A DNA stretch of 64,000 nt from Calditrichales bacterium MX18-03 (GTDB lineage: Bacteria > Bacillota > Clostridia > Lutisporales > Lutisporaceae): positions 1-64,000 of the forward strand of contig JAJGRE010000006.1 of the NCBI GenBank assembly GCA_021083345.1, read 5' to 3'. A program made the translations under genes and the position numbers. The stretch's first letter is position 1; every line of letters starts with the position of its first letter. Of the stretch, positions 1-64,000 are shown one piece after another. The notes under the pieces were generated by a model. It was not told the DNA's origin, searched no databases, and worked only from the letters and a program-made list of their open reading frames with translations.

Positions 1-151
1 TCTTTTCGCTTCACCGTCAACTGGTACTTTCATCTAATCTCGGACTGTTGCTTCTATATTTAACTGCTTTTCTCCGAGATCGGTTTTCCCTGCTGCACGT
101 TTCTGCTGTCCACCTCCTTTGATGAAGTTTCGCTTCATCTCGGGGCGACAA
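1..151 (-). ncRNA. Candidate structured RNA or long leader, cut by window edge
   Basis: No convincing gene lies here, yet the stretch sits directly downstream of a near-perfect promoter. Read on the minus strand it contains a 7-bp hairpin (positions 121-139) followed by an SD-like AAAGGAGGTGG. The sequence ATCTCGGA (around 73-80) can pair perfectly over 8 bp with TCCGAGAT (around 37-44). The same segment can also pair over 7 bp with an upstream CCGAGAT near 137-143, so two folds exclude each other. A GTG after the SD opens only a 12-codon frame. An ATG at about position 33 opens a frame that runs off the edge. It may be a structured RNA (the raiA motif is one family to test) or a regulatory leader. 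The class is not identified. Confidence 0.35.
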
Positions 152-157
152 GTATTG

Positions 158-186
158 ATTCTATCACCTTTGTAACCTGAAGTCAA
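158..186 (-). promoter_or_regulatory. Sigma-A promoter reading toward the left edge
   Basis: On the minus strand the -35 is TTGACT (181-186) and the -10 is TAGAAT (158-163), with a 17-bp spacer. Transcription would start near 151 and run out of the window. It is not positioned to serve the gene at 243-569, which reads toward this promoter from upstream. Confidence 0.7.
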
Positions 187-242
187 ACGGAAGTTTTTTA
201 CTTTTCTCATTTTTTCTTTCCTTATATAGTGCGAACGCCATA

Positions 243-569
243 CTATTTTGGATCGATGGAATCGTTCAGATTGTAGATTGTGCTGTCTCCATTATAAATC
301 ATCAGGTTGATCAGCTGCTCATCCGTTCCGAAAAATTCCTCGATTTTATCGCAAACCGCCTCCATTCCCTCTTCTTCTATTTTATTGACACTGAGGAAAA
401 AGACATCCTTTTCGCCGTCGTCCCCGTAACCGATTATAACGTTGCCGTTATACCCGCCGGCCAGACCCTCGCCGTCATCATAGGTCAGGCTCCTGATTTC
501 TACATTTTTATATTTCTCAGGGTTTGAAATAAGAATCCGATTCTTGTCAAAAATGCCTTTTGTCTCCAC
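243..569 (-). CDS. Hypothetical small acidic protein
   Basis: This encodes about 108 residues, acidic and soluble, with no signal peptide or membrane segment. I do not recognise the family. A glycine-rich middle (GEGLAGGYNG) is followed by alternating hydrophobic residues that suggest beta strands. The SD AAGGAG lies only one base before an ATG at 573-575 but seven bases before an in-frame GTG at 567-569, so the GTG is preferred. It stands alone, downstream of the terminator that ends the por operon, and reads the same way. Codon use resembles its neighbours, so it is probably a real gene. Confidence 0.6.
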   Translation of the reverse strand: METKGIFDKNRILISNPEKYKNVEIRSLTYDDGEGLAGGYNGNVIIGYGDDGEKDVFFLSVNKIEEEGMEAVCDKIEEFFGTDEQLINLMIYNGDSTIYNLNDSIDPK

Positions 570-643
570 AACCATTCTCCTTCTTTGCTTTTTAAATTAT
601 TTTTTCCTTGTTTTATTGTTTTTATTAAAAAGGGCTTTTCTAG

Positions 644-676
644 AAAAAAGAGCTGCATATGAGATACAGCTCTTTT
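644..676 (-). terminator. Terminator of the por operon
   Basis: A hairpin with 10-bp arms AAAAGAGCTG / CAGCTCTTTT is followed on the minus strand by TTTTTTC. It begins a few bases after the porB stop codon and ends the porGDAB transcript. Confidence 0.8.
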
Positions 677-682
677 AGGAAC

Positions 683-1618
683 TTATGCTTCATTGCATCT
701 TCTTAGGAGATCTTCCCACTTCATGTCAATGTCTTTTTGAAGTTCCTCCAGAAGGTGTTTGTTTTCCTTGTTAAACAGGTGTTTGAACCGTCCTTGCGGT
801 TCCAGATAGTTTTCTACGGGAAGCTTTTTCTTGGGCTTGTAGTTCAGCTTCCACACGCCGCCTTCTACTTCATACAACGGCCACACGCAGGTATCCACCG
901 CCAGCTTGCATATTGCCATCAGATCCGGCGTGTCGTACCGCCAGCCTCTGGGACAAGGCGCCAGAACGTTCATAAATGCAGGTCCCTTGGTATAGATGGC
1001 TTTCTCGGCCTTTTCATACAGGTCCTTGAAATTGGAGGTCAGTGTTGTCTGTGCGACATAAGGGATATGATGTGCCGCCATGACGGCCGTCAGATCTTTT
1101 TTAAACTGCTGCTTTCCGGGCAGAACGGTCCCCTGAGGGCTTGTGGTGGTATCTGCATACTTCGGTGTGCCCGAGGACCTCTGTATTCCGGTGTTCATAT
1201 AGGCTTCGTTATCATAACAGACATACACCATGTCATGTCCTCTTTCCATGGCACCGGACAGCGATTGCAAGCCGATGTCGTATGTACCGCCGTCACCACC
1301 GAAGGCTATGAATTTATAGGTGTCATCCATTTTGCCTTTTCTTTTCAAGGCGGTATAAGCCGCCTCGGCGCCGCTGATCGTAGCGCCCACATTCTCGAAA
1401 GCACTGTGGATAAAAGACTCCCGCCATGCCGTATAAGGATACAGAAACGTCGAAACCTCCAGGCAGCCTGTAGCCGCACCGCATACCGCATGGTCCTCAG
1501 GTTTCAGTGCTCTCAGGATTGTCCTGACCACCGGCGGCGCGCCGCAGCCTGCGCACATCCGGTGTCCGCCCGTCAACCGCTCGGGTTTGTTCATTACTTG
1601 CTTCAGATTATATGCCAT
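683..1618 (-). CDS. porB: 2-oxoacid:ferredoxin oxidoreductase, beta (TPP) subunit
   Basis: This is the thiamine diphosphate-binding beta subunit of a four-subunit 2-oxoacid:ferredoxin oxidoreductase, which turns a 2-oxoacid (probably pyruvate) plus CoA into acyl-CoA, CO2 and reduced ferredoxin. Its 311 residues match the family. CAGCGAP near residue 22 and a later GAATGCLE supply cluster cysteines. GDGGTYDIG near residue 108 with a following DNEAYMNTG forms the TPP/Mg site. It is the last gene of porG-porD-porA-porB. Its SD lies right after the porA stop but is separated from the ATG by a 42-base hairpin. Substrate cannot be fixed from sequence; 2-oxoisovalerate enzymes share this layout. Confidence 0.93.
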   Translation of the reverse strand: MAYNLKQVMNKPERLTGGHRMCAGCGAPPVVRTILRALKPEDHAVCGAATGCLEVSTFLYPYTAWRESFIHSAFENVGATISGAEAAYTALKRKGKMDDTYKFIAFGGDGGTYDIGLQSLSGAMERGHDMVYVCYDNEAYMNTGIQRSSGTPKYADTTTSPQGTVLPGKQQFKKDLTAVMAAHHIPYVAQTTLTSNFKDLYEKAEKAIYTKGPAFMNVLAPCPRGWRYDTPDLMAICKLAVDTCVWPLYEVEGGVWKLNYKPKKKLPVENYLEPQGRFKHLFNKENKHLLEELQKDIDMKWEDLLRRCNEA

Positions 1619-1625
1619 ACATAAG

Positions 1626-1667
1626 CTCTAAAGGTGATGTACGTGAAATGCAATGGCACCTTTAGAG
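1626..1667 (-). promoter_or_regulatory. Hairpin between SD and start codon of porB
   Basis: Perfect 11-bp arms CTCTAAAGGTG / CACCTTTAGAG (1626-1636 and 1657-1667) enclose a 20-base loop. On the mRNA the SD AAGGAGGTGG (about 1672-1681) comes first, then this hairpin, then the porB ATG at 1618. With the hairpin folded, the SD-to-start distance drops from about 55 bases to about 12. Confidence 0.7.
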
Positions 1668-1678
1668 ATTCCACCTCC

Positions 1679-2860
1679 TTATTCTCTTACTCCGATGTAG
1701 CGGTAGTCCGCTCCGACTTTCCCGGTTTTCTGGATTTCCAGGAGGTCCCTGTAAACCGTTTCGATATCATCCGACCGTACATCTCTTCCGCCCAAGCCGT
1801 AGATATAATTGACGGTTTTGATGCCGTCCGCATTGCCGTAAAGTGCAGCCCTAATATCAGCATTCAGCGGGCCTCCCACTGCAGAAAAGCCTTCTGCTTT
1901 GTCCATAACGGCCAGCACCTTGACGTGCCTGAGGGCATCTGCGATCTCATTGGAGGGGAAGGGCCTGAACACCCGTATCTTCAGCAAGCCTGCCTTGACT
2001 CCCTCTTCCCGCAGTTTATCCACAACGGTTTTGGCCGTGCCGGCGGTAGAGTTAATGATGACGATTGCCACCTCTGCGTCTTGCAGCTTATAGCTCTCAA
2101 ACAGGTCGTACTTTCTTCCCGTCAGCTTTTCAAACTCCACTGCTATATCCAAAATGACCTTTTTTGCATTGATCATGCTCTGAGCCTGTTCCCGCTTGTG
2201 CTCGAAGCAGTGTGCCGGCAAGTCCAGAGGACCCACTGCTATTTTTTCTTTAGGATTCATCAGATAATGCTCCGGCTTATACTCTCCCACAAAGGCTTTG
2301 ATCTTGTCGTCCTCCAGCAGCTCAATATTCTCAACAGCATGGCTGGTGATAAAGCCATCCTGACAAACCATCACCGGCAGCATCACATCCTTATGCTCAC
2401 CAATCCGGGTTGCTTGCAGCATATTGTCGTAGGCCTCTTGGTTGTTTTCGCTGTAGAGCTGGATCCAGCCGGAATCCCTTGCACCCATGGAATCACTATG
2501 GTCGTTATGGATATTCAGCGGACCGGATAATGCCCGGTTGACACAGGCCATCGTAACAGGCAGCTTCATAGCTGCTGCGATATAGAGCACCTCCCACATA
2601 AGCGCCAAGCCGTTGGCAGAGGTTGCCGTCATTGTCCTGCCGCCTGCCGCCTGCGCTCCCACACAGGCAGACATGGCACTGTGCTCCGACTCCACGGCTA
2701 CAAACTCGGTTTCCACTTCCCCGTTGGCAACAAACTGAGAAAAATATTGAGGGATTTCTGTAGACGGCGTTATGGGAAATGCCGCTACCACGTCGGGATT
2801 GATCTGCCGCATTGCAACAGCAATTGCTTCATTTCCGGATAATCTTTCTCTTATCGGCAT
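1679..2860 (-). CDS. porA: 2-oxoacid:ferredoxin oxidoreductase, alpha subunit
   Basis: This is the alpha subunit (393 residues, full length) of the four-subunit oxidoreductase. The N-terminal pyrimidine-binding domain carries AAFPITPSTEIPQ and an ESEHSAMSACVGAQAAG segment that helps bind TPP at the interface with PorB. The C-terminal domain carries RVFRPFP and the DKAEGFSAVGG region typical of PorA. It follows porD by about 30 bases and precedes porB. Its SD (AGGAGGTG, 2883-2890) is 23 bases from the ATG, with a 15-base perfect hairpin between them. The family includes pyruvate and branched-chain enzymes. Pyruvate is likely but not proven, because nifJ in the same window covers pyruvate. Confidence 0.93.
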   Translation of the reverse strand: MPIRERLSGNEAIAVAMRQINPDVVAAFPITPSTEIPQYFSQFVANGEVETEFVAVESEHSAMSACVGAQAAGGRTMTATSANGLALMWEVLYIAAAMKLPVTMACVNRALSGPLNIHNDHSDSMGARDSGWIQLYSENNQEAYDNMLQATRIGEHKDVMLPVMVCQDGFITSHAVENIELLEDDKIKAFVGEYKPEHYLMNPKEKIAVGPLDLPAHCFEHKREQAQSMINAKKVILDIAVEFEKLTGRKYDLFESYKLQDAEVAIVIINSTAGTAKTVVDKLREEGVKAGLLKIRVFRPFPSNEIADALRHVKVLAVMDKAEGFSAVGGPLNADIRAALYGNADGIKTVNYIYGLGGRDVRSDDIETVYRDLLEIQKTGKVGADYRYIGVRE

Positions 2861-2865
2861 TTTAT

Positions 2866-2880
2866 CGCACCTACGGTGCG
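2866..2880 (-). promoter_or_regulatory. Hairpin between SD and start codon of porA
   Basis: CGCACC (2866-2871) and GGTGCG (2875-2880) form a perfect 6-bp stem with a 3-base loop. It lies between SD AGGAGGTG and the porA ATG. Folding it brings the SD to a normal 8-9 bases from the start. It is the second such arrangement in this operon. Confidence 0.7.
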
Positions 2881-2891
2881 TTCACCTCCTC

Positions 2892-3200
2892 TTATTCGTC
2901 TTCCTTCACAAAGTCAATGGCATCAAAGGGGCATACTTTGAAACAGACCCCGCAGCCTTTGCAATGGTCATAGTCATAATCCAGCCTTTTGCTGTCCTCC
3001 ACCGGAATGGCGTTATCGGGACAAGTGGGCGGACAAAGCATGCATTGTGTACACTTTTCAATGATCCAAACCGGTTTCATGGCACGCCAATCCCCCGTCA
3101 GAAAATCCTCGGCATTGCCGGCATCATAGATGGCGCCTCCAGGCGTAATCTCTTTCCACGGGGTGCTGGTTGTCATCGTCTTGGCATCCTTGTTTCTCAT
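2892..3200 (-). CDS. porD: 2-oxoacid:ferredoxin oxidoreductase, delta (ferredoxin) subunit
   Basis: A 102-residue ferredoxin-like subunit that passes electrons from the TPP centre to external ferredoxin. Two [4Fe-4S] motifs are visible, CTQCMLCPPTCP near residue 50 and CKGCGVCFKVCP near residue 80, as in other PorD proteins. The start ATG overlaps the porG stop by four bases (ATGA), which suggests translational coupling, and an SD (GGAGGTG) lies in the end of porG. It is the second gene of the operon. Confidence 0.93.
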   Translation of the reverse strand: MRNKDAKTMTTSTPWKEITPGGAIYDAGNAEDFLTGDWRAMKPVWIIEKCTQCMLCPPTCPDNAIPVEDSKRLDYDYDHCKGCGVCFKVCPFDAIDFVKEDE

Positions 3201-3775
3201 AGGCCTTGCACCTCCTGCATGGATCGCTCTATTGCCTTCATGTTCCCTTCGATGACCTCCGGCTTGGTGGCGAATTTGTGGGCAAAAGATGACTTCATAT
3301 CGGTGAGAAACTCTTTTTCATCCATAATGCCGCTTACTTTTACGACGGCACCGAGCATCGGCGTATTGGGGAAGTATCTGCCTAAAGCGTCCTCCGATAT
3401 TTTCCTGGCATCAACGGTGCATACCTTGCCATTATAACCCTTTAGGTACTTTTTCACTTGGTCCGGACTTTTCTCGGTGTTGACAATGATGGCTCCGTTT
3501 TCCTTAAGGCCGGCTGTCACATCCACAGAGGTCAAGAGTGTTTCATCTACCACCACGACATAATCCGGCTCATATATATTGGAGTGGATGGTGATCCGGT
3601 CATCGCTGATCCGGTTATAGGCTGTGATAGGTGCGCCCATTCTCTCCGGACCATATTCCGGGAAGCCTTGAATAAATTTGCCGGTGTTGAATGCGGCATC
3701 TGCCAGAAGCAATGCTGCTGTTTTCGCACCCTGTCCGCCCCTGCCGTGCCATCGTATTTCCACTAGCTTGCCCAA
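3197..3775 (-). CDS. porG: 2-oxoacid:ferredoxin oxidoreductase, gamma subunit
   Basis: The first gene of the por operon encodes the 192-residue gamma subunit. The N-terminus has the family signature GRGGQGAKTAA (residues 11-21), followed by GFPEYGPERMGAP, where the gamma domain binds CoA in PFOR-type enzymes. The start appears to be TTG at 3773-3775 behind SD GGGAGG. The upstream gap to the hydrolase gene is only 71 bases, with no clear terminator, so some read-through from the hydrolase is possible. I saw no convincing promoter in that gap. Confidence 0.92.
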   Translation of the reverse strand: MGKLVEIRWHGRGGQGAKTAALLLADAAFNTGKFIQGFPEYGPERMGAPITAYNRISDDRITIHSNIYEPDYVVVVDETLLTSVDVTAGLKENGAIIVNTEKSPDQVKKYLKGYNGKVCTVDARKISEDALGRYFPNTPMLGAVVKVSGIMDEKEFLTDMKSSFAHKFATKPEVIEGNMKAIERSMQEVQGL

Positions 3776-3846
3776 AATGTATCCTCCCTTCAGTGTTTGC
3801 TATTTTTGTTATCTTGAATATTTTGTACCAATACATGCGCTTTTAT

Positions 3847-4983
3847 TTATGACTTTCTATCAATCCAATCCAAAATATATTCGATGGCCAGCTTCAAGTT
3901 CCCCACCTGGCAGTGATGGGAAGCATGCTCCGCCCGGGTAAAGATGCGGCCTTCAGTGGACCTGGCGTTCTTCAGTGCATTTTTCTGTTTCTCAAAATAG
4001 ATGGTATAGATGTCATCCTCTCCAGCCATCAGAAGCACATCCTGCCTGATCAGAGGTGATACTGCCTTTGTATTGTATTGCTTCTGTGCCGTCACATAGC
4101 CGTACAAATCGGCTGCTCCGAATACGTAGCAGCCGTGACCGATCATCCAGTCTGCAAAAAGGCTGCTGCTTCTGATTTTCCGCTCCATTTTATTGATCAC
4201 ATTTTTTGCTTTGAGCCCCAGCAGCAGATTAAAAATGAGGTTCTTTACCGGCGGGTTTTTGCTGGTTGCTGCACCGTATAAGTCGTATACAATATCATAC
4301 AGGACAACTCTGCTGATCCTTGGTTCATATGCCGCTGCTCTGGCTGCAAGATAACCGCCCAGCGACACGCCGATCAGGGTAATATCCGACAAGCTGAAAT
4401 AATCTAGAACTGCACTAACCGGTTTTTCCCATTCCGGAGTCATCTTCATCCCAAAGTGGTGCAAGGGTTCTCCTTGTCCCGGTCCTTCGAAAAGGTACAC
4501 CTCATAACCCGCATCGCAGATAAGCCTGACCAGGGGATAGAATTCAACAATAAAAGAGTCATATCCGCCATGCATGACGATGGTGCCTTTTTTCTTTCCC
4601 TGATGCTTCACCTTCATGACCGGCAGGAAGCCGCTGCCGAAACATATCTGATGACGCTCTATGGGCTCATCTCTATAGGCCTTCTCATATAATGCCATGC
4701 ACCTGTCATACAGCTGCTCCTTCATGGGGTCGCCGGTGGCAGCCACAAACTCCGCTGCGCGGAAATAGGTGGCTGCATTCAGCCAGCGTTCCTCCTGCTC
4801 CGCTGTCTCCGCAATCCGAATAAGCTCCTTCTGCCAGTCTCCGAAGCTCTGTATCCTTCCGCCGATTTCCATCAGGTCTTCCAATCTTGCTGCTCCTGAT
4901 GCGTACCAACGGTTCAGCTGGAAATTCACCATGACGTCCTTTTGAAATTCGTGGAAACCGATTGGGTAATTGAATTGAAGCAT
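3847..4983 (-). CDS. Alpha/beta hydrolase (FrsA-like esterase fold)
   Basis: This 378-residue protein has a helical N-terminal cap of about 130 residues and then an alpha/beta-hydrolase domain. Visible elements are the oxyanion segment MHGGYDSF (near 137), the nucleophile elbow GVSLGGYLAARAA (near 205), an acid in MAGEDD, and the histidine region EHASHHC near the C-terminus. There is no signal peptide, so it is cytoplasmic. It resembles FrsA/dipeptidyl-peptidase-like esterases of unknown substrate. It lies just downstream of a TetR gene on the same strand. A palindrome matching the operator ahead of tetR sits between the two genes, which suggests control by that repressor. Confidence 0.85.
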   Translation of the reverse strand: MLQFNYPIGFHEFQKDVMVNFQLNRWYASGAARLEDLMEIGGRIQSFGDWQKELIRIAETAEQEERWLNAATYFRAAEFVAATGDPMKEQLYDRCMALYEKAYRDEPIERHQICFGSGFLPVMKVKHQGKKKGTIVMHGGYDSFIVEFYPLVRLICDAGYEVYLFEGPGQGEPLHHFGMKMTPEWEKPVSAVLDYFSLSDITLIGVSLGGYLAARAAAYEPRISRVVLYDIVYDLYGAATSKNPPVKNLIFNLLLGLKAKNVINKMERKIRSSSLFADWMIGHGCYVFGAADLYGYVTAQKQYNTKAVSPLIRQDVLLMAGEDDIYTIYFEKQKNALKNARSTEGRIFTRAEHASHHCQVGNLKLAIEYILDWIDRKS

Positions 4984-4995
4984 GTTATCCCTCCC

Positions 4996-5013
4996 TAACT
5001 AACTACTTAGTTA
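4996..5013. promoter_or_regulatory. TetR-type operator ahead of the hydrolase
   Basis: An inverted repeat TAACTAA-N4-TTAGTTA (7-bp arms) lies 13 bases upstream of the hydrolase start. Its core matches the palindrome in front of the tetR gene (5675-5688), so both genes probably share one repressor. Confidence 0.6.
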
Positions 5014-5028
5014 ATTTTATTTAAAATA

Positions 5029-5655
5029 TTATTTATAACGGCTCAAGTGGCTTGCAAGATGGGTTGACTTAAAGGCATCAAAAAAATACGCCTTTAGCTC
5101 AGCCTCACTCATGCTGTAATAAGCCATCCACTCATCATAGAAGGCGGCAAAGTTAAAAATCGGCAGTACCCCGGTAAAAAACTCCGTCACCAAAAGATCC
5201 CTTCTCTCATACGGGAACACACCGCCTCTGCTCTCGTAGGCCTGCTTTATGTTTTCTATTTCGGTATCAATGATCTGCTCGCCCATTTTTAATAGGATGG
5301 CATGCTTGGGGTCTGCCTTCATGGATTCTGCAAGAGCTACCTTTATGAGGCGCCGATTCTGCAGTGCAAAATCTACAAAACCATCAAAGACTTGTCTGAA
5401 GATATCATCCTGCCTTACATCGGGAAAATCAGCCAGAGTCCGGTTCTGAACCTGCCTGCCTTTTTTTATCAGTTCCTCAAACAGTGCATCAAGAATCGCA
5501 TCCTTACTGTCAAAATAGTAATAAATCAAAGCTTTATTAACGCCTGCCCGTTTTGCAATTTCATCCACTCTGGCTCCGTCGAAGCCTGTCTCAGCAAATA
5601 CAGCCTCCGCTGCCTCCAGTATTCTCTCTTTTGATTCTGCTGTGTCTCTCTTCAC
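5029..5655 (-). CDS. TetR/AcrR family transcriptional regulator
   Basis: A 208-residue repressor of the TetR family. The N-terminal helix-turn-helix covers about residues 10-55, including FAETGFDGARVDEIAKRAGV and YYYFDSKDAIL. The C-terminal ligand domain is variable, so the inducer cannot be named. The start is GTG at 5653-5655 with GGAGG eight bases upstream. A palindrome (ACTAAC-CA-GTTAGT) just upstream of the start is a likely autoregulatory operator. A related site precedes the downstream hydrolase, which is the obvious regulated partner. Confidence 0.92.
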   Translation of the reverse strand: MKRDTAESKERILEAAEAVFAETGFDGARVDEIAKRAGVNKALIYYYFDSKDAILDALFEELIKKGRQVQNRTLADFPDVRQDDIFRQVFDGFVDFALQNRRLIKVALAESMKADPKHAILLKMGEQIIDTEIENIKQAYESRGGVFPYERRDLLVTEFFTGVLPIFNFAAFYDEWMAYYSMSEAELKAYFFDAFKSTHLASHLSRYK

Positions 5656-5674
5656 TATATATCCTCCAAAATTT

Positions 5675-5688
5675 ACTAACCAGTTAGT
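5675..5688. promoter_or_regulatory. TetR-type operator ahead of tetR
   Basis: A perfect palindrome ACTAAC-CA-GTTAGT lies about 20 bases before the tetR start. It is close to the TTAACTAAC-GTTAGTTAA type operators known for TetR regulators in Firmicutes. Confidence 0.6.
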
Positions 5689-5735
5689 TAAATTATATGC
5701 TATCTGTGTGACAAATGCAATAGGATACTATAAAA

Positions 5736-5766
5736 AAAGATCAGTTCGCGCTGCGAACTGATCTTT
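5736..5766 (-). terminator. Terminator after nifJ
   Basis: A strong hairpin AAAGATCAGTTCG / CGAACTGATCTTT with loop CGCTG lies just downstream of the nifJ stop. On the minus strand it continues into a T-rich tail. Confidence 0.85.
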
Positions 5767-5786
5767 CTATTTTAGCCTTTACGGAC

Positions 5787-9359
<3,573 letters not shown>

Positions 9360-9478
9360 TCATATAAAGGCTTTCAATGATGGGTTTCTGCACCCGGCTT
9401 GCCTTTTACAAACTTTAAAAAGCATTGAAGCTGCTTCCAACAAATATTTAACAATCTTTTTAAAAATCCACCAACTCT

Positions 9479-9507
9479 AGTATAGTAAACATTCAATATA
9501 ATGTCAA
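9479..9507 (-). promoter_or_regulatory. Sigma-A promoter of nifJ
   Basis: On the minus strand the -35 TTGACA (9502-9507) and -10 TATACT (9479-9484) are 17 bp apart. The predicted start near 9472 gives a leader of about 155 bases before nifJ, long enough to hold post-transcriptional control. Confidence 0.8.
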
Positions 9508-9674
9508 TTTTATGAGGTTATTTTTTATAAAAATAAACAGCCTCCACATCCCCGCCCGGTTCAGTGAACGCCGTATATTTTGAGTATTTTCAGTCAATTT
9601 TAACATTTCAAACAAATTGCACTTTTTATACATTTGACCTTATATTTATGCATACCAATTCCAGCCCTAGTACC

Positions 9675-9790
9675 CTGTAACGCTTAAACCTTGCATTACT
9701 CGGCGAGGGAAATTTTCGTATGATACCCGCAAACCAAGGCGAGGATTGTGTAATACTGGTGGTATTACGAATGATCATAAAAAATACTGC
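9675..9790. other. Intergenic stretch with paired motifs, possible dispersed repeat
   Basis: The 9318-9774 gap has no gene. Its part nearest bofA is richer in GC than the AT-rich rest and holds two GGCGAGG copies in parallel context plus the hairpin GTAATAC-TGGTG-GTATTAC (about 9750-9768). It runs into the 3' end of bofA. It could be bofA 3' sequence, a weak terminator without a T-run, or a dispersed intergenic repeat. No second copy was seen in this window. Confidence 0.25.
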
Positions 9791-10044
9791 AGGAATACCA
9801 GCAGCAGGATTCCGGGTATTCCCAAAAACCCGGCCACCAATGCCGTAACGGGATTGATGCCGATAGTCAGTCCCATCATCCCGCCGAATATGTTCAAGAT
9901 AAAGAGCGCCACCGCCCCCACAATACCATTTATGACAAGCCTCACAATAATTTTAATCGGCAATACCAGCAGCATGCCGATGATATAAACGGCACCGATT
10001 GCCAGAAAAATCGCCAATATGGAAAACACATCGATCTGCGGCAT
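9775..10044 (-). CDS. bofA: Pro-sigma-K processing inhibitor BofA family
   Basis: An 89-residue membrane protein with two or three hydrophobic segments (about 8-30, 38-58, 65-88), matching BofA. In Bacillus, BofA holds the intramembrane protease SpoIVFB inactive in the outer forespore membrane until sigma-K is needed. The C-terminal GINPVTALVAGFLGIPGILLL is typical of the family. It is the last gene of the conserved dnaX-yaaK-recR-yaaL-bofA order, which supports the call. Its presence suggests an endospore former. Confidence 0.9.
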   Translation of the reverse strand: MPQIDVFSILAIFLAIGAVYIIGMLLVLPIKIIVRLVINGIVGAVALFILNIFGGMMGLTIGINPVTALVAGFLGIPGILLLVFLQYFL

Positions 10045-10156
10045 CCTGATTCCCCCTTTTCAGCCGTTTCTTATATATAGCTGTTTCTTTTTGCAGTTTA
10101 TCATCCCTATATTATATTAGCTTGTATATGCATATATTCTCTTCATTTTTCTGCGG

Positions 10157-10459
10157 TTATTTGAAAACAACGTTCTCGATGACCTTCATGCCCTTGGCCT
10201 TTGCCTGCTTTAACAGGTAGACATACTGGGATTTGGCGGCTTCCATCTTGTAAATGGCATGGTCCACCAGTTCCGGATCCGACACGTTGTCAAAAAAATT
10301 TTCGGCATCCTGCATCTCCTGCTTTGCCCTCACGATGACCCGGTAAAGCTCCTCCTCGGAGTCCATTTCCCTTGTGCGTACCCCATCCAACAGGACAGCA
10401 ATCAGCTCATTTATCGTTTTGACCTTTCTCGGTTTCCTTGGCGCCAGGTTTGTAGACAT
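10157..10459 (-). CDS. yaaL: YaaL family protein (DUF2508)
   Basis: A 100-residue soluble, charged and mainly helical protein of unknown function. The call rests on its size, composition and position between recR and bofA, where yaaL lies in Bacillus and relatives. A motif rich in acidic residues and tyrosine (SEEELYRVIVRAKQEMQDAE) covers the middle. A terminator separates it from recR, so yaaL-bofA probably have their own promoter in the AT-rich 150 bases upstream. Confidence 0.8.
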   Translation of the reverse strand: MSTNLAPRKPRKVKTINELIAVLLDGVRTREMDSEEELYRVIVRAKQEMQDAENFFDNVSDPELVDHAIYKMEAAKSQYVYLLKQAKAKGMKVIENVVFK

Positions 10460-10610
10460 TTCATTACACCTCCGTTTTCAATACTGCAGAAAACCATCGG
10501 CTCTACGCTCTTGACAGCTCTCAGTACATTAATAATTTATCCAATTATTAACATTAATATTCCGGAGATGAAAATAAAACATGATCAATAAGCCTGCCCA
10601 TTACAAATAA

Positions 10611-10653
10611 AAAGCAGACAGGTCTATCACATTATATAAGCCTGTCTGCAAAA
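10611..10653 (-). terminator. Terminator after recR
   Basis: GCAGACAGG (10614-10622) pairs with CCTGTCTGC (10641-10649), and the minus strand continues into TTTTTATTTG. It splits the dnaX-ebfC-recR transcript from yaaL-bofA. Confidence 0.8.
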
Positions 10654-10675
10654 ATATTCCTATTTGATGAATACT

Positions 10676-11275
10676 CTATACTTCTCTTCTTCCTTCCATC
10701 GCCTTCATCAGTGTGACCTCATCCGCATACTCCAGATCTCCGCCCACCGGTATGCCGTGGGCAATGCGGGTGACCTTGATGCCCATAGGCTTGATGAGCC
10801 GGGAGATATACATGGCCGTGGCCTCCCCTTCGATGTTGGGATTGGTGGCCAGGATGATTTCCTTTACCTCCTGCTGTCCCAGTCGTTTCAGTAGCTCCTT
10901 GATCCGGATCTCCTCCGGGCCGATACCCTCCATGGGTGAGATAGCCCCATTCAATACGTGATACATGCCCTTGTACTCCCGGGTCCTCTCCATGGCAACC
11001 ACATCCTTGGGGTCTTCAACGACGCAGATGAGGCCTTCATCCCGCTTGGGATTCCCGCAGATGCTGCAAACCTCGGAGTCGGTGATGTTGCAGCATATAC
11101 GGCAGTGCTTGATATTCCTTTTGGCACTGATGATGGCACCGGACAGCTGCTCGACCTCCCCGGACGGCATATTCAGGATATGAAAAGCCAGCCGCTGCGC
11201 CGTCTTGCTTCCGACGCCCGGAAGCTTCGACAGCTCGTCGATGAGCTTTGCTATCGGTGCTGCATAAAAGCTCAT
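10676..11275 (-). CDS. recR: Recombination mediator RecR
   Basis: RecR works with RecO/RecF to load RecA on gapped DNA. The 199-residue protein has the N-terminal helix-hairpin-helix ([16 protein letters not shown], residues 17-32), a four-cysteine zinc site ([17 protein letters not shown], near 57-73) and a Toprim domain starting at [10 protein letters not shown]. Its length matches the family. The start overlaps the ebfC stop by one base (TAATG), which indicates translational coupling. Confidence 0.97.
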
Positions 11276-11616
11276 TAGAACAGACCTCCCGGCAAATTCA
11301 ACCCGCCGGTCAGCTTGCTCATTTCACGGCTGATCATTTCATCCGCCTGCCGGATGGCTTCATTTACCGCTGCCATGATCAGGTCCTGCAGCATTTCCAC
11401 GTCATCCGGATCTACGGCTTCGGGTTTTATGGTAATGGACTGAATCTCTTTCTTTCCGTTGGCTACAACCGTTACAGCGCCGCCTCCCGCACTGGCCTCA
11501 ACATTCCTCTGCTCAATTTCCTCCTGCAGTTTTGCCATATCCTTCTGCATTTTTTGAACCTGCTTCATCATATTGTTCATATTTCCCATTCCGCCTGGGT
11601 AGCCGCCTTTTGCCAT
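11275..11616 (-). CDS. ebfC: Nucleoid-associated protein EbfC/YbaB
   Basis: A 113-residue YbaB/EbfC family DNA-binding dimer, thought to help organise the nucleoid. The glycine- and methionine-rich N-terminus ([21 protein letters not shown]) leads into a long helix, then a small beta sheet with [13 protein letters not shown]. It sits between dnaX and recR as in most bacteria. Confidence 0.95.
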
Positions 11617-11676
11617 TTTTGCATACCTCCGTTATATTTATTTACATTACTTTCATCTATTGCATAGCCTATTATA

Positions 11677-13284
11677 CTACGCCTCTTCAACGACTTCAAC
11701 GTTATCCTGTCCAACCAGTCCGATGGCGGCAGCAACGATATCGTTCTCCACGTCATCAGCAGCCTGGGGCTCGTTTTCCAACAAGCACCTGATCCTTACC
11801 TTGGTGCCGAAATAAACTGCAGCCAGCGCTTCTACGTCGCTCTTGTTGGCAGGGGTCTCTATCGCTTCTTTGCAATGGGCATCGCCGTTCTCAAACTGCA
11901 GTGCCAGTACCCCGCCTTCAAATCTCACCGGTTTTGCCAGCGCCAAATAGGTGCGGAGCTTGATCTTTCCTTTGCTCTTCAACTCCTGGATAAAACCGCT
12001 CCATTTCTCCATGAAATTGGTATCCGAAAGCTGCGCGGGAGGGCTTGCCTTGGGCTTTGCTTCAGCAGCCTTCTCCTTCCTGGCAGGTGCAGGACTGCCG
12101 CTTTCCCTTGCTTCCGGCAGTACGGCCATTGGGATTCCTCCCGCCAGGGCAGCTTCCAGCTTGGCCAGTCTGGCCATCAGTCCTTCCAGGCTTTCATCAC
12201 TTTCCAGTTTGCACAATCGTACAATGGCAATTTCCAGAAGGATCTTGGAATTGGACGTCCACTTTGCCTCATTCTCCAGTTCGGACAACAGCCTGATGCA
12301 GCGGATGATGTTCTCCTTGCTGTATTCGGCAGCCTGCTTTTTCAACTGCGCTATGCCTTCCACCGACATGTCGATGATTTCTTCGCAGCGCTCCACCACT
12401 TTTGTCATCAGCAGGTTCCGGTAATGCACCAGCATATCCTTGATGAACTGGTTCATGTCCTTGCCGCAGGAAGCCAGTTCATCCACCAGCAGGATGGCAG
12501 CTCCCGCGTCCGCTCTATGGATGGCATCCGCTGCTTTGAACAGGTACTCGTTGTTGGCTATTCCCAGTACATCAAGAGCGGCCTCCACTGTAATCTGCTT
12601 GTTGCCGTAAACCGCACACTGGTCCAGGATGCTTAGTGCATCACGCATTGCACCGTCGGCGTTACGTGCAATGAGACGCAGCGCATTCTCGTCGGCAGTC
12701 AGCTCTTCCGTGCTGCATACCCTTTGCAGCCTGGCGGTAATCTCCTCAACACCGATGCGCTTGAAATCAAAGCGCTGGCACCTGGACAGGATGGTGGCCG
12801 GAAGCTTATGGGGCTCCGTGGTAGCCAATATGAACAGCACATACTCCGGCGGCTCCTCCAGGGTTTTCAAAAGCGCATTGAAGGCCTCATTGGTCAGCAT
12901 ATGCACTTCATCTATAATATAAACCTTATAGCGCCCCATGGTGGGCGTAAATTTGATGGCTTCCCTCAGGTTCCGGATATCATCGATCCCTCTGTTGGAG
13001 GCAGCGTCGATCTCATAGACGTCTATGGAGTTGCCTTCATTGATGCTCACACAGCTTTCGCAGGCATTGCAGGGATTGTGCTCCTGGGGATTCCTGCAGT
13101 TTGCAGCTTTGGCCAGAAGCTTCGCCGTCGTGGTCTTTCCTGTTCCTCTGGTTCCGCAAAACAGATATGCGTGGGTCAGCTTGTTGTTTTTCAGCTCGTT
13201 TTTCAACGTGACGGTGATCTGGTTCTGCCCGCAAACATCCTCAAAAAGCTGCGGCCTCCACTTTCTATATAAGGCTGTATACAT
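11677..13284 (-). CDS. dnaX: DNA polymerase III subunit gamma/tau
   Basis: The clamp-loader ATPase of the replisome. The 535-residue chain has Walker A GTRGTGKTTTAKL (near 45-57), a four-cysteine zinc module (CRNPQEHNPCNACESC, 64-79), Walker B/DExx IIDEVHML, and sensor 1 ATTEPHKLPATI, then the clamp-loader lid and collar domains. A Pro/Ala-rich linker near 390-410 leads to a shorter tau-like end. SD AGGAGGT lies six bases from the ATG. No A-rich slippery sequence for a separate gamma form was noticed. Confidence 0.97.
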   Translation of the reverse strand: MYTALYRKWRPQLFEDVCGQNQITVTLKNELKNNKLTHAYLFCGTRGTGKTTTAKLLAKAANCRNPQEHNPCNACESCVSINEGNSIDVYEIDAASNRGIDDIRNLREAIKFTPTMGRYKVYIIDEVHMLTNEAFNALLKTLEEPPEYVLFILATTEPHKLPATILSRCQRFDFKRIGVEEITARLQRVCSTEELTADENALRLIARNADGAMRDALSILDQCAVYGNKQITVEAALDVLGIANNEYLFKAADAIHRADAGAAILLVDELASCGKDMNQFIKDMLVHYRNLLMTKVVERCEEIIDMSVEGIAQLKKQAAEYSKENIIRCIRLLSELENEAKWTSNSKILLEIAIVRLCKLESDESLEGLMARLAKLEAALAGGIPMAVLPEARESGSPAPARKEKAAEAKPKASPPAQLSDTNFMEKWSGFIQELKSKGKIKLRTYLALAKPVRFEGGVLALQFENGDAHCKEAIETPANKSDVEALAAVYFGTKVRIRCLLENEPQAADDVENDIVAAAIGLVGQDNVEVVEEA

Positions 13285-13431
13285 GGTTACCTCCTATGGC
13301 AGGGATGCGCTTTCTCGATAAATTATCTATAAACTATATTAACATATCTTGCAGCAAGAAAAAAGAAAAGCTTGGTTGTTCCTTGTTCCTCAATCCTAAT
13401 CTTGTCCTAAAACCCGTTCCCTATACATGAA

Positions 13432-13471
13432 AGTACACTGGCAACCCCATTGCCGGGGTGGACAGTGTACT
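13432..13471 (-). terminator. Terminator overlapping the HD-GYP stop codon
   Basis: AGTACACTG (13432-13440) and CAGTGTACT (13463-13471) form the outer stem, with a CCCC/GGGG inner pairing. The minus strand continues into TTTC. The T-tail is short, so termination may be partial. Confidence 0.6.
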
Positions 13472-16139
13472 AGAAAAACTCTATCTCTTCATTTCTATAG
13501 ATCCGCTCCAGCACCTCCGGCTTCATCCGGAATACCGCCTCAACGGCATCGACCACCTGTGGGTGGAACTGCGTGCCTTTATTATGGATGATCTCGCTTA
13601 TTCCCTGCCGCATGCTCTTCGCGTGATGGTAAGGGCGGTCCGAGGTGATGGCATCAAATGCATCCGCTACACTGATGATTGCCGACATCATGGGGATCTC
13701 GGCTGCCGTCAGCCTTTCGGGATAGCCTGTTCCGTCATACCGCTCGTGATGGTAGCGTATCGCCCGCAAAATGTCTTCATCCAAGCCTATCTTGGATACG
13801 ATCCTGTAGGCAATGTCAGGGTGCTGCTTGACGACCTCATATTCTTCCGCTGTCAGCGGTCCGTTTTTATTCAGAATGGCGTCGCTGATCCCGATTTTTC
13901 CAATATCGTGCAACACCCCTGCAACCCAGATGTCCTCTACGAAACCCTTGGTATAATTCATCTCCGATGCAATGAAGGAAGCGTACTTTGCAACCCTGAC
14001 GGAATGGCTCTCGGTGTATACATCCTTTGCCTCTACCACCGATACAAGGCTTTGCACCGTTTGCAGGTAGGCACGCTTCAGATTGTCATAGACTATGGCA
14101 TTGTCGATGGCAACCGCCAGATTGTTGGATAGCAAGTTGAGAAACTCGATCTGGTCCGGGCCAGGCAGCTTTTTGACGACGGTGCTCATGACTCCGATAG
14201 CTTTCGACTTGACAATAAAGGGGATCATAATCAGATATTTCCCCTGTGCTTCCCTATAAAGCCGCTCCATGTACTCATCCGGGAACCCACCTTCCCTCAG
14301 CTCTATTACCTCAGTCCTTCCCTTGCGGAGAGCCAACCCTATGGGATCGTACCGGCTATCCTTTGGATTCATATTGAGGCCTTCGAGGTTTTCACCCTTT
14401 GCAGCCTTGAGATTCAGCAAATAGGGATTCTTCTCATCCGTCAACCGAATCGTGCACATTACGGCATCAGAAATGCTGGCAACCTGACTGACCACCCCGT
14501 TCAATACGCTTGTCAGATCCATTGTCGAGGTGACTGCTTTGCTGATCCGGATCAATGCCTGCAGCTCCTCATATTTCTTTTGCAGCTGGTCCTCCATGAC
14601 TTTTCTCTGGGTGACATCCCTGGCAATCGCCTGTATTCCCACCACCCGGTCTTCCTCCATGACGCGCTTCATGCTGCCTTCAGCAAGGATCCGGCTGCCA
14701 TCCTTTTTTGTCAGTTCCTTCCGGTACACATAGTAATCATACTTGGCATCCAGCAGCTCCCGAAAACCGGGATAGCTGCTTTCCATAATAGAGCTGACCG
14801 GCTTTCCGATCAGTTCTCTTTCTTCATAGCCCAAAATCTTCTCCGCACTGCTGTTGACGTAGACCAGCCGGTCTTCTGAATTGGCAACGAAGACCATATC
14901 CGAAATATTGTGCAGCAGCAGCCTGTGCTTTTCTTCCGATTCGTTCAGCTGCACCATGGTTGCTTCCAGCTGCTCATAGGATGCCTCAAGCTCCAGGTTG
15001 GCTTGCTGCATCTGTTCGTTATTGACATTGAGTTCTTCCGTTCTTTTTAGCAGTTCCACGTAGGTTTTTTTAAGATTAAGTGACATAACGTTGAAAGCCT
15101 CCGCCAGTTCCCTGATCTCGTTGACACCCGGCATATCGATCCGGCTGTCCAGGTTTCCTGCTGCGATGGCTTTCGCACGGTTCTTCAGCGCCACTAGCGG
15201 CTCCGAAATGGAATGGGACAGCACAAAGGACGCCAGAATAGCAAAAAGAACACTGGCGATGCCTAGGTATAGCAAGAGCAGCTTGGTATCCTTATTGACA
15301 ACATGAAGCCCATTGTAGAAGCTGTCGACATCCGTCAGGGTCACGATCTTCCAGCCGCTGGCATTGATCACGGAAAAAACGGATATCCAGCGCCGGCCGG
15401 CCGACTCGAATTCTCTGTAGCCTTCATTCATATACATCACAACATCGGCAACCGGTTCCAGGATAAAATCCCCGTCGCGCAAGTTTGCCGTCGTGTTGTA
15501 TCCGCCTCCAAGGGCAAGCCTGATATCGCCTGAGGGATTGATGATATATGCCTGCGCCTGGTCCTGGCCTTTTTCGGTCCCAAGCATCTTCAGAAAGTTT
15601 TCAATGGAAATATTGGCAATGAGGACCCCTTCAATCTGCGTACCTGCACCGGTCACAGGCATAGCCAGGCCGACACAGCGCTTACCGCTGACGATGTCGG
15701 TATACGGTTCTAGCCAGGTCAGGCCGTTGCGTCTGGCAGCGCTTGCGTAGCTGCTCAGCTTTGAATAGTCCTTAAGGGGTTTTGTCAAGACGTCATGAGG
15801 CTGAATGGTGCCGTCACTTTGTATCAGGAAAAGATTAAGGAATTGCGGATTAGCGGCCAGCTGTTCTTTAAGGTAGGGTGTGGTATCATTAATGCTTGTC
15901 CCTATGTAAGGATATGCCTTTGCTATGGTTCTCAGAGTTTGCTCCTGGTTCCCAAGTGTGAGCCTGATTTTCTCCATCCGGCTTTGGGCATAGGTGTGGT
16001 TCATGTTCTTGAAATCCGTCTGCATCTTTAGATCTGCGGTATAGTAGGTCAGTGCCAGCGATGCGGCAAAAGGGCAAATGGCTGCTATCAGAAAGCTGAT
16101 CAAAAGCTTCAATTTAAAACTGTTCAGCAAGCTACCCAA
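13470..16139 (-). CDS. Membrane sensor with dCache-like, HAMP, PAS, GAF and HD-GYP domains
   Basis: An 889-residue signalling protein predicted to degrade cyclic di-GMP. The order is: TM segment (about 10-33), an extracellular dCache-like sensor (40-280), a second TM (about 287-308), HAMP (309-360), a coiled coil, a PAS domain (about 400-520, with NISDMVFV and GYEERELIG), a GAF domain (about 540-690), and HD-GYP (about 700-880). HD-GYP hallmarks are present: HDIGKIG, HHERYDGTGYP and ADAFDAITSDRPY. These support a working metal-bound phosphodiesterase. The gene stands alone, and the ligand of the sensor is unknown. A PilZ protein at 45607-46002 shows that c-di-GMP signalling exists in this organism. 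Confidence 0.93.
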   Translation of the reverse strand: MGSLLNSFKLKLLISFLIAAICPFAASLALTYYTADLKMQTDFKNMNHTYAQSRMEKIRLTLGNQEQTLRTIAKAYPYIGTSINDTTPYLKEQLAANPQFLNLFLIQSDGTIQPHDVLTKPLKDYSKLSSYASAARRNGLTWLEPYTDIVSGKRCVGLAMPVTGAGTQIEGVLIANISIENFLKMLGTEKGQDQAQAYIINPSGDIRLALGGGYNTTANLRDGDFILEPVADVVMYMNEGYREFESAGRRWISVFSVINASGWKIVTLTDVDSFYNGLHVVNKDTKLLLLYLGIASVLFAILASFVLSHSISEPLVALKNRAKAIAAGNLDSRIDMPGVNEIRELAEAFNVMSLNLKKTYVELLKRTEELNVNNEQMQQANLELEASYEQLEATMVQLNESEEKHRLLLHNISDMVFVANSEDRLVYVNSSAEKILGYEERELIGKPVSSIMESSYPGFRELLDAKYDYYVYRKELTKKDGSRILAEGSMKRVMEEDRVVGIQAIARDVTQRKVMEDQLQKKYEELQALIRISKAVTSTMDLTSVLNGVVSQVASISDAVMCTIRLTDEKNPYLLNLKAAKGENLEGLNMNPKDSRYDPIGLALRKGRTEVIELREGGFPDEYMERLYREAQGKYLIMIPFIVKSKAIGVMSTVVKKLPGPDQIEFLNLLSNNLAVAIDNAIVYDNLKRAYLQTVQSLVSVVEAKDVYTESHSVRVAKYASFIASEMNYTKGFVEDIWVAGVLHDIGKIGISDAILNKNGPLTAEEYEVVKQHPDIAYRIVSKIGLDEDILRAIRYHHERYDGTGYPERLTAAEIPMMSAIISVADAFDAITSDRPYHHAKSMRQGISEIIHNKGTQFHPQVVDAVEAVFRMKPEVLERIYRNEEIEFF

Positions 16140-16310
16140 GCAACTTCATCCCTTTCTCAGATCGAAATAAATTGCAATATGCACTTATTATACATCAAAA
16201 TAAAAAATTGTGTAGGTGTTTTCGACAAAATTCTTTGCTTTTGCTGTTTTATTCTTTGTTATTCAACATTTTTCGACATTCCTGCCTCTGCTTTCCGCTG
16301 TTCATGCAAA

Positions 16311-16337
16311 AAAAGAAAAAACTTGTTATTCAACAAG
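16311..16337 (-). terminator. Terminator of the SRP RNA
   Basis: On the minus strand CTTGTT-GAAT-AACAAG (16322-16337) is followed by TTTTTTCTTTTTTT, a textbook intrinsic terminator just past the SRP RNA 3' end. Confidence 0.85.
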
Positions 16338-16351
16338 CTTTGTTTTAAATT

Positions 16352-16630
16352 TGATGGCCGTGCACCTTTCTTCGACTCACGCCTACAAGCGTTACCCAGG
16401 TAGTTAGCTCCAACCAGGCAACCCTGCGGCACACGAAAGGGTTCACTTACCGTTGCTTCCTTCCGGACCTGGCGGGGTTCATGAATTTCCGTTGCGCAGG
16501 ACCCAATCATCGTCACCACTTGCCTGAGGCAGACCCTACAAGCGGGAGCCTTAGCAAAGGAATTCAACCCTGCTATTGCGGATTGCAGGTTACAGGGCAC
16601 CGCAGTCTCCCCGTCTAGCACGACCAAACT
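16352..16630 (-). ncRNA. ffs: Signal recognition particle RNA, large Firmicutes type
   Basis: The RNA of the signal recognition particle, about 275 nt, including the Alu domain found in Bacillus/Clostridium. Read on the minus strand it has GTGCTAGACGGGGAG at the 5' end, GGTGCCCTGTA and GGGTCCTGCGCAACGG. It also has the highly conserved apical S-domain loop CAGGTCCGGAAGGAAGCA, where Ffh binds, and ends with GAAAGGTGCACGG. The two ends pair (GGTCGTGC near 16618-16625 with GCACGGCC near 16356-16363). A perfect promoter lies about 50 bases upstream, so the primary transcript is probably trimmed at its 5' end. Confidence 0.97.
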
Positions 16631-16689
16631 TTTGGACATAAACGCCGTCAGTAACGGTTGGTCTATGTTTTTATCAATTCAGCTATTTA

Positions 16690-16718
16690 ATTATAATCGT
16701 TATGCTGTATCCTGTCAA
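16690..16718 (-). promoter_or_regulatory. Consensus sigma-A promoter of the SRP RNA
   Basis: -35 TTGACA (16713-16718) and -10 TATAAT (16690-16695) are both perfect, separated by 17 bp. This strength fits a highly expressed stable RNA. Confidence 0.93.
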
Positions 16719-16743
16719 CTTTCAATAATCTCCACTAAAGATA

Positions 16744-17454
16744 CTAATCCACAATTTTGAAAAAAAGCTCCCGGCCTTTTTTTTCCACTTCCGAGATGAC
16801 ACCTGCCTTTTTCAGGCAGTAGGTTGTTTTCCCGGCCAATGCTCTCGATATGCCGGCCCGCTCTGCCAGCATCTTGTTGCTGAAGGGCTGATCCAGGTTT
16901 TCCGGCAGTAAGGTCAGAAGGTCCCTGACGCAATGATACTGCGTCTTCCGGCCCAGCTCTAGCAGCCTCCGGTCTATGATGCTGACACCTTTCCGCCGCC
17001 AGCTGCCTTCGCCGTCCTCACAGCGGACCTCTTCTTCCTTGATCATGACGATTTCCAAACTGACGTTTTCCTTATCCAGAAGCTTCGGACAGCGCATCAG
17101 TTCTCCGAAAACATCCATGGTTTTACCCTTTTTAGGAGATTTTCTGCGGCTGACCGGTTCATGGTTGCCATTAAGCCTGCTGATATATTTCTCTTCCGAA
17201 ATGGGGTAGACAACCAGCACCTCACGGTCCTGAGACAACATATCCAGCTTTTCCTTCATGGCGTAAAGGTTTTTTGTCTGAATCTCAATGACCCGGTTTT
17301 CCTGTGCAATGTCCACAACATAGTTATCCAGCTTGCACTCTATGCAGTCGCCCGGCTGCGCATAGGAATCCTTCAAGGCAGCATGCAAGCTGCTTTCATT
17401 TTTTTGTCCGATAGGCTTGCTCGCAGCCCTCGGTTTTGGTCTTTTTTTTCTCAT
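16744..17454 (-). CDS. Hypothetical protein, possible PD-(D/E)XK nuclease fold plus winged helix
   Basis: I do not recognise this 236-residue protein. After a basic start, residues about 20-85 contain an E near the first helix (ESSLHAALKDSY), then VVDI and IEIQTKN. That order of E, D and E-x-Q resembles the active site of PD-(D/E)XK nucleases, with Q in place of the usual K. The C-terminal 70 residues look like a winged helix (FSNKMLAERAGISRALAGKT). The start was set at the ATG at 17452-17454 because GGGGGCGG lies six bases before it; a longer ATG start at 17517 lacks an SD. It lies directly upstream of the SRP RNA, on the same strand. Confidence 0.6.
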   Translation of the reverse strand: MRKKRPKPRAASKPIGQKNESSLHAALKDSYAQPGDCIECKLDNYVVDIAQENRVIEIQTKNLYAMKEKLDMLSQDREVLVVYPISEEKYISRLNGNHEPVSRRKSPKKGKTMDVFGELMRCPKLLDKENVSLEIVMIKEEEVRCEDGEGSWRRKGVSIIDRRLLELGRKTQYHCVRDLLTLLPENLDQPFSNKMLAERAGISRALAGKTTYCLKKAGVISEVEKKGRELFFKIVD

Positions 17455-17735
17455 ACATCCGCCCCCGGTCAAAATAGGATCGGCATACCTGTCGCTATTC
17501 ATTATAGTTGATTTCACCGGGTATATCCACTCTGTTCTTCTGGATTTTTACACCCCAAGCGGCATCCCGCACCTCTTGAGCCAATGTCTTCAAAACCTGG
17601 CAGCTGCCTGCTTCAGAGCCTTTATTTACATGGGCCGGACATATCGACACCTTTTCGCATATTGTTTATAATTATATTCGGGTTTTAAAAAAGACTGCCC
17701 TTATTTATATTTTTCTTTTAAAAGAGGTGAATAAT

Positions 17736-18179
17736 GTGAGAAAAAGCTGGAAAAAGACAGCTCTTATCCTGATCATTTCTCTGCTGCTGCTTGCTTCCTA
17801 CAGCGTGGTTTATGCCGGTTCCATCACCGGTGCGCTGTCCAGCATTGTTGCGCGTGTTGTTGTTGCTTTTGACAGAATCGGAGATGGCATATCAGGTGAT
17901 TCAGAAAATGAAATGGCTGACATCGCTGTAAAAACTAAAAACATAGTCGACGGCATTATTTCAAAAACACAGCAGGATGTGGAAGCAGAGCTGGATGCCT
18001 ATAAGGACGCGCAGTTGGAGAAGAAAAACCAGGAGATTGATGCCCTCGTGAAGGACACGGAAGCCTCCGTCAACCGGAAGAAGGCAGAGAAGCTGGACGA
18101 ATACAAGGAAAAAATCGATGAAAAGATCAATAGGGAGTATGACAAGCTGATCAATGATCTGACAAACGGCAACTCATAA
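17736..18179 (+). CDS. Hypothetical exported or membrane-anchored coiled-coil protein
   Basis: About 147 residues. A basic N-terminus and one hydrophobic segment (KKTALILIISLLLLASYSVV) form a signal peptide or anchor. The middle is small and polar, and residues 70-145 form a long charged helix rich in K, E and D that should be a coiled coil. GTG at 17736 is preferred because AAAGAGGTG lies six bases before it; an earlier in-frame GTG is part of that SD. No family is recognised. It is followed by its own terminator. Confidence 0.6.
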   Translation: MRKSWKKTALILIISLLLLASYSVVYAGSITGALSSIVARVVVAFDRIGDGISGDSENEMADIAVKTKNIVDGIISKTQQDVEAELDAYKDAQLEKKNQEIDALVKDTEASVNRKKAEKLDEYKEKIDEKINREYDKLINDLTNGNS

Positions 18180-18195
18180 TACCTTGATGCGCCAA

Positions 18196-18220
18196 GCACC
18201 CGAAAGGGTGTATTTTTTTT
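18196..18220 (+). terminator. Terminator after the coiled-coil gene
   Basis: CACCC-GAAA-GGGTG (18197-18210) is followed by TATTTTTTTT. Confidence 0.85.
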
Positions 18221-18233
18221 GATGCATTTAATA

Positions 18234-18261
18234 TTGCATTTTTAATGCACCACGCTATAAT
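18234..18261 (+). promoter_or_regulatory. Promoter of yjdF leader
   Basis: -35 TTGCAT (18234-18239) and -10 TATAAT (18256-18261) with a 16-bp spacer give a transcript start near 18268 and a 137-base leader. Confidence 0.7.
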
Positions 18262-18267
18262 AGGGAT

Positions 18268-18404
18268 AGCAGGGATAAAAACACGGTTTGGTTGGTAGTC
18301 CAAACGGACGCGGCATAATTCGGTGAAATTCATGATTGCGTCTCAGTAACCTTCCCCCCCTGGGGTCGTCCCTTCTCTGTATGTTAAAGAACAGGGGGAT
18401 TTAA
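18268..18404 (+). promoter_or_regulatory. yjdF-type riboswitch leader
   Basis: The leader between the promoter and yjdF folds into several helices. GTTTGG pairs with CCAAAC, GACGC pairs with GCGTC, and AGGGA near 18270 pairs with TCCCT near 18370. A run of seven C (18354-18360) can pair with the GGGGG of the yjdF SD at 18394-18398, which would block translation. Established knowledge: yjdF genes in Firmicutes often carry the yjdF motif RNA, a riboswitch class reported to sense azaaromatic compounds. Assignment here rests on the downstream gene and on structure, not on a covariance search. Confidence 0.65.
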
Positions 18405-18815
18405 ATGAATATTCAATTGACGGTTTTTTTTGAAGCACCTTTTTGGGTTGGCGTTTTTGAAAGACATAACGACACCGGTTATGAGGTTTGCAAAGTGGTA
18501 TTCGGAGCGGAGCCAAAGGATTATGATATATATGATATGATCAAGAACCGATTTGACTGCATCCGATTCAGCGAACCGGTTGACAGTGACCAGATATGCC
18601 TCCGGAAGATCAACCCGAAGCGTCAGCAGCGTGAAATCCGCAAAGCAGTTTCTCCGTCCGGGGTGGGGACAAAGGCTCAGGAGGCTTTAAAACGCCAATA
18701 TGAAGAAAACAAGGCCCAACGAAAGCTGCAAGCGAAGAAAAACCATGAAGCCGAGAAGCAGCGGCAGTTTGAACTGAGACAGCAAAAGAAGAAGAAAAAG
18801 AAAAAAGGCCACTGA
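18405..18815 (+). CDS. yjdF: YjdF family protein (DUF2992)
   Basis: A 136-residue protein of the YjdF/DUF2992 family. The N-terminal half is a compact domain with FFEAPFWVGVFER and VVFGAEPKDYDIYD, both typical. The C-terminal 50 residues are very rich in K, Q, R and E, form a helix, and end in a lysine run. The molecular function is not established; the family is tied to a riboswitch for azaaromatics, hinting at response to toxic heterocycles. SD AGGGGGA sits at good distance from the ATG and can be masked by the leader. Confidence 0.9.
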   Translation: MNIQLTVFFEAPFWVGVFERHNDTGYEVCKVVFGAEPKDYDIYDMIKNRFDCIRFSEPVDSDQICLRKINPKRQQREIRKAVSPSGVGTKAQEALKRQYEENKAQRKLQAKKNHEAEKQRQFELRQQKKKKKKKGH

Positions 18816-18822
18816 TTTTCTC

Positions 18823-18847
18823 ACCCCATAGGGGTATTTTTTTCTGC
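18823..18847 (+). terminator. Terminator after yjdF
   Basis: ACCCC-ATA-GGGGT (18823-18835) followed by ATTTTTTTC. Confidence 0.85.
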
Positions 18848-18909
18848 TAATGGAACACTAAATATACGATAACTCGCGGTTTACTTCAGTGTATAAAGGA
18901 AGTGAGCAT

Positions 18910-19287
18910 TTGAGAAAGTATGTTGTATACACAGCAGCACTTCTGGCAGGGATCCTGTGCGGTTTTTTCATTGTTTTCAACCTGGTATTCTCAGACAAAG
19001 GCGATGCTTACGGAGAGATCGCGGCAGTCTTCCTGCTTATTGTGGCTGTGTATGGATTTTGCGGTGCAGCGCTTGGCTTCTTTCTGCCGGGCTACGGATG
19101 GATCAATGGGCTCCTGCTCAGCCTGCCTGCCATTGTGCTGGTGGGGTTGTATTCCTTTCGGGAATCAGGCCAGGTTGTCTTTAATATGTCGGTGCTGCTT
19201 CTGACTATCGCAAGCACCTGGCTAGGCATCCGAATGGGTGAGTGGCTCTCACAACAGCACAGGAAAACCGGCAGCAGGCCGCGTTGA
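18910..19287 (+). CDS. Small integral membrane protein, hypothetical
   Basis: About 125 residues with four hydrophobic helices (about 4-25, 35-58, 65-85, 92-110) and a basic, cytoplasmic C-terminus. No family is recognised. TTG at 18910 is preferred: AAAGGAAGTGAG lies just before it. An in-frame GTG at 18889 would overlap no SD. The gene ends in a terminator shared with the convergent DUF3243 gene. Confidence 0.6.
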   Translation: MRKYVVYTAALLAGILCGFFIVFNLVFSDKGDAYGEIAAVFLLIVAVYGFCGAALGFFLPGYGWINGLLLSLPAIVLVGLYSFRESGQVVFNMSVLLLTIASTWLGIRMGEWLSQQHRKTGSRPR

Positions 19288-19336
19288 AGAAAAAGCACAC
19301 CAAGCATGAGATTTTGCTTTGTGTGCTTTTTCTTCT
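19284..19336. terminator. Bidirectional terminator between convergent genes
   Basis: GAAGAAAAAGCACAC (19286-19300) pairs with GTGTGCTTTTTCTTC (19321-19335), with inner CAAGCA/TGCTTTG pairing. Both strands carry T-rich ends, so it can serve the membrane gene on plus and the DUF3243 gene on minus. Confidence 0.85.
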
Positions 19337-19339
19337 TTC

Positions 19340-19615
19340 CTATTGCAGCGTTTTATCCGATTGGACCATCTTCACGATCATGCCTGAAAGCGCTTTCCTG
19401 TCGGCATCGTCGCCAACCCGCCACAATTCTTGCAGCAGCCTCTGCTCCCGGTTCTCAGGGTCAACATTGGAAGAAAGGAAGCTTCCTACCTTGACGCCGA
19501 TTTTTTCAATGGTATTCTCCGAAAGCCCTACTGTTTCACCCATGTCTACCGCTTTTTTCAGCGTCAGCTTCCAGTCATGCCAGTCATTGATGAATTCTGC
19601 CCGCTTCATTTCCAT
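19340..19615 (-). CDS. DUF3243 family protein (YmfJ-like)
   Basis: A 91-residue soluble protein matching the DUF3243/YmfJ pattern: FINDWHDWKLTLKKAVDMGE at the start and a C-terminal half with LWRVGDDADRKALSGMIVKM. Function unknown. The start ATG at 19613-19615 has SD GGAGGTG at the right distance; a longer frame upstream has none. It lies downstream of the zinc-ribbon gene on the same strand, separated by a weak hairpin. Confidence 0.8.
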   Translation of the reverse strand: MEMKRAEFINDWHDWKLTLKKAVDMGETVGLSENTIEKIGVKVGSFLSSNVDPENREQRLLQELWRVGDDADRKALSGMIVKMVQSDKTLQ

Positions 19616-19684
19616 TCTTTCACCTCCAGATACCCGTCTGATACCTTTAGGTTGCGCCTTTAAACGCCTCAATATGCAACATAT

Positions 19685-19711
19685 CAAAAGCTATTGCTCT
19701 CACAATAGCTT
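19685..19711 (-). terminator. Weak hairpin after the zinc-ribbon gene
   Basis: AAGCTATTG (19688-19696) pairs with CAATAGCTT (19703-19711); the minus strand continues TTTTG. The T-tail is short. Confidence 0.5.
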
Positions 19712-19720
19712 CAAACCCTG

Positions 19721-20089
19721 CTAAGCCTGCAGCTTCCGCAAGTTGCTTTCAAATTCTGCTTTGGTTATTTTCCCGGCCATGTACTTTGTATTGTTTTGTG
19801 CCAGCTGAACCAGGGTTTCATATTCCTCCGGACTCAGCTTGAAGCCGTCATTGCATTCGGGGCAGCTGAAATAACAGGTTGCATCACATTTTCCCAAAGG
19901 TATGCCGAACAACCTGAACACCCTGTAGGTTTCATAAAGGTTATAAAATTCGCTGTTTCCGCAGTTCTCGCACTTGGGCGATATTCTTTCCAGCACCCGG
20001 TGTCCGCCGCTGGGCGTCAGAAGCTGGTCCCGGAAAACCTGCCCCATATGCCTGGTAAGTGCGGGTTCCGCTCCAAAAAACTTGAACAC
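19721..20089 (-). CDS. Zinc-ribbon protein, hypothetical
   Basis: About 122 residues. CENC near residue 40 and CPEC near residue 77 form a likely zinc ribbon, with CDATC between them. The C-terminal 40 residues are helical (LSPEEYETLVQLAQ). It resembles small zinc-ribbon proteins of unknown function common in Firmicutes. GGGGGG lies immediately against an ATG at 20095 but seven bases before an in-frame GTG (20087-20089), so the GTG is favoured. The same pattern occurs at 567-575. Confidence 0.65.
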   Translation of the reverse strand: MFKFFGAEPALTRHMGQVFRDQLLTPSGGHRVLERISPKCENCGNSEFYNLYETYRVFRLFGIPLGKCDATCYFSCPECNDGFKLSPEEYETLVQLAQNNTKYMAGKITKAEFESNLRKLQA

Positions 20090-20214
20090 AATCATCCCCC
20101 CTGATTTTGGGTTTATTGGAATGGTATAATATATTCTACTATTTTTACCATTCTCCTGCCTCCAATTCAGCGGTTTTCTCCATCCTGACTCCTGTTATTT
20201 CCGGAAGCCTTCGA

Positions 20215-21084
20215 CTATAATCTCCGGTAATATTCATCCCGAAAGTCAAAGTCATGGTTGATCATGGTGTCCAACTCGGCCAGCAGCCGCTTTTTATCCT
20301 GAGGCAGCGTGCCTGCCAAAGGATGGTAGTTTGATGCGTGGTTGCTCCGGAAAACGCAGTCCCTCACGTCCAGGCGCTCAACCAAAAGCCTGGTTTCAGC
20401 CATGACCTCCTTGGGGCTTAAGAGTTCAAGCTCACCCTTCCGGATTTGCTGCTGCATCTCCGTTCCATGTTCCACCATCAGCGTGAGAAGGCCAAGGTAA
20501 TGCGGATTTATTGCGCTGATGACCTTTGCCGACTCGATGGCATGCTCTTTCCAAAGTGTTTTTCCACCGATCCCTGATATCAGGGTAATGGACAGCCGGA
20601 TTCCGGACACCATTAGTTTTTGACCTGCCTGTATCATCTCTTCAGCCGTTACTCCCTTTTTTATCCGTCCCAGTATTTCATCACTGCCGGACTCCACCCC
20701 CAGGTAGGCGATGCCCAAGCCCAGCTCTTTGAGCTCCCTCAGTTCTTCAGCCGACTTCCTCAGGATGTCTTTGGGCGCGCTGTAAATGCCCACCCGCTCA
20801 CATTCCGGGAAAGCTTCTTTGATCTCCGTCAGGATTCTCTTCAGGTCCTGGGTTTTCAGCACCAGCGCATTTCCATCGGCCAGGAATACTCTTGTGATGC
20901 TGCGGTATTGTTTTTTTGCCAGCTTGATGTCTTCCAGAATCTCTTCCATAGGCCTGACCCTGAATTTCTTATCCTTGTACATGCTGCAGAAGGTGCATTG
21001 ATTATGGGAGCAGCCTATGGCCACTTGCAGGATGTAGCTGTACGCCTCACTGGGAGGGCGGTATATGCTTCCCTCGTATCTCAT
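20215..21084 (-). CDS. Radical SAM protein, HemN/Elp3-like
   Basis: A 289-residue radical SAM enzyme. The cluster motif is C-x4-C-x2-C (CSHNQCTFC, residues 24-32), rather than the usual C-x3-C-x2-C. LADGNAL and a GVESGSDEIL segment (near 125) match the SAM-binding strands of the Elp3/HemN-like group. ISGIGG follows. There is no B12 or TRAM domain, and the substrate is unknown. SD AAGGAG precedes the ATG. It is monocistronic, downstream of htrA and separated by a terminator. Confidence 0.85.
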   Translation of the reverse strand: MRYEGSIYRPPSEAYSYILQVAIGCSHNQCTFCSMYKDKKFRVRPMEEILEDIKLAKKQYRSITRVFLADGNALVLKTQDLKRILTEIKEAFPECERVGIYSAPKDILRKSAEELRELKELGLGIAYLGVESGSDEILGRIKKGVTAEEMIQAGQKLMVSGIRLSITLISGIGGKTLWKEHAIESAKVISAINPHYLGLLTLMVEHGTEMQQQIRKGELELLSPKEVMAETRLLVERLDVRDCVFRSNHASNYHPLAGTLPQDKKRLLAELDTMINHDFDFRDEYYRRL

Positions 21085-21151
21085 GTCATCTCTCCTTAAA
21101 TTGCAAATATCATTTCCTATTATATCATTATTTCCTTCTTGTAAAATGTTT

Positions 21152-21173
21152 AAAGCAGGCTGCCGCCTGCTTT
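21152..21173 (-). terminator. Terminator after htrA
   Basis: AAAGCAGGC (21152-21160) and GCCTGCTTT (21165-21173) with a 4-base loop start three bases past the htrA stop. The T-tail is short. Confidence 0.7.
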
Positions 21174-21176
21174 ATC

Positions 21177-22376
<1,200 letters not shown>

Positions 22377-22543
22377 ATTTCATTCCTCCTTATCCTGTTT
22401 TCTATCCTCTAGAGCATTTAATTGAAAACCCTAAAATCAGAAATAAGAAACATCGTTTATTCTTTCTGATACCACTATAATAAAAGATTTTGAACAGAAT
22501 ATGAACAAATTGTAAACACTGCAAAAATTAATCTGGAAATTTC

Positions 22544-22573
22544 TTGACAGCACAATGTAGTAACTACTATAAT
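22544..22573 (+). promoter_or_regulatory. Promoter of azlCD-trmB
   Basis: -35 TTGACA (22544-22549) and -10 TATAAT (22568-22573) with an 18-bp spacer, about 50 bases before the azlC start. Confidence 0.75.
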
Positions 22574-22581
22574 AACTACTA
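22557..22581 (+). promoter_or_regulatory. Probable operator over the azlC -10 region
   Basis: The palindrome GTAGT-A-ACTAC (22557-22567) abuts the -10. AACTACTA occurs twice in direct repeat with a 12-bp period (22562-22569 and 22574-22581). A protein bound here would cover the -10. The TrmB-like regulator encoded by the third gene is the natural candidate (inference). Confidence 0.5.
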
Positions 22582-22627
22582 ATAGATTGAATTGATTCGG
22601 TTTGTTCAAACCAAAGGAGGCCTGTTT

Positions 22628-23341
22628 ATGCTTGTGACCCAAAATAAAAGAACCGGCTTTAAAGAAGGCTTTGTTGCCGGACTGCCCCTAGTCATCGGCT
22701 ATTTGCCCATTGCCGTTGCTTTTGGAATTTTATCAAAAACCATCGGCATTTCCTTGCGGGATTGTTTTCTGTTTTCTTCTGTTGTTTTTGCAGGCTCTAG
22801 CCAGTTTATGGCTCTCAACCTGCTCTCTGTAGGTGCTGGTTTCGGAGAAATCATCCTGACGACACTGCTGGTGAATTTCCGCCATTTTTTAATGAGTGCC
22901 TCCCTAGCCGCAAGATTGACCCATGATTTGAAAAAGTACATACCCTTAATTGCTTTCAGTTTGACTGACGAGACTTTTTCGGTCACGTCCTTCCGGCAGG
23001 AGCCAATAACCAAAGCGTTTCTGCTGCCGCTGCATGCAGTATCCTACGTTGCGTGGGTAACCGGTTCTGTCCTGGGTTACTGGTTGGGCAGTTTTCTTCC
23101 GGGCATCTTGCAGGACAGCATGTCCGGCGCCATTTATGCCATGTTTGCAGCGCTTCTGATACCCATGGCTAAGAAATCCAATACAATACTGATGCTTGCG
23201 TTGTCCTCAGGGTTGATCAATGCACTGCTGACCTATCTGCAGATTCTGCCTAAGGGATGGAGCATGATCTTTGCCATTGTCCTGGCTTCGGGCATCGGGA
23301 CCTACTTGATTAAAGAGGAGGAAGTGACTGAAAATGCGTAA
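22628..23341 (+). CDS. azlC: Branched-chain amino acid exporter, large subunit AzlC
   Basis: A 237-residue membrane protein of the AzlC family, the large subunit of a two-part exporter for branched-chain amino acids or analogues such as azaleucine. The signature GFVAGLPLVIGYLPIAVAFG opens the protein, and five to six TM segments follow. ATG at 22628 is chosen for the strong SD AAAGGAGG. AzlD begins eight bases before its stop, as is usual for this pair. Confidence 0.95.
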   Translation: MLVTQNKRTGFKEGFVAGLPLVIGYLPIAVAFGILSKTIGISLRDCFLFSSVVFAGSSQFMALNLLSVGAGFGEIILTTLLVNFRHFLMSASLAARLTHDLKKYIPLIAFSLTDETFSVTSFRQEPITKAFLLPLHAVSYVAWVTGSVLGYWLGSFLPGILQDSMSGAIYAMFAALLIPMAKKSNTILMLALSSGLINALLTYLQILPKGWSMIFAIVLASGIGTYLIKEEEVTENA

Positions 23342-23651
23342 TCTGTTTCCGTTGATTCTGGGAATGCTGGCTGTCACCTTTATCCCACGTTTACTTCCCT
23401 TCTTACTTGTGTCGGAACGAAAGCTGCCGCAGCGGCTGAACCGGTTTCTATCCTTTATCCCCTACACCGCTTTGGGCGCGCTGATCATTCCCGGCGTCTT
23501 CTCAGCTACGCCTCAAATGCCCCATGCATCCCTTATCGGCATCGGCTTTGCTTGCGCTTTTGCTTGGCTGAGAGGCGGAATCATCATTCCGGTCCTCGGC
23601 TCGGTGATTGTCACCTTCTTCATGCTGATCTCTAAATTCGGATTGTCTTAA
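23334..23651 (+). CDS. azlD: Branched-chain amino acid exporter, small subunit AzlD
   Basis: A 105-residue partner of AzlC with three to four TM helices. TFIPRLLPFLL and FLSFIPYTALGALIIPG are typical of AzlD. It overlaps azlC by eight bases, so translation is probably coupled. The regulator gene follows after about 30 bases. Confidence 0.93.
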   Translation: MRNLFPLILGMLAVTFIPRLLPFLLVSERKLPQRLNRFLSFIPYTALGALIIPGVFSATPQMPHASLIGIGFACAFAWLRGGIIIPVLGSVIVTFFMLISKFGLS

Positions 23652-23681
23652 TCAATACGACAAACTTAGGAGGTGCACCTG

Positions 23682-24542
23682 ATGGGTACGGAATCAGCTA
23701 TTATTGAAGACATGAAAAGACTGGGCCTCAGCGAATATGAAGCTAAGGCCTATTTGAAGCTTCTGGAGCAGTATCCGGTCAACGGGTATGCCTTGAGCAA
23801 GTCCTCCAGCATTCCTCGCTCCAGAATTTACGAGGTTCTGGATAGTCTGAAAAACAAGCAGATCGTTTTTGAGCAGACAGATGGAAAAAATACGGTTTAT
23901 CGACCACTGGACCCACAGCTTCTGGTCAACCGGTTAAAAAGCGACTTCAACACCATACTGAATGGTATTGATGACTATACGAAGAAGCTGTATGCAGCGG
24001 AGCAGGACGACAATAAGCTGACGCTGGTCAATGGGCGGGAAAACATCCTTAATCTTTTGAAGCTCTTAATCGCCGACGCAAAAAAAAGGATCGCCGTTTC
24101 CATATGGGAGGAAGAAATCGGCGACCTATCCCCTGTTTTGGATCATGCAATCGGCAGAGGCGTTATGCTGAAAGGCATTTATTTTGGAAAAAACAACCGC
24201 TATAGCCAGTTGGTTACCCATAGAAGGATCGAACGGTATCTGGCAGAGAAAAAGGAGCGGTATATGACCGTAATTATTGACGGAATCCATGTGGTGTCAG
24301 GGGTCATATCGCGGGACAGTGAAAGCCAGGTTACCTGGACGAAGGACATCGGCCTTGTCGAAATGAGTGAGGATTATATTTCGCATGATTTGTCGGTTAA
24401 CCTATATTCCAACCACTTGGATCCGGCGGGACGTGCAATTTTTGAGGACTTTTTGGATAATGTCAGAAAGGATTATTACGGCTTCACCGAAGAAGAATTC
24501 ATCAACTTTAAAAATAAATATGTGGAAAGCATAGAGGAATGA
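23682..24542 (+). CDS. TrmB family transcriptional regulator
   Basis: A 286-residue protein with an N-terminal TrmB-type winged helix (LGLSEYEAKAYLKLLE, SIPRSRIYEVLDSL). A C-terminal domain of the phospholipase-D-like TrmB effector type follows, with an IAVSIWEEEIG strand. TrmB proteins are best known in archaea and sense sugars; in Firmicutes several relatives sit beside transporters. Here it is the third gene of azlCD and may control that exporter, so the ligand could be an amino acid. The start was set at the ATG at 23682, nine bases after GGAGG. Its stop codon lies inside the terminator hairpin. Confidence 0.85.
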   Translation: MGTESAIIEDMKRLGLSEYEAKAYLKLLEQYPVNGYALSKSSSIPRSRIYEVLDSLKNKQIVFEQTDGKNTVYRPLDPQLLVNRLKSDFNTILNGIDDYTKKLYAAEQDDNKLTLVNGRENILNLLKLLIADAKKRIAVSIWEEEIGDLSPVLDHAIGRGVMLKGIYFGKNNRYSQLVTHRRIERYLAEKKERYMTVIIDGIHVVSGVISRDSESQVTWTKDIGLVEMSEDYISHDLSVNLYSNHLDPAGRAIFEDFLDNVRKDYYGFTEEEFINFKNKYVESIEE

Positions 24543-24564
24543 GCAGGCGCTCATTCCTCTATGC
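24529..24564. terminator. Bidirectional terminator spanning both stop codons
   Basis: Perfect 16-bp arms GCATAGAGGAATGAGC / GCTCATTCCTCTATGC enclose a 4-base loop. The trmB-like stop (24540-24542) and the histidine kinase stop (24559-24561) both lie inside the hairpin, so the two convergent genes share their last codons with the terminator. Confidence 0.85.
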
Positions 24565-25974
24565 TTTCTTGACGGTAAATACAAACTTCACAAAATCCTT
24601 CCCGCTTTCCACCCGGATGCGCTCCTCCAGCTTTGACACAATCTCCTTCACAATGGCCAGCCCTAGTCCAAAGCCCGTCCTATATTCACCCCGGGAGGCA
24701 TCCCCCTTGTGGAACCGCTCCCAGATCCGCCGCAGCTCCCCCGAATCGATAGAGGTGCCTGTATTCATCATCTCCAGAAAAATTCGTCCCTCTTCTTCCC
24801 AGGTCCGGATGCTGAGCTTCCCGTCCTGTGGAGAGAACTTCACTGCATTGTCCAAGAGATTGGAAATAATCCGCTCCAGCAAAACCTGATCCGAAAAGAC
24901 GAGGGTTTTTTCTTCGTGAATGACTAGAGAAACATCCAAGTGCTTCTCGGTAATCCTTTGCTCAAAAGCAATCAGCTTCCGCCGGATAACCTCGTTTAAT
25001 TCGAAGGTACTTTTCCGCACCTCCGTCTTACCCTGCTGCATGTTGCTAAGCTCCAGCAAATCGTTGGTGATCTTGATCAGGCGCTTGCTTTCCTCCAGAA
25101 CCACCCCCAGGTAATGCCCATGCTTTTCCGCCGGTATCGTGCCGTCCAGTATGCCTTCGATGAATCCCCGGATAGAGGTCATGGGCGACCTCAGGTCATG
25201 TGAAATGTTTGCAACCAGATTCCGCCTGTTTTCCTCAATTTTCTCCAGGGATTCCGCCATATGATTGAAGCTTCGGCCCAGCTCTTCGATTTCATCCTGG
25301 GTATTGATCTGCAGCCTTTTCTGAAACTCGCCGCCGGCGATGGTCTTGGCCGCTTCACTGATTTCCTTCAGAGGCCGCGATATGCGCCGTATCTGTATAT
25401 ATAAAACGATAAAAGCAATCAGCACTGAAAAGAACATGACCCACATCGTCAGGCGGAACATTTCCCTGGAGGTCCTCTGCACCTCCTGCAAAGAGGCATG
25501 CACAAGGACGCAGCCTTTGAACCGCTCGTTGACATAGATAGGATACCCTACCGTCAGAGAAGGCTCCTGAAGCTTTCCGTCAAAATTCCCCCGTTCCATG
25601 ATGCTGCTGCCCTTGGCCAGGCTCAGCAGCTTGGCCTCCGCAATCCTTTCCCCCAGCAGCTGCTCTTCCTCGGGATCAGACACACCGAAGATGACGCCTT
25701 CCTGGTTCACGATCCATATCCGGGCATCCAGAAACTGGTCCAGGATGTGAAGGTCGCTTTTCAGCCGTGCTTGATCCAGGTTGCCCAGGTAGACGCCAAC
25801 TGCCACTTCTTTTGTGATTTTCCTTCCGTGCTCCAAGAGAAGCGCCTTTTTATTTTCGATAAAATACTGGTCAAAGAGCTTCAGGAGCATCAGGGCCAGT
25901 ATGCCGAAGCCCACGGCCAGCGTAATGCCGTAGGTTATGAAAAGCCTTTTGAAAATGCTCTTCTTCATGGTCAT
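24559..25974 (-). CDS. Sensor histidine kinase (HAMP-HisKA-HATPase)
   Basis: A 471-residue membrane kinase: TM1 (about 10-30), an extracellular sensor (31-175), TM2 (about 176-196), HAMP (197-250), HisKA with the phospho-acceptor His in NISHDLRSPMTS (near 260), and HATPase with NLLDNAVKFSP and GFGLGLAIVKE. It pairs with the response regulator just upstream, with which it overlaps by four bases (ATGA); a second ATG two codons later has better SD spacing. The signal is unknown. Confidence 0.95.
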   Translation of the reverse strand: MTMKKSIFKRLFITYGITLAVGFGILALMLLKLFDQYFIENKKALLLEHGRKITKEVAVGVYLGNLDQARLKSDLHILDQFLDARIWIVNQEGVIFGVSDPEEEQLLGERIAEAKLLSLAKGSSIMERGNFDGKLQEPSLTVGYPIYVNERFKGCVLVHASLQEVQRTSREMFRLTMWVMFFSVLIAFIVLYIQIRRISRPLKEISEAAKTIAGGEFQKRLQINTQDEIEELGRSFNHMAESLEKIEENRRNLVANISHDLRSPMTSIRGFIEGILDGTIPAEKHGHYLGVVLEESKRLIKITNDLLELSNMQQGKTEVRKSTFELNEVIRRKLIAFEQRITEKHLDVSLVIHEEKTLVFSDQVLLERIISNLLDNAVKFSPQDGKLSIRTWEEEGRIFLEMMNTGTSIDSGELRRIWERFHKGDASRGEYRTGFGLGLAIVKEIVSKLEERIRVESGKDFVKFVFTVKKA

Positions 25975-26651
25975 CTCACCTCAAATTTATATCCGACGCC
26001 CCATACGGTCTTGATTTCCCAGCGGGAGGCTTCGTGGTTGAACTTCTCCCTCAGCCGTTTGACGTGTACGTCCACTGTCCTGGAATCCCCCAGGAAATCA
26101 TAGCCCCATACCTTTTCCAAGAGCTGCTCCCGGGTAAAGACCTGGTTGGGATGGCTGGCGAGGAAATAGAAAAGCTCCAGCTCCTTGGGCGGAATCTCTG
26201 TTTTTTTACCCTGATAGGTAATGCTATAATCGCTCTTGTTGATGGCAAGGCCGGGATATACCACTTCCTCCGCATCCGGCTCCTGGCTCAAGGTCCGCCG
26301 CAGCACTGCCTTGACTCTGGCCAGCAGCTCCTTGGGCTCAAAGGGCTTTACCAGGTAATCGTCGGCTCCCAGCTCCAGCCCCAGTACCTTGTCGAAGGTC
26401 TCTCCCCTTGCCGTCAGCATGATCACCGGAATCCGGCTGACCTTCCGGATCTGTTTGCAGATCTCAAAGCCGTCGATTTCCGGCAGCATGATATCCAGTA
26501 TGACCAGGTCCGGTGTCCAGACGTGAAAGGCTTCAATGGCACCTTTCCCTGTACCGCAGGTTTGGACCTGGTATTGCTCCTTTTCGAGATAAAGCCGGAT
26601 CAGATCCGCTATATTGTAATCGTCATCCACCACCAGTATTTTTGCCTTCAT
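25971..26651 (-). CDS. OmpR/PhoB family response regulator
   Basis: A 226-residue regulator with a receiver domain (DDD near residue 10, phospho-acceptor Asp in VILDIMLPEIDG near 53, Thr in MLTARGE, Lys in DDYLVKPFEP) and a C-terminal winged helix (PPKELELFYFLASHP, DSRTVDVHVKRLREK). SD AAGGAG precedes the ATG. The left inverted repeat of a miniature element starts only 20 bases upstream of the start codon. The native promoter has therefore been pushed away, or the element supplies one. Confidence 0.96.
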   Translation of the reverse strand: MKAKILVVDDDYNIADLIRLYLEKEQYQVQTCGTGKGAIEAFHVWTPDLVILDIMLPEIDGFEICKQIRKVSRIPVIMLTARGETFDKVLGLELGADDYLVKPFEPKELLARVKAVLRRTLSQEPDAEEVVYPGLAINKSDYSITYQGKKTEIPPKELELFYFLASHPNQVFTREQLLEKVWGYDFLGDSRTVDVHVKRLREKFNHEASRWEIKTVWGVGYKFEVR

Positions 26652-26670
26652 AAGCTTCGCTCCTTATTAA

Positions 26671-27127
26671 GTGCCAGGCACGCCTGTTAGCCGGTTATTA
26701 TTATATTATCATATTTATATATCAAATCCTTTATGGAACTTTCCTTTAACCCAATATTTTTCCCTATTTCTTTGTACGTATATTTATAGGATAACGCCAT
26801 TTTAATATAATTTAACTTGTATTCTGTCAGATTCCTCTACGGTAATGGTTATCCATCAATACATATCCAAAAACACGATCGTTCATAGCCTCCACATATT
26901 GCTTCCCCTGCTTCAAAAAATAACCCTTATCAATGTCCTCTTTGAAAACATATTCTTTGTTATTACCTCTGGCTATAACATGATAAATTCCGCCTTGGTA
27001 CTCCATCCGCCATGGTCTTCACATAAGAAATACCTCCTGTAATTATTTACCATATTTTACCATTTTGTGACAAGAATTTCAATCAACTGTGATAGAGCAA
27101 TAACCGGCTAACCGGCGTGCCTGGCAC
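26671..27127. mobile_element. Miniature inverted-repeat element with broken Y1 transposase
   Basis: A 457-bp unit bounded by 29-bp inverted repeats (26671-26699 and 27099-27127) with one mismatch; each begins with the near-palindrome GTGCCAGGCAC. The interior is AT-rich and carries the remains of a Y1-type transposase on the minus strand. It sits between the two-component system and a membrane-protein gene, 20 bases from the regulator start and against the neighbour's terminator. It is non-autonomous and would need a full transposase elsewhere. No clear target duplication was seen. Confidence 0.85.
26687..27024 (-). pseudogene. Remnant of a REP-associated/IS200-like (Y1) transposase
   Basis: Minus-strand reading from an ATG at 27022-27024 behind SD AGGAGGT gives the familiar start of Y1 transposases, but codon 2 is TGA. 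It continues RMEYQGGIYHVIARGNNKE, then DRVFGYVLMDNHY, the spot where the family's catalytic MxNHxH motif should complete, and breaks off a few codons later. After a large internal deletion another frame gives the family's C-terminal helix-turn-helix (SYKYTYKEIGKNIGLKESS). It has a nonsense codon and an incomplete active site, so it is not functional. Confidence 0.8.
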
Positions 27128-27129
27128 CT

Positions 27130-27152
27130 AAAAAAAAAGACGCCGAAGCGTC
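27130..27152 (-). terminator. Terminator after the LiaF-like gene
   Basis: GACGC-CGAA-GCGTC (27139-27152) followed on the minus strand by about nine T. It touches the right end of the miniature element. Confidence 0.85.
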
Positions 27153-27158
27153 CTATTC

Positions 27159-27665
27159 TCACTGCTGTTTGTGATAACCTCCACGGCCTACCAGTACCAG
27201 TACGCCGGCCAGGATCAATACCGCCGGCAAAACGGTGCTGTAGTTGATCCAGGTCAGCAGATTTCCGAAGATCATCATGGCAAAACACATGCCCGAGACC
27301 AAGGTCAATATGCCCACCGGTATCAGCAAACCCGCGTGCCGCCCGCCAAACAGGTATAACTGGAACAAGCCTACTGCCACCGCGAAAATATATACCGGCC
27401 AGGTATACTCGGAAAAGTGCCAGTTGGTGTAGGTTTCAAAAAAGAACAGCATACCGATGGTGGTCAGGATCCCCCCGGGCACCAGAAGGCCTGGGTTCCT
27501 TCCAGAGGCAAAAAAGCTGATTTGGAATACCAGGCCGGGTATCAGTACAAATACCGGCCACAGCTTCTCCATGCTGAAGAAGTCCAGATCCAGGTATTGA
27601 TTGGCAAAAAGCAGGGCTCCCAGCAGGATCAACCCCGTCCCCAAAGAAATATTTCGCTTATCCAT
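27159..27665 (-). CDS. Multi-pass membrane protein, LiaF-TM/DUF5668-like
   Basis: A 168-residue protein with six short hydrophobic segments. They occur in pairs, each with a repeated phrase of the type GxLLVPGGIL / GLLIPVGIL (three copies), a pattern of the LiaF N-terminal membrane domain. Such proteins often sit near envelope-stress systems. There is no soluble LiaF C-terminal domain. The ATG at 27663-27665 is supported by SD TGGAGGG. Confidence 0.75.
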   Translation of the reverse strand: MDKRNISLGTGLILLGALLFANQYLDLDFFSMEKLWPVFVLIPGLVFQISFFASGRNPGLLVPGGILTTIGMLFFFETYTNWHFSEYTWPVYIFAVAVGLFQLYLFGGRHAGLLIPVGILTLVSGMCFAMMIFGNLLTWINYSTVLPAVLILAGVLVLVGRGGYHKQQ

Positions 27666-27759
27666 AAAAATCCCTCCATATATTAAATGCATCATTGCGT
27701 TCCATAACACAATACGCAGTTTTCCAAAAAAAGTTTGATGGGGCTGCTGTAATTTAAAA

Positions 27760-27798
27760 AATGATAAATGTTAACATTTAATGTTAACATTTATCATT
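27760..27798. promoter_or_regulatory. 39-bp perfect palindromic operator before lipA
   Basis: Perfect 19-bp arms (27760-27778 and 27780-27798) around a single T contain two GTTAAC cores, 13 bp apart. The right arm covers the probable -35 of the lipA promoter, so a bound protein would block RNA polymerase. The binding factor is unknown; the DeoR or WYL regulators at the end of the cluster are candidates (inference). Confidence 0.75.
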
Positions 27799-27812
27799 AA
27801 ATATGTTATAAT
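27784..27812 (+). promoter_or_regulatory. Promoter of the lipA-E2-E3-E1 operon
   Basis: -35 TTAACA (27784-27789) and -10 TATAAT (27807-27812), spacer 17 bp. The -35 lies inside the palindrome at 27760-27798. Confidence 0.65.
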
Positions 27813-27857
27813 TAATCATAATGAAAAATCATGAAATCCTTGGAGCGTGAAGCAAGC

Positions 27858-28709
27858 ATGTACCAGCCAAAACCGGAGTGGTTGAAAATAAAAGCCCGCA
27901 GCAGCAGCATGACGGACGATGTGGCACAGCTGCTCAGCAGCCTTTCGCTGCATACCGTCTGCGAAGAAGCTAATTGTCCCAATCTGCTGGAGTGCTTTGG
28001 CAGAAGCACCGCGACTTTCATGATATTGGGCAGGGTATGCACGCGGAATTGCACCTTTTGCAATGTCAGTAAAGGGGTTGCCAAGCCGCCCGACCCCGAT
28101 GAGCCTGCCCATGTCGCTCAAGCTGTCGCAGCGCTTAAGCTAAGGCATGTAGTCATTACCTCGGCAACGCGGGATGACTTGGAAGACGGGGGAGCCGGAC
28201 ATTTTGCCCGGACCATAGAAGCCGTCCGCAGCGTAAACAGAAAAACAGTCATCGAAGTATTGATACCGGATTTCCAGGGCAGTACCGCCTCTTTGGAAAC
28301 AGTGGTGTCTGCCGCACCCCGTATTATCAACCATAATATCGAGACAGTGCCGGGCATGTATCCGGAGGTCCGCCCGATGGCCGTTTATGAAAGGTCTCTT
28401 GCACTTTTAGAGAAAGTAAAAGCAATCGACAGCAGCATGCTCACAAAGTCCGGCATCATGCTGGGGCTGGGAGAAACAGAACCGGAGGTGCTCGATGTAT
28501 TTTCGGATCTCAGGAAAGCCGGCTGCGACTTCCTGACGGCAGGACAATATCTGGCGCCGTCAAAGCAGCATCACCCGGTTGTTGAATATGTGCATCCCGA
28601 GGTTTTTGCCGGCTATAAAGAAAAAGCACTGGCTATGGGTTTCAGGCATGTGGCGGCTTCTCCCCTTGTCAGAAGCTCGTATATGGCGGATCAGGCAATT
28701 GAAAAGTAG
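27858..28709 (+). CDS. lipA: Lipoyl synthase
   Basis: LipA inserts two sulfurs into octanoyl groups bound to lipoyl domains. The auxiliary cluster cysteines are in [12 protein letters not shown], the radical SAM motif is CTRNCTFC, and the C-terminal RSSYMAD loop that binds the auxiliary cluster is present. About 283-292 residues, full length. The start is uncertain: ATG 27858 is 12 bases after GGAG, and ATG 27831 has no SD. It leads an operon whose next gene encodes the lipoyl-bearing E2, so it probably matures that protein. No octanoyl transferase or lipoate ligase is seen in the window. Confidence 0.95.
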
Positions 28710-28764
28710 GGTTTGTCATCGATCTTAATATAATATAAAACAAAAAGTAATTCAGGAGGTCATT

Positions 28765-30054
28765 ATGGCAACATCAGTTATTATGCCCAGGCAGGGCCAA
28801 TCAGTAGAAAGCTGTATCATTGCCAAATGGTACAAAAGGAAGGGAGAGCCGGTGCAAGCCGGTGAGCTTCTCTTCTCTTATGAGACAGACAAGGCAAGCT
28901 TTGATGAGGAAGCGAAGGTCAGCGGCGTCCTTCTCCAAGTCTTCTTTGCAGAAGGCGACGACGTTCCGTGCCTGACAACGGTCTGCATCATAGGCGACGC
29001 CGGAGAAAAGGTTGAGGATGCTTCCCCGCAGGTTCCGGCAGAAGCAACCGTACCCGCTGACGTCAAAGAGGGAGAGCGGATAAAAATATCTCCCAGGGCA
29101 AAGCACTATGCAGAGAAGGCCGGTGTCGATTACCGCTTTGCAGTTCCTACAGGCCCTCATGGCCGGGTCGTTGAAAAGGACATCGTGACACTTCAGGAGT
29201 CCGGATACATCATGACGCCTGCAGCAAAGGAAAGCTTCGCAGAGGCTGGAGCTGTCCATCCGCTCTTGGGCACAGGCTTGGGCGGAAGAATCACGACAGC
29301 CGATTTGAGCGTCAAAGCAGCTGAAATGCAAGCGACACCACTGATCCAATCTCAAGAACCACTTTATGAGGAAGTCAAGCTGACAAATATCCGAAAGGTC
29401 ATTGCAAAGGCAATGCATCATTCAATTTCTTCCACCTGCCAGCTTACATTGAACACCTCCTTTGATGCAACTGCCATCCTGGAATTCAGAAAGGGCCTGA
29501 AGGATAGCAAGGATAAGCTGGGTCTCGAGAACATCACCTTGAATGACATGATCCTTTTCGCTGTTTCCAGAACGCTTCAGAGCCACAAGGCGCTCAATGC
29601 GCACTTTATGGATGACCGGATGCTGTATTTCAAGAACGTCAACCTCGGTCTCGCTGTCGATACCGATAGAGGGCTGATGGTACCGGTCGTATTCAAGGCT
29701 GACCAAAAATCCTTGAACGGGATATCCAAGGAAGTCAAAGCACTAGCCAGGGAATGCCAGTCAGGTGCCGTCAATCCCGACCTGATGAAAAACGGCAGCT
29801 TTACCGTAACCAATCTGGGAACCCTGGGCATCGAAAGCTTTACACCCATTCTGAATCCGCCGCAGACCGGCATATTGGGCGTCAATACCATCTTCCAGAG
29901 AGCAAGGGAAAAAGACGGCGTCCTTGAGTTCTATCCGGCCATGGGCCTGTCTCTTACCTTTGACCATCGGGCATTGGACGGTGCCCCGGCAGCCAGGTTC
30001 CTGCAGGATCTGGTGACGAATCTGGAAAACTTCGGCGCTATGTTGGCCCTATAG
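28765..30054 (+). CDS. Dihydrolipoamide acyltransferase (E2) of a 2-oxoacid or acetoin dehydrogenase
   Basis: The 429-residue E2 core of a lipoate-dependent complex. Residues 1-80 are one lipoyl domain with the modified lysine in ETDKASF (Lys43). Two stretches then resemble E3-binding domains: one begins ISPRAKHYAEKAGV (about 110) and one MTPAAKESFAEAGA (about 150). Two such domains in tandem are unusual. The C-terminal catalytic domain carries DHRALDG. Acyl specificity (acetyl from pyruvate or from acetoin, or another acyl) cannot be read from the sequence. SD AGGAGG. It precedes E3 and the fused E1. Confidence 0.93.
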   Translation: MATSVIMPRQGQSVESCIIAKWYKRKGEPVQAGELLFSYETDKASFDEEAKVSGVLLQVFFAEGDDVPCLTTVCIIGDAGEKVEDASPQVPAEATVPADVKEGERIKISPRAKHYAEKAGVDYRFAVPTGPHGRVVEKDIVTLQESGYIMTPAAKESFAEAGAVHPLLGTGLGGRITTADLSVKAAEMQATPLIQSQEPLYEEVKLTNIRKVIAKAMHHSISSTCQLTLNTSFDATAILEFRKGLKDSKDKLGLENITLNDMILFAVSRTLQSHKALNAHFMDDRMLYFKNVNLGLAVDTDRGLMVPVVFKADQKSLNGISKEVKALARECQSGAVNPDLMKNGSFTVTNLGTLGIESFTPILNPPQTGILGVNTIFQRAREKDGVLEFYPAMGLSLTFDHRALDGAPAARFLQDLVTNLENFGAMLAL

Positions 30055-30064
30055 GTGAGGTGAG

Positions 30065-31435
30065 ATGATGATATATGATTTGATCATAATCGGCGGCGGA
30101 CCGGCCGGTTATCTTGCTGCAGAACGGGCCGGCCAGGCAGGGCTTAGTACGATGCTGATAGAGAAGCGATATGTTGGCGGTGTCTGCCTCAACGAGGGCT
30201 GCATCCCTTCAAAAGCCCTTTTATATTCTGCCAAGGTGTATGACAGTGCCAGGCATGGTGAAAAATACGGCGTCATCGCTGGTGATGTGCGGCTAAACCA
30301 CAGCGCCGTCATAGAACGGAAAAACAAGGTGGTCAAGACCCTTGTGTCCGGTATAAGAAGCAAGCTTAAAAAAAATATGGTAACGCTGGTAGAAGGCTTG
30401 GGCGAAATTGCAGGCAGAAGCAGCGAAGGCTATGAAGTAAAGGTCAACGGCGAAACCTATACAGGAAAGCGCCTTCTTATCGCTACCGGCTCCATGCCGG
30501 TGATCCCGCCTATACCTGGGGTGAAGGAAGGGCTTGAAAAGGGTTATGTGCTGACCAACCGGGAGATCCTGGACCTCAAGACTGTCCCTGCCTCCCTGGT
30601 GATCGTGGGCGGAGGCGTCATCGGACTTGAGATGGCCTCATACTATTGCTCTGCGGGCAGCAAGGTTACTGTCATCGAAATGCTTGACCATATCGCAGGT
30701 TATACCGACAGCGAGATCGGCGAAATCCTCTTGAGGCGCTACCAGAAAAAGGGCGTTGAATTCAAGCTGGGTGCCAAGGTGGTTGAAATCTGCGAAGGCT
30801 CGGTTGTATACCAAGCCGGTGGCCAGACCTCTATTGTGGAAGCGGAAAAGGTCCTCTTAAGCATCGGCCGCAAGCCGGTGGTAGAGGGTATCGGCCTTGA
30901 AAGGCTTGGCATTGAGCTGGAAAAGGGGCGCATTAAAGTGGACGGAAGGGGGAAGACCAATATCCCCGAAGTCTATGCAGCAGGCGACGTCAACGGCGAG
31001 TCCATGCTGGCCCATACCGCCTATCGCGAGGCTGAGGTCTGCATCAACAACATACTGGGCAAAAAGGACACCATGCGGTATAACGCCATCCCTTCGGTCA
31101 TCTATACCAACCCCGAGGTGGGCAGCGTCGGTGAGACGGAAGCTACGGCAAAACAGAAGGGGCTGGATTTTGAGACTGCAAAAATATCCATGCTGTACAG
31201 CGGCAGATATGTTGCAGAAAATGAGGACAGCGACGGAATCTGCAAGGTGCTGATCGATAAAAAGCATCGAAGGCTGATCGGCGTCCATTTGATAGGAAGC
31301 TATGCATCGGAAATCATTTACGGTGCAGCACTGATGATAGAGACAGAGATGCGGGTGAACGACATAAAAGAACTGGTCTTCCCCCATCCTACGGTATGTG
31401 AAATCATACGGGAAGCCCTTTTTGAATTGAAATGA
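30065..31435 (+). CDS. lpdA: Dihydrolipoamide dehydrogenase (E3)
   Basis: A 456-residue flavoprotein that reoxidises dihydrolipoamide with NAD+. FAD-binding GGGPAGYLAAERA (residues 9-21), the redox-active disulfide in GGVCLNEGCIPSKALL (Cys 41/46), NAD-binding GGGVIGLEMA, the second FAD motif VYAAGDVNG and the C-terminal HPT...E base are all present. It lies between E2 and E1. It has no fused lipoyl domain. Confidence 0.96.
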   Translation: MMIYDLIIIGGGPAGYLAAERAGQAGLSTMLIEKRYVGGVCLNEGCIPSKALLYSAKVYDSARHGEKYGVIAGDVRLNHSAVIERKNKVVKTLVSGIRSKLKKNMVTLVEGLGEIAGRSSEGYEVKVNGETYTGKRLLIATGSMPVIPPIPGVKEGLEKGYVLTNREILDLKTVPASLVIVGGGVIGLEMASYYCSAGSKVTVIEMLDHIAGYTDSEIGEILLRRYQKKGVEFKLGAKVVEICEGSVVYQAGGQTSIVEAEKVLLSIGRKPVVEGIGLERLGIELEKGRIKVDGRGKTNIPEVYAAGDVNGESMLAHTAYREAEVCINNILGKKDTMRYNAIPSVIYTNPEVGSVGETEATAKQKGLDFETAKISMLYSGRYVAENEDSDGICKVLIDKKHRRLIGVHLIGSYASEIIYGAALMIETEMRVNDIKELVFPHPTVCEIIREALFELK

Positions 31436-31458
31436 ATAGAAAGGTGAGGGAATAATAT

Positions 31459-33930
31459 ATGCCAAAATCACAATTCATCAACCCCAGCGACGTTAGAAAA
31501 AGCGGCTGGATTAAATTTGACGATATCCCTGTTAATCAGTACAATAGGAGTATAGAAGAAGAAAAAGGCTGTTTCAGTACAGCGGATTTTCTGAGAATCT
31601 ACCGGGATATGGCCATCATCCGCGAGTTTGAGACCATGCTCAATCTGATCAAGACCACCAATGAGTACAACGGCATACAGTACAACCATCCCGGTCCGGC
31701 GCACCTGTCCCTGGGGCAGGAGGCCTCAGCGGTGGGGCAGGCTTATCTGCTCGACAAGGATGATTATATTTTCGGGTCCCACAGAAGCCATGGGGAGATT
31801 CTGGCCAAGGGGCTGTCTGCTATTGAGAAGCTCACTGAAAAAGAGCTGACGGAGATCATGGAGAATTACTTCGACGGTGCCATTCTAAGAGTTGTTGAAG
31901 GAAAACAGAAGAACAAGAATGATATCCGGGAACTGGCCGTAGACTTTCTGGTCTATGGCACCCTCGCCGAGATTTTTGCGCGGGAGACCGGCTTCCACAA
32001 AGGGCTTGGCGGTTCCATGCATGCATTCTTCACACCCTTCGGCATTTATCCCAACAATGCCATCGTAGGCGGTTCAGGCGATATCGCAGTAGGCGCGGCC
32101 CTTTACAAAAAGGTCAACCGGAAGAAGGGCATCGTCATAGCCAACATCGGAGATGCATCCATGGGCTGCGGTCCGGTTTGGGAAGGCCTCTGTATGGCGG
32201 CAATGGACCAGTACAAGCAGCTTTGGGAAGGTGAATACAAGGGCGGTCTGCCGTTCATCCTCAATTTCTTCAACAACCAGTACGGCATGGGCGGACAAAC
32301 CTGCGGTGAGACAATGGGCTACAACATGCTCGCCCGGATCGGCGCCGGCGTCAACCCTGAGCAAATGCACGCAGAAAGAGTGGACGGCTACAATCCGCTG
32401 GCCGTTATTGATGCCATGAGACGCAAGCGGGTCATACTTGAGGAAAAACGCGGGCCGGTCCTTCTGGATACCCTTACTTACAGGTTTACCGGCCATTCTC
32501 CTTCCGACGCCTCCAGCTACAGGACCAAAGAGGAAATCGAAGCCTGGATGCAGCATGACTCACTGATCAGCTACAAGGATGCCTTGATCAAAGCTCAGGT
32601 AGCAAAGGATGAGAGCTTCGCAGAAATCCTTGAGAACACCCGGGAGCTGATAACGAAGATCTGCCGCCTGGCTACCGATGATACGGTCTCGCCAAGGATG
32701 AACCTGGTCATGAATCCGAACCAGATCGGGGATCTGATGTTCTCCAATGCCAGAGTCGAAAAGATGGAAGAGCGCGATTGCGATGTGCTGATGCCGAAAG
32801 AAGAAAACCCAAGGGTACAGCAGATCAGCAAGAAGATAAGATTGGGCACACAGGATGGAAAGCCGGTTTCCAAGAATAAGGCGTATCAGTTCAGAGATGC
32901 TGTCTTTGAGGCACTGATCGACAAGTTCTACACCGATCCTACACTGATTGCTTACGGTGAGGAAAACAGGGACTGGGGCGGCGCATTTGCCGTATACAGA
33001 GGCCTCACGGAAGCACTCCCGTACCACAGGCTTTTCAACTCACCCATTTCGGAAGGTGCCATTGTGGGCTCCGCCGTAGGCTACGGCATGTGCGGCGGCA
33101 GAGTCGTGGTGGAACTGATGTACTGCGATTTTCTTGGAAGATCCGGTGACGAAATCTTCAACCAGCTCTCCAAATGGCAGGCCATGAGTGCCGGTGTATT
33201 AAAAATGCCGGTTGTGGTTAGAGTATCGGTAGGCTCCAAGTATGGCGCACAGCACTCTCAGGATTGGACCTCGCTCTGTGCACACATTCCGGGCCTGAAG
33301 GTGGTATTCCCTGCAACACCCTATGATGCGAAGGGATTGATGAACAGTGCTCTGATGGGCACCGATCCCGTCATATTCTTTGAAAGCCAGCGCCTCTACG
33401 ATATGGGTGAGCTGTTCCGCTCCGACGGTGTGCCGGAAGGCTATTACGAGGTTCCCATCGGAGAACCGGAAGTGAAAAAAGAAGGGAAAGACATCACCCT
33501 TCTGACCATTGGCGCAACCTTGTACCGCGCCTTGGATGCAGCGAAGATCCTGGAGGAACGCTATGGCCTGTCTGCAGAAATCATTGACGCTAGGACCATC
33601 GTCCCCTTTAACTATGAGAAAGTCATCGAGTCAGTCAAAAAGACAGGTAAAATACTCCTGGCCAGTGATGCCTGCGAGAGAGGCTCCCATTTGAAGGACA
33701 TGGCCCAGACCATCAGCGAGCTTGCATTTGATTATCTGGATGCACCGCCTGTTGTCGTAGGGGCAAAAAATTGGATCACGCCGGCCTATGAATTGGAAGA
33801 GTACTTCTTCCCGCAGCCCGATTGGCTCATCGATGCCATCCATGAAAAGATCATGCCGCTTAAGGGGCATGCAGCAAAAAACAACTTTACGGCAAATGAG
33901 CAGCTACGCACAAACAAGCTGGGAGTTTAA
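31459..33930 (+). CDS. Fused alpha-beta E1 of a thiamine-dependent dehydrogenase
   Basis: An 823-residue E1 in which alpha and beta chains, usually separate, are joined. Residues about 50-420 are the alpha part with the TPP motif (GDASMGCGP, then FFNNQ about 30 residues later). Residues about 465-800 are the beta part, starting [15 protein letters not shown], with [13 protein letters not shown] and DARTIVPFN. It decarboxylates a 2-oxoacid, or cleaves a ketol such as acetoin, and passes the acyl group to E2 lipoate. It is followed by a split transketolase and a DeoR regulator, so a sugar-derived substrate is possible (inference). Confidence 0.9.
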
Positions 33931-33958
33931 TCATACAAAATGAGAAAGGAAGAACTGA

Positions 33959-34804
33959 ATGAGCAACGAAAAAATCAACCAATTGGCCATAACCGCAACA
34001 AAAATCCGAAAGCATGCTCTGGACGCTGTCTATCATGCTGCATCGGGGCATCCCGGCGGCTCCCTATCCATTGCGGATATCCTGTCCGTTCTGTATTTCG
34101 ATGTCATGAATGTGGATGCCAATAACCCTCACGACGAAAACCGGGATAGATTTGTACTGTCAAAGGGCCATTGTTCGCCGGGCTTGTACGGTGCTTTGGC
34201 TGAAAAGGGCTATTTCCCCAAAGAGGACGTCAAAAATTTCCGTAAGATTGACAGCTACCTGCAGGGGCATCCCGACATGAAGGGCGTTCCGGGTGTTGAC
34301 ATGTCAACGGGTTCTTTGGGGCAGGGGATATCTGCCGCAAACGGCATGGCGCTGACCGCCAAACTGTATGAAAAGGATTTCCGGGTATACGCCGTATTGG
34401 GCGACGGAGAGCTGCAGGAGGGTCAGGTATGGGAAGCAGCCATGTTCGCTGCCCATTACAAGCTGGATAACCTCATTGCCTTTGTAGATTTCAACGGCCT
34501 TCAGATCGATGGAGATATTGCCAAGGTCATGTCGCCGCTGCCCATTGACGAAAAGTTCAAAGCCTTCGGCTGGAATGTCATTGTGATTGATGGCCATAAT
34601 TATCAACAGATCATGGATGCCATAGCAAGTGCCAAGGAAACAAAGGGAAAGCCGTCGCTGATCATGGCCAAAACAGTCAAGGGCAAGGGTGTTTCCTTCA
34701 TGGAAAATGAGGCCGGCTGGCACGGCAGTGCGCCCAACAAAGAGCAGTATGAGCAGGCAATATCGGAATTGGATGCATTGCTTTCCAAGTTGGAGGTGGA
34801 ATAA
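33959..34804 (+). CDS. Transketolase, N-terminal subunit
   Basis: The TPP-binding half (281 residues) of a two-gene transketolase. DAVYHAASGHPGGSLS, DRFVLSKGH, STGSLGQGIS and GDGELQEGQVWEA are all characteristic. It joins with the next gene to form an active enzyme that moves two-carbon units between sugar phosphates. SD AAAGGAAG. It follows the fused E1 by about 30 bases. Confidence 0.95.
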   Translation: MSNEKINQLAITATKIRKHALDAVYHAASGHPGGSLSIADILSVLYFDVMNVDANNPHDENRDRFVLSKGHCSPGLYGALAEKGYFPKEDVKNFRKIDSYLQGHPDMKGVPGVDMSTGSLGQGISAANGMALTAKLYEKDFRVYAVLGDGELQEGQVWEAAMFAAHYKLDNLIAFVDFNGLQIDGDIAKVMSPLPIDEKFKAFGWNVIVIDGHNYQQIMDAIASAKETKGKPSLIMAKTVKGKGVSFMENEAGWHGSAPNKEQYEQAISELDALLSKLEVE

Positions 34805-35743
34805 ATGGCGGATAAAATAGCAACAAGAGAAGCTTATGGTATGGCGCTGGCAGAATTCGGCGACAAGTACGATATCGTGGTTTTGGATGCGGATCTTTCA
34901 AAGTCCACCAAGACAGAAACCTATAAGAAGAAGTTCCCCAATAAGTTTATCAATATGGGTATTGCGGAAGGCAATATGATGTCAACGGCAGCCGGAATTG
35001 CAACCTGCGGAAAAGTTGTATTTGCCAGCTCCTTTGCGATGTTTGCCGCAGGCAGAGCCTTTGAGCAGATCAGAAACTCCATCGGATATCCAGGCCTGAA
35101 TGTCAAGATAGGTGCTACCCACGCCGGCCTGTCCGTAGGGGAAGACGGCGCATCCCATCAGTGCATTGAGGATATCAGCATCATGAGGACCATCCCGGGA
35201 ATGGTTGTGATTAGTCCGGCAGATGCCGTTGAAACACGGTGTGCGGTTGAAGCTGCTATCAAACATAAGGGTCCGGTCTATCTCAGGCTCGGCAGGCTCT
35301 CAGTTCCCGTATTGTATGATGCCGCAACCTATCAGTTCGAATTGGGCAAGGGCATTCAGATTTCTGACGGCACCGATGCAACCATCATCGCAAACGGCCT
35401 GATGGTCCATGAAGCCGTTGCAGCAAAGCAGCTGCTTGACAAAGAAGGCATCAGCGTCAGGGTCATCGACATCCATACCATAAAGCCCATCGATAAAGAC
35501 ATCATCATAAAAGCCGCAAAAGAGACCGGCGCCATCGTAACGGCTGAAGAGCACAATGTCATCGGCGGACTTGGAAGCGCCGTTGCCGAAGTTTTGGTAG
35601 AAAACTGCCCGGTTCCGATGAAGAGAGTCGGCGTGGAGGATAAGTTTGGCAAGTCCGGCAAGCCCGAGGCATTGTTGCGGGAATACGGTCTCACTGCAGA
35701 AAATATAGCCGGTAAGGTAAAAGAAATCATCAAAATGAAATAA
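34805..35743 (+). CDS. Transketolase, C-terminal subunit
   Basis: The second half (312 residues). ATREAYGMAL opens the protein; MGIAEGNMMSTAAGIA, THAGLSVGEDGASHQ and AEEHNVIGGLGSAVAEV are typical of the Pyr and C-terminal transketolase domains. The ATG follows the partner's TAA directly, with SD GGAGGTGG, so translation is coupled. It may serve the ordinary pentose phosphate pathway or a specialised keto-sugar route; split forms of both kinds exist. Confidence 0.95.
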   Translation: MADKIATREAYGMALAEFGDKYDIVVLDADLSKSTKTETYKKKFPNKFINMGIAEGNMMSTAAGIATCGKVVFASSFAMFAAGRAFEQIRNSIGYPGLNVKIGATHAGLSVGEDGASHQCIEDISIMRTIPGMVVISPADAVETRCAVEAAIKHKGPVYLRLGRLSVPVLYDAATYQFELGKGIQISDGTDATIIANGLMVHEAVAAKQLLDKEGISVRVIDIHTIKPIDKDIIIKAAKETGAIVTAEEHNVIGGLGSAVAEVLVENCPVPMKRVGVEDKFGKSGKPEALLREYGLTAENIAGKVKEIIKMK

Positions 35744-35770
35744 ACAGGTTGGAGCTTGGAGCGTGATTCT

Positions 35771-36535
35771 GTGATCAATGACAGACAGCAGCAGATATTG
35801 CACATATTGGAGAAAAAGGGCGAAGTACATTTGCAGCAAATCAAGGATGTATTTCCTGATGTCTCCATGATGACCCTCAGGCGGGATCTGATTAACCTGG
35901 AGAACGAGGGTCTGCTGATCAGGACCCATGGCGGTGCGGTAAACGCCAAAAAGCTGAATGCCGTCAGCGGAGAAGAGGATGCCTATTCCAGAAGGGCTTC
36001 GGAAAACGTTGAGGCAAAGCTGAAGATGGCAGAAAAAGCAGCAGCGCTTGTGGAGGAAGGGCGCTCCATCTACTTTGATGCCGGTACGTCTATCATGTGT
36101 CTGGCCAGGCTGCTGTCAGACGGGAATTTTTCCATCTTGACCTGCGGCACCAATATTGCCCTGGAGCTAGTTAAGAAACCTGATATCTCTGTCGTAACCC
36201 TAGGGGGCCTTGTGAACCGCAACACTTTATCGGTTTCAGGCCCAGGGGCCATGACCTTTCTGGATGCCGTCAACATTGACATTGCTTTTATGTCCGCATC
36301 GGGATTTTCGGTAGATAACGGCTTTACCGTATCCAACATATATGAATGCGAGCTGAAGCGAAAAGTCGTCAGCCGCGCCCAGAAAGTGATTCTGTTGGTA
36401 GATTCCGGCAAGCTGAACAAGGTTCTGCCATTCACCTTCGCTCATTTAAAGGATATTGACGCCTGGGTCGTTGAACGGCAGCTGCCTGATGCGATTGAGG
36501 CCGACTGCAAAAAGTACGGCGTTGAAGTGTTATGA
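35771..36535 (+). CDS. DeoR family transcriptional regulator
   Basis: About 254 residues: N-terminal DeoR helix-turn-helix (NDRQQQILHILEKKG, MMTLRRDLINLENEG), then the sugar-phosphate-binding DeoRC domain (FDAGTS near 107, LTCGTNIALEL, GGLVNRNTLSVSGP). Such proteins usually repress a sugar pathway and release DNA when a phosphorylated sugar binds. GTG at 35771 is favoured (GGAG nine bases upstream); TTG at 35756 is possible. It lies at the end of the E2/E3/E1/transketolase run and overlaps the WYL gene by four bases. Confidence 0.92.
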   Translation: MINDRQQQILHILEKKGEVHLQQIKDVFPDVSMMTLRRDLINLENEGLLIRTHGGAVNAKKLNAVSGEEDAYSRRASENVEAKLKMAEKAAALVEEGRSIYFDAGTSIMCLARLLSDGNFSILTCGTNIALELVKKPDISVVTLGGLVNRNTLSVSGPGAMTFLDAVNIDIAFMSASGFSVDNGFTVSNIYECELKRKVVSRAQKVILLVDSGKLNKVLPFTFAHLKDIDAWVVERQLPDAIEADCKKYGVEVL

Positions 36536-37470
36536 AGAAATCAGAACGATTACAATTGATTATTATGCTATTAAAGCAAAAAGGGAAACAATCTGCATCC
36601 GATCTGGCAAAGTACCTTGAAGTCAGTCCTCGAACAATTTATCGTGATATTGATGCATTGAGTCAGATGCAAGTTCCCATTACCTCTCATGAAGGGATCA
36701 ATGGCGGGTATGAAGTTGCTGAGACATACTTCATGCCTGCTTTACATCTCTCTGAACGTGAAGTGCTTGTTTTGAAGCTATTGCTGAAGGTTTCCGGTCA
36801 ACTGAACCTTCCTGATTTCAGTGAAAACGTGAATGCCCTGAATTTGAAGCTGCATCATGCATGCCAGGACTTGGCCATGCAATTTGAAAAGATGCTTCAG
36901 TATGTCACAGTTGATATTCAGCATATTTTCCCAAAGCCGCATCTTCAAGGCGCTTTTGAGACAATCCTTGAAGCCTTTGACCGCCAAATCAATTTGAGGA
37001 TTCATTATTATTCGCCATTAAAAAACAGTGTCAGAGAACGCGTTATATCTCCTCTGCATTTGTTTTTTTATGAAGGCGGCTGGTATTTGGATGCTTACTG
37101 TCATATCAGAGCACAGAAAAGAACCTTTCGCTTAGATAGAATTCAGTCTGTCGATTTATTATCTGATATGCCCAACGATGAACTGAGTAACCAATGCAAC
37201 GGCATGGTTTCAGATGATCAATGGCAGCTTCTCGAATTTGACATTGATAAGAATTTATACAGTCTGGTCAAAGACGACAGCCCCTTGAAAAATGCCGACA
37301 TCGTTTCAGAAAACAGTACTTGCTATAGGGTACATGTCAGAACCAACCGCCTTGTTTATTTTGAGACATTAGCTATCCGGAACATTAATCAAATCACGAT
37401 ACTGGAACCACAGCCTTTCGTCCAGGAACTCAGAAAAAAATTTCTGACTGCTATACAAAAATATCAATAA
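36532..37470 (+). CDS. WYL-domain (YafY-like) transcriptional regulator
   Basis: A 312-residue regulator: N-terminal helix-turn-helix (KQSASDLAKYLEVSPRTIYRDI) and a WYL domain (about 140-215; YYSPLKNSVRERVISPLHL, GGWYLDAYCH, FRLDRI). WYL regulators bind nucleic acid or nucleotide ligands. It overlaps the DeoR stop (ATGA) and has a poor SD, so translation is probably coupled. It and the next gene are visibly richer in A+T than the upstream operon, which may mean separate origin. Confidence 0.9.
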   Translation: MKKSERLQLIIMLLKQKGKQSASDLAKYLEVSPRTIYRDIDALSQMQVPITSHEGINGGYEVAETYFMPALHLSEREVLVLKLLLKVSGQLNLPDFSENVNALNLKLHHACQDLAMQFEKMLQYVTVDIQHIFPKPHLQGAFETILEAFDRQINLRIHYYSPLKNSVRERVISPLHLFFYEGGWYLDAYCHIRAQKRTFRLDRIQSVDLLSDMPNDELSNQCNGMVSDDQWQLLEFDIDKNLYSLVKDDSPLKNADIVSENSTCYRVHVRTNRLVYFETLAIRNINQITILEPQPFVQELRKKFLTAIQKYQ

Positions 37471-37500
37471 ACGCTGACAGGTATATGTCAGCGTTTATTT
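37469..37500 (+). terminator. Terminator after the WYL regulator
   Basis: AAACGCTGACA (37469-37479) pairs with TGTCAGCGTTT (37486-37496), then ATTTG. It overlaps the WYL stop codon and ends the long operon. Confidence 0.75.
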
Positions 37501-37526
37501 GCTATGCTGATCCTGGAGGTGTTAGA

Positions 37527-38078
37527 ATGAACGTGGCAGTCTATTTGTACGATGGCTACTTTGAAACTGAGCTTTGTATCCCCACCATGCTGTTTGCCAA
37601 AGAAAACCTTTTTACTCTGGCAAGCAATCAGGAAATTGTGAAATGCATGGATGGGAGAAGGCTTCTGGTTGATCGGATGGTAAGCGAAGTAAAACCTGAG
37701 GAAATCGATGTTCTGATTATTCCAGGAGGTAAGCCCATTCCACAAGAAGATATTCTGGATTTGATCAGAGCTTGCGAGAGACGAAATGCCATTATTGGCG
37801 GCATCTGCGGCGGAGTCGATTATCTTGCATATGCAGGCATTCTTGAAAATCGCAGGTTTACCAGCTATTATCAGCTTGATAAGCATTACGACCACTTGCC
37901 TGTATCAGGAGAAATGACCGGCAGTATGTATGAAAGCGATCAGAATGTCATATCCGCCAAACCCGAGGCTTATCTGGAATTTGCCTTGGAGCTGGTCCGC
38001 CTGGCAGGATTATTAAAATCGGAAGCGATCAGCAATTATGTTGAATGGTTCAAAAGTCCAAAAACTTTTAAGTATTAA
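37527..38078 (+). CDS. DJ-1/PfpI family protein
   Basis: A 183-residue cytoplasmic protein of the DJ-1/PfpI superfamily. The start MNVAVYLYDGYFETEL includes the conserved glutamate, and the nucleophile elbow is GGICGGVDYLA (Cys near residue 104). Members act as glyoxalases/deglycases, chaperones or transcription factors; the role here is open. SD GGAGGTG fixes the ATG at 37527. It lies after a terminator but within 60 bases of the WYL gene. Confidence 0.88.
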   Translation: MNVAVYLYDGYFETELCIPTMLFAKENLFTLASNQEIVKCMDGRRLLVDRMVSEVKPEEIDVLIIPGGKPIPQEDILDLIRACERRNAIIGGICGGVDYLAYAGILENRRFTSYYQLDKHYDHLPVSGEMTGSMYESDQNVISAKPEAYLEFALELVRLAGLLKSEAISNYVEWFKSPKTFKY

Positions 38079-38080
38079 TC

Positions 38081-38136
38081 AAAAGCTCCTCTTCTCTGCC
38101 CGAATTGAGCAGAAAAGAGGGGCTTTTAATTTTTTA
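38081..38136 (+). terminator. Terminator after the DJ-1-like gene
   Basis: AAAAGCTCCTCTTCTCTGC pairs with GCAGAAAAGAGGGGCTTTT apart from one mismatch, followed by a T-rich stretch to 38136. Confidence 0.8.
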
Positions 38137-38215
38137 TATATCAGGCCTTCTAAAGAATTCTATACTATTATTGGAATCCCTTTGCTTTTCAATACAGCCA
38201 TAGTATCCCACTGCC

Positions 38216-39955
38216 CTATTCCAATAGATAATCCAGCTTTAAATCCTTCAGTATCCTTCCAAGATAGGCTTTGATCTCCTCCGGCTCCTCCAGCGCCATG
38301 ACCTTTTGGACCACAGCCCGGGCATAAGCCAGATCAATGGACCGGACGATCTTCTTTATCTTCAGGATGGCGGAAGGGCTCATGCTGAACTCTTCCAGCC
38401 CCATTCCAAGCAGCAGCACCGCTGCAAGGGGACTGCCGGCAAGCTCGCCGCACATTCCTACTGTTTTTCCTTCTTTACGGGCGGCAGAAATGGTATTCTG
38501 AATCAGCCTCAGCACAGCAGGATGAAAGCTGTCGTATAAGTGGCTCACTTTACCGTTCCCCCTGTCAACCGCAAGGGCATATTGGGTCAGGTCGTTGGTT
38601 CCGATACTAAAAAAATCTGCTTCCCGAATCAGCTGGTCTGCCATGACGGCAGCGGAGGGAATTTCTACCATGATGCCGGCCTTGATGCCCTTGTCATAGG
38701 GGATGCCTTCCAGCTCCAGCTGGTTCTTTACCTCTCCCAGTACGTCATTGGCCTTCCTGAGCTCCTTCAAGGATGCGATCATGGGATACATGATCCAGAT
38801 GCTGCCGTAGGCACTGGCCCGCAGGATCGCCCGCAGCTGCGTTCTGAAGAGGTCTGTCCGGTCCAGGCAGATCCGTATGGCGCGCCAGCCCAAAAATGGG
38901 TTCTCCTCTTTGGGAAGTCCCAGGTATGGGATATCCTTATCGCCGCCTGCATCCAGGGTGCGGATGATGACGGTTTTTCCTGCCATCCCCTCCGCTGCCT
39001 GCCGGTAGGACTGAAACTGCTCCTCTTCCCCGGGCTCCGACGACCGGTCCATGAACAGGAACTCCGTCCTGAAGAGTCCAACCCCCTCTGCACCGTTTTC
39101 CAAGGCAATGGCCACATCCTCAGGCTTGCCGATATTGGCAAACAGTTCTATCCTGTGCCCATCCGGCGTTTCCGACGGATCATTCTTTATCTTCAAAAGC
39201 GCTGTCTTTGCTTCGGCCTGCCTTCTGATCGCCTCTTCCAGAACGGCAATCCGGTCCTCTTGCAGCTGAATCTCCACGATTCCCTGGGTACCGTCCACTG
39301 CGGCGATTTCCCCGTGCTGCATGGCAGCCATTGCATTGTTGCAGCCCAACACGGCAGGAATCTCATGCATCCGGGCCAGTATGGCGGTATGGGAGGTCAG
39401 TCCCCCTTTTTCCGCCACGATCCCTTTGACATAACGCTTGTCGGCGGCAGCCATTTGTGAAGGGGTAATGTCCTCCGCCACCAGGATGACTGCCTCTTCC
39501 AGGCTGGAAACATCTTTGATGGGAATCCCCAGCAGATTCTTCAGAACCCTGCTGCCAACATCCTTCAGGTCGGCAGCACGCTCCCTCAGATAGGGGTCCT
39601 CGATCTGCTCAAAAACAGCGGTCAACCCGTCCACAGCCGTGGAAAAGGCATTCTCCGCCTTGATTTTCCGGTCTCTTATGCCACTTACGGTATTGTCCTG
39701 CAGCATGGGATCTTCCAGGATCATGAGATGCGCCTCCAAGATATCTGCTGCATCCTTGCTTCCGCTTCGAAGTACATTCTGCAAAAGTACCTCCAGCTGC
39801 CTCTTAGACTGTGCAACAGCCGTCTCCAGTCTTGCTATTTCATGCTCCACCGCCGCTTCTCCAATCACGCTTCTGTCAATGACCGGCTCCTCGTCAGCCA
39901 GCTTGTATACTTTTCCGATACCGATTCCCGGTGATGCTGCAATCCCCTTTAACAT
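38216..39955 (-). CDS. ptsI: PTS Enzyme I
   Basis: The 579-residue phosphoenolpyruvate-protein phosphotransferase, which phosphorylates HPr. The N-terminal domain has the active His in GGLTSHTAILAR (near 190). The C-terminal PEP-binding domain has GLFRTEFLFMDR, FLGWRAIRICL, GTNDLTQYALAVDRGN and the catalytic Cys in GMCGELA. It ends the nag/mur operon. A terminator-like hairpin lies between it and the upstream HPr/small frame, so its level may be set separately. SD GAGAGGG is present. Confidence 0.97.
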   Translation of the reverse strand: MLKGIAASPGIGIGKVYKLADEEPVIDRSVIGEAAVEHEIARLETAVAQSKRQLEVLLQNVLRSGSKDAADILEAHLMILEDPMLQDNTVSGIRDRKIKAENAFSTAVDGLTAVFEQIEDPYLRERAADLKDVGSRVLKNLLGIPIKDVSSLEEAVILVAEDITPSQMAAADKRYVKGIVAEKGGLTSHTAILARMHEIPAVLGCNNAMAAMQHGEIAAVDGTQGIVEIQLQEDRIAVLEEAIRRQAEAKTALLKIKNDPSETPDGHRIELFANIGKPEDVAIALENGAEGVGLFRTEFLFMDRSSEPGEEEQFQSYRQAAEGMAGKTVIIRTLDAGGDKDIPYLGLPKEENPFLGWRAIRICLDRTDLFRTQLRAILRASAYGSIWIMYPMIASLKELRKANDVLGEVKNQLELEGIPYDKGIKAGIMVEIPSAAVMADQLIREADFFSIGTNDLTQYALAVDRGNGKVSHLYDSFHPAVLRLIQNTISAARKEGKTVGMCGELAGSPLAAVLLLGMGLEEFSMSPSAILKIKKIVRSIDLAYARAVVQKVMALEEPEEIKAYLGRILKDLKLDYLLE

Positions 39956-39984
39956 AACAAAACCCTCTCTATCCTCTTCATGAT

Positions 39985-40007
39985 AAAATGCGGTCCGGCC
40001 GCATTTT
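39985..40007 (-). terminator. Attenuator-like hairpin ahead of ptsI
   Basis: AAAATGCGG (39985-39993) and CCGCATTTT (39999-40007) form a perfect 9-bp stem with a 5-base loop; TTTTATC follows on the minus strand. It overlaps the stop codon of the small frame and could cut part of the transcripts before ptsI. Confidence 0.55.
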
Positions 40008-40182
40008 ATTCCTTTACTGATACTTCCATTATAACATTATTTCCTTCCAGATATTTCTTTATATCTGGAATTATTTCATCGGCATTGGTAATCACCACTG
40101 GGGTCACCAGCGGTTTCCCTTTGCCGGCTACAGGATTATACAGCTTCAAAGCTACTTCTTTTTTTTTTTGAACAGTTTGTAT
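40006..40182 (-). CDS. Unannotated small open frame between HPr and Enzyme I
   Basis: A frame of 58 codons ends at TAA 40006-40008 and reads well as protein, including KLYNPVAGKGKPLVTPVV and DEIIPDIKKYLEGN. It fills the gap between HPr and ptsI. No ATG, GTG or TTG lies in frame after the HPr stop. The first plausible codon is ATA (40180-40182), six bases after the GGAGAAGGAG at the end of the HPr gene. Eleven A in a row (40159-40169) follow, where polymerase slippage or a sequencing error could change the frame. It may be a real small protein with an unusual start, or a decayed gene. No family recognised. Confidence 0.4.
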   Translation of the reverse strand: MQTVQKKKEVALKLYNPVAGKGKPLVTPVVITNADEIIPDIKKYLEGNNVIMEVSVKE

Positions 40183-40187
40183 ATGAT

Positions 40188-40442
40188 CTACTCCTTCTCC
40201 AGTAACACCTTGACGGCATCCATTGCCTGTCTTTCATCGGCGCCTTCCGTGCTGACAACTACTTTTTCCCCTCTGCCGATTCCCATGGCCATGATTGCCA
40301 GAATACTTCTGGCCGGGATGTTTGCCGCCGTTTTTCCCATTTTAATTTCACTCTGAAATTTCTTGCAAAGCTGCACCAGTTCCCCAGCCGGTCTCGCATG
40401 CAGCCCTTCAGCCCTGTTCACTGTCATCGTTTCCGTAATCAT
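40188..40442 (-). CDS. ptsH: HPr family phosphocarrier protein
   Basis: An 84-residue HPr that carries phosphate from Enzyme I to sugar-specific EIIA domains. The active His15 is in EGLHARPA, and Ser46 (ARSILAIMAMG) aligns with the regulatory serine phosphorylated by HPr kinase, though the flanks are atypical. SD AGGAGGG. A 10-bp hairpin (40458-40467 with 40491-40500) lies just upstream of the SD. The gene shares its operon with nagB and ptsI. A second HPr is at 48742-49002. Confidence 0.93.
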   Translation of the reverse strand: MITETMTVNRAEGLHARPAGELVQLCKKFQSEIKMGKTAANIPARSILAIMAMGIGRGEKVVVSTEGADERQAMDAVKVLLEKE

Positions 40443-40457
40443 CCTTCATCCCTCCTA

Positions 40458-40500
40458 TATAAATCGCACTAATTGTATTATTAAAATGAAGCGATTTATA
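40458..40500 (-). promoter_or_regulatory. Hairpin just upstream of the HPr SD
   Basis: TATAAATCGC (40458-40467) and GCGATTTATA (40491-40500) form a perfect 10-bp stem with a 23-base AT-rich loop, ending next to SD AGGAGGG. There is no T-run, so it is not a terminator; mRNA processing or stability is possible. Confidence 0.4.
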
Positions 40501-40536
40501 ATTTAGCCAACGCCTAACGCTTTGAGGCTTTAATAG

Positions 40537-41322
40537 TTATGCTTGCGCCTGTAATCTATTAAGCGCGTTGTCTATATTATAATTTGCCAGGCTGCGACCC
40601 AGCATCTGGGCACCGCCTTCATCCAGAACCATTGTCACATCCTGATGCAGCTGCAGGATGGACGCCGGTGTCTCGGGCGTAATCCCGCCGTACACTGATT
40701 TGAATACCGCTTCCGCCTTTGCACTGCCGTTTGCCAGAAGCAACACCTTTTTTGCATGCATGATGGTCTTGATCCCCATACTGATGGCATATTGGGGCAC
40801 TTGTTCGATACATTGAAAAAAACGGGCATTGGCATTGATGGTTTCTTCGTCCAGCTTCACCCTATGGGTGGCTGTTTCAAACTTCACATCCGGCTCATTG
40901 AACCCGATGTGTCCGTTTTTCCCTATCCCCAGCACCTGCAGGTCGATGCCCCCCTGCACCATGATCAGGCGCTCGTAGTCGACGCACTCTTTGTCTATAT
41001 TGGAAGCCATACCGTTAGGTATGTGAATATTGTCCCGCCTTATATTGATATGGTTAAAAAACTGGTTGTGCATATAATAGTGATAGCTGTTGACATCCCT
41101 TTCCGGGAGTCCGATGTACTCATCCAGGTTAAAGGTGACCACCTCCGAAAAATCCAGGCCTTCCTCCTTATGCAACCGGACCAGCTCCTGGTACATCAAT
41201 AGGGGAGTACTGCCCGTTGCAAGGCCGATCACACTGTTGGGCCTGAGATAAATCTGCGCAGCCACAATATTTGCCGCCTTTTTGCTCATTTCTTCATAAT
41301 CTTTTGATACATAGATCCTCAT
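40537..41322 (-). CDS. nagB: Glucosamine-6-phosphate deaminase
   Basis: A 261-residue enzyme turning glucosamine-6-phosphate into fructose-6-phosphate and ammonia. GLATGSTPLLMYQ, NLDEYIGLP and GIGKNGHIGFNEP are diagnostic active-site motifs. The ATG at 41320-41322 has SD GGGAGG seven bases upstream; the SD overlaps the end of nagA. It is third in murQ-nagA-nagB. Confidence 0.96.
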   Translation of the reverse strand: MRIYVSKDYEEMSKKAANIVAAQIYLRPNSVIGLATGSTPLLMYQELVRLHKEEGLDFSEVVTFNLDEYIGLPERDVNSYHYYMHNQFFNHINIRRDNIHIPNGMASNIDKECVDYERLIMVQGGIDLQVLGIGKNGHIGFNEPDVKFETATHRVKLDEETINANARFFQCIEQVPQYAISMGIKTIMHAKKVLLLANGSAKAEAVFKSVYGGITPETPASILQLHQDVTMVLDEGGAQMLGRSLANYNIDNALNRLQAQA

Positions 41323-41326
41323 GGTA

Positions 41327-42466
41327 CTACCTCCCATATACTAACTGGCCCTTCACATAGGTTTCATAAATATTCATATTTCCGTCAAACAAAGTCAAGT
41401 CTGCATCCATACCCGCCGCGATCCTGCCTTTTCGGTCGTCGATCCCAAGCATTCGTGCGGGATTTTGGGTAACCAGCCGGATTGCGTCAGGTAGATCCAG
41501 TCCTGTATTGCTTATGATATTCTTTACTGCTGTGTTCAGGGTTAAAATGCTTCCGGCCAGATGTCCGTTGGCCAGACGCACTGCATTGTCCATTACCGTC
41601 ACCTGCTGTCCTCCCAGGTTATAAACCCCTTCCTTCATCAGACAGGCCATCATGGCATCGGTTATCAGGATAACCCGGTCCGTACCTTTGGCTTTCAGGA
41701 CGATCCGCTGGACAGCGGGATGCACATGTATGTTATCTACAATCAGCTCACAGCAGGCTTCACTGTCCAAGGCCGCCCCTGCCGCCCCCGGATGCCTATG
41801 GTGCAGCGGCGGCATGGCATTGAAAGTGTGGGTAAAAAGGCGTGCGCCTCTTCTCACGGCCTCCATGGCCTGTTCATAGGTAGCTTGTGTATGCCCGATG
41901 GAGATGATGATATTGCTTTCGGTGCACCTTTTAATAAACAGCTCGCTTCCTGCGGTTTCAGGTGCCAGAGTCACAATCTTGAGGACATCGCCGTAGGACT
42001 CGATCAGCTTGTAGTAAGGTGCGGCTATAAAGGTCTCATCATGGGCTCCCTTGGCGTTTTTGTTGATGAAGGGACCTTCAAGATGGCAGCCCAGGATTTC
42101 AGCACCGGCGGCTTGCTTCTTCATGGCATTCCGGATATTTTTGAGCGCCTGCTCGATCCGTTCCTCCGGCATGGTCATGGTGGTAGGCAGGAAAGCGGTA
42201 ACACCTGTTGCAGTGAGGCTCCGGCTAATGACAGCGAGGCTTTCGTCATTTTCATCCATGGTGTCTGCACCTGCACACCCGTGTATATGAATATCTATAA
42301 ACCCTGCTGACAGGTATTTGCCTTCTGCGTCGATAACCTCACTGCACTGTTTGGTTAATAGATCTTGTCCTTCGCTTACCGCTATGATCCTATCATCAAA
42401 AACGATGCTGTGATTTTTCAATATACTCTGATCTGCTATAATATTTGCATTGACTATCGCTTTCAT
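41327..42466 (-). CDS. nagA: N-acetylglucosamine-6-phosphate deacetylase
   Basis: A 379-residue amidohydrolase giving glucosamine-6-phosphate and acetate. Motifs seen: GFIDIHIHGCAGADT (start of the barrel), HLEGPFI (metal Glu), SIGHTQA, HTFNAMPPLHHR and the catalytic Asp in ITDAM. Its ATG follows the murQ TAA directly (TAAATG), and its stop is four bases from the nagB start, so the three genes are translated together. Confidence 0.96.
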   Translation of the reverse strand: MKAIVNANIIADQSILKNHSIVFDDRIIAVSEGQDLLTKQCSEVIDAEGKYLSAGFIDIHIHGCAGADTMDENDESLAVISRSLTATGVTAFLPTTMTMPEERIEQALKNIRNAMKKQAAGAEILGCHLEGPFINKNAKGAHDETFIAAPYYKLIESYGDVLKIVTLAPETAGSELFIKRCTESNIIISIGHTQATYEQAMEAVRRGARLFTHTFNAMPPLHHRHPGAAGAALDSEACCELIVDNIHVHPAVQRIVLKAKGTDRVILITDAMMACLMKEGVYNLGGQQVTVMDNAVRLANGHLAGSILTLNTAVKNIISNTGLDLPDAIRLVTQNPARMLGIDDRKGRIAAGMDADLTLFDGNMNIYETYVKGQLVYGR

Positions 42467-43339
42467 TTAATCGCCCCTTACCGCCTTCTTTACATTTCCA
42501 TCATAGCGTTCCAGCAGAACTTCCGCCTCTTGGGCAGTTATACCCAGCAGCAGCGTCAATAGTGCTGCCTTGGCATTTCCTTTCGCACTGTTCAGTGCCT
42601 CTTGCGCTTCAACCGAACTGCGGCCGGATGCCGTCTCAAGGATTTTCACCACTCTTTTCTTCAGCTTATCATTGATGGGACGTACGTTGACCATCAGATT
42701 ACCATAGGTTTTTCCCAGCTTTATCATGGCACAGGAGGAAAGCATATTAAGGACCATTTTCTGTGCAGTTCCGGCCTTAAGCCGGGTCGAACCGGCTATG
42801 GCTTCCGGCCCCACCTGGATTTCGATGCCGATATCCGCCAGCTTTTGCAGTGCGCCCCCTGACGCGCAGCTGATTCCGACTGTTTTGCAGCCCGTTTCCT
42901 TTGCAAACCGGATTCCTGATAAGACATAAGGGGTATTGCCGCTGGCGCTAACGCCCACCAGGATGTCGGCAGATGACAGCCCACGCTGCCTCAGGTCTTC
43001 AAGCGCCAGACCTTCGTCATCCTCGGTATCCTCTTTCCAACCGGCAACCGCGCCCTCACCACCGGAAATGATACCGACGACGACACCGTCCTCCATCCCG
43101 AAGGTGGGTGGTATTTCCGAAGCGTCCACCACCGCCAGCTTTCCGCTGGTGCCGCTTCCGATATAAATCAGCCTTCCGCCGGTCTTCAGTGCAGAGGCAA
43201 TGGCATCCACAGCCTGCGCAATCTCATTGAGGTTTTGGGAAACGGCACCGGCCACCTTTTTGTCTTCCTCATTGAATAGTCTGACCATTTCCAGGGTGGA
43301 CACTTCATCTATTTTAACCGTATCCGGATTAATGTTCAT
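42467..43339 (-). CDS. murQ: N-acetylmuramic acid 6-phosphate etherase
   Basis: A 290-residue SIS-domain etherase that cleaves MurNAc-6-P to GlcNAc-6-P and D-lactate, used in cell-wall recycling. IGSGTSGKLAVVDASEIPPTFG (near 60-81) is the family signature, and GVSASGNTPYVL and a C-terminal helical domain follow. Its product feeds NagA, encoded next. No MurNAc-specific PTS permease is visible in the window. Confidence 0.96.
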   Translation of the reverse strand: MNINPDTVKIDEVSTLEMVRLFNEEDKKVAGAVSQNLNEIAQAVDAIASALKTGGRLIYIGSGTSGKLAVVDASEIPPTFGMEDGVVVGIISGGEGAVAGWKEDTEDDEGLALEDLRQRGLSSADILVGVSASGNTPYVLSGIRFAKETGCKTVGISCASGGALQKLADIGIEIQVGPEAIAGSTRLKAGTAQKMVLNMLSSCAMIKLGKTYGNLMVNVRPINDKLKKRVVKILETASGRSSVEAQEALNSAKGNAKAALLTLLLGITAQEAEVLLERYDGNVKKAVRGD

Positions 43340-43372
43340 ACTGCTTCCTCCTGTTTAACCGTTTCATTTTTT

Positions 43373-44104
43373 CTACCTTTTCAGCACGACTTCAAACTTA
43401 TATTTGTCTGCCCTGTATATGGCCTTTGTCAGCTCCATGGGCTTATCGTCCTTCAAGTAAGTTTTTCTCGACAGCATCAAGGCTATGGCGTTTTTCTCCA
43501 CATTGAGCATGCTGCATTCATATTCATCCAATATGACAGCTTCAATACTCTGGCGTGCATAATCCATAGCCAGCCCGAAACGGCTGATCAGCACATCATA
43601 AAGGGATTTTCCCTCCAACATGTCGCGGGTCAGCTCCCGGCAAAGATCCACCGGTATATAAGCCGTTTCCATGGCATAGGGTTCTCCGGATACCAAACGC
43701 AGCCTGGTGATCTCGAATATCTCCTGCCCCTCTTCCAGGCCCAAGCCTTTTAGGATTTTCTTGGTGGCTTTTTTCCTGCTGAAGGCCAGCATTTGGGTTT
43801 CCACTTCCAGACCTTTGGCTTTCATATCCTCGGTGAAGCTGACCAAAGCTGACAATTGATGGCGTTCCTTGGGTTTTGAAACAAATGTGCCTTTCCCCTG
43901 CTCCCTATACAAAAGGCCTTCATTGACTAGATTCAATATGGCTTTGTTTACTGTCATCCGGCTGACTTCATGAAAAGCACAAAGTTCCCGTTCCGGAGGA
44001 ATCGGATCTCCGGGTTTCAGTTCTTCATTCTCAATCAGCTCGCGGATGATGTCCTTCAGCTGATAGTGAAGGGGAATGGGTGAACTTTTATTGACCTTTT
44101 TCAT
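43373..44104 (-). CDS. GntR/HutC family regulator, NagR-like
   Basis: A 243-residue regulator with an N-terminal GntR winged helix (PLHYQLKDIIRELIENEEL, GDPIPPERELCAFHEVSRMTVNKAI) and a C-terminal UTRA effector domain (FEITRLRLVSGEPYAMETAYI). NagR/YvoA relatives bind GlcN-6-P or GlcNAc-6-P and repress nag genes. It is the first gene of the operon it probably controls; a matching operator overlaps the transcript start. Confidence 0.93.
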   Translation of the reverse strand: MKKVNKSSPIPLHYQLKDIIRELIENEELKPGDPIPPERELCAFHEVSRMTVNKAILNLVNEGLLYREQGKGTFVSKPKERHQLSALVSFTEDMKAKGLEVETQMLAFSRKKATKKILKGLGLEEGQEIFEITRLRLVSGEPYAMETAYIPVDLCRELTRDMLEGKSLYDVLISRFGLAMDYARQSIEAVILDEYECSMLNVEKNAIALMLSRKTYLKDDKPMELTKAIYRADKYKFEVVLKR

Positions 44105-44140
44105 CGCATCCTCTTTCTCCTGTCATATTGCTATGTTGAC

Positions 44141-44157
44141 ATGTTGTATATACCAAT
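44141..44157. promoter_or_regulatory. Probable NagR-type (dre-like) operator
   Basis: Minus strand ATTGGTATATACAACAT resembles the ATTGGTATAGACCAAT-type sites of NagR/DasR regulators. It lies just downstream of the -10 at 44167-44172, where binding would repress. Confidence 0.65.
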
Positions 44158-44166
44158 TTCATCTTC

Positions 44167-44195
44167 AGTTTAGCACAGAGTCGGATTCTTGACAA
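44167..44195 (-). promoter_or_regulatory. Promoter of the gntR-murQ-nagAB-pts operon
   Basis: -35 TTGTCA (44190-44195) and -10 TAAACT (44167-44172), 17-bp spacer, on the minus strand; the start falls at the operator. Confidence 0.55.
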
Positions 44196-44350
44196 TACTG
44201 CATTCCAATTTTTATTCAAGTTCCTGACTAAAACCTGTTTAATGGGGAACATTATAAGTTTGTCCTATCCAGAAAAATACTTTGCAAAAAAACAGGAATG
44301 CTATAAAATGTTAATATATGTTTTTTAACTTTTTGCGGGGGAGTGAGGAT

Positions 44351-44767
44351 GTGGATTTTGAAAAATCATGCGGTGCGGTGGTTTATCATAAGCAGGAGGG
44401 TGAATACCGGTTTCTTGTCATCAAACACCGGAACAACGGCCACTGGGGCTTTCCAAAAGGGCACGTGGAAAACGGCGAGTTGGAGCAGGATACCGCTCTG
44501 AGAGAAATTGCGGAGGAGACCGGCTTGACGGTCCGGCTGCTGAACAGCTTCAGATATAAGATCGAGTACGCCCCCAAGGAAGGCATCTGGAAGGAGGTTG
44601 TTTTCTTTCTGGCGGAAGCAGCCAACAGGGATGTGACGGTTCAGGATGAGGAGATCGATGATTACAAATGGCTTACTTACCAGAAGGCCTATGATTTGAT
44701 CACCTTCAGCAATAGCAAGAATGCACTGGCTAAGGCCAAAGCTTTCCTTAAGAAAGAAAGAGGGTAG
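44351..44767 (+). CDS. Nudix hydrolase
   Basis: A 138-residue Nudix protein. The full Nudix box is present (G-x5-E-x7-RE-x2-EE-x-G, in the GHVENGELEQ and REIAEETGL segments). Its size and FPKGHVE context resemble diadenosine tetraphosphate hydrolases, but substrate cannot be fixed. GTG at 44351 is preferred behind SD GGGGGAG; an upstream ATG at 44318 has none. It overlaps nothing and is six bases from the HAD gene, so they form a pair. Confidence 0.9.
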   Translation: MDFEKSCGAVVYHKQEGEYRFLVIKHRNNGHWGFPKGHVENGELEQDTALREIAEETGLTVRLLNSFRYKIEYAPKEGIWKEVVFFLAEAANRDVTVQDEEIDDYKWLTYQKAYDLITFSNSKNALAKAKAFLKKERG

Positions 44768-44773
44768 GATGAT

Positions 44774-45430
44774 ATGCTGCAATGCGTTATTTTTGATATG
44801 GATGGCGTCATCATAGACAGCGAACCGCTGCATTACCAGGTCTTTGAGATCCATTGCCGGGATCTGGGGTTTAAGGCGGCAGAGGAAGATTACAATGCCT
44901 TTATCGGCTGTACCGACCTGGATATGTATGCTTTTCTGAAAGAAAAATATGGTTTATACGAATCTGCGGAGAATCTGGTCGAATATAAGCGGACCCTTTT
45001 TGTGAGCTGTCTGCTGAATGCAGACATAAAGCCAATACCAGCCGTTGAGCCCCTGATCCGTCAGTTGTCCGCCTCAGGCATCCAGCTTGCTCTGGCTTCC
45101 TCCTCCGAGATGGAGGTCATCCGTCTGGTGCTTGACAAATTCAATATGGGAAAGCTTTTTGACGTTGTGGTCAGCGGCACGGAGCTCCAGCGGTCCAAGC
45201 CTGCACCGGATATTTTTCTGAGAACGGCGGCGTTATTGAATGCAGAACCACGCACATGCATGGTTATAGAAGACTCCAGAAACGGTGTCGCTGCAGCAAA
45301 AGCAGCCGGCATGAAATGCATCGGCTTTCAGAACCCTAATTCCGGCAACCAGGACCTGTCGGCTGCCGATAGGATTATCAGCCATTTCAGCGAGATAGAC
45401 ATCCGTGAGCTCATCAGCAGTTTGCTTTAG
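44774..45430 (+). CDS. HAD family hydrolase, beta-phosphoglucomutase-like
   Basis: A 218-residue HAD phosphatase or mutase. The nucleophile motif is FDMDGVIIDSEPLHY (Asp9/Asp11), then a helical C1 cap, SS in LALASSSEMEV, Lys in LQRSKPAPDIF, and the acidic VIEDSRNG. The EPLHY cap start is shared by beta-phosphoglucomutases and sugar phosphatases. The substrate is unknown. SD AGGGTAGGAT. Confidence 0.9.
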   Translation: MLQCVIFDMDGVIIDSEPLHYQVFEIHCRDLGFKAAEEDYNAFIGCTDLDMYAFLKEKYGLYESAENLVEYKRTLFVSCLLNADIKPIPAVEPLIRQLSASGIQLALASSSEMEVIRLVLDKFNMGKLFDVVVSGTELQRSKPAPDIFLRTAALLNAEPRTCMVIEDSRNGVAAAKAAGMKCIGFQNPNSGNQDLSAADRIISHFSEIDIRELISSLL

Positions 45431-45445
45431 TTTACCCCTGTACAA

Positions 45446-45469
45446 CAAAAAAGCCTCCGATACGGAAGC
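45446..45469 (-). terminator. Terminator downstream of the PilZ gene
   Basis: GCTTCCG-TAT-CGGAGGC (one wobble) on the minus strand is followed by TTTTTTG. It lies about 140 bases past the PilZ stop and just after the HAD gene on plus. Confidence 0.7.
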
Positions 45470-45606
45470 TCAAAGCAGGGAAAGTATAAATGGGGGAATA
45501 AGTGACTGCTCTTGCAACAGTACAATTTATTCTTGATTTCATTATAGACCGGCTTGAGCCTACTGTCTGTAAGCTTCATGAAAACATTCTGTTAGGTTTT
45601 TGTTAA

Positions 45607-46002
45607 CTATATCTCTGTCGTAATACTGTTATCCAGCTTGGTGATGTGGGTAAACAGCCTGCCGGAAATATTCATGATTATGAGGCCCTGCCTGTAAAAC
45701 CCTTCTGTGGGTATTTCCCAGATCACCCTGGCGGATACCCGATCATACCTTTCACCTTCCAGTATAATATTGAGCACAAGCATACTGCCCTTATCCAGGG
45801 AAACAGGAGACATGACCCCAAGACCTCCGGCTGAAATATCCAAAAGCTCCATTTCCAAGGGTGACTCCGGCTCAACCTCCCGGCCTTCTGAAATATATTT
45901 TTTACAGTAGGCCTTAGACTGCTGTCCCATACGTTTGTGTCGTCTCATATCAAAAGCCTCCCTGGAATCCGCTGCTTTGGCTTTGCTGCTATTGCTGTTC
46001 AT
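45607..46002 (-). CDS. PilZ domain protein
   Basis: A 131-residue single-domain c-di-GMP receptor. RRHKR (near residue 21) matches the RxxxR motif, and DISAGGLG matches D/NxSxxG. The SD GGAGG sits nine bases before the ATG at 46002. No partner domain is present, so it probably acts through protein contacts. It is divergent from the hypothetical gene at 46152. Confidence 0.92.
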   Translation of the reverse strand: MNSNSSKAKAADSREAFDMRRHKRMGQQSKAYCKKYISEGREVEPESPLEMELLDISAGGLGVMSPVSLDKGSMLVLNIILEGERYDRVSARVIWEIPTEGFYRQGLIIMNISGRLFTHITKLDNSITTEI

Positions 46003-46151
46003 TGAAGCGCCTCCGTCTCGCAATACCGATTATTATCCTATTCCATTATATCATATGATGGGGCTTTTTCAGGTCAAATATTTCGTTGTTCCTTTGCTGT
46101 TTTCTGTGATAAACTAGAAAATAGCATATGTTGATATCCGGGGGGATTATC

Positions 46152-46547
46152 ATGTTTGTAGGCCGGCTGGACAATCTTTTTGAAAGTGTCATGACCGATC
46201 TGATGATGAATTCTATCAGTGTTTTTGTTGTTGGCAAGGATGTCCACTGTATGGTAGACAGCCGCGAGTATGCAGCAACTGTAACCTATATGCGGAAGCC
46301 CCTGGAAAAAGCATTCTGCGGCGACAGAAACCACTCTCTTATCATCATGCAATGTGTCATCATTGAGATTGAAGGGGTTAAGCTTCCCATATTCGCGGAC
46401 GGTGAGATCTATCTGTCCATCAGCATGAATGAGGCCGGAATCACCCATCCTATTCTCATCAAAAGCCCGGTTGCCAGGCAGTTCTTTCATTTCATAGTGG
46501 GAATCCACCGCGACAAAAGATATGTACAATATGATCCGACGGGATGA
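46152..46547 (+). CDS. Hypothetical protein
   Basis: A 131-residue soluble protein that I do not recognise. The pattern of short beta-like stretches (ISVFVVGKDVHCMVDS, SLIIMQCVIIEIEGVKLPIFADG) suggests a compact beta-rich fold. SD GGGGGGA supports the ATG at 46152; an earlier in-frame ATG at 46128 has none. It is divergent from the PilZ gene and upstream of a nitroreductase on the same strand, about 70 bases away. Confidence 0.6.
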   Translation: MFVGRLDNLFESVMTDLMMNSISVFVVGKDVHCMVDSREYAATVTYMRKPLEKAFCGDRNHSLIIMQCVIIEIEGVKLPIFADGEIYLSISMNEAGITHPILIKSPVARQFFHFIVGIHRDKRYVQYDPTG

Positions 46548-46615
46548 AAATCGGTCCGATTTTTTTGAATGGGGTGTCTTATTTACATCTGAGTCAATTT
46601 AGAGGAGTGTGTATC

Positions 46616-47398
46616 ATGAATCAGACATTGGAACTATTGAACGGTAGAAAATCCGTCCGCGCTTATGAGACTAAGGATGTTCCCCAGGATGTAAGGGATG
46701 AGATCATAAAAGCAGCCTTGCGCGCTCCAACCGCAGGCAATATGATGCTTTATTCCATATTGGAAATCAAGGATCAGGCTATTAAGGAAAAACTGGTGGA
46801 AACCTGTGACAATCAGCCCATGATTGCTAAAGCACCTTTTGTACTGCTGTTTCTGGCAGATTATCAACGCTGGTATGATTATTATGCAATCGCCGGTGTG
46901 GAAAAAATGTGTACAAAAAAAAGCGTGAAGATGCGTACCCCGGAAGAAGGGGACCTGCTTCTGGCCTGCTGTGACGCGCTTATAGCCGCCCAGACCGCAG
47001 TGGTTGCCGCAGAAGCGATGGGACTGGGTACCTGCTATATAGGTGATATCTTGGAAAACTATGAAGTGCATCGGGAGCTTTTCGACCTTCCAGACTATGT
47101 GCTTCCCATCACCATGGTATGCTTCGGGTACCCGACCGGGCAGCAGGCTTCCAGGCCGCAGCCGCCCAGATATGACAGCGAATTCATCGTGTTTGAAAAT
47201 AAATATAAGCGCTTGTCGGAAGACGAGTTTGCCCGGATGTACAGCTACAGGATCAATGAAATATTCAAGAACGTAGCGTTTGCAGATGGTGCTGAAAACT
47301 TCGGACAGCACTTCTACCTCAAGAAATTCGATGCGGATTTCACAAAGGAAATGAACCGCTCGGTCAGAGCAGCACTTAAGAATTGGACATCCAAATAG
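46616..47398 (+). CDS. Nitroreductase family FMN protein
   Basis: A 260-residue protein of the nitroreductase fold. LLNGRKSVRAYE (FMN phosphate contact), APTAGNMMLY, and GLGTCYIGDILE with VCFGYPTG are typical. Such enzymes use NAD(P)H to reduce nitro compounds, quinones or flavins. The chain is longer at the C-terminus than small nitroreductases. SD GAGGAG supports the ATG at 46616. Confidence 0.9.
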   Translation: MNQTLELLNGRKSVRAYETKDVPQDVRDEIIKAALRAPTAGNMMLYSILEIKDQAIKEKLVETCDNQPMIAKAPFVLLFLADYQRWYDYYAIAGVEKMCTKKSVKMRTPEEGDLLLACCDALIAAQTAVVAAEAMGLGTCYIGDILENYEVHRELFDLPDYVLPITMVCFGYPTGQQASRPQPPRYDSEFIVFENKYKRLSEDEFARMYSYRINEIFKNVAFADGAENFGQHFYLKKFDADFTKEMNRSVRAALKNWTSK

Positions 47399-47432
47399 GG
47401 TCCGGGTGCTTTGGGAGAAAAATACACAGAAT

Positions 47433-47463
47433 AAAAAAAGGGCAAGGATCTGAATCCTTGCCC
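47433..47463 (-). terminator. Terminator after the small membrane protein
   Basis: GGGCAAGGAT-CTGA-ATCCTTGCCC (47440-47463) with seven T following on the minus strand. Confidence 0.85.
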
Positions 47464-47470
47464 TTACAAC

Positions 47471-47665
47471 CTATGACTCATTGCTTGCGAGGTCTTTTGC
47501 TCCAAGTATCACATGCGCTAGTCCGAAGCCTACAAGTCCGGCTGCAACCGCCGGCAGGATATCCTTCCTGTTCATGCCATGCCGCTCCATATCGATTCCC
47601 CTCAACATGGATCCGGAAGCCAAAACTGCTGTTCCGAGAAGTGTCGGTATCAAACCCTTTTGCAT
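47471..47665 (-). CDS. Small membrane protein, conserved in Clostridia
   Basis: A 64-residue protein with two hydrophobic segments (about 3-22 and 42-60) joined by a basic linker. It looks like a family of tiny Clostridia membrane proteins of unknown role; recall of that family is from memory. SD GGAGGAG fixes the ATG at 47663-47665. It has its own terminator and lies convergent to the nitroreductase. Confidence 0.65.
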   Translation of the reverse strand: MQKGLIPTLLGTAVLASGSMLRGIDMERHGMNRKDILPAVAAGLVGFGLAHVILGAKDLASNES

Positions 47666-47817
47666 CGTACTCCTCCTCACGTTTTAATGGATAGATTGCC
47701 TTACTATTTTGTGCAGATTTCCGCATTTTATCCTTTGCCATTCCACTTGTTGGGATTTGCTGGCCGTGCTATAATATTTTTATTCTACTTTCTCAATCTG
47801 CTGCATGAGGTGTTTAA

Positions 47818-48678
47818 ATGAGAAATAAGGGTCTGATTCAGATTCATCTGGCTGTCCTGCTTTTCGGGCTATCCGGGTTATTCGGAAAGCTGCTGGCACT
47901 TCCTCCTATGATTATCGTGCTGGGGAGAGTCGTTTTTGCCGCAGCTTTTTTATTTTTGGTCAATACGGCTGCTAAACAGGAGCTGCGGCTCAAGGAGAAA
48001 AAGGACTATGCTTATCTCGCTGCAGCAGGTGTCATCCTGGCTGGGCATTGGGGCTCCTTCTTTCTCTCCATTCAGATGTCTACTGTGGCCATTGGCCTGC
48101 TGACCTTTTCCACCTTCCCTGTGTTTGTAACTTTTCTGGAGCCCCTATGCTTCAGGGAAAAGATCCGGGGCAGGGACCTTGCGGCTGCAGCCGTCACTTT
48201 TTCCGGCGTCATCCTCGTCATCCCCGGCTTTGAATTCAGCAGTACCATGACACAGGGCGCTTTATGGGGAATCGCTTCCGGCTTTACCTTCGCTGTTCTG
48301 TCCATATTGAACAGGAAATATGCCAGCCGCTATTCCGGACTGGTCATTTCCTTATATCAGGATTGCGCCGCAACCATTGTGCTGCTGCCTTTCCTGTTTG
48401 TCATCCGCCCCCGTTTCCTGCTTTCCGATATTCTGCTCCTGCTGCTTCTGGGCGTCGTCTTTACAGGCATTTCCCATGCCCTGTTCATCAGCGGCCTGTC
48501 CAAAGTGAAGGCGCAGACTGCCAGCATTATTGCCAGTCTGGAGCCGGTTTACGGCATTATCGCTACGGCGCTTTTGATAGGAGAAATCCCCTCCTGGCGA
48601 ACCATTGCCGGCGGCGTGGTCATTCTTGGAACCGCTTTTTATTCCAGTGTATTGTCAAACCAACCGCCGGAAGTATGA
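47818..48678 (+). CDS. EamA/DMT family transporter
   Basis: A 286-residue inner-membrane protein with about ten TM helices in two EamA repeats (about 5-135 and 148-280). It is probably an exporter of small metabolites or amino acids. The second repeat has GLSKVKAQTASIIASLEPVYG, a typical EamA stretch. SD GAGGTG. A short hairpin AGCTG/CAGCT with five T (48700-48717) follows. Confidence 0.88.
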   Translation: MRNKGLIQIHLAVLLFGLSGLFGKLLALPPMIIVLGRVVFAAAFLFLVNTAAKQELRLKEKKDYAYLAAAGVILAGHWGSFFLSIQMSTVAIGLLTFSTFPVFVTFLEPLCFREKIRGRDLAAAAVTFSGVILVIPGFEFSSTMTQGALWGIASGFTFAVLSILNRKYASRYSGLVISLYQDCAATIVLLPFLFVIRPRFLLSDILLLLLLGVVFTGISHALFISGLSKVKAQTASIIASLEPVYGIIATALLIGEIPSWRTIAGGVVILGTAFYSSVLSNQPPEV

Positions 48679-48741
48679 CATGCTTTTGCAAGCTGCTATA
48701 GCTGATCCAGCTTTTTTGCCATGTACAAGCCGTTTTTTTCA

Positions 48742-49002
48742 CTAATCCTTAAAACTGTCTATTAGTCCTGTGATGGTGTTGATTGCTTCTGCTTCGTCTT
48801 CACCTTCCGCTGTTACCGTCAGCAGGTCGCCTTTTTTTGCTCCCATGCTGAGCAGGCTGATCATGCTCTTGCCATTGTATGATTGGGCATTTTTCAGGAA
48901 GCGGATTTCTGACTTGAATTTCTGAGCCGTCTGTATCAATACAACTGCCGGTCTGGCATGCAACCCCACTTCATTCTTTACCACAACGCTTGCTCTGGTC
49001 AT
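48742..49002 (-). CDS. ptsH2: HPr family phosphocarrier protein (second copy)
   Basis: An 86-residue HPr with His15 in GLHARPA and Ser46 in GKSMISLLSMG; the surroundings match canonical Firmicutes HPr more closely than the copy at 40188-40442. It ends the chitobiose-type operon, right after the GH4 gene. It probably serves its EIIA, with Enzyme I from the nag operon (inference). SD AGGGGGT. Confidence 0.93.
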   Translation of the reverse strand: MTRASVVVKNEVGLHARPAVVLIQTAQKFKSEIRFLKNAQSYNGKSMISLLSMGAKKGDLLTVTAEGEDEAEAINTITGLIDSFKD

Positions 49003-49026
49003 TTTTTAACCCCCTCATATTGCGTC

Positions 49027-50382
49027 CTATGACTTCTCTTTACAATCTATTTTGACGGTTGTTAGACGGGATGGATAAAACTGCGGCAAATACGCCTTAT
49101 GTGCCTCCAGCATTTCATCCAGTATCTGCTTCGCCACTGTATCGGAGGGCACCAGCGGATTGATAGCCATCGCCAGAAGTGCCTTGCCGTAATCCCCTGT
49201 GACAGCCGCCTCAACAGCGACGCGCTCAAAGGATTTGATCTGCTGCACCAGCCCGCTGATGGCAACTGGCAGTTCTCCCATTGCAATGGGCTTCGGCCCT
49301 TGGCCGGTTATCACGGAGCTGACTTCTACCGCCGAATCCTCGGGGATGCCTTTAATGGCACCGTTGTTCCGTGTATTGACCGGCTGTATATCGCATTTGT
49401 CGTTGTAGATGGAATGGATCAGCCGGCAAGCGGCATCACTATAATAAGCACCGCCGCGTTGTTCCAGCTGTACCGGCTTCTCATCCAGATTGACATCCTT
49501 ATAAAGCTGGAACAACTCCTCTTCTACTTTCCTGACAACCTCGGCACGAATACCGGATTCTTTGGCTTCCTCCAACTGGTGCTCCAGCATTTCACCTGTC
49601 TTGTAATAATAGTTATGGTAGGGGCATGGGATCACACCCAATGCCCTGGCAAATTCAGGCACCCACTTTACACCTGTTATATTCTGCATTGTCATGGCAG
49701 CTTCTTCACTATTTAAAAGGTCTATCACCTTTTTTGTCACCTTTATGCCGTCCAAATAAACATTCAGACCGAATACCATATGGTTCAGGCCTGCAAAATC
49801 CATTCGAATCCGCCTGGGCTCCGCTTCCAACAGCTTGGCAATGTTCATCTCCATATGGATGGGTACATTGCATAGCCCGATTGCTTTTGGGCTGCCCCCG
49901 TATCGAAGCAGCGCTTCCGTCACCATCCCGGCAGGATTGGTAAAATTGATCATCCATGCATCCGGGCAAAGTTCCCTGATCTCTTTTGCAATTTCCAATA
50001 TGACAGGAATGGTCCGAAAGGCATTGAAGAGTCCGCCCGGCCCGTTGGTTTCCTGCCCAATAACATGATGGGATAGTGGGATCTGCTCATCCTTCATCCT
50101 GGCTGCAAGCCCTCCCACCCGGAGCTGTGTAGTGACAAAGTCAGCACCCTCCAGCGCCTTGCGGCGGTCCAGCGTCATATGGATCTGAATGGGCAGCCCG
50201 GCTTTTTCTACCATCCTTTTTGCCAGCTCCCCTACAATATGGAGCTTTGATTCTCCCGCGGGAATATCGACAAGCCACAGCTCGCTGACCGGCAGCTCCG
50301 CATAGCGTTTGATGAACCCTTCTACCAGCTCCGGCGTATAGCTTGAGCCGCCTCCTAGGGTTGCGATTTTTATACCGTCCAT
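49027..50382 (-). CDS. chbF: GH4 6-phospho-beta-glucosidase
   Basis: A 451-residue glycoside hydrolase family 4 enzyme, which uses NAD+ and a divalent metal to open 6-phosphorylated disaccharides. IATLGGGSSYTPEL is the NAD site; INFTNPAGMV, GLCNVPIHM and GLNHM hold metal and substrate residues. In context (ChbG and a lactose/cellobiose-type PTS) the substrate is probably mono-deacetylated chitobiose-6-phosphate; cellobiose-6-phosphate is the alternative. The ATG is right after the EIIA stop, with SD GGGAG inside EIIA. Confidence 0.93.
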   Translation of the reverse strand: MDGIKIATLGGGSSYTPELVEGFIKRYAELPVSELWLVDIPAGESKLHIVGELAKRMVEKAGLPIQIHMTLDRRKALEGADFVTTQLRVGGLAARMKDEQIPLSHHVIGQETNGPGGLFNAFRTIPVILEIAKEIRELCPDAWMINFTNPAGMVTEALLRYGGSPKAIGLCNVPIHMEMNIAKLLEAEPRRIRMDFAGLNHMVFGLNVYLDGIKVTKKVIDLLNSEEAAMTMQNITGVKWVPEFARALGVIPCPYHNYYYKTGEMLEHQLEEAKESGIRAEVVRKVEEELFQLYKDVNLDEKPVQLEQRGGAYYSDAACRLIHSIYNDKCDIQPVNTRNNGAIKGIPEDSAVEVSSVITGQGPKPIAMGELPVAISGLVQQIKSFERVAVEAAVTGDYGKALLAMAINPLVPSDTVAKQILDEMLEAHKAYLPQFYPSRLTTVKIDCKEKS

Positions 50383-50385
50383 ATG

Positions 50386-50703
50386 CTATCTCCCATACGA
50401 ATTGATCTTTTCATACATATCGACAAACTCTGCCGCCAAGTCTTTTACCGTAATGGCGTTCATCAGATGATCCTGCGCATGGATCATTAGCAGATTCAGC
50501 TCTATCTGCTGGCCTGCGGCTTCCTTTTGAATCATATCGGTCTGGATCTTATGTGCTTCATTCAAGGCCGACAAGGCTTCCTTGAGGCTCCGTCTTGCCT
50601 CTTCCATTTCACCTGCTTTGGCATGGCCGATGGCTTCCATCGAAGAACTTCTTGCATTTCCGCCATGCAGTATGAGCTGTAGAACGATTTCCTGGTAGTC
50701 CAT
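50386..50703 (-). CDS. chbA: PTS EIIA component, lactose/cellobiose family
   Basis: About 105 residues, all helical. The phospho-His lies in [11 protein letters not shown] (near residue 78), as in EIIA of the lactose/chitobiose family. The second ATG (50701-50703) is favoured because the first touches the SD AGAGAGG. It takes phosphate from HPr and passes it to EIIB (chbB). Confidence 0.93.
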
Positions 50704-50729
50704 GGTATGCATCCTCTCTCTTTCAAAAC

Positions 50730-51458
50730 TTATATGTCCGCATAGCTTATCAGCTCGATACCCCGTGTCTTCAACGCACGCTTGAGAGCCGGATCGGTCA
50801 GTACTGAAAGCTCTCTTGACCTTTGTACGTTGTATTTGCTGCTTTTCATCAGCTTTTCATCCACATAGGCTGGATGGCACATGATTTCAACCACATCACA
50901 ACCGCAGCTTGCATCCAGGATGTTCAAAACTGTTTCCACCGTTACGTCATCCCCATAAAAGCGGTCGGAAAAGCAGCCTGCGTATCTGACCTTGCCGTGT
51001 AAACCGAATCGCTGAACATCTTCCCGGTACAACCGAACCGGTATATTCAGGCTTTGCGCCAACTCCACCACGATGTGCAGGACCTCTGGATGCGTTTGAA
51101 CATGATGATGGCCGTCGATATGTGTCGGGGCAATACCGTAGGAAAGCAGTTTCTCCACCTGGCATTCCAGTTCCTTTTTTATATCGGATCCTTTTGCATG
51201 GGCCATCAGCTCGCTTTGCTTCCGAAAATAGCCTCTCTCATCCGTTAAGGATGGTACATCAGGGCAGACCGGACGGCCTGCCGTCAATACCAAATGAATT
51301 CCTAAACGGAGAAGGGGGTTATCCTTCAACAGAGACAGTGCCTGTTCTACTTCATCCATATTCATCATGACCGTCGTTGAAGTGACAACCCCGTATCGGA
51401 ATGCTTTGATAATTCCCAGATTAACCCCTTTGGATAACCCAAAGTCATCCGCATTCAT
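50730..51458 (-). CDS. chbG: ChbG/YdjC family carbohydrate deacetylase
   Basis: A YdjC-fold metal deacetylase that removes an acetyl group from phosphorylated chitooligosaccharides. [17 protein letters not shown] and a CHPAY motif hold the catalytic Asp and metal His. In relatives the protein begins M-x-L-I-x-NADDFG. Here the bases before the listed ATG read I-K-L-I in frame, so the family's first Met aligns with an ATC (51468-51470), and GGGAG lies nine bases before that ATC. The listed ATG has no SD within 20 bases. The true start is therefore non-standard or lost. Confidence 0.88.
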
Positions 51459-51503
51459 AATCAGTTTGATCCGAATCTTCTCCCTTCAGTACGAGTTACC
51501 GGT

Positions 51504-52811
51504 TTATGCAGACAATGTCTTGCTATTGGCAGCTGTAGATGCCTGCTGCTCTTCTTCCAGTTTCTTCTTGTCCCAGACACTGAAGAAGGGGAGATAGATC
51601 AGACCGGCTATGATAAAGTTGAATATCTGCAATGCCACGCCGGAGATTTTGCCGCCTGTCGCCAGGAAGCCGCTCATGATAAACGGTGCTGTCCACGGCA
51701 CTGCCAGACCTGCAGGGCGTGCCACGATACCGGTGGACATTGCAAAGTAGGTGATGACTGCCAGTACAACGGGTGTCAGGATAAAGGGAATTGCGATGGT
51801 GGGGTTCATAACGATCGGCAGACCGAATATGACCGGCTCATTGATATTGAATATGCCTGCCGGCAGTGCCATTCGTCCCAGTGTCTTAACCTGCTTGCTC
51901 CGCGCGCGGAAAGCCATCAGACATACCAGGGCCAGGGTCGCTCCGGAGCCCCCTATATACAGCCACATGTCAAAGAACTGCTTGGTAACAACATAGGGGA
52001 TTGCCTGACCTGCCTGATAAGCTGCCAGGTTTTTGCCCATCAGATCCATCCAGATAGCCAGCATGACGCTTTCTACAATCATGGCACCATGGAGACCCAA
52101 TGACCAAAGCAGGTGTATCATCAGTACAGATATAATAACGCCGAACAAGCTGGCCCCTAAATTGGCAAGCGGCGCTGAAATGATCTGGGTAATCATGCTG
52201 TTGAGATCGCCATAGGCGGTGAAGGAAACCGCTATTCTGATGAGGATCGCAGCCAGAATACTGAAGGCTGCAGGAATCAATGCGACGAAGGACCGGGATA
52301 CGGACGGCGGTACGCCATCGGGCATTCTGATAACAATGCCTTTTTTGATGACAAGCCTGCATATCTCAACAGTCACAATAGCGGTAAGCAGTGCCAGGAA
52401 CAATACGCCGGCGCCTGTGAAGCTTAATGAGATGGACCAGGTATTGTGGTGGTCGGGGAGTTGTATGACAAAACATGACAGTGCAATAACTGCTGTTGAT
52501 AATGCATCAATCTTGTATTTCTCAGCCAACCGGAAAGCAATGCCCAGACAGGAGAAAACACCGTAAAAAGCAAAAGTAGCATCATATATGATGACAAGAG
52601 GTTGTCTCCAAAACTCACCGAAAATGCTGGCCATAAACTCCGGATAACCGGTAACGGGGAAATTGGCCAGTATCAGGATAATGGAACCGACTATAAGAAT
52701 CGGGATACCCAGGATCAAACCGTCCCTGATAGCTGTCAGGTGCTTCTGCTCGGCAATTTTCGCCGCAACAGGCATGACCTTTTCTTCCAAGAATTGACCT
52801 ACTTTATTCAT
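51504..52811 (-). CDS. chbC: PTS EIIC component, lactose/cellobiose family
   Basis: The 435-residue membrane channel of the permease, with about ten TM segments. The family signature around GIFNINEPVIFGLPIVMNP (near 335-355) is present, with Glu and His-lacking substrate loops. It phosphorylates the disaccharide during uptake with EIIB and EIIA. Specificity by sequence is cellobiose/chitobiose; context favours chitobiose. SD GGAGG is about 11 bases from the ATG. Confidence 0.94.
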   Translation of the reverse strand: MNKVGQFLEEKVMPVAAKIAEQKHLTAIRDGLILGIPILIVGSIILILANFPVTGYPEFMASIFGEFWRQPLVIIYDATFAFYGVFSCLGIAFRLAEKYKIDALSTAVIALSCFVIQLPDHHNTWSISLSFTGAGVLFLALLTAIVTVEICRLVIKKGIVIRMPDGVPPSVSRSFVALIPAAFSILAAILIRIAVSFTAYGDLNSMITQIISAPLANLGASLFGVIISVLMIHLLWSLGLHGAMIVESVMLAIWMDLMGKNLAAYQAGQAIPYVVTKQFFDMWLYIGGSGATLALVCLMAFRARSKQVKTLGRMALPAGIFNINEPVIFGLPIVMNPTIAIPFILTPVVLAVITYFAMSTGIVARPAGLAVPWTAPFIMSGFLATGGKISGVALQIFNFIIAGLIYLPFFSVWDKKKLEEEQQASTAANSKTLSA

Positions 52812-52827
52812 GTGAACCGATACCTCC

Positions 52828-53148
52828 CTATTTAATTAAACTTAGTGCGAGTTCCAGGACTTTTTTTCCGTTGATCATTCCGTAATCCACCGATGGGATT
52901 ACTTCGACCGGTATGCCTTTTGCTTCCCCTTCATGCTTCAGGCTCTTTAGCTTATACCTGATTTGAGGCCCTAGCATAATGACATCCGCCCGGTCGTTTC
53001 TGTCATCCGTCTCAATATATTGCAATATTTCCGACTCGGCTACCGCTATGATATTTGCTTCCGGGCTCAATTCCTTTGCAGCCGTTTTCATCCGCTCAAC
53101 CAGCAGGCTTGTTGACATGCCGGCTGCACAACATAGAACGATATTCAC
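52828..53148 (-). CDS. chbB: PTS EIIB component, lactose/cellobiose family
   Basis: A 106-residue EIIB with the phospho-cysteine in [13 protein letters not shown]; the second Cys aligns with the family's active residue. [10 protein letters not shown] is also conserved. It is the first gene of the operon, starting with GTG behind SD GGGGGAG, about 28 bases after the predicted sigma-54 start. Confidence 0.95.
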
Positions 53149-53186
53149 CCCGTCTCCCCCTCCTCATATATTTTGTTTTAATATTT

Positions 53187-53203
53187 TGCAAGTTAGATGC
53201 CAA
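53187..53203 (-). promoter_or_regulatory. Sigma-54 promoter of the chb-type operon
   Basis: On the minus strand TTGGCATC-N4-TTGCA has GG and GC exactly 10 bases apart, the required -24/-12 spacing. It fits the LevR-like activator encoded immediately upstream. Confidence 0.85.
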
Positions 53204-53335
53204 AACACTAAATTATTTTGGAATCCAGGCTTTTCAATGCCTTAGATACTCTGCCACTTCCTGGACAGTCTAGTGTTTTTGTGTTTCCCCCAAATAAAAA
53301 TAGTGTTTCATACTGTATTTCAGGATAAAACACTA
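53203..53335. repeat. Four copies of TAGTGTTT, likely activator sites
   Basis: The 8-bp motif occurs as AAACACTA at 53203-53210 and 53328-53335, and as TAGTGTTT at 53271-53278 and 53301-53308. The last two (53301-53308 and 53328-53335) form an inverted pair. The first abuts the -24 element. They lie within 150 bp upstream of the sigma-54 promoter, where enhancer sites are expected. Confidence 0.65.
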
Positions 53336-53342
53336 GCTCTTA

Positions 53343-56045
53343 CTACAACCCATACTCCCCAGGTTCTTTTATTTCGAAGAAGTTCATCACGTAGCAAATC
53401 TCGTTGTCTGTAATATTGATCTGATATTTCTCTTCCAAGTAGTTCAACGCTGTGCGGATGCTCTGATAAGCCTGCCTGTTGTCTGTGATATATTGTGCGG
53501 CGTTGCAGTATTTTACAACAACGCCACCGCCCTTCAGACGGTCAACCATGCAACTGATGTGCAGCACGATGCCGATCAGACTGTCCACGCTCAGCTTTAC
53601 ATGGAGCGCTTCTTCTATCAAGGCAATGCAATGCTTGACATCCGTATAGACCCGTTCACCGTCCACGTTCTTCAGGTGGTATTTGATGGTGCTGCCCATC
53701 TTCAAATAGGTGCTCTGTATATTGACAATATCCTGGATCTCACTGACGGCCTTCAGGTTGAGGACCTCCTGGATATGAAACTGCGGCACCTTGGTATCAA
53801 TATGGAAGGATGTAACGATGCAGGCAATATCCATTTTCTCGCTGATTTTTTTGAGCCTTTGCTGGATATTCTCCGTACCGATCAGATTGACGGGAATCAC
53901 TTCAAAAAGATTTTCCGGAAGCCTCAGATGGTTCTCCAGGAAGCTCTTCAGGGCAATGGCACTTCCCTCCCCCGTCAGGCATACGGTGACAATGGCCAGC
54001 CTGGAGGAGACCGGGGCTTCCCGCTTGGCCTTGAAGGAGGCTTCGTTGAAGGTTGTGATGCCTAAAACATCCTGATAGATTTCTTCCAATGCATAACCCA
54101 GCATAGCCTTCCTGGTGGCCTCCAGCACATGGGGTGTGCTTGCCAGCGAAACAACTCTGACAGGGATGTCCGTCTCCTTCTCAATAATACTTCCGAAAGT
54201 GGTCAGGGAGCCCATGTCAACCAATAGTAAAAATCCCGGGCAATCCGCAAAAGTACCGATGCAGGTCCGAAGTTGGTGTAAAATCTCTTCGGGGCTTATG
54301 TCCAACGGCATGTTGATGCCTACGGCATAGTCCACCCCCAACAGCTTATTGGCTACTTCTGCCATAGAGGATGCAGTAGCGCTGCCGTGAGCCAGTACGA
54401 TGACCCCCACATTCCCGTTGCTTGTATGGTGCTTTTCATTATCCAGGATAAAAAACATGGTCAAAAAACCGGCTTCATCCACCGGAAGGCTGATGTCCAA
54501 ACGCTTCTCTATGAGCTTTGAGCATTCCAGGGCAAGATTGAACTCCTGCCTGTACTTGCTCCGGATGTGGTTTAACTGCGGATTGATAATACTCTCGTTC
54601 CGCCGGCGCCTTTCAACCAGAGTTTGAATATGGAGTGCCATTCCGAGACAGACTTTCTGGCTTAATACCCTGTCCAGTCTTGCCTCGCTGAACTTTACCA
54701 GCTCCTCAACCAGGCTGATGACCAGGGGGTCCACAATATTGGCCAGGTTGGACTTTTTGAAGCGTTTATCGATCCCATATAAAAACTGGTTGAAATAATT
54801 CTCGATATCCCGTTCCATGATGGCTTCCAGTTCTTGCTGGCTGACGCCCCGGCTCTTCAGTTCCTCCACCCGTGCATCAATCAGCTCATAAACGTTGTCC
54901 AAACCCGCCATCTCACCGTCTTCCAGCTCTGCCTGATTGGGATTTATAACATAGTAGTTGTTCTTCATGCTGAGAAGCTTACCCCAGTCATTCCGGTGGT
55001 CTTTTGTGTTCAGGAGTCCCTCTTTCACATGGCCTGCAAGATCGGTGGTGCTGATGTAGATGCATTCCTTCCTGTAGGATACATAATCTGCATAAGCTTT
55101 GGCACAGGCCAGCTGTATATCCGATTTCAGCTGTCCGATGTTGTTGGGGCAGTTATAGCTTAAAAATGCCCGCATGGCATTGGTTGAAACCAATATTTCC
55201 CTATCCAGCCGCCTGGCTTCCTCTTTCAAAAACAACAGAATCAGCCCGAAACGCTCTTCGATGCTCCGCTCCTTCAGCTGCGGCAGCCGGATGATCATGG
55301 GAATCCTTCTGGTAAAAGTCCTCAGCAGGCTGGATTCGGGGTTTTCGGTGGTAGCGGAAATGATGAGGACATTAGCCGAGCGCTCCTCCTCTGTTTCTCC
55401 CAACCGTCGGAACCGGCCTTTATCCATGAAGGTAAAAAACATTTCCTGTCCCTCGGCAGGCAGACGGTGCACTTCATCCAGAAACAGGATGCCGCCGTCA
55501 GCTTTTTCAATCAGACCCTTCCGATCCACATCCGCACCGGTATATGCCCCCTTCTTCACACCGAAAAGCTGGCTTATCAAAAGCTGGGGGTTGTTGCTGT
55601 AATCCGCACAGTTAAAAGTGATGAAAGGCGCGTTTTTTGCCAGCTTGCCCATTTCCACGGCGTACTTGTGCATCATGCCGGCAAACATAGACTTCCCTAC
55701 GCCTGTTTCCCCTAGTATAAGTGCATGCATCCCTCTAGGCGGATACAAGATGGCCGCTTTGGCCTGCTCCACTGCCGTAGCCAGGCTTCTTCCGGCCTTT
55801 ACCAGCTTGTCCAGCGTGGTCTCGCTGCTTTCAGCCTCTGCAATGCTTCCACCGGGTGCAAACAAAGTGGGGCGTCCGTCGGATTTGGTCACTTTGCCTT
55901 CCCTGCATAGCTGGTTCAAGTCGCTGCTGACATTAGCGCGGCTTAGCCCCATTGCATCCGCCAGCGCCAGGGCGCTGATCCCCTTGCCTTGATGCATTGC
56001 TTTCAGTTTGCAATATACCGCTTCAATCCGCTTCACACTTTTCAT
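53343..56045 (-). CDS. LevR/DagR-like sigma-54 activator with PTS domains
   Basis: A 900-residue activator. Order: N-terminal helix-turn-helix (about 1-70), AAA+ domain (about 80-320) with Walker A GETGVGKS, the sigma-54 contact KGAYTGAD and Walker B GGILFLDEVH, then PRD1, an EIIA-mannose-like domain with HGSATASSM, an EIIB-like domain (VCLTGEGSA), and PRD2. PRD His are in GMALHIQTLVERR and GIVLHISCMVDR; the second His usual in each PRD is absent. It probably activates the chb-type operon next to it when the permease is busy. The ATG at 56045 has SD GAGGG; a longer TTG start has none. Confidence 0.9.
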   Translation of the reverse strand: MKSVKRIEAVYCKLKAMHQGKGISALALADAMGLSRANVSSDLNQLCREGKVTKSDGRPTLFAPGGSIAEAESSETTLDKLVKAGRSLATAVEQAKAAILYPPRGMHALILGETGVGKSMFAGMMHKYAVEMGKLAKNAPFITFNCADYSNNPQLLISQLFGVKKGAYTGADVDRKGLIEKADGGILFLDEVHRLPAEGQEMFFTFMDKGRFRRLGETEEERSANVLIISATTENPESSLLRTFTRRIPMIIRLPQLKERSIEERFGLILLFLKEEARRLDREILVSTNAMRAFLSYNCPNNIGQLKSDIQLACAKAYADYVSYRKECIYISTTDLAGHVKEGLLNTKDHRNDWGKLLSMKNNYYVINPNQAELEDGEMAGLDNVYELIDARVEELKSRGVSQQELEAIMERDIENYFNQFLYGIDKRFKKSNLANIVDPLVISLVEELVKFSEARLDRVLSQKVCLGMALHIQTLVERRRRNESIINPQLNHIRSKYRQEFNLALECSKLIEKRLDISLPVDEAGFLTMFFILDNEKHHTSNGNVGVIVLAHGSATASSMAEVANKLLGVDYAVGINMPLDISPEEILHQLRTCIGTFADCPGFLLLVDMGSLTTFGSIIEKETDIPVRVVSLASTPHVLEATRKAMLGYALEEIYQDVLGITTFNEASFKAKREAPVSSRLAIVTVCLTGEGSAIALKSFLENHLRLPENLFEVIPVNLIGTENIQQRLKKISEKMDIACIVTSFHIDTKVPQFHIQEVLNLKAVSEIQDIVNIQSTYLKMGSTIKYHLKNVDGERVYTDVKHCIALIEEALHVKLSVDSLIGIVLHISCMVDRLKGGGVVVKYCNAAQYITDNRQAYQSIRTALNYLEEKYQINITDNEICYVMNFFEIKEPGEYGL

Positions 56046-56134
56046 CCCCTGTCCCTCATAATACAATTCATTCAAATTATACCTGTATTTGGATTGGGGT
56101 TCAATAGTCTGAATATACTTCGCCAAAAACAGAA

Positions 56135-56168
56135 GTCAGCCGTACCGGCAAGTGCGGTTACGGCTGAC
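56135..56168 (-). terminator. Terminator after the 83-residue hypothetical gene
   Basis: GTCAGCCGTA (56135-56144) pairs with TACGGCTGAC (56159-56168); the minus strand continues TTCTGTTTTT. Confidence 0.75.
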
Positions 56169-56174
56169 ATTTGC

Positions 56175-56426
56175 TCAACCTTTATAGCCTCTGAAAAATT
56201 GATTCATGACCCCATTGACCAGCTTCTCGGATACATACTGGGCTATCTGCCCGCTGTTTTCTCCCAAAACCCGGTTAATGACCGCCGGTACCAGATTCTG
56301 CATGTTGTCGAATTGAAAGCCTGTTTTACTCAGTTCTTCATATAGGATCCTCTGTATATATTCCGGCGTTATGCCGCTAAATCCGTTACCTTCGTTATTG
56401 CCGCCTGCATTCATTCCTTCCGGCAT
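56175..56426 (-). CDS. Hypothetical protein
   Basis: An 83-residue soluble protein with a Gly/Asn-rich start and two or three helices (TPEYIQRILYEELSKTGF, NLVPAVINRVLGENSGQIA, VSEKLVNGVMNQFF). Family not recognised. SD GGAGGG supports the ATG. It reads the same way as the regulator that follows, but a terminator lies between. Confidence 0.6.
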   Translation of the reverse strand: MPEGMNAGGNNEGNGFSGITPEYIQRILYEELSKTGFQFDNMQNLVPAVINRVLGENSGQIAQYVSEKLVNGVMNQFFRGYKG

Positions 56427-56607
56427 TCCAAACCCTCCCTTCGTTTTAAAATTCTGCCCTCTACTCCATCATACGAAGCGGCACCCTCTATGTTGACAAG
56501 CGAAAATTCATTATCGGGTTGTCCCTCTAATTAATGCCTTCTTTGGGGTTTTGTATTATAATAAGACTAATGTTTGCCTAATGTTTGCTTTGAGGGGATG
56601 GGGTATC

Positions 56608-57105
56608 TTGGAAAAAATCATTTATACCTTGGCTGTGGCTGCCATAGGCGGCTACATCGGAATAAAAATAAAAATGCCTGCGGGTGCTCTGATCGGCGCC
56701 ATGATCGCTGTGGCTGTCTTTAATATTCAAACCGGAAAAGGCGACGTACCAAGCCAGTTCAGAGTGATCGCCCAGGTAGCTGTGGGTGCCATGATCGGCC
56801 TGAATTTTACCATGGATACTGTCACTGGCTTGAAAAACCTGGTGGTGCCTGCTTTGGTGCTGGTCATCGGGTTGACGGCCTTCAGCCTTTTTCTGGGCTT
56901 TATTCTATCCAAGGTCACCGGACTTGACTTGGTGACCGCCTTGTTCAGCAGTGCGCCGGGAGGACTGACGGATATGACGCTGATCTCCGATGCCTATGGT
57001 GCCGACACGCCGAAGGTGGCACTCCTGCATCTTGTCAGACTGCTTACCGTCATCTCCGTTTTGCCCTTAGTCATCGGCTGGTTTACCAGGCTGCTGGTTA
57101 AATAA
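56608..57105 (+). CDS. AbrB family membrane protein, half length
   Basis: About 165 residues with five TM helices, matching one of the two repeats in AbrB-type membrane proteins (not the DNA-binding AbrB). MPAGALIGAMIAVAVFN and SSAPGGLTDMTLISDAYGAD are family motifs. Full-length relatives have about 350 residues, so this is a single-repeat form that may work as a dimer. TTG at 56608 is preferred for its SD; an ATG at 56551 or 56581 is possible. Confidence 0.8.
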   Translation: MEKIIYTLAVAAIGGYIGIKIKMPAGALIGAMIAVAVFNIQTGKGDVPSQFRVIAQVAVGAMIGLNFTMDTVTGLKNLVVPALVLVIGLTAFSLFLGFILSKVTGLDLVTALFSSAPGGLTDMTLISDAYGADTPKVALLHLVRLLTVISVLPLVIGWFTRLLVK

Positions 57106-57133
57106 TTATTATTTATTGAAAGGAGCTCTCTCA

Positions 57134-58456
57134 ATGATCGATCATGTTATACATGAAGCAACAACAGCACTGGAAGCGATTGCTGTCTATCGTAGGCTGC
57201 TTGAAGATCCGGTGATCGGCAAATTTTATGGACTGATTAAGGCTTTACCGGAGGCTGAAAAGGATTTCAGTTCCTTCCTGAACCTGTACAATGCTTTCTA
57301 TCATGCGCTTATCGCTGCTGAATCAGCGGGCAGCTTGAAGGCATATATCATAAGCAGCATCATTTATGATGATAACCCATTCACAAAAAGTGCCGGGGAA
57401 AAAGCTTTGCCGCTTATGGACATCCGTCTGAAAAAAGCCGTGGAAAACGATTTGCGCAGGCTCCAATCTGTTGCTGTGCTGACTGCCCAGGATATCAAGG
57501 GCGCAGCGAGTCTGGGCTTAATGCAAAGCAGCTTTGAGGCCGGCATCGTCGAAAGCCTTGCAGAGTGGAATGATGATGCCATCGGGCATACCTTGGACAG
57601 TGCGGTGCATCAGACACTCTGGGAAAGCGGGGATTGGGGAAGCTGCCTTGAGGTATTGGCTGACTTCCACCGAAGCAGCGGCTCCGGCATTTTTGCACGG
57701 TATAACGGCTTCATATGGGAGCGAAAACACGGCAGCGTATGCCTGAAAGGCTTGGAGATGCCGGATCCGGTCCGGCTGTCGGAGCTGCTGGATTATGAAC
57801 TGGAGCGCAGCAAGGTTGTGGAGAACACGCTGCAGTTTCTAAATGGCTACCCTGCCAACAATATGCTGCTCTTTGGTGACAGGGGTACAGGCAAGTCCTC
57901 TACCGTGAAGGCGCTCCTCAATGAATATGCGTCAAAGGGACTGCGGATGATCGAAATACCCAAGAAGTACCTGTCTGACTATCCCGAAATCGTCACGATG
58001 CTTAGGGGCAGGCCCCACAAGTTCATTATTTTTGTGGATGACCTTGCCTTTGAGGACCATGAGGAGAACTATACCGACCTGAAGGCCATGCTGGAGGGCG
58101 GGCTGGAGAGCAAGCCTGCAAATGTGGTGATCTATGCCACCTCCAACCGGCGGCACCTGATCAAGGAGCGGTTCAGCGACATGGCGGACCGCGGCGACGA
58201 AATCAGGGAATCCGAAACCGTTCAGGAAAAGCTTTCCTTGGCCGACCGCTTCGGCATGATTGTCAGCTTTTCCTCTCCCAGTCAGCAGCAGTACCTGCGG
58301 ATCGTGGACGGGCTGGCAGCAGCCAGGGGACTGGAAATCGACAGGGAGCAGCTTCACCGTGAAGCGCTGAAGTGGGAGCTGTGGTACAATGGGCGTTCGC
58401 CGCGTACAGCACGCCAGTTCATCGACTGGCTCGAAGGCAAAATAAAAGAATCTTAG
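57134..58456 (+). CDS. DUF815 AAA-type ATPase
   Basis: A 440-residue ATPase. Residues 1-190 are helical and unassigned. The DUF815 domain follows with Walker A FGDRGTGKSST (near 250), Walker B IIFVDDLAFED, and ATSNRRHLIKERF as sensor region. The function of the family is unknown. SD AAAGGAG sets the ATG at 57134. It lies about 30 bases after the AbrB-like gene and shares a terminator with the convergent ABC operon. Confidence 0.88.
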   Translation: MIDHVIHEATTALEAIAVYRRLLEDPVIGKFYGLIKALPEAEKDFSSFLNLYNAFYHALIAAESAGSLKAYIISSIIYDDNPFTKSAGEKALPLMDIRLKKAVENDLRRLQSVAVLTAQDIKGAASLGLMQSSFEAGIVESLAEWNDDAIGHTLDSAVHQTLWESGDWGSCLEVLADFHRSSGSGIFARYNGFIWERKHGSVCLKGLEMPDPVRLSELLDYELERSKVVENTLQFLNGYPANNMLLFGDRGTGKSSTVKALLNEYASKGLRMIEIPKKYLSDYPEIVTMLRGRPHKFIIFVDDLAFEDHEENYTDLKAMLEGGLESKPANVVIYATSNRRHLIKERFSDMADRGDEIRESETVQEKLSLADRFGMIVSFSSPSQQQYLRIVDGLAAARGLEIDREQLHREALKWELWYNGRSPRTARQFIDWLEGKIKES

Positions 58457-58478
58457 GGGATCCTAAGATTCTTTTATT
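58441..58478. terminator. Bidirectional terminator with 17-bp arms
   Basis: AATAAAAGAATCTTAGG / CCTAAGATTCTTTTATT around GGAT. It overlaps the DUF815 stop and lies just past the ABC permease stop on minus. Confidence 0.85.
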
Positions 58479-58494
58479 TTGTCCTGTCTATCAA

Positions 58495-59667
58495 CTACTC
58501 AAACTTTACCAGCCTGGCGCCTATCGCGAAGAACAGCAGTCCCATGCCGATCAGTACGGCGGTGGGCAGCACGGCGGCTTCAAAGCCTTTTCCGTAGCTG
58601 GCGATGGCCTCCATGCCCTGGACCGCCCATTTTTGCGGCGTGAAGTTTGCCAATATGAGCAGCACCTTCATGTTAACGATCTCTAGAGGCCACATGCATC
58701 CCCCCAGCATGGCGGTACTGGTCAGTATGATGGGTGAGATTGCTGCCAGCTGTGCATGGGTCTTGACGATACCGGATAAAAGCAATCCCATGCAGGTTAC
58801 GGCGAAGATGAAGGCTCCCGCTACCATCAACACACCTGCCGTGCTATTTCCCCAGTCTACGCCAAGAAGGTATTTGCCTGCCAGGATCAGTACCCCCAGC
58901 TGAACAGCCCCCATCAGGAAAGCAGTGACCAGGTTGCCGCCCAGGATGGATGCTCTGGAAACCGGTGAAATCAGCATCCGCTGCCATATCTTGTGCTGCT
59001 TGTCGTACAGGATGGTCCCTACGCCGAATACCATGGTATACATGGAGAAGAAAACCGAAAAACCGATCATGGAATGCTTCATACCATCATAACCGTTGTT
59101 TTCTGCTACATCCACCAGTGCTTCCGATATCCGCATCGGATTCTTGAACCGCCATGAATCCATGACGTCCCTGTATGCACTTTTCTCAATGGCCTCCCGG
59201 TCAGCCTCCGGCTTGCTTTGACTTATAAAGTCCGCCGTAATGTCGGCAATCCGGATGCTGCCTATCATTTTGACCGCTGAGCTGGTCACATACTTTTGCA
59301 GTGTCATGATATTCACATCATCTTTTAATTTGATCATCCCCACGGAAGCCTGCTTACCGCCTGATACGGCGTTCTCAAAGCCTTTGGGTATGACGACCGC
59401 CGTCAATGCACTGCCATCCTCGACTCCGGCCTGTGCTTCCTTATAACCGGCAGCCACAAAATTGTAGCCTGCCTGTGTAGCGATTTCCTGATACAGCATG
59501 CCGGAATACACAGATTGATCTTCATCAACGATATAAACTTTAGGCAGATAACCGGTCATGGAGGCGCCGAAAACAAAGGTCAATCCCAAAGCCATGACCG
59601 TCATCACGACAAAAATCATATATTCGTCCCGCAGGCGCAAAAGCCTTAATTTGATTATGCTGAGCAT
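58495..59667 (-). CDS. ABC-2 type permease
   Basis: A 390-residue permease: one N-terminal TM (about 20-40), a large extracytoplasmic loop (about 45-195) and five to six TM helices (200-388). This is the ABC-2 layout of NatB/YhgE-like exporters. It is the last gene of lipoprotein-ATPase-permease-permease and overlaps the preceding permease by 13 bases. The substrate is unknown. Confidence 0.9.
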   Translation of the reverse strand: MLSIIKLRLLRLRDEYMIFVVMTVMALGLTFVFGASMTGYLPKVYIVDEDQSVYSGMLYQEIATQAGYNFVAAGYKEAQAGVEDGSALTAVVIPKGFENAVSGGKQASVGMIKLKDDVNIMTLQKYVTSSAVKMIGSIRIADITADFISQSKPEADREAIEKSAYRDVMDSWRFKNPMRISEALVDVAENNGYDGMKHSMIGFSVFFSMYTMVFGVGTILYDKQHKIWQRMLISPVSRASILGGNLVTAFLMGAVQLGVLILAGKYLLGVDWGNSTAGVLMVAGAFIFAVTCMGLLLSGIVKTHAQLAAISPIILTSTAMLGGCMWPLEIVNMKVLLILANFTPQKWAVQGMEAIASYGKGFEAAVLPTAVLIGMGLLFFAIGARLVKFE

Positions 59668-61016
59668 CTTTCACCCCTGCCTTTCCTGTTGAAAATAAAC
59701 GCTGCAAGCGTTGAAAACACAATGCCGACAATAACCAGTGAAGCCAGATATCCCAGGATATCCACAACGCCGTATCCTCTCATGATTTTCAGGTATGCCT
59801 TCAGAGCGATGCCGTTCAGTGAGAAAATACTGAGCTTCTGCATAAAGGAGGGCAATATCTCGATTGGGAAAAAGCTGCCGCCCAGCAGTGCCATGGTCTG
59901 TATGACAGCGGTCTCAAAAATATTTGCCATTTTGTCGTTTCCAGACTTAAAGGTAGCAGCAGAGATCATGGCTCCGATCCCGGCAACCGCGAAGGCTGCA
60001 CTGATGCTGATCAATGCCACTGCAGGGAAGCTGCCCCAATACACCTTCAGCATCAGGCTGGAAAACGATACCATTACTGAGATCTGAACCAGTGCCAGAA
60101 CGAAGATGGTAAAGAATTTTCCTGTCAGGATTCCGGTCTTGGGCACGCCTGCAATCACCATCCGGTTGTATGTGATGTTGTCCTTCTCATCCAGCAGCAG
60201 CCGGCCGCCGTGTCCCGCTGCAAACAGGATAAACATCGTCATCATGGCCGCTGCGTAGTAGGCAAAGCTGGAAACCTGCCGCCGCCCTTCCGCTTTCAAG
60301 GCGGTGATCTCTACTTCGATGTCCCTTAGCTCATTATTGATTCTGTCTACAATGGCCTCCATATCTTCGAAGGCATCGGTACCCAAGCTGTTTGAAAGTG
60401 CCGTTTCCAGGATCACATTCTTGCCGATCATAATGGCAGCCATATTGTCCGTGAAGGCTTCCATAATGCTCTGAACGATCTGTCTGCCTATTTCTCTTTC
60501 GGGATGGCCGATGACCTTGATACTCACCTGGTTGCGGAAAGGTGTCACGACATTGATCTTCATGTTGTAAACAAAATCCCGGGGCAGCACCACCACTGCC
60601 GAAACAGCCTTATCTCTCAGCTGCTGCAAGGCGTTCTCTTCATCCGTTATGCGGTATTCAACAAACTTCTGAAGCGCTTCACTATCCAGAAACTCCTTGA
60701 AGAATATTTTTTCGATGTCAAACTTCTCAGCGCCTTCTGCCAACCGGTCCAATGCGTCCTTTCCCATATTCTGCGTCAACAGGCTGCCTTTCAGGGTTTC
60801 CAGGAACTTCTCCGATTCTTCCTCGATATGGTATTCCTTTACTACGGCGATCTGTATCTTGCCAATTCCTTCGCCGTCGCTGAAAGCGCCTCTCAGGGCG
60901 GAGCTCAGGATGGCCGTCAGGATGACCGGCATCAGCAGAATGGTCACTAGCGCCTTTTTATCACTCAGTATGATTTTGAGATCCTTCCGGATCATATCCG
61001 CAATTTTCATACCCAT
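59655..61016 (-). CDS. ABC-2 type permease (NatB-like)
   Basis: A 453-residue permease with N-terminal TM (about 22-42), a long extracytoplasmic domain (about 45-260) and six C-terminal TM helices. The conserved region around VIAGVPKTGILTGKF is typical. It probably forms a heterodimer with the next permease, powered by the ATPase encoded five bases upstream. Confidence 0.9.
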   Translation of the reverse strand: MGMKIADMIRKDLKIILSDKKALVTILLMPVILTAILSSALRGAFSDGEGIGKIQIAVVKEYHIEEESEKFLETLKGSLLTQNMGKDALDRLAEGAEKFDIEKIFFKEFLDSEALQKFVEYRITDEENALQQLRDKAVSAVVVLPRDFVYNMKINVVTPFRNQVSIKVIGHPEREIGRQIVQSIMEAFTDNMAAIMIGKNVILETALSNSLGTDAFEDMEAIVDRINNELRDIEVEITALKAEGRRQVSSFAYYAAAMMTMFILFAAGHGGRLLLDEKDNITYNRMVIAGVPKTGILTGKFFTIFVLALVQISVMVSFSSLMLKVYWGSFPAVALISISAAFAVAGIGAMISAATFKSGNDKMANIFETAVIQTMALLGGSFFPIEILPSFMQKLSIFSLNGIALKAYLKIMRGYGVVDILGYLASLVIVGIVFSTLAAFIFNRKGRGERCSA

Positions 61017-61021
61017 TCTCC

Positions 61022-61957
61022 TTAATCTCTCAGCGCTTTTCCGGTAAGGTGCAGGAATACCGACTCCAGGTTGGGTTTCCTGACATCAATGCCGGCGATA
61101 TGGCTGCCTGACTTGCCAACCTCAGCGATAATATCTGCCAAAATGCCATCCACACTTTCTCCGGCTACCGTTATCTCACCTTCGACAACCTCGGCCTTGC
61201 CGACTCCCGGCAGCCTCTTTATACGTTCCACCAGGCTGTCATTGATTTTATCCAGCTTCAGGCTGACCTGCTGCTGTCCCTTGATGATCTCAACCAGCTC
61301 ATCCTTGGTACCCGAGGCGATGATTTTCCCCTGGTCCATAATGCAGATCCTGCTGCAAAGGTACTCTACTTCTTCCATATAGTGGCTGGTGTAGATGATG
61401 GTCATGCCCTGCCTGTTCAGCTGCAGTACGGTATCCAGAATGTGGTTTCTGGATTGGGGATCGATGCCTACCGTGGGTTCATCCATAATGAGAAGCTCCG
61501 GTTTGTGCAGCAGCGCTGCGCCGATATTCAGTCTCCGCTTCATTCCGCCGGAATACTTATCCACACGGTCCTTCAGCCGTTCCTGGATCCCGATGACCGA
61601 TGCCACCTCTTCTATTCTCTGCTTCAGCAGTTTCCCCCTCAAGCCGTACATATTTCCCCAGAAGCCCAGGTTTTCGTAACCCGTCAGCGTCGGGTACAGA
61701 GCAACATCCTGCGGCACTACGCCCAGCTTTTTCTGCAGGGATTTGGCATCCTTCCCGATACTGCTGCCCTTGAAAAGGATCTGCCCCTTATCAGGGGGAA
61801 ACAGCGTAGAGATCATGGATATGGTGGTGGACTTGCCGGCGCCGTTGGGACCCAGTAAGCCGAACACCTCCCCTTCCGCTACTTCGAAATTGATACCGTC
61901 CACCGCCTTGATATGGTTAAAGTGCTTATACAGGCCTTCCACTTTAAGAATTGTCAT
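61022..61957 (-). CDS. ABC transporter ATP-binding protein
   Basis: A 311-residue ATPase of the drug/Na+ exporter (NatA/CcmA-like) group. Walker A GPNGAGKST (near 35), Q-loop VVPQDVALYPTL, signature YSGGMKRRLNIG, Walker B LLIMDEPTVGID and the switch His in TSHYMEE. The C-terminal 80 residues form the extra domain found in this group. It lies between the lipoprotein and the two permeases. Confidence 0.96.
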   Translation of the reverse strand: MTILKVEGLYKHFNHIKAVDGINFEVAEGEVFGLLGPNGAGKSTTISMISTLFPPDKGQILFKGSSIGKDAKSLQKKLGVVPQDVALYPTLTGYENLGFWGNMYGLRGKLLKQRIEEVASVIGIQERLKDRVDKYSGGMKRRLNIGAALLHKPELLIMDEPTVGIDPQSRNHILDTVLQLNRQGMTIIYTSHYMEEVEYLCSRICIMDQGKIIASGTKDELVEIIKGQQQVSLKLDKINDSLVERIKRLPGVGKAEVVEGEITVAGESVDGILADIIAEVGKSGSHIAGIDVRKPNLESVFLHLTGKALRD

Positions 61958-61970
61958 TTTCTACACCTGC

Positions 61971-62972
61971 CTACTCTTTCTTTTTCAGGAGGTCTTCGAA
62001 TGCCGAGGGCATATTCTGCTCCAGGCTGTCGGCATCCAATGTGTTTTCCTCTGTCAGAACCGGGAATTCAAATTGCTGTGCCTTATTGATGCTCCAGTTT
62101 TTTGTCTCCAGCTGGAACCTAACAGCTGTCATTCCCCCTGGCTTGGTATCGTTAACGCTTACGTTGCAGCTGACAACTTCATTCACAATATAGCCGTCAA
62201 TATCGACAAAAGCATCGTATTGAAATTCTTCAATCCGGTAAGATTTCAGGTTATCCTTGATATCCGTAAAAAGTTTGTCATAGCTGACATCTTCCAGATC
62301 CTTGACCTTATCCTTGAAACTATCCTCAAAAGCCGCTTTTAGTTTTTCATCCCCGGAAAGCGTATCCGTCCAAGCGCTGAGCAAAGCCTTGATCTGCTCA
62401 TCCGACAGCTTCATGGTGTATTGCGTCGCCTTCACTTCACCGTCCGGCGTCGACTGAACGATCTGCTTTCCCTTCATCACGTTTTCCTGCTTCAGAAGAT
62501 CCACCCAGGCCTTCCCCAGGGACTCCAGCGTTTCCTTGGAAATCAGCTCCTCTGCTTCCTGGGGCGCTTGCTGCTCCTTTGCCTGATTGATCATATCACT
62601 CAGCTTGACATACTTTCCGATGATGGGCATCTTAACAAAGCTTTCTTCCCCGTTTTTATAGAAATCCATATCAAAACCCAGTCCGCCCAGATTCAAGTAG
62701 TTTCTGGATAGGGTCTGACGGGCTTCTTCATCAAAGGTTACATTGAAGGAACACGCTACATCCTTGTAGTAGTTCATCTTCTTGACCTGCTCTTCCGTCA
62801 TGCCGGTGGTATTGAAGTCCATCTCCACTTTTACTTCTCCGGATGACTGTCCTCTCATGATCCCGTCGGTTTTTTCAACCGCTTTTTTGTAGCTTTCCAG
62901 GCTATTGGTGCTGCAGCCTGCCAGTAGTACGGCAAGTAATACGAAAACGGCTGCCAGCCTTATTTTTTTCAT
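61971..62972 (-). CDS. Lipoprotein, DUF6612-like
   Basis: A 333-residue lipoprotein: basic start, hydrophobic segment and lipobox LLAGC (Cys about 20). The rest is beta-rich with amphipathic stretches, like the LppX/LolA-like DUF6612 proteins of Firmicutes that may bind lipids. It heads the ABC operon, so it may deliver or sense the exported substrate (inference). Confidence 0.78.
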   Translation of the reverse strand: MKKIRLAAVFVLLAVLLAGCSTNSLESYKKAVEKTDGIMRGQSSGEVKVEMDFNTTGMTEEQVKKMNYYKDVACSFNVTFDEEARQTLSRNYLNLGGLGFDMDFYKNGEESFVKMPIIGKYVKLSDMINQAKEQQAPQEAEELISKETLESLGKAWVDLLKQENVMKGKQIVQSTPDGEVKATQYTMKLSDEQIKALLSAWTDTLSGDEKLKAAFEDSFKDKVKDLEDVSYDKLFTDIKDNLKSYRIEEFQYDAFVDIDGYIVNEVVSCNVSVNDTKPGGMTAVRFQLETKNWSINKAQQFEFPVLTEENTLDADSLEQNMPSAFEDLLKKKE

Positions 62973-63081
62973 GTTAACCCCTCCGATTTTTATTTTATGC
63001 TATTATTTTACCGCTTCAATTGCTCTTTATCTTGTATCTGGAAGCACATTTCCTGCGCCTTACCCATGACTTTTTGCACTA

Positions 63082-63111
63082 AAAATAAAACTTGAGTAAG
63101 TACTCAAGTTT
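63082..63111 (-). terminator. Terminator after the NarL-type regulator
   Basis: AAACTTGAGTA-AG-TACTCAAGTTT (63088-63111) with TTTTATTTTT on the minus strand. It separates the two-component system from the ABC operon. Confidence 0.85.
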
Positions 63112-63120
63112 GTCAGCCGA

Positions 63121-63768
63121 TCATACCCCATTTTTGATCGTAAAAACCGCCAACTGTGTCCGATCCCGCAAATCCAGCTTGATCAGGATCCGCGTCAAAT
63201 GGTTCTTCACTGTCCCTTCACTGAGAAACAGCCTATCGGCAATCTCCTGGTTGTTCATGCCTTCAGCAATCAAGCGGCATATTTCCGCCTCCCGCTCCGT
63301 CAGCAGTGCCGTCCTGGGATCTTCTTGCCTCTTCGGCTTTGCCTTAGCCAGCTCCGAGAACTTATCCAACACTTTGACCGCAACCTCAGCCTGTATCAGG
63401 GCACCGCCATTATACACCGTCCGTATTGCCTTTGAGATCTCCTGAGGCGGGGCGTCCTTCAGCAAATACCCTGATGCGCCGTTTTTCAGCGCCTCATAAA
63501 TATATTCGTCGTCATTGAAGGTGGTCAGAACAATGATCTTGATCTCCGGAAAATCCTTTTTGATCAGCCCCGTCGCTTCGACACCGTTGACTTCCGGCAT
63601 TTTGATGTCCATCAGCACCACATCCGGCCTGTTCCACTTGCACTGCTCATAAGCCTTTTTCCCGTTGCTGGCTGTGCCGGTTATACAAAAATCCATTTCC
63701 TTCCCGAGGATCATCTTGAGTCCTTCCACCAGGATGTCCTGATCGTCAACCAAAAGCACCTTTATCAT
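63121..63768 (-). CDS. NarL/LuxR family response regulator
   Basis: A 215-residue regulator: receiver domain with DDQ near residue 8, phospho-acceptor Asp in VLMDIKMPEVNG (near 54), Thr in VLTTFNDDEY and Lys in YLLKDAPP; then a LuxR-type helix-turn-helix (LTEREAEICRLIAEGMNNQEIADRL). It overlaps its kinase by four bases. It may control the adjacent ABC exporter (inference). Confidence 0.95.
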   Translation of the reverse strand: MIKVLLVDDQDILVEGLKMILGKEMDFCITGTASNGKKAYEQCKWNRPDVVLMDIKMPEVNGVEATGLIKKDFPEIKIIVLTTFNDDEYIYEALKNGASGYLLKDAPPQEISKAIRTVYNGGALIQAEVAVKVLDKFSELAKAKPKRQEDPRTALLTEREAEICRLIAEGMNNQEIADRLFLSEGTVKNHLTRILIKLDLRDRTQLAVFTIKNGV

Positions 63769-64000
63769 TTCATTCCCTCCAACCGCAAGTAACCTTTTAT
63801 ATGAAAGCCGCCTTGCGCTTCAAACGATACCTCACCTGACAGCGCCGCCACCCGCTCCTTGATGCCCTTGATGCCATAGCCCTCTGTAAATGACCCGCTT
63901 CCGGTTCCGTTGTCCTGGATCATAAAGCTGATTCGATCCTCAGAATGGTGTACTTCAACCATCACTTTGGTTGCTTTTCCGTGCCGCACCGAATTTGTCA
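63765..64000 (-). CDS. Sensor histidine kinase, C-terminal part, cut by window edge
   Basis: The frame is open to the edge. The visible 78 residues are the end of a NarL-type HATPase domain: TNSVRHGKA (N-box), DNGTGS (G1) and GYGIKGIKERVAALSG (G2). The start lies outside. It is partnered with the regulator that follows and overlaps it by ATGA. Confidence 0.9.
   Translation of the reverse strand, partial: TNSVRHGKATKVMVEVHHSEDRISFMIQDNGTGSGSFTEGYGIKGIKERVAALSGEVSFEAQGGFHIKGYLRLEGMK

Follow-up and report, generated by a model that had tools for sequence, protein, structure and literature searches.

A 39-bp palindrome at a lipA promoter as part of a putative three-site operator for a DeoR-family repressor

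The perfect 39-bp palindrome upstream of lipA in Calditrichales bacterium MX18-03 very probably contains the first two of the three sites in an operator for an autoregulated DeoR-family repressor, the gene for which is the seventh of the operon, with the promoter being occluded until an inducer is available. The identity, copy number and spacing of the sites, their co-occurrence with the DeoR protein, and their overlap with the promoter were established computationally.

The palindrome (AATGATAAATGTTAACATT T AATGTTAACATTTATCATT) is an inverted repeat of 19+1+19 bp, in which the two arms (27760-27778 and 27780-27798) are 100% complementary and separated by 1 nt. It contains two AATGTTAACATTT repeats (starting at 27767 and 27780), with 7 bp between the GTTAAC cores. 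A preliminary description of this DNA had reported a perfect palindrome of 39 bp with 19-bp arms, placed it over the -35 of the lipA promoter, and considered a chance origin very unlikely; all three claims hold. The longest arms arising by chance in thirty order-3 Markov windows (1.92 Mb) were 13, and approximately 0.01 palindromes of this size would be expected per 4.69 Mb, even at 20% GC. No second perfect palindrome with arms of >8 nt was found elsewhere in the window (the whole stretch of DNA analyzed, 64 kb). The same description had proposed a genome search for paired sites; in pattern searches, the architecture, as the exact pair ATGTTAACAT-N3-ATGTTAACAT, occurs once in the 4.69-Mb genome. 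Allowing 3 mismatches recovered two additional places, which we treated as chance because a reversed-pattern control also yielded one. A search of phage DNA returned no match.

The unit of this element is not, as had been proposed, a pair of GTTAAC cores. Across 80 related loci (gathered with the fused E1 protein as query, with flanks of up to 10 kb), neither GTTAAC-N7-GTTAAC nor TGTTAACA is conserved in that form, and no GTTAAC pair is retained. The failure of this search led to a comparison of the 16+7+16 layout, and then to a 15-bp dyad, TGWTA-N5-TAWCA, which emerges as conserved from comparison with the 80 loci and repeats with a period of 20-22 bp. Loci L045 and L047 carry AATGATAGAATCTAAC-N7-GTTAGAWTCTATCATT directly upstream of E2, in the same 16+7+16 layout as the window but with different inner bases; L060 has a single TGTTAGAATCTAACA in the corresponding position directly upstream of E2. 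The 39-bp palindrome is therefore best read, at the level of sequence, as two of three evenly spaced dyad sites, the two GTTAAC cores being a by-product of the N5 segments, each of which happens to read AATGT or ACATT. A register centered on GTTAAC was rejected (-17.5 bits on the matrix described below). Firmicute BirA operators typically contain GTTAAC half-sites, so that a GTTAAC-reading regulator such as the biotin repressor BirA could be envisaged as binding the pair; however, BirA half-sites are 14-16 bp apart and the cores here are separated by 7 bp, GTTAAC is absent from the nearest relative sites (ATTAAC stands in its place in L032) and from the neighboring site in L151, and a literature search on a BirA-type reading gave nothing on point, which makes this reading highly improbable.

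A matrix was constructed from 39 sites found in relatives, excluding the window. In a scan of the 64 kb, the highest-scoring single site was O3, with the caveat that it overlaps a TATAAT-type -10 that itself resembles half a site; O1 and O2 were among the next three. The chain O1-O2-O3 scores 38.0 bits; the runner-up in the real window reaches 12.2, and 40 simulated windows gave no score above 14.3. O1 matches a site of L032 (TGATAAATATTAACA) at 14/15 bases, and the O2 15-mer is identical to a site upstream of E2 in the relative G193 (L151). The preliminary description had missed the third site, O3. Three-site arrays are also present in L032, L035, L052, L070, L107, L151, and L157 (feature coordinates are given in Table 1).

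Table 1. Coordinates of the palindrome, candidate operator sites, promoter elements and genes of the lipA operon region.
Feature	Position	Strand	Basis or remark
39-bp perfect inverted repeat	27760..27798	.	Covers operator sites O1 and O2
Putative operator site O1, TGATAAATGTTAACA	27762..27776	.	Matrix built without the window
Putative operator site O2, TGTTAACATTTATCA	27782..27796	.	Matrix built without the window; -35 inside
-35 hexamer TTAACA	27784..27789	+	Promoter reading; inside palindrome and O2
Putative operator site O3, TGTTATAATTAATCA	27804..27818	.	Matrix scan; coincides with extended -10
Extended -10, TGT-TATAAT	27804..27812	+	Promoter reading; within O3
lipA, lipoyl synthase	27831..28709	+	TIGR00510, 373 bits
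E2 acyltransferase (lipoyl, E3-binding and catalytic domains)	28765..30054	+	Domain search
E3 dihydrolipoyl dehydrogenase	30065..31435	+	TIGR01350
Fused E1 alpha-beta 2-oxoacid dehydrogenase	31459..33930	+	Domain search
Transketolase N-terminal half	33959..34804	+	Domain search
Transketolase C-terminal half	34805..35743	+	Domain search
DeoR-family repressor, proposed ligand of O1-O3	35756..36535	+	HTH_DeoR and DeoRC, co-occurrence, helix comparison
WYL-domain regulator	36532..37470	+	Domain search; not conserved with operon or sites
DJ-1/PfpI family protein, last gene of the run	37485..38078	+	Domain search

The promoter reads TTAACA-17-TATAAT with an extended -10 TG (27784-27812), with transcription predicted to start near 27819, downstream of the palindrome. 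Of 28 arrays, 17 have the -10 placed within a site at offset +3 (TGT-TATAAT within TGTTA-N5-TAACA), a descriptive figure given that the promoter search segment included the sites. In most relatives the site holding the -10 is the first, with the array running downstream, whereas in the window it is the last. Based on sequence reading and alignment to the family model, translation of lipA probably begins at ATG 27858 (GGAG at 27842) rather than at the first ATG, 27831. Being upstream of the predicted start, the palindrome would be outside the lipA mRNA, and this bears on the proposal that it acts as RNA or as a cruciform, in the manner of a terminator or attenuator. The 106-nt region does fold well as RNA (-23 kcal/mol, z -4.3), and on the minus strand the palindrome is followed by T-rich sequence; however, an 18-pair stem with just 3 G-C pairs, on the minus strand only, falls short of an intrinsic terminator, no likely minus-strand gene ends at the palindrome, an Rfam search of the region gave no match, and relatives retain the sites without a long hairpin. 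We regard such a role as scarcely credible.

The identity of the regulator is indicated by co-occurrence. DeoR orthologues (39% identity or more) are encoded in many of the E1 loci, where deoR either closes the operon or precedes it, and tandem arrays of at least 20 bits were detected in 22 of the 28 E1-cluster loci with an orthologue versus 0 of the 30 without one (p = 6.7e-11), with a spacing of 20, 21 or 22 bp across loci. In loci with deoR upstream of the operon (L061, L066, L071, L089, L091, and L093), it is deoR that the array precedes. The remaining 6 of the 28 lack a scoring array; four of these (L051, L054, L058, and L060) have one strong TGTTAGAATCTAACA with a degenerate neighbor. 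In L036-L039 there is only a distant DeoR (helix VTEETIRRDL), and no array. Because the matrix training set overlaps in part with the loci of the 22/28 count, the independent test comes from DeoR-bearing loci sampled separately from whole genomes, among which the arrays of twelve more contigs outside the training set exceeded the shuffled maximum of 20.0; several orthologue-bearing loci of this sample (e.g., L167, L168, L170, and L179) have no array. One of the twelve, L154, has DeoR beside unfused E1 genes, with the sites preceding E3; at the equivalent position L159 carries a single site. The motif thus follows DeoR and not the E2 gene.

Next to the DeoR orthologues of L154 and L159 (52-56%) are E1 alpha/beta dehydrogenase clusters of the unfused type; the association of the regulator therefore extends beyond fused E1 to lipoate-dependent complexes more generally. 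At a diverged orthologue locus (L165, 7185-7221, on a contig shared with L046), TGTTCGATACGAACA-type dyads have the same 22-bp spacing, which suggests that operator sequence has shifted within this subfamily.

The preliminary description had put forward both the DeoR and the WYL protein as candidate regulators; the co-occurrence (22/28 versus 0/30) gives strong support to the former. The WYL-domain protein is encoded by a gene that overlaps the end of deoR, and possesses an HTH_11 domain, both of which would suit a regulator binding the palindrome. However, no WYL homologue is encoded in any of the related loci, even though sites and DeoR are both present there, and without such co-conservation of regulator and site we consider binding by this protein very unlikely.

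The cluster DeoR is, by both defining domains, a member of the DeoR family: the N-terminal HTH_DeoR domain (PF08220) matches at 7e-17 (61.3 bits versus a cut-off of 21) and the C-terminal DeoRC domain (PF00455) at 6e-43 (147 bits versus 31.8). As judged from sequence, the promoter of the regulator's own operon likewise carries a dyad-type or repeated operator. It passes no equivalog cut-off. The score against the NCBIfam DeoR equivalog PRK10681 is 102 bits versus a cut-off of 244, and the closest full-length NCBIfam models are GlpR_Halo (169 bits), AgaR (150), and SrlR (118), all so far below their curated cut-offs that the protein belongs to none of them. Its recognition helix (VSMMTLRRDL) matches that of E. 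coli DeoR (VSEMTIRRDL). Three further DeoRC proteins are encoded in the genome, any of which could in principle use the site; however, the two paralogue helices that were read (VTEETIRRDL and VTEVTIRRDL; the third paralogue is L120) are generic, and co-occurrence with the motif was shown for the cluster DeoR only, so that use of the site by a paralogue is extremely improbable.

The operators of E. coli DeoR work by looping, and those of GlpR and AgaR are also multiple. With GlpR, AgaR, and SrlR, the cluster DeoR shares its closest full-length models, yet at scores below the curated cut-offs. With E. coli DeoR, it shares the HTH_DeoR and DeoRC family architecture, a nearly identical SxMTxRRDL helix, more than one operator per target, and TGTTA/TAACA half-sites, which are common to the window sites and the pair of sites preceding deoC in E. 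coli (TGTTAGAATTCTAACA and TGTTAGAATACTAACA; NC_000913.3). The E. coli-type 16-bp operator TGTTAGAATTCTAACA is not found here: in E. coli, sites of 16 bp (N6) are separated by 599 bp, whereas the window sites are 15 bp (TGWTA-N5-TAWCA) and repeat every 20-22 bp. The targets also differ, being deoxynucleoside catabolism in E. coli and a 2-oxoacid dehydrogenase operon here. RhaR, AxgR and other predicted local regulators of the DeoR family are described, in excerpts of two comparative-genomics studies, as likewise having repeated operators over promoters, deduced by the kind of approach used here (PMC3870299, PMC8579813), although the RhaR motifs given there are direct repeats with a 10-11 bp period and other sequences than here. 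In Caldicellulosiruptor, according to an excerpt of PMC8579813, mapped transcription starts show that DeoR-family sites overlap promoters or lie within 5' UTRs, a placement that its authors read as repression. The excerpts of both papers make no mention of the present motif or operon, and the literature searched contained no description of this combination of motif, spacing and operon. Found beside the orthologous repressor in many other Clostridia, the array is an ordinary kind of control element.

The perfect symmetry is a separate matter from the sites. The nearest complete relative, G193 (L151), has a DeoR 67% and an E1 87% identical to those of the window, and carries AATGATAAATGTTAACATTTAA, a 22-bp exact match to the left portion of the palindrome, beyond which lies a different second site; no palindrome is formed. 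As the left part is kept without its mirror image, conservation applies to the sites, whereas the perfect 39-bp symmetry is local to this genome. Template-switch correction of a quasi-palindrome is one way in which it might have originated. The fused-E1 cluster with its DeoR (27831-36535) has no close match in the other same-family genomes searched; its nearest relatives (G193, 87%; L032, 88%) are outside the family or differently classified. The cluster was likely acquired horizontally. We tentatively raise the broader possibility, which we hold to be somewhat doubtful, that a DeoR subfamily, class-wide and so far undescribed, governs operons for lipoate-dependent 2-oxoacid dehydrogenases by means of an operator that is fused with the extended -10 (TGT-TATAAT in TGTTA-N5-TAACA) and repeated at intervals of two turns, the palindrome here perhaps resulting from template-switch (quasipalindrome) correction after horizontal acquisition of the cluster.

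Upstream of the promoter region, a 43-nt inverted pair (26664-27134; 86%) with the ends TGCCAGGCACGCC..GTTAGCCGGTTATT encloses 385 bp. Its approximately 32-bp end is found again elsewhere in the genome, in several locations and for the most part as closely spaced inverted pairs (e.g., C12:108770-108838 and C8:1135277-1135345), and the repeat resembles REP/REPIN elements.

For the operator itself, we infer physical binding, cooperativity, repression, and a response to an inducer, as follows. Sites placed every 20-22 bp, or two helical turns, would all be on the same face of the DNA, so that they could be filled cooperatively. Repressor bound at O2, over the -35, and at O3, over the extended -10, would exclude RNA polymerase. 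An inducer, by analogy with other DeoR proteins probably a sugar phosphate, would bind the C-terminal domain and cause the repressor to leave, allowing transcription of lipA-E2-E3-E1-transketolase-deoR. With deoR inside the regulated operon, the repressor would limit its own supply.

In relatives (L061, L064, L089, and L091), genes near the operon encode a Zn alcohol dehydrogenase-like protein, a sorbitol-6-phosphate-dehydrogenase-like SDR, and a lipoate ligase; L089 also has a rhamnulokinase-like gene nearby. The SDR, Zn alcohol dehydrogenase-like and lipoate ligase neighbors are consistent with a sugar-phosphate signal, without identifying it.

These findings assign a candidate site and regulator to a poorly characterized 2-oxoacid dehydrogenase operon of many Clostridia MAGs, and convert an unexplained palindrome into a directly testable putative operator, with a dyad motif that can be used for further searches. 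The functional unit would be the repeated dyad, and not the visually striking palindrome. The inducer of the regulator would, in turn, point to the sugar on which the operon acts.
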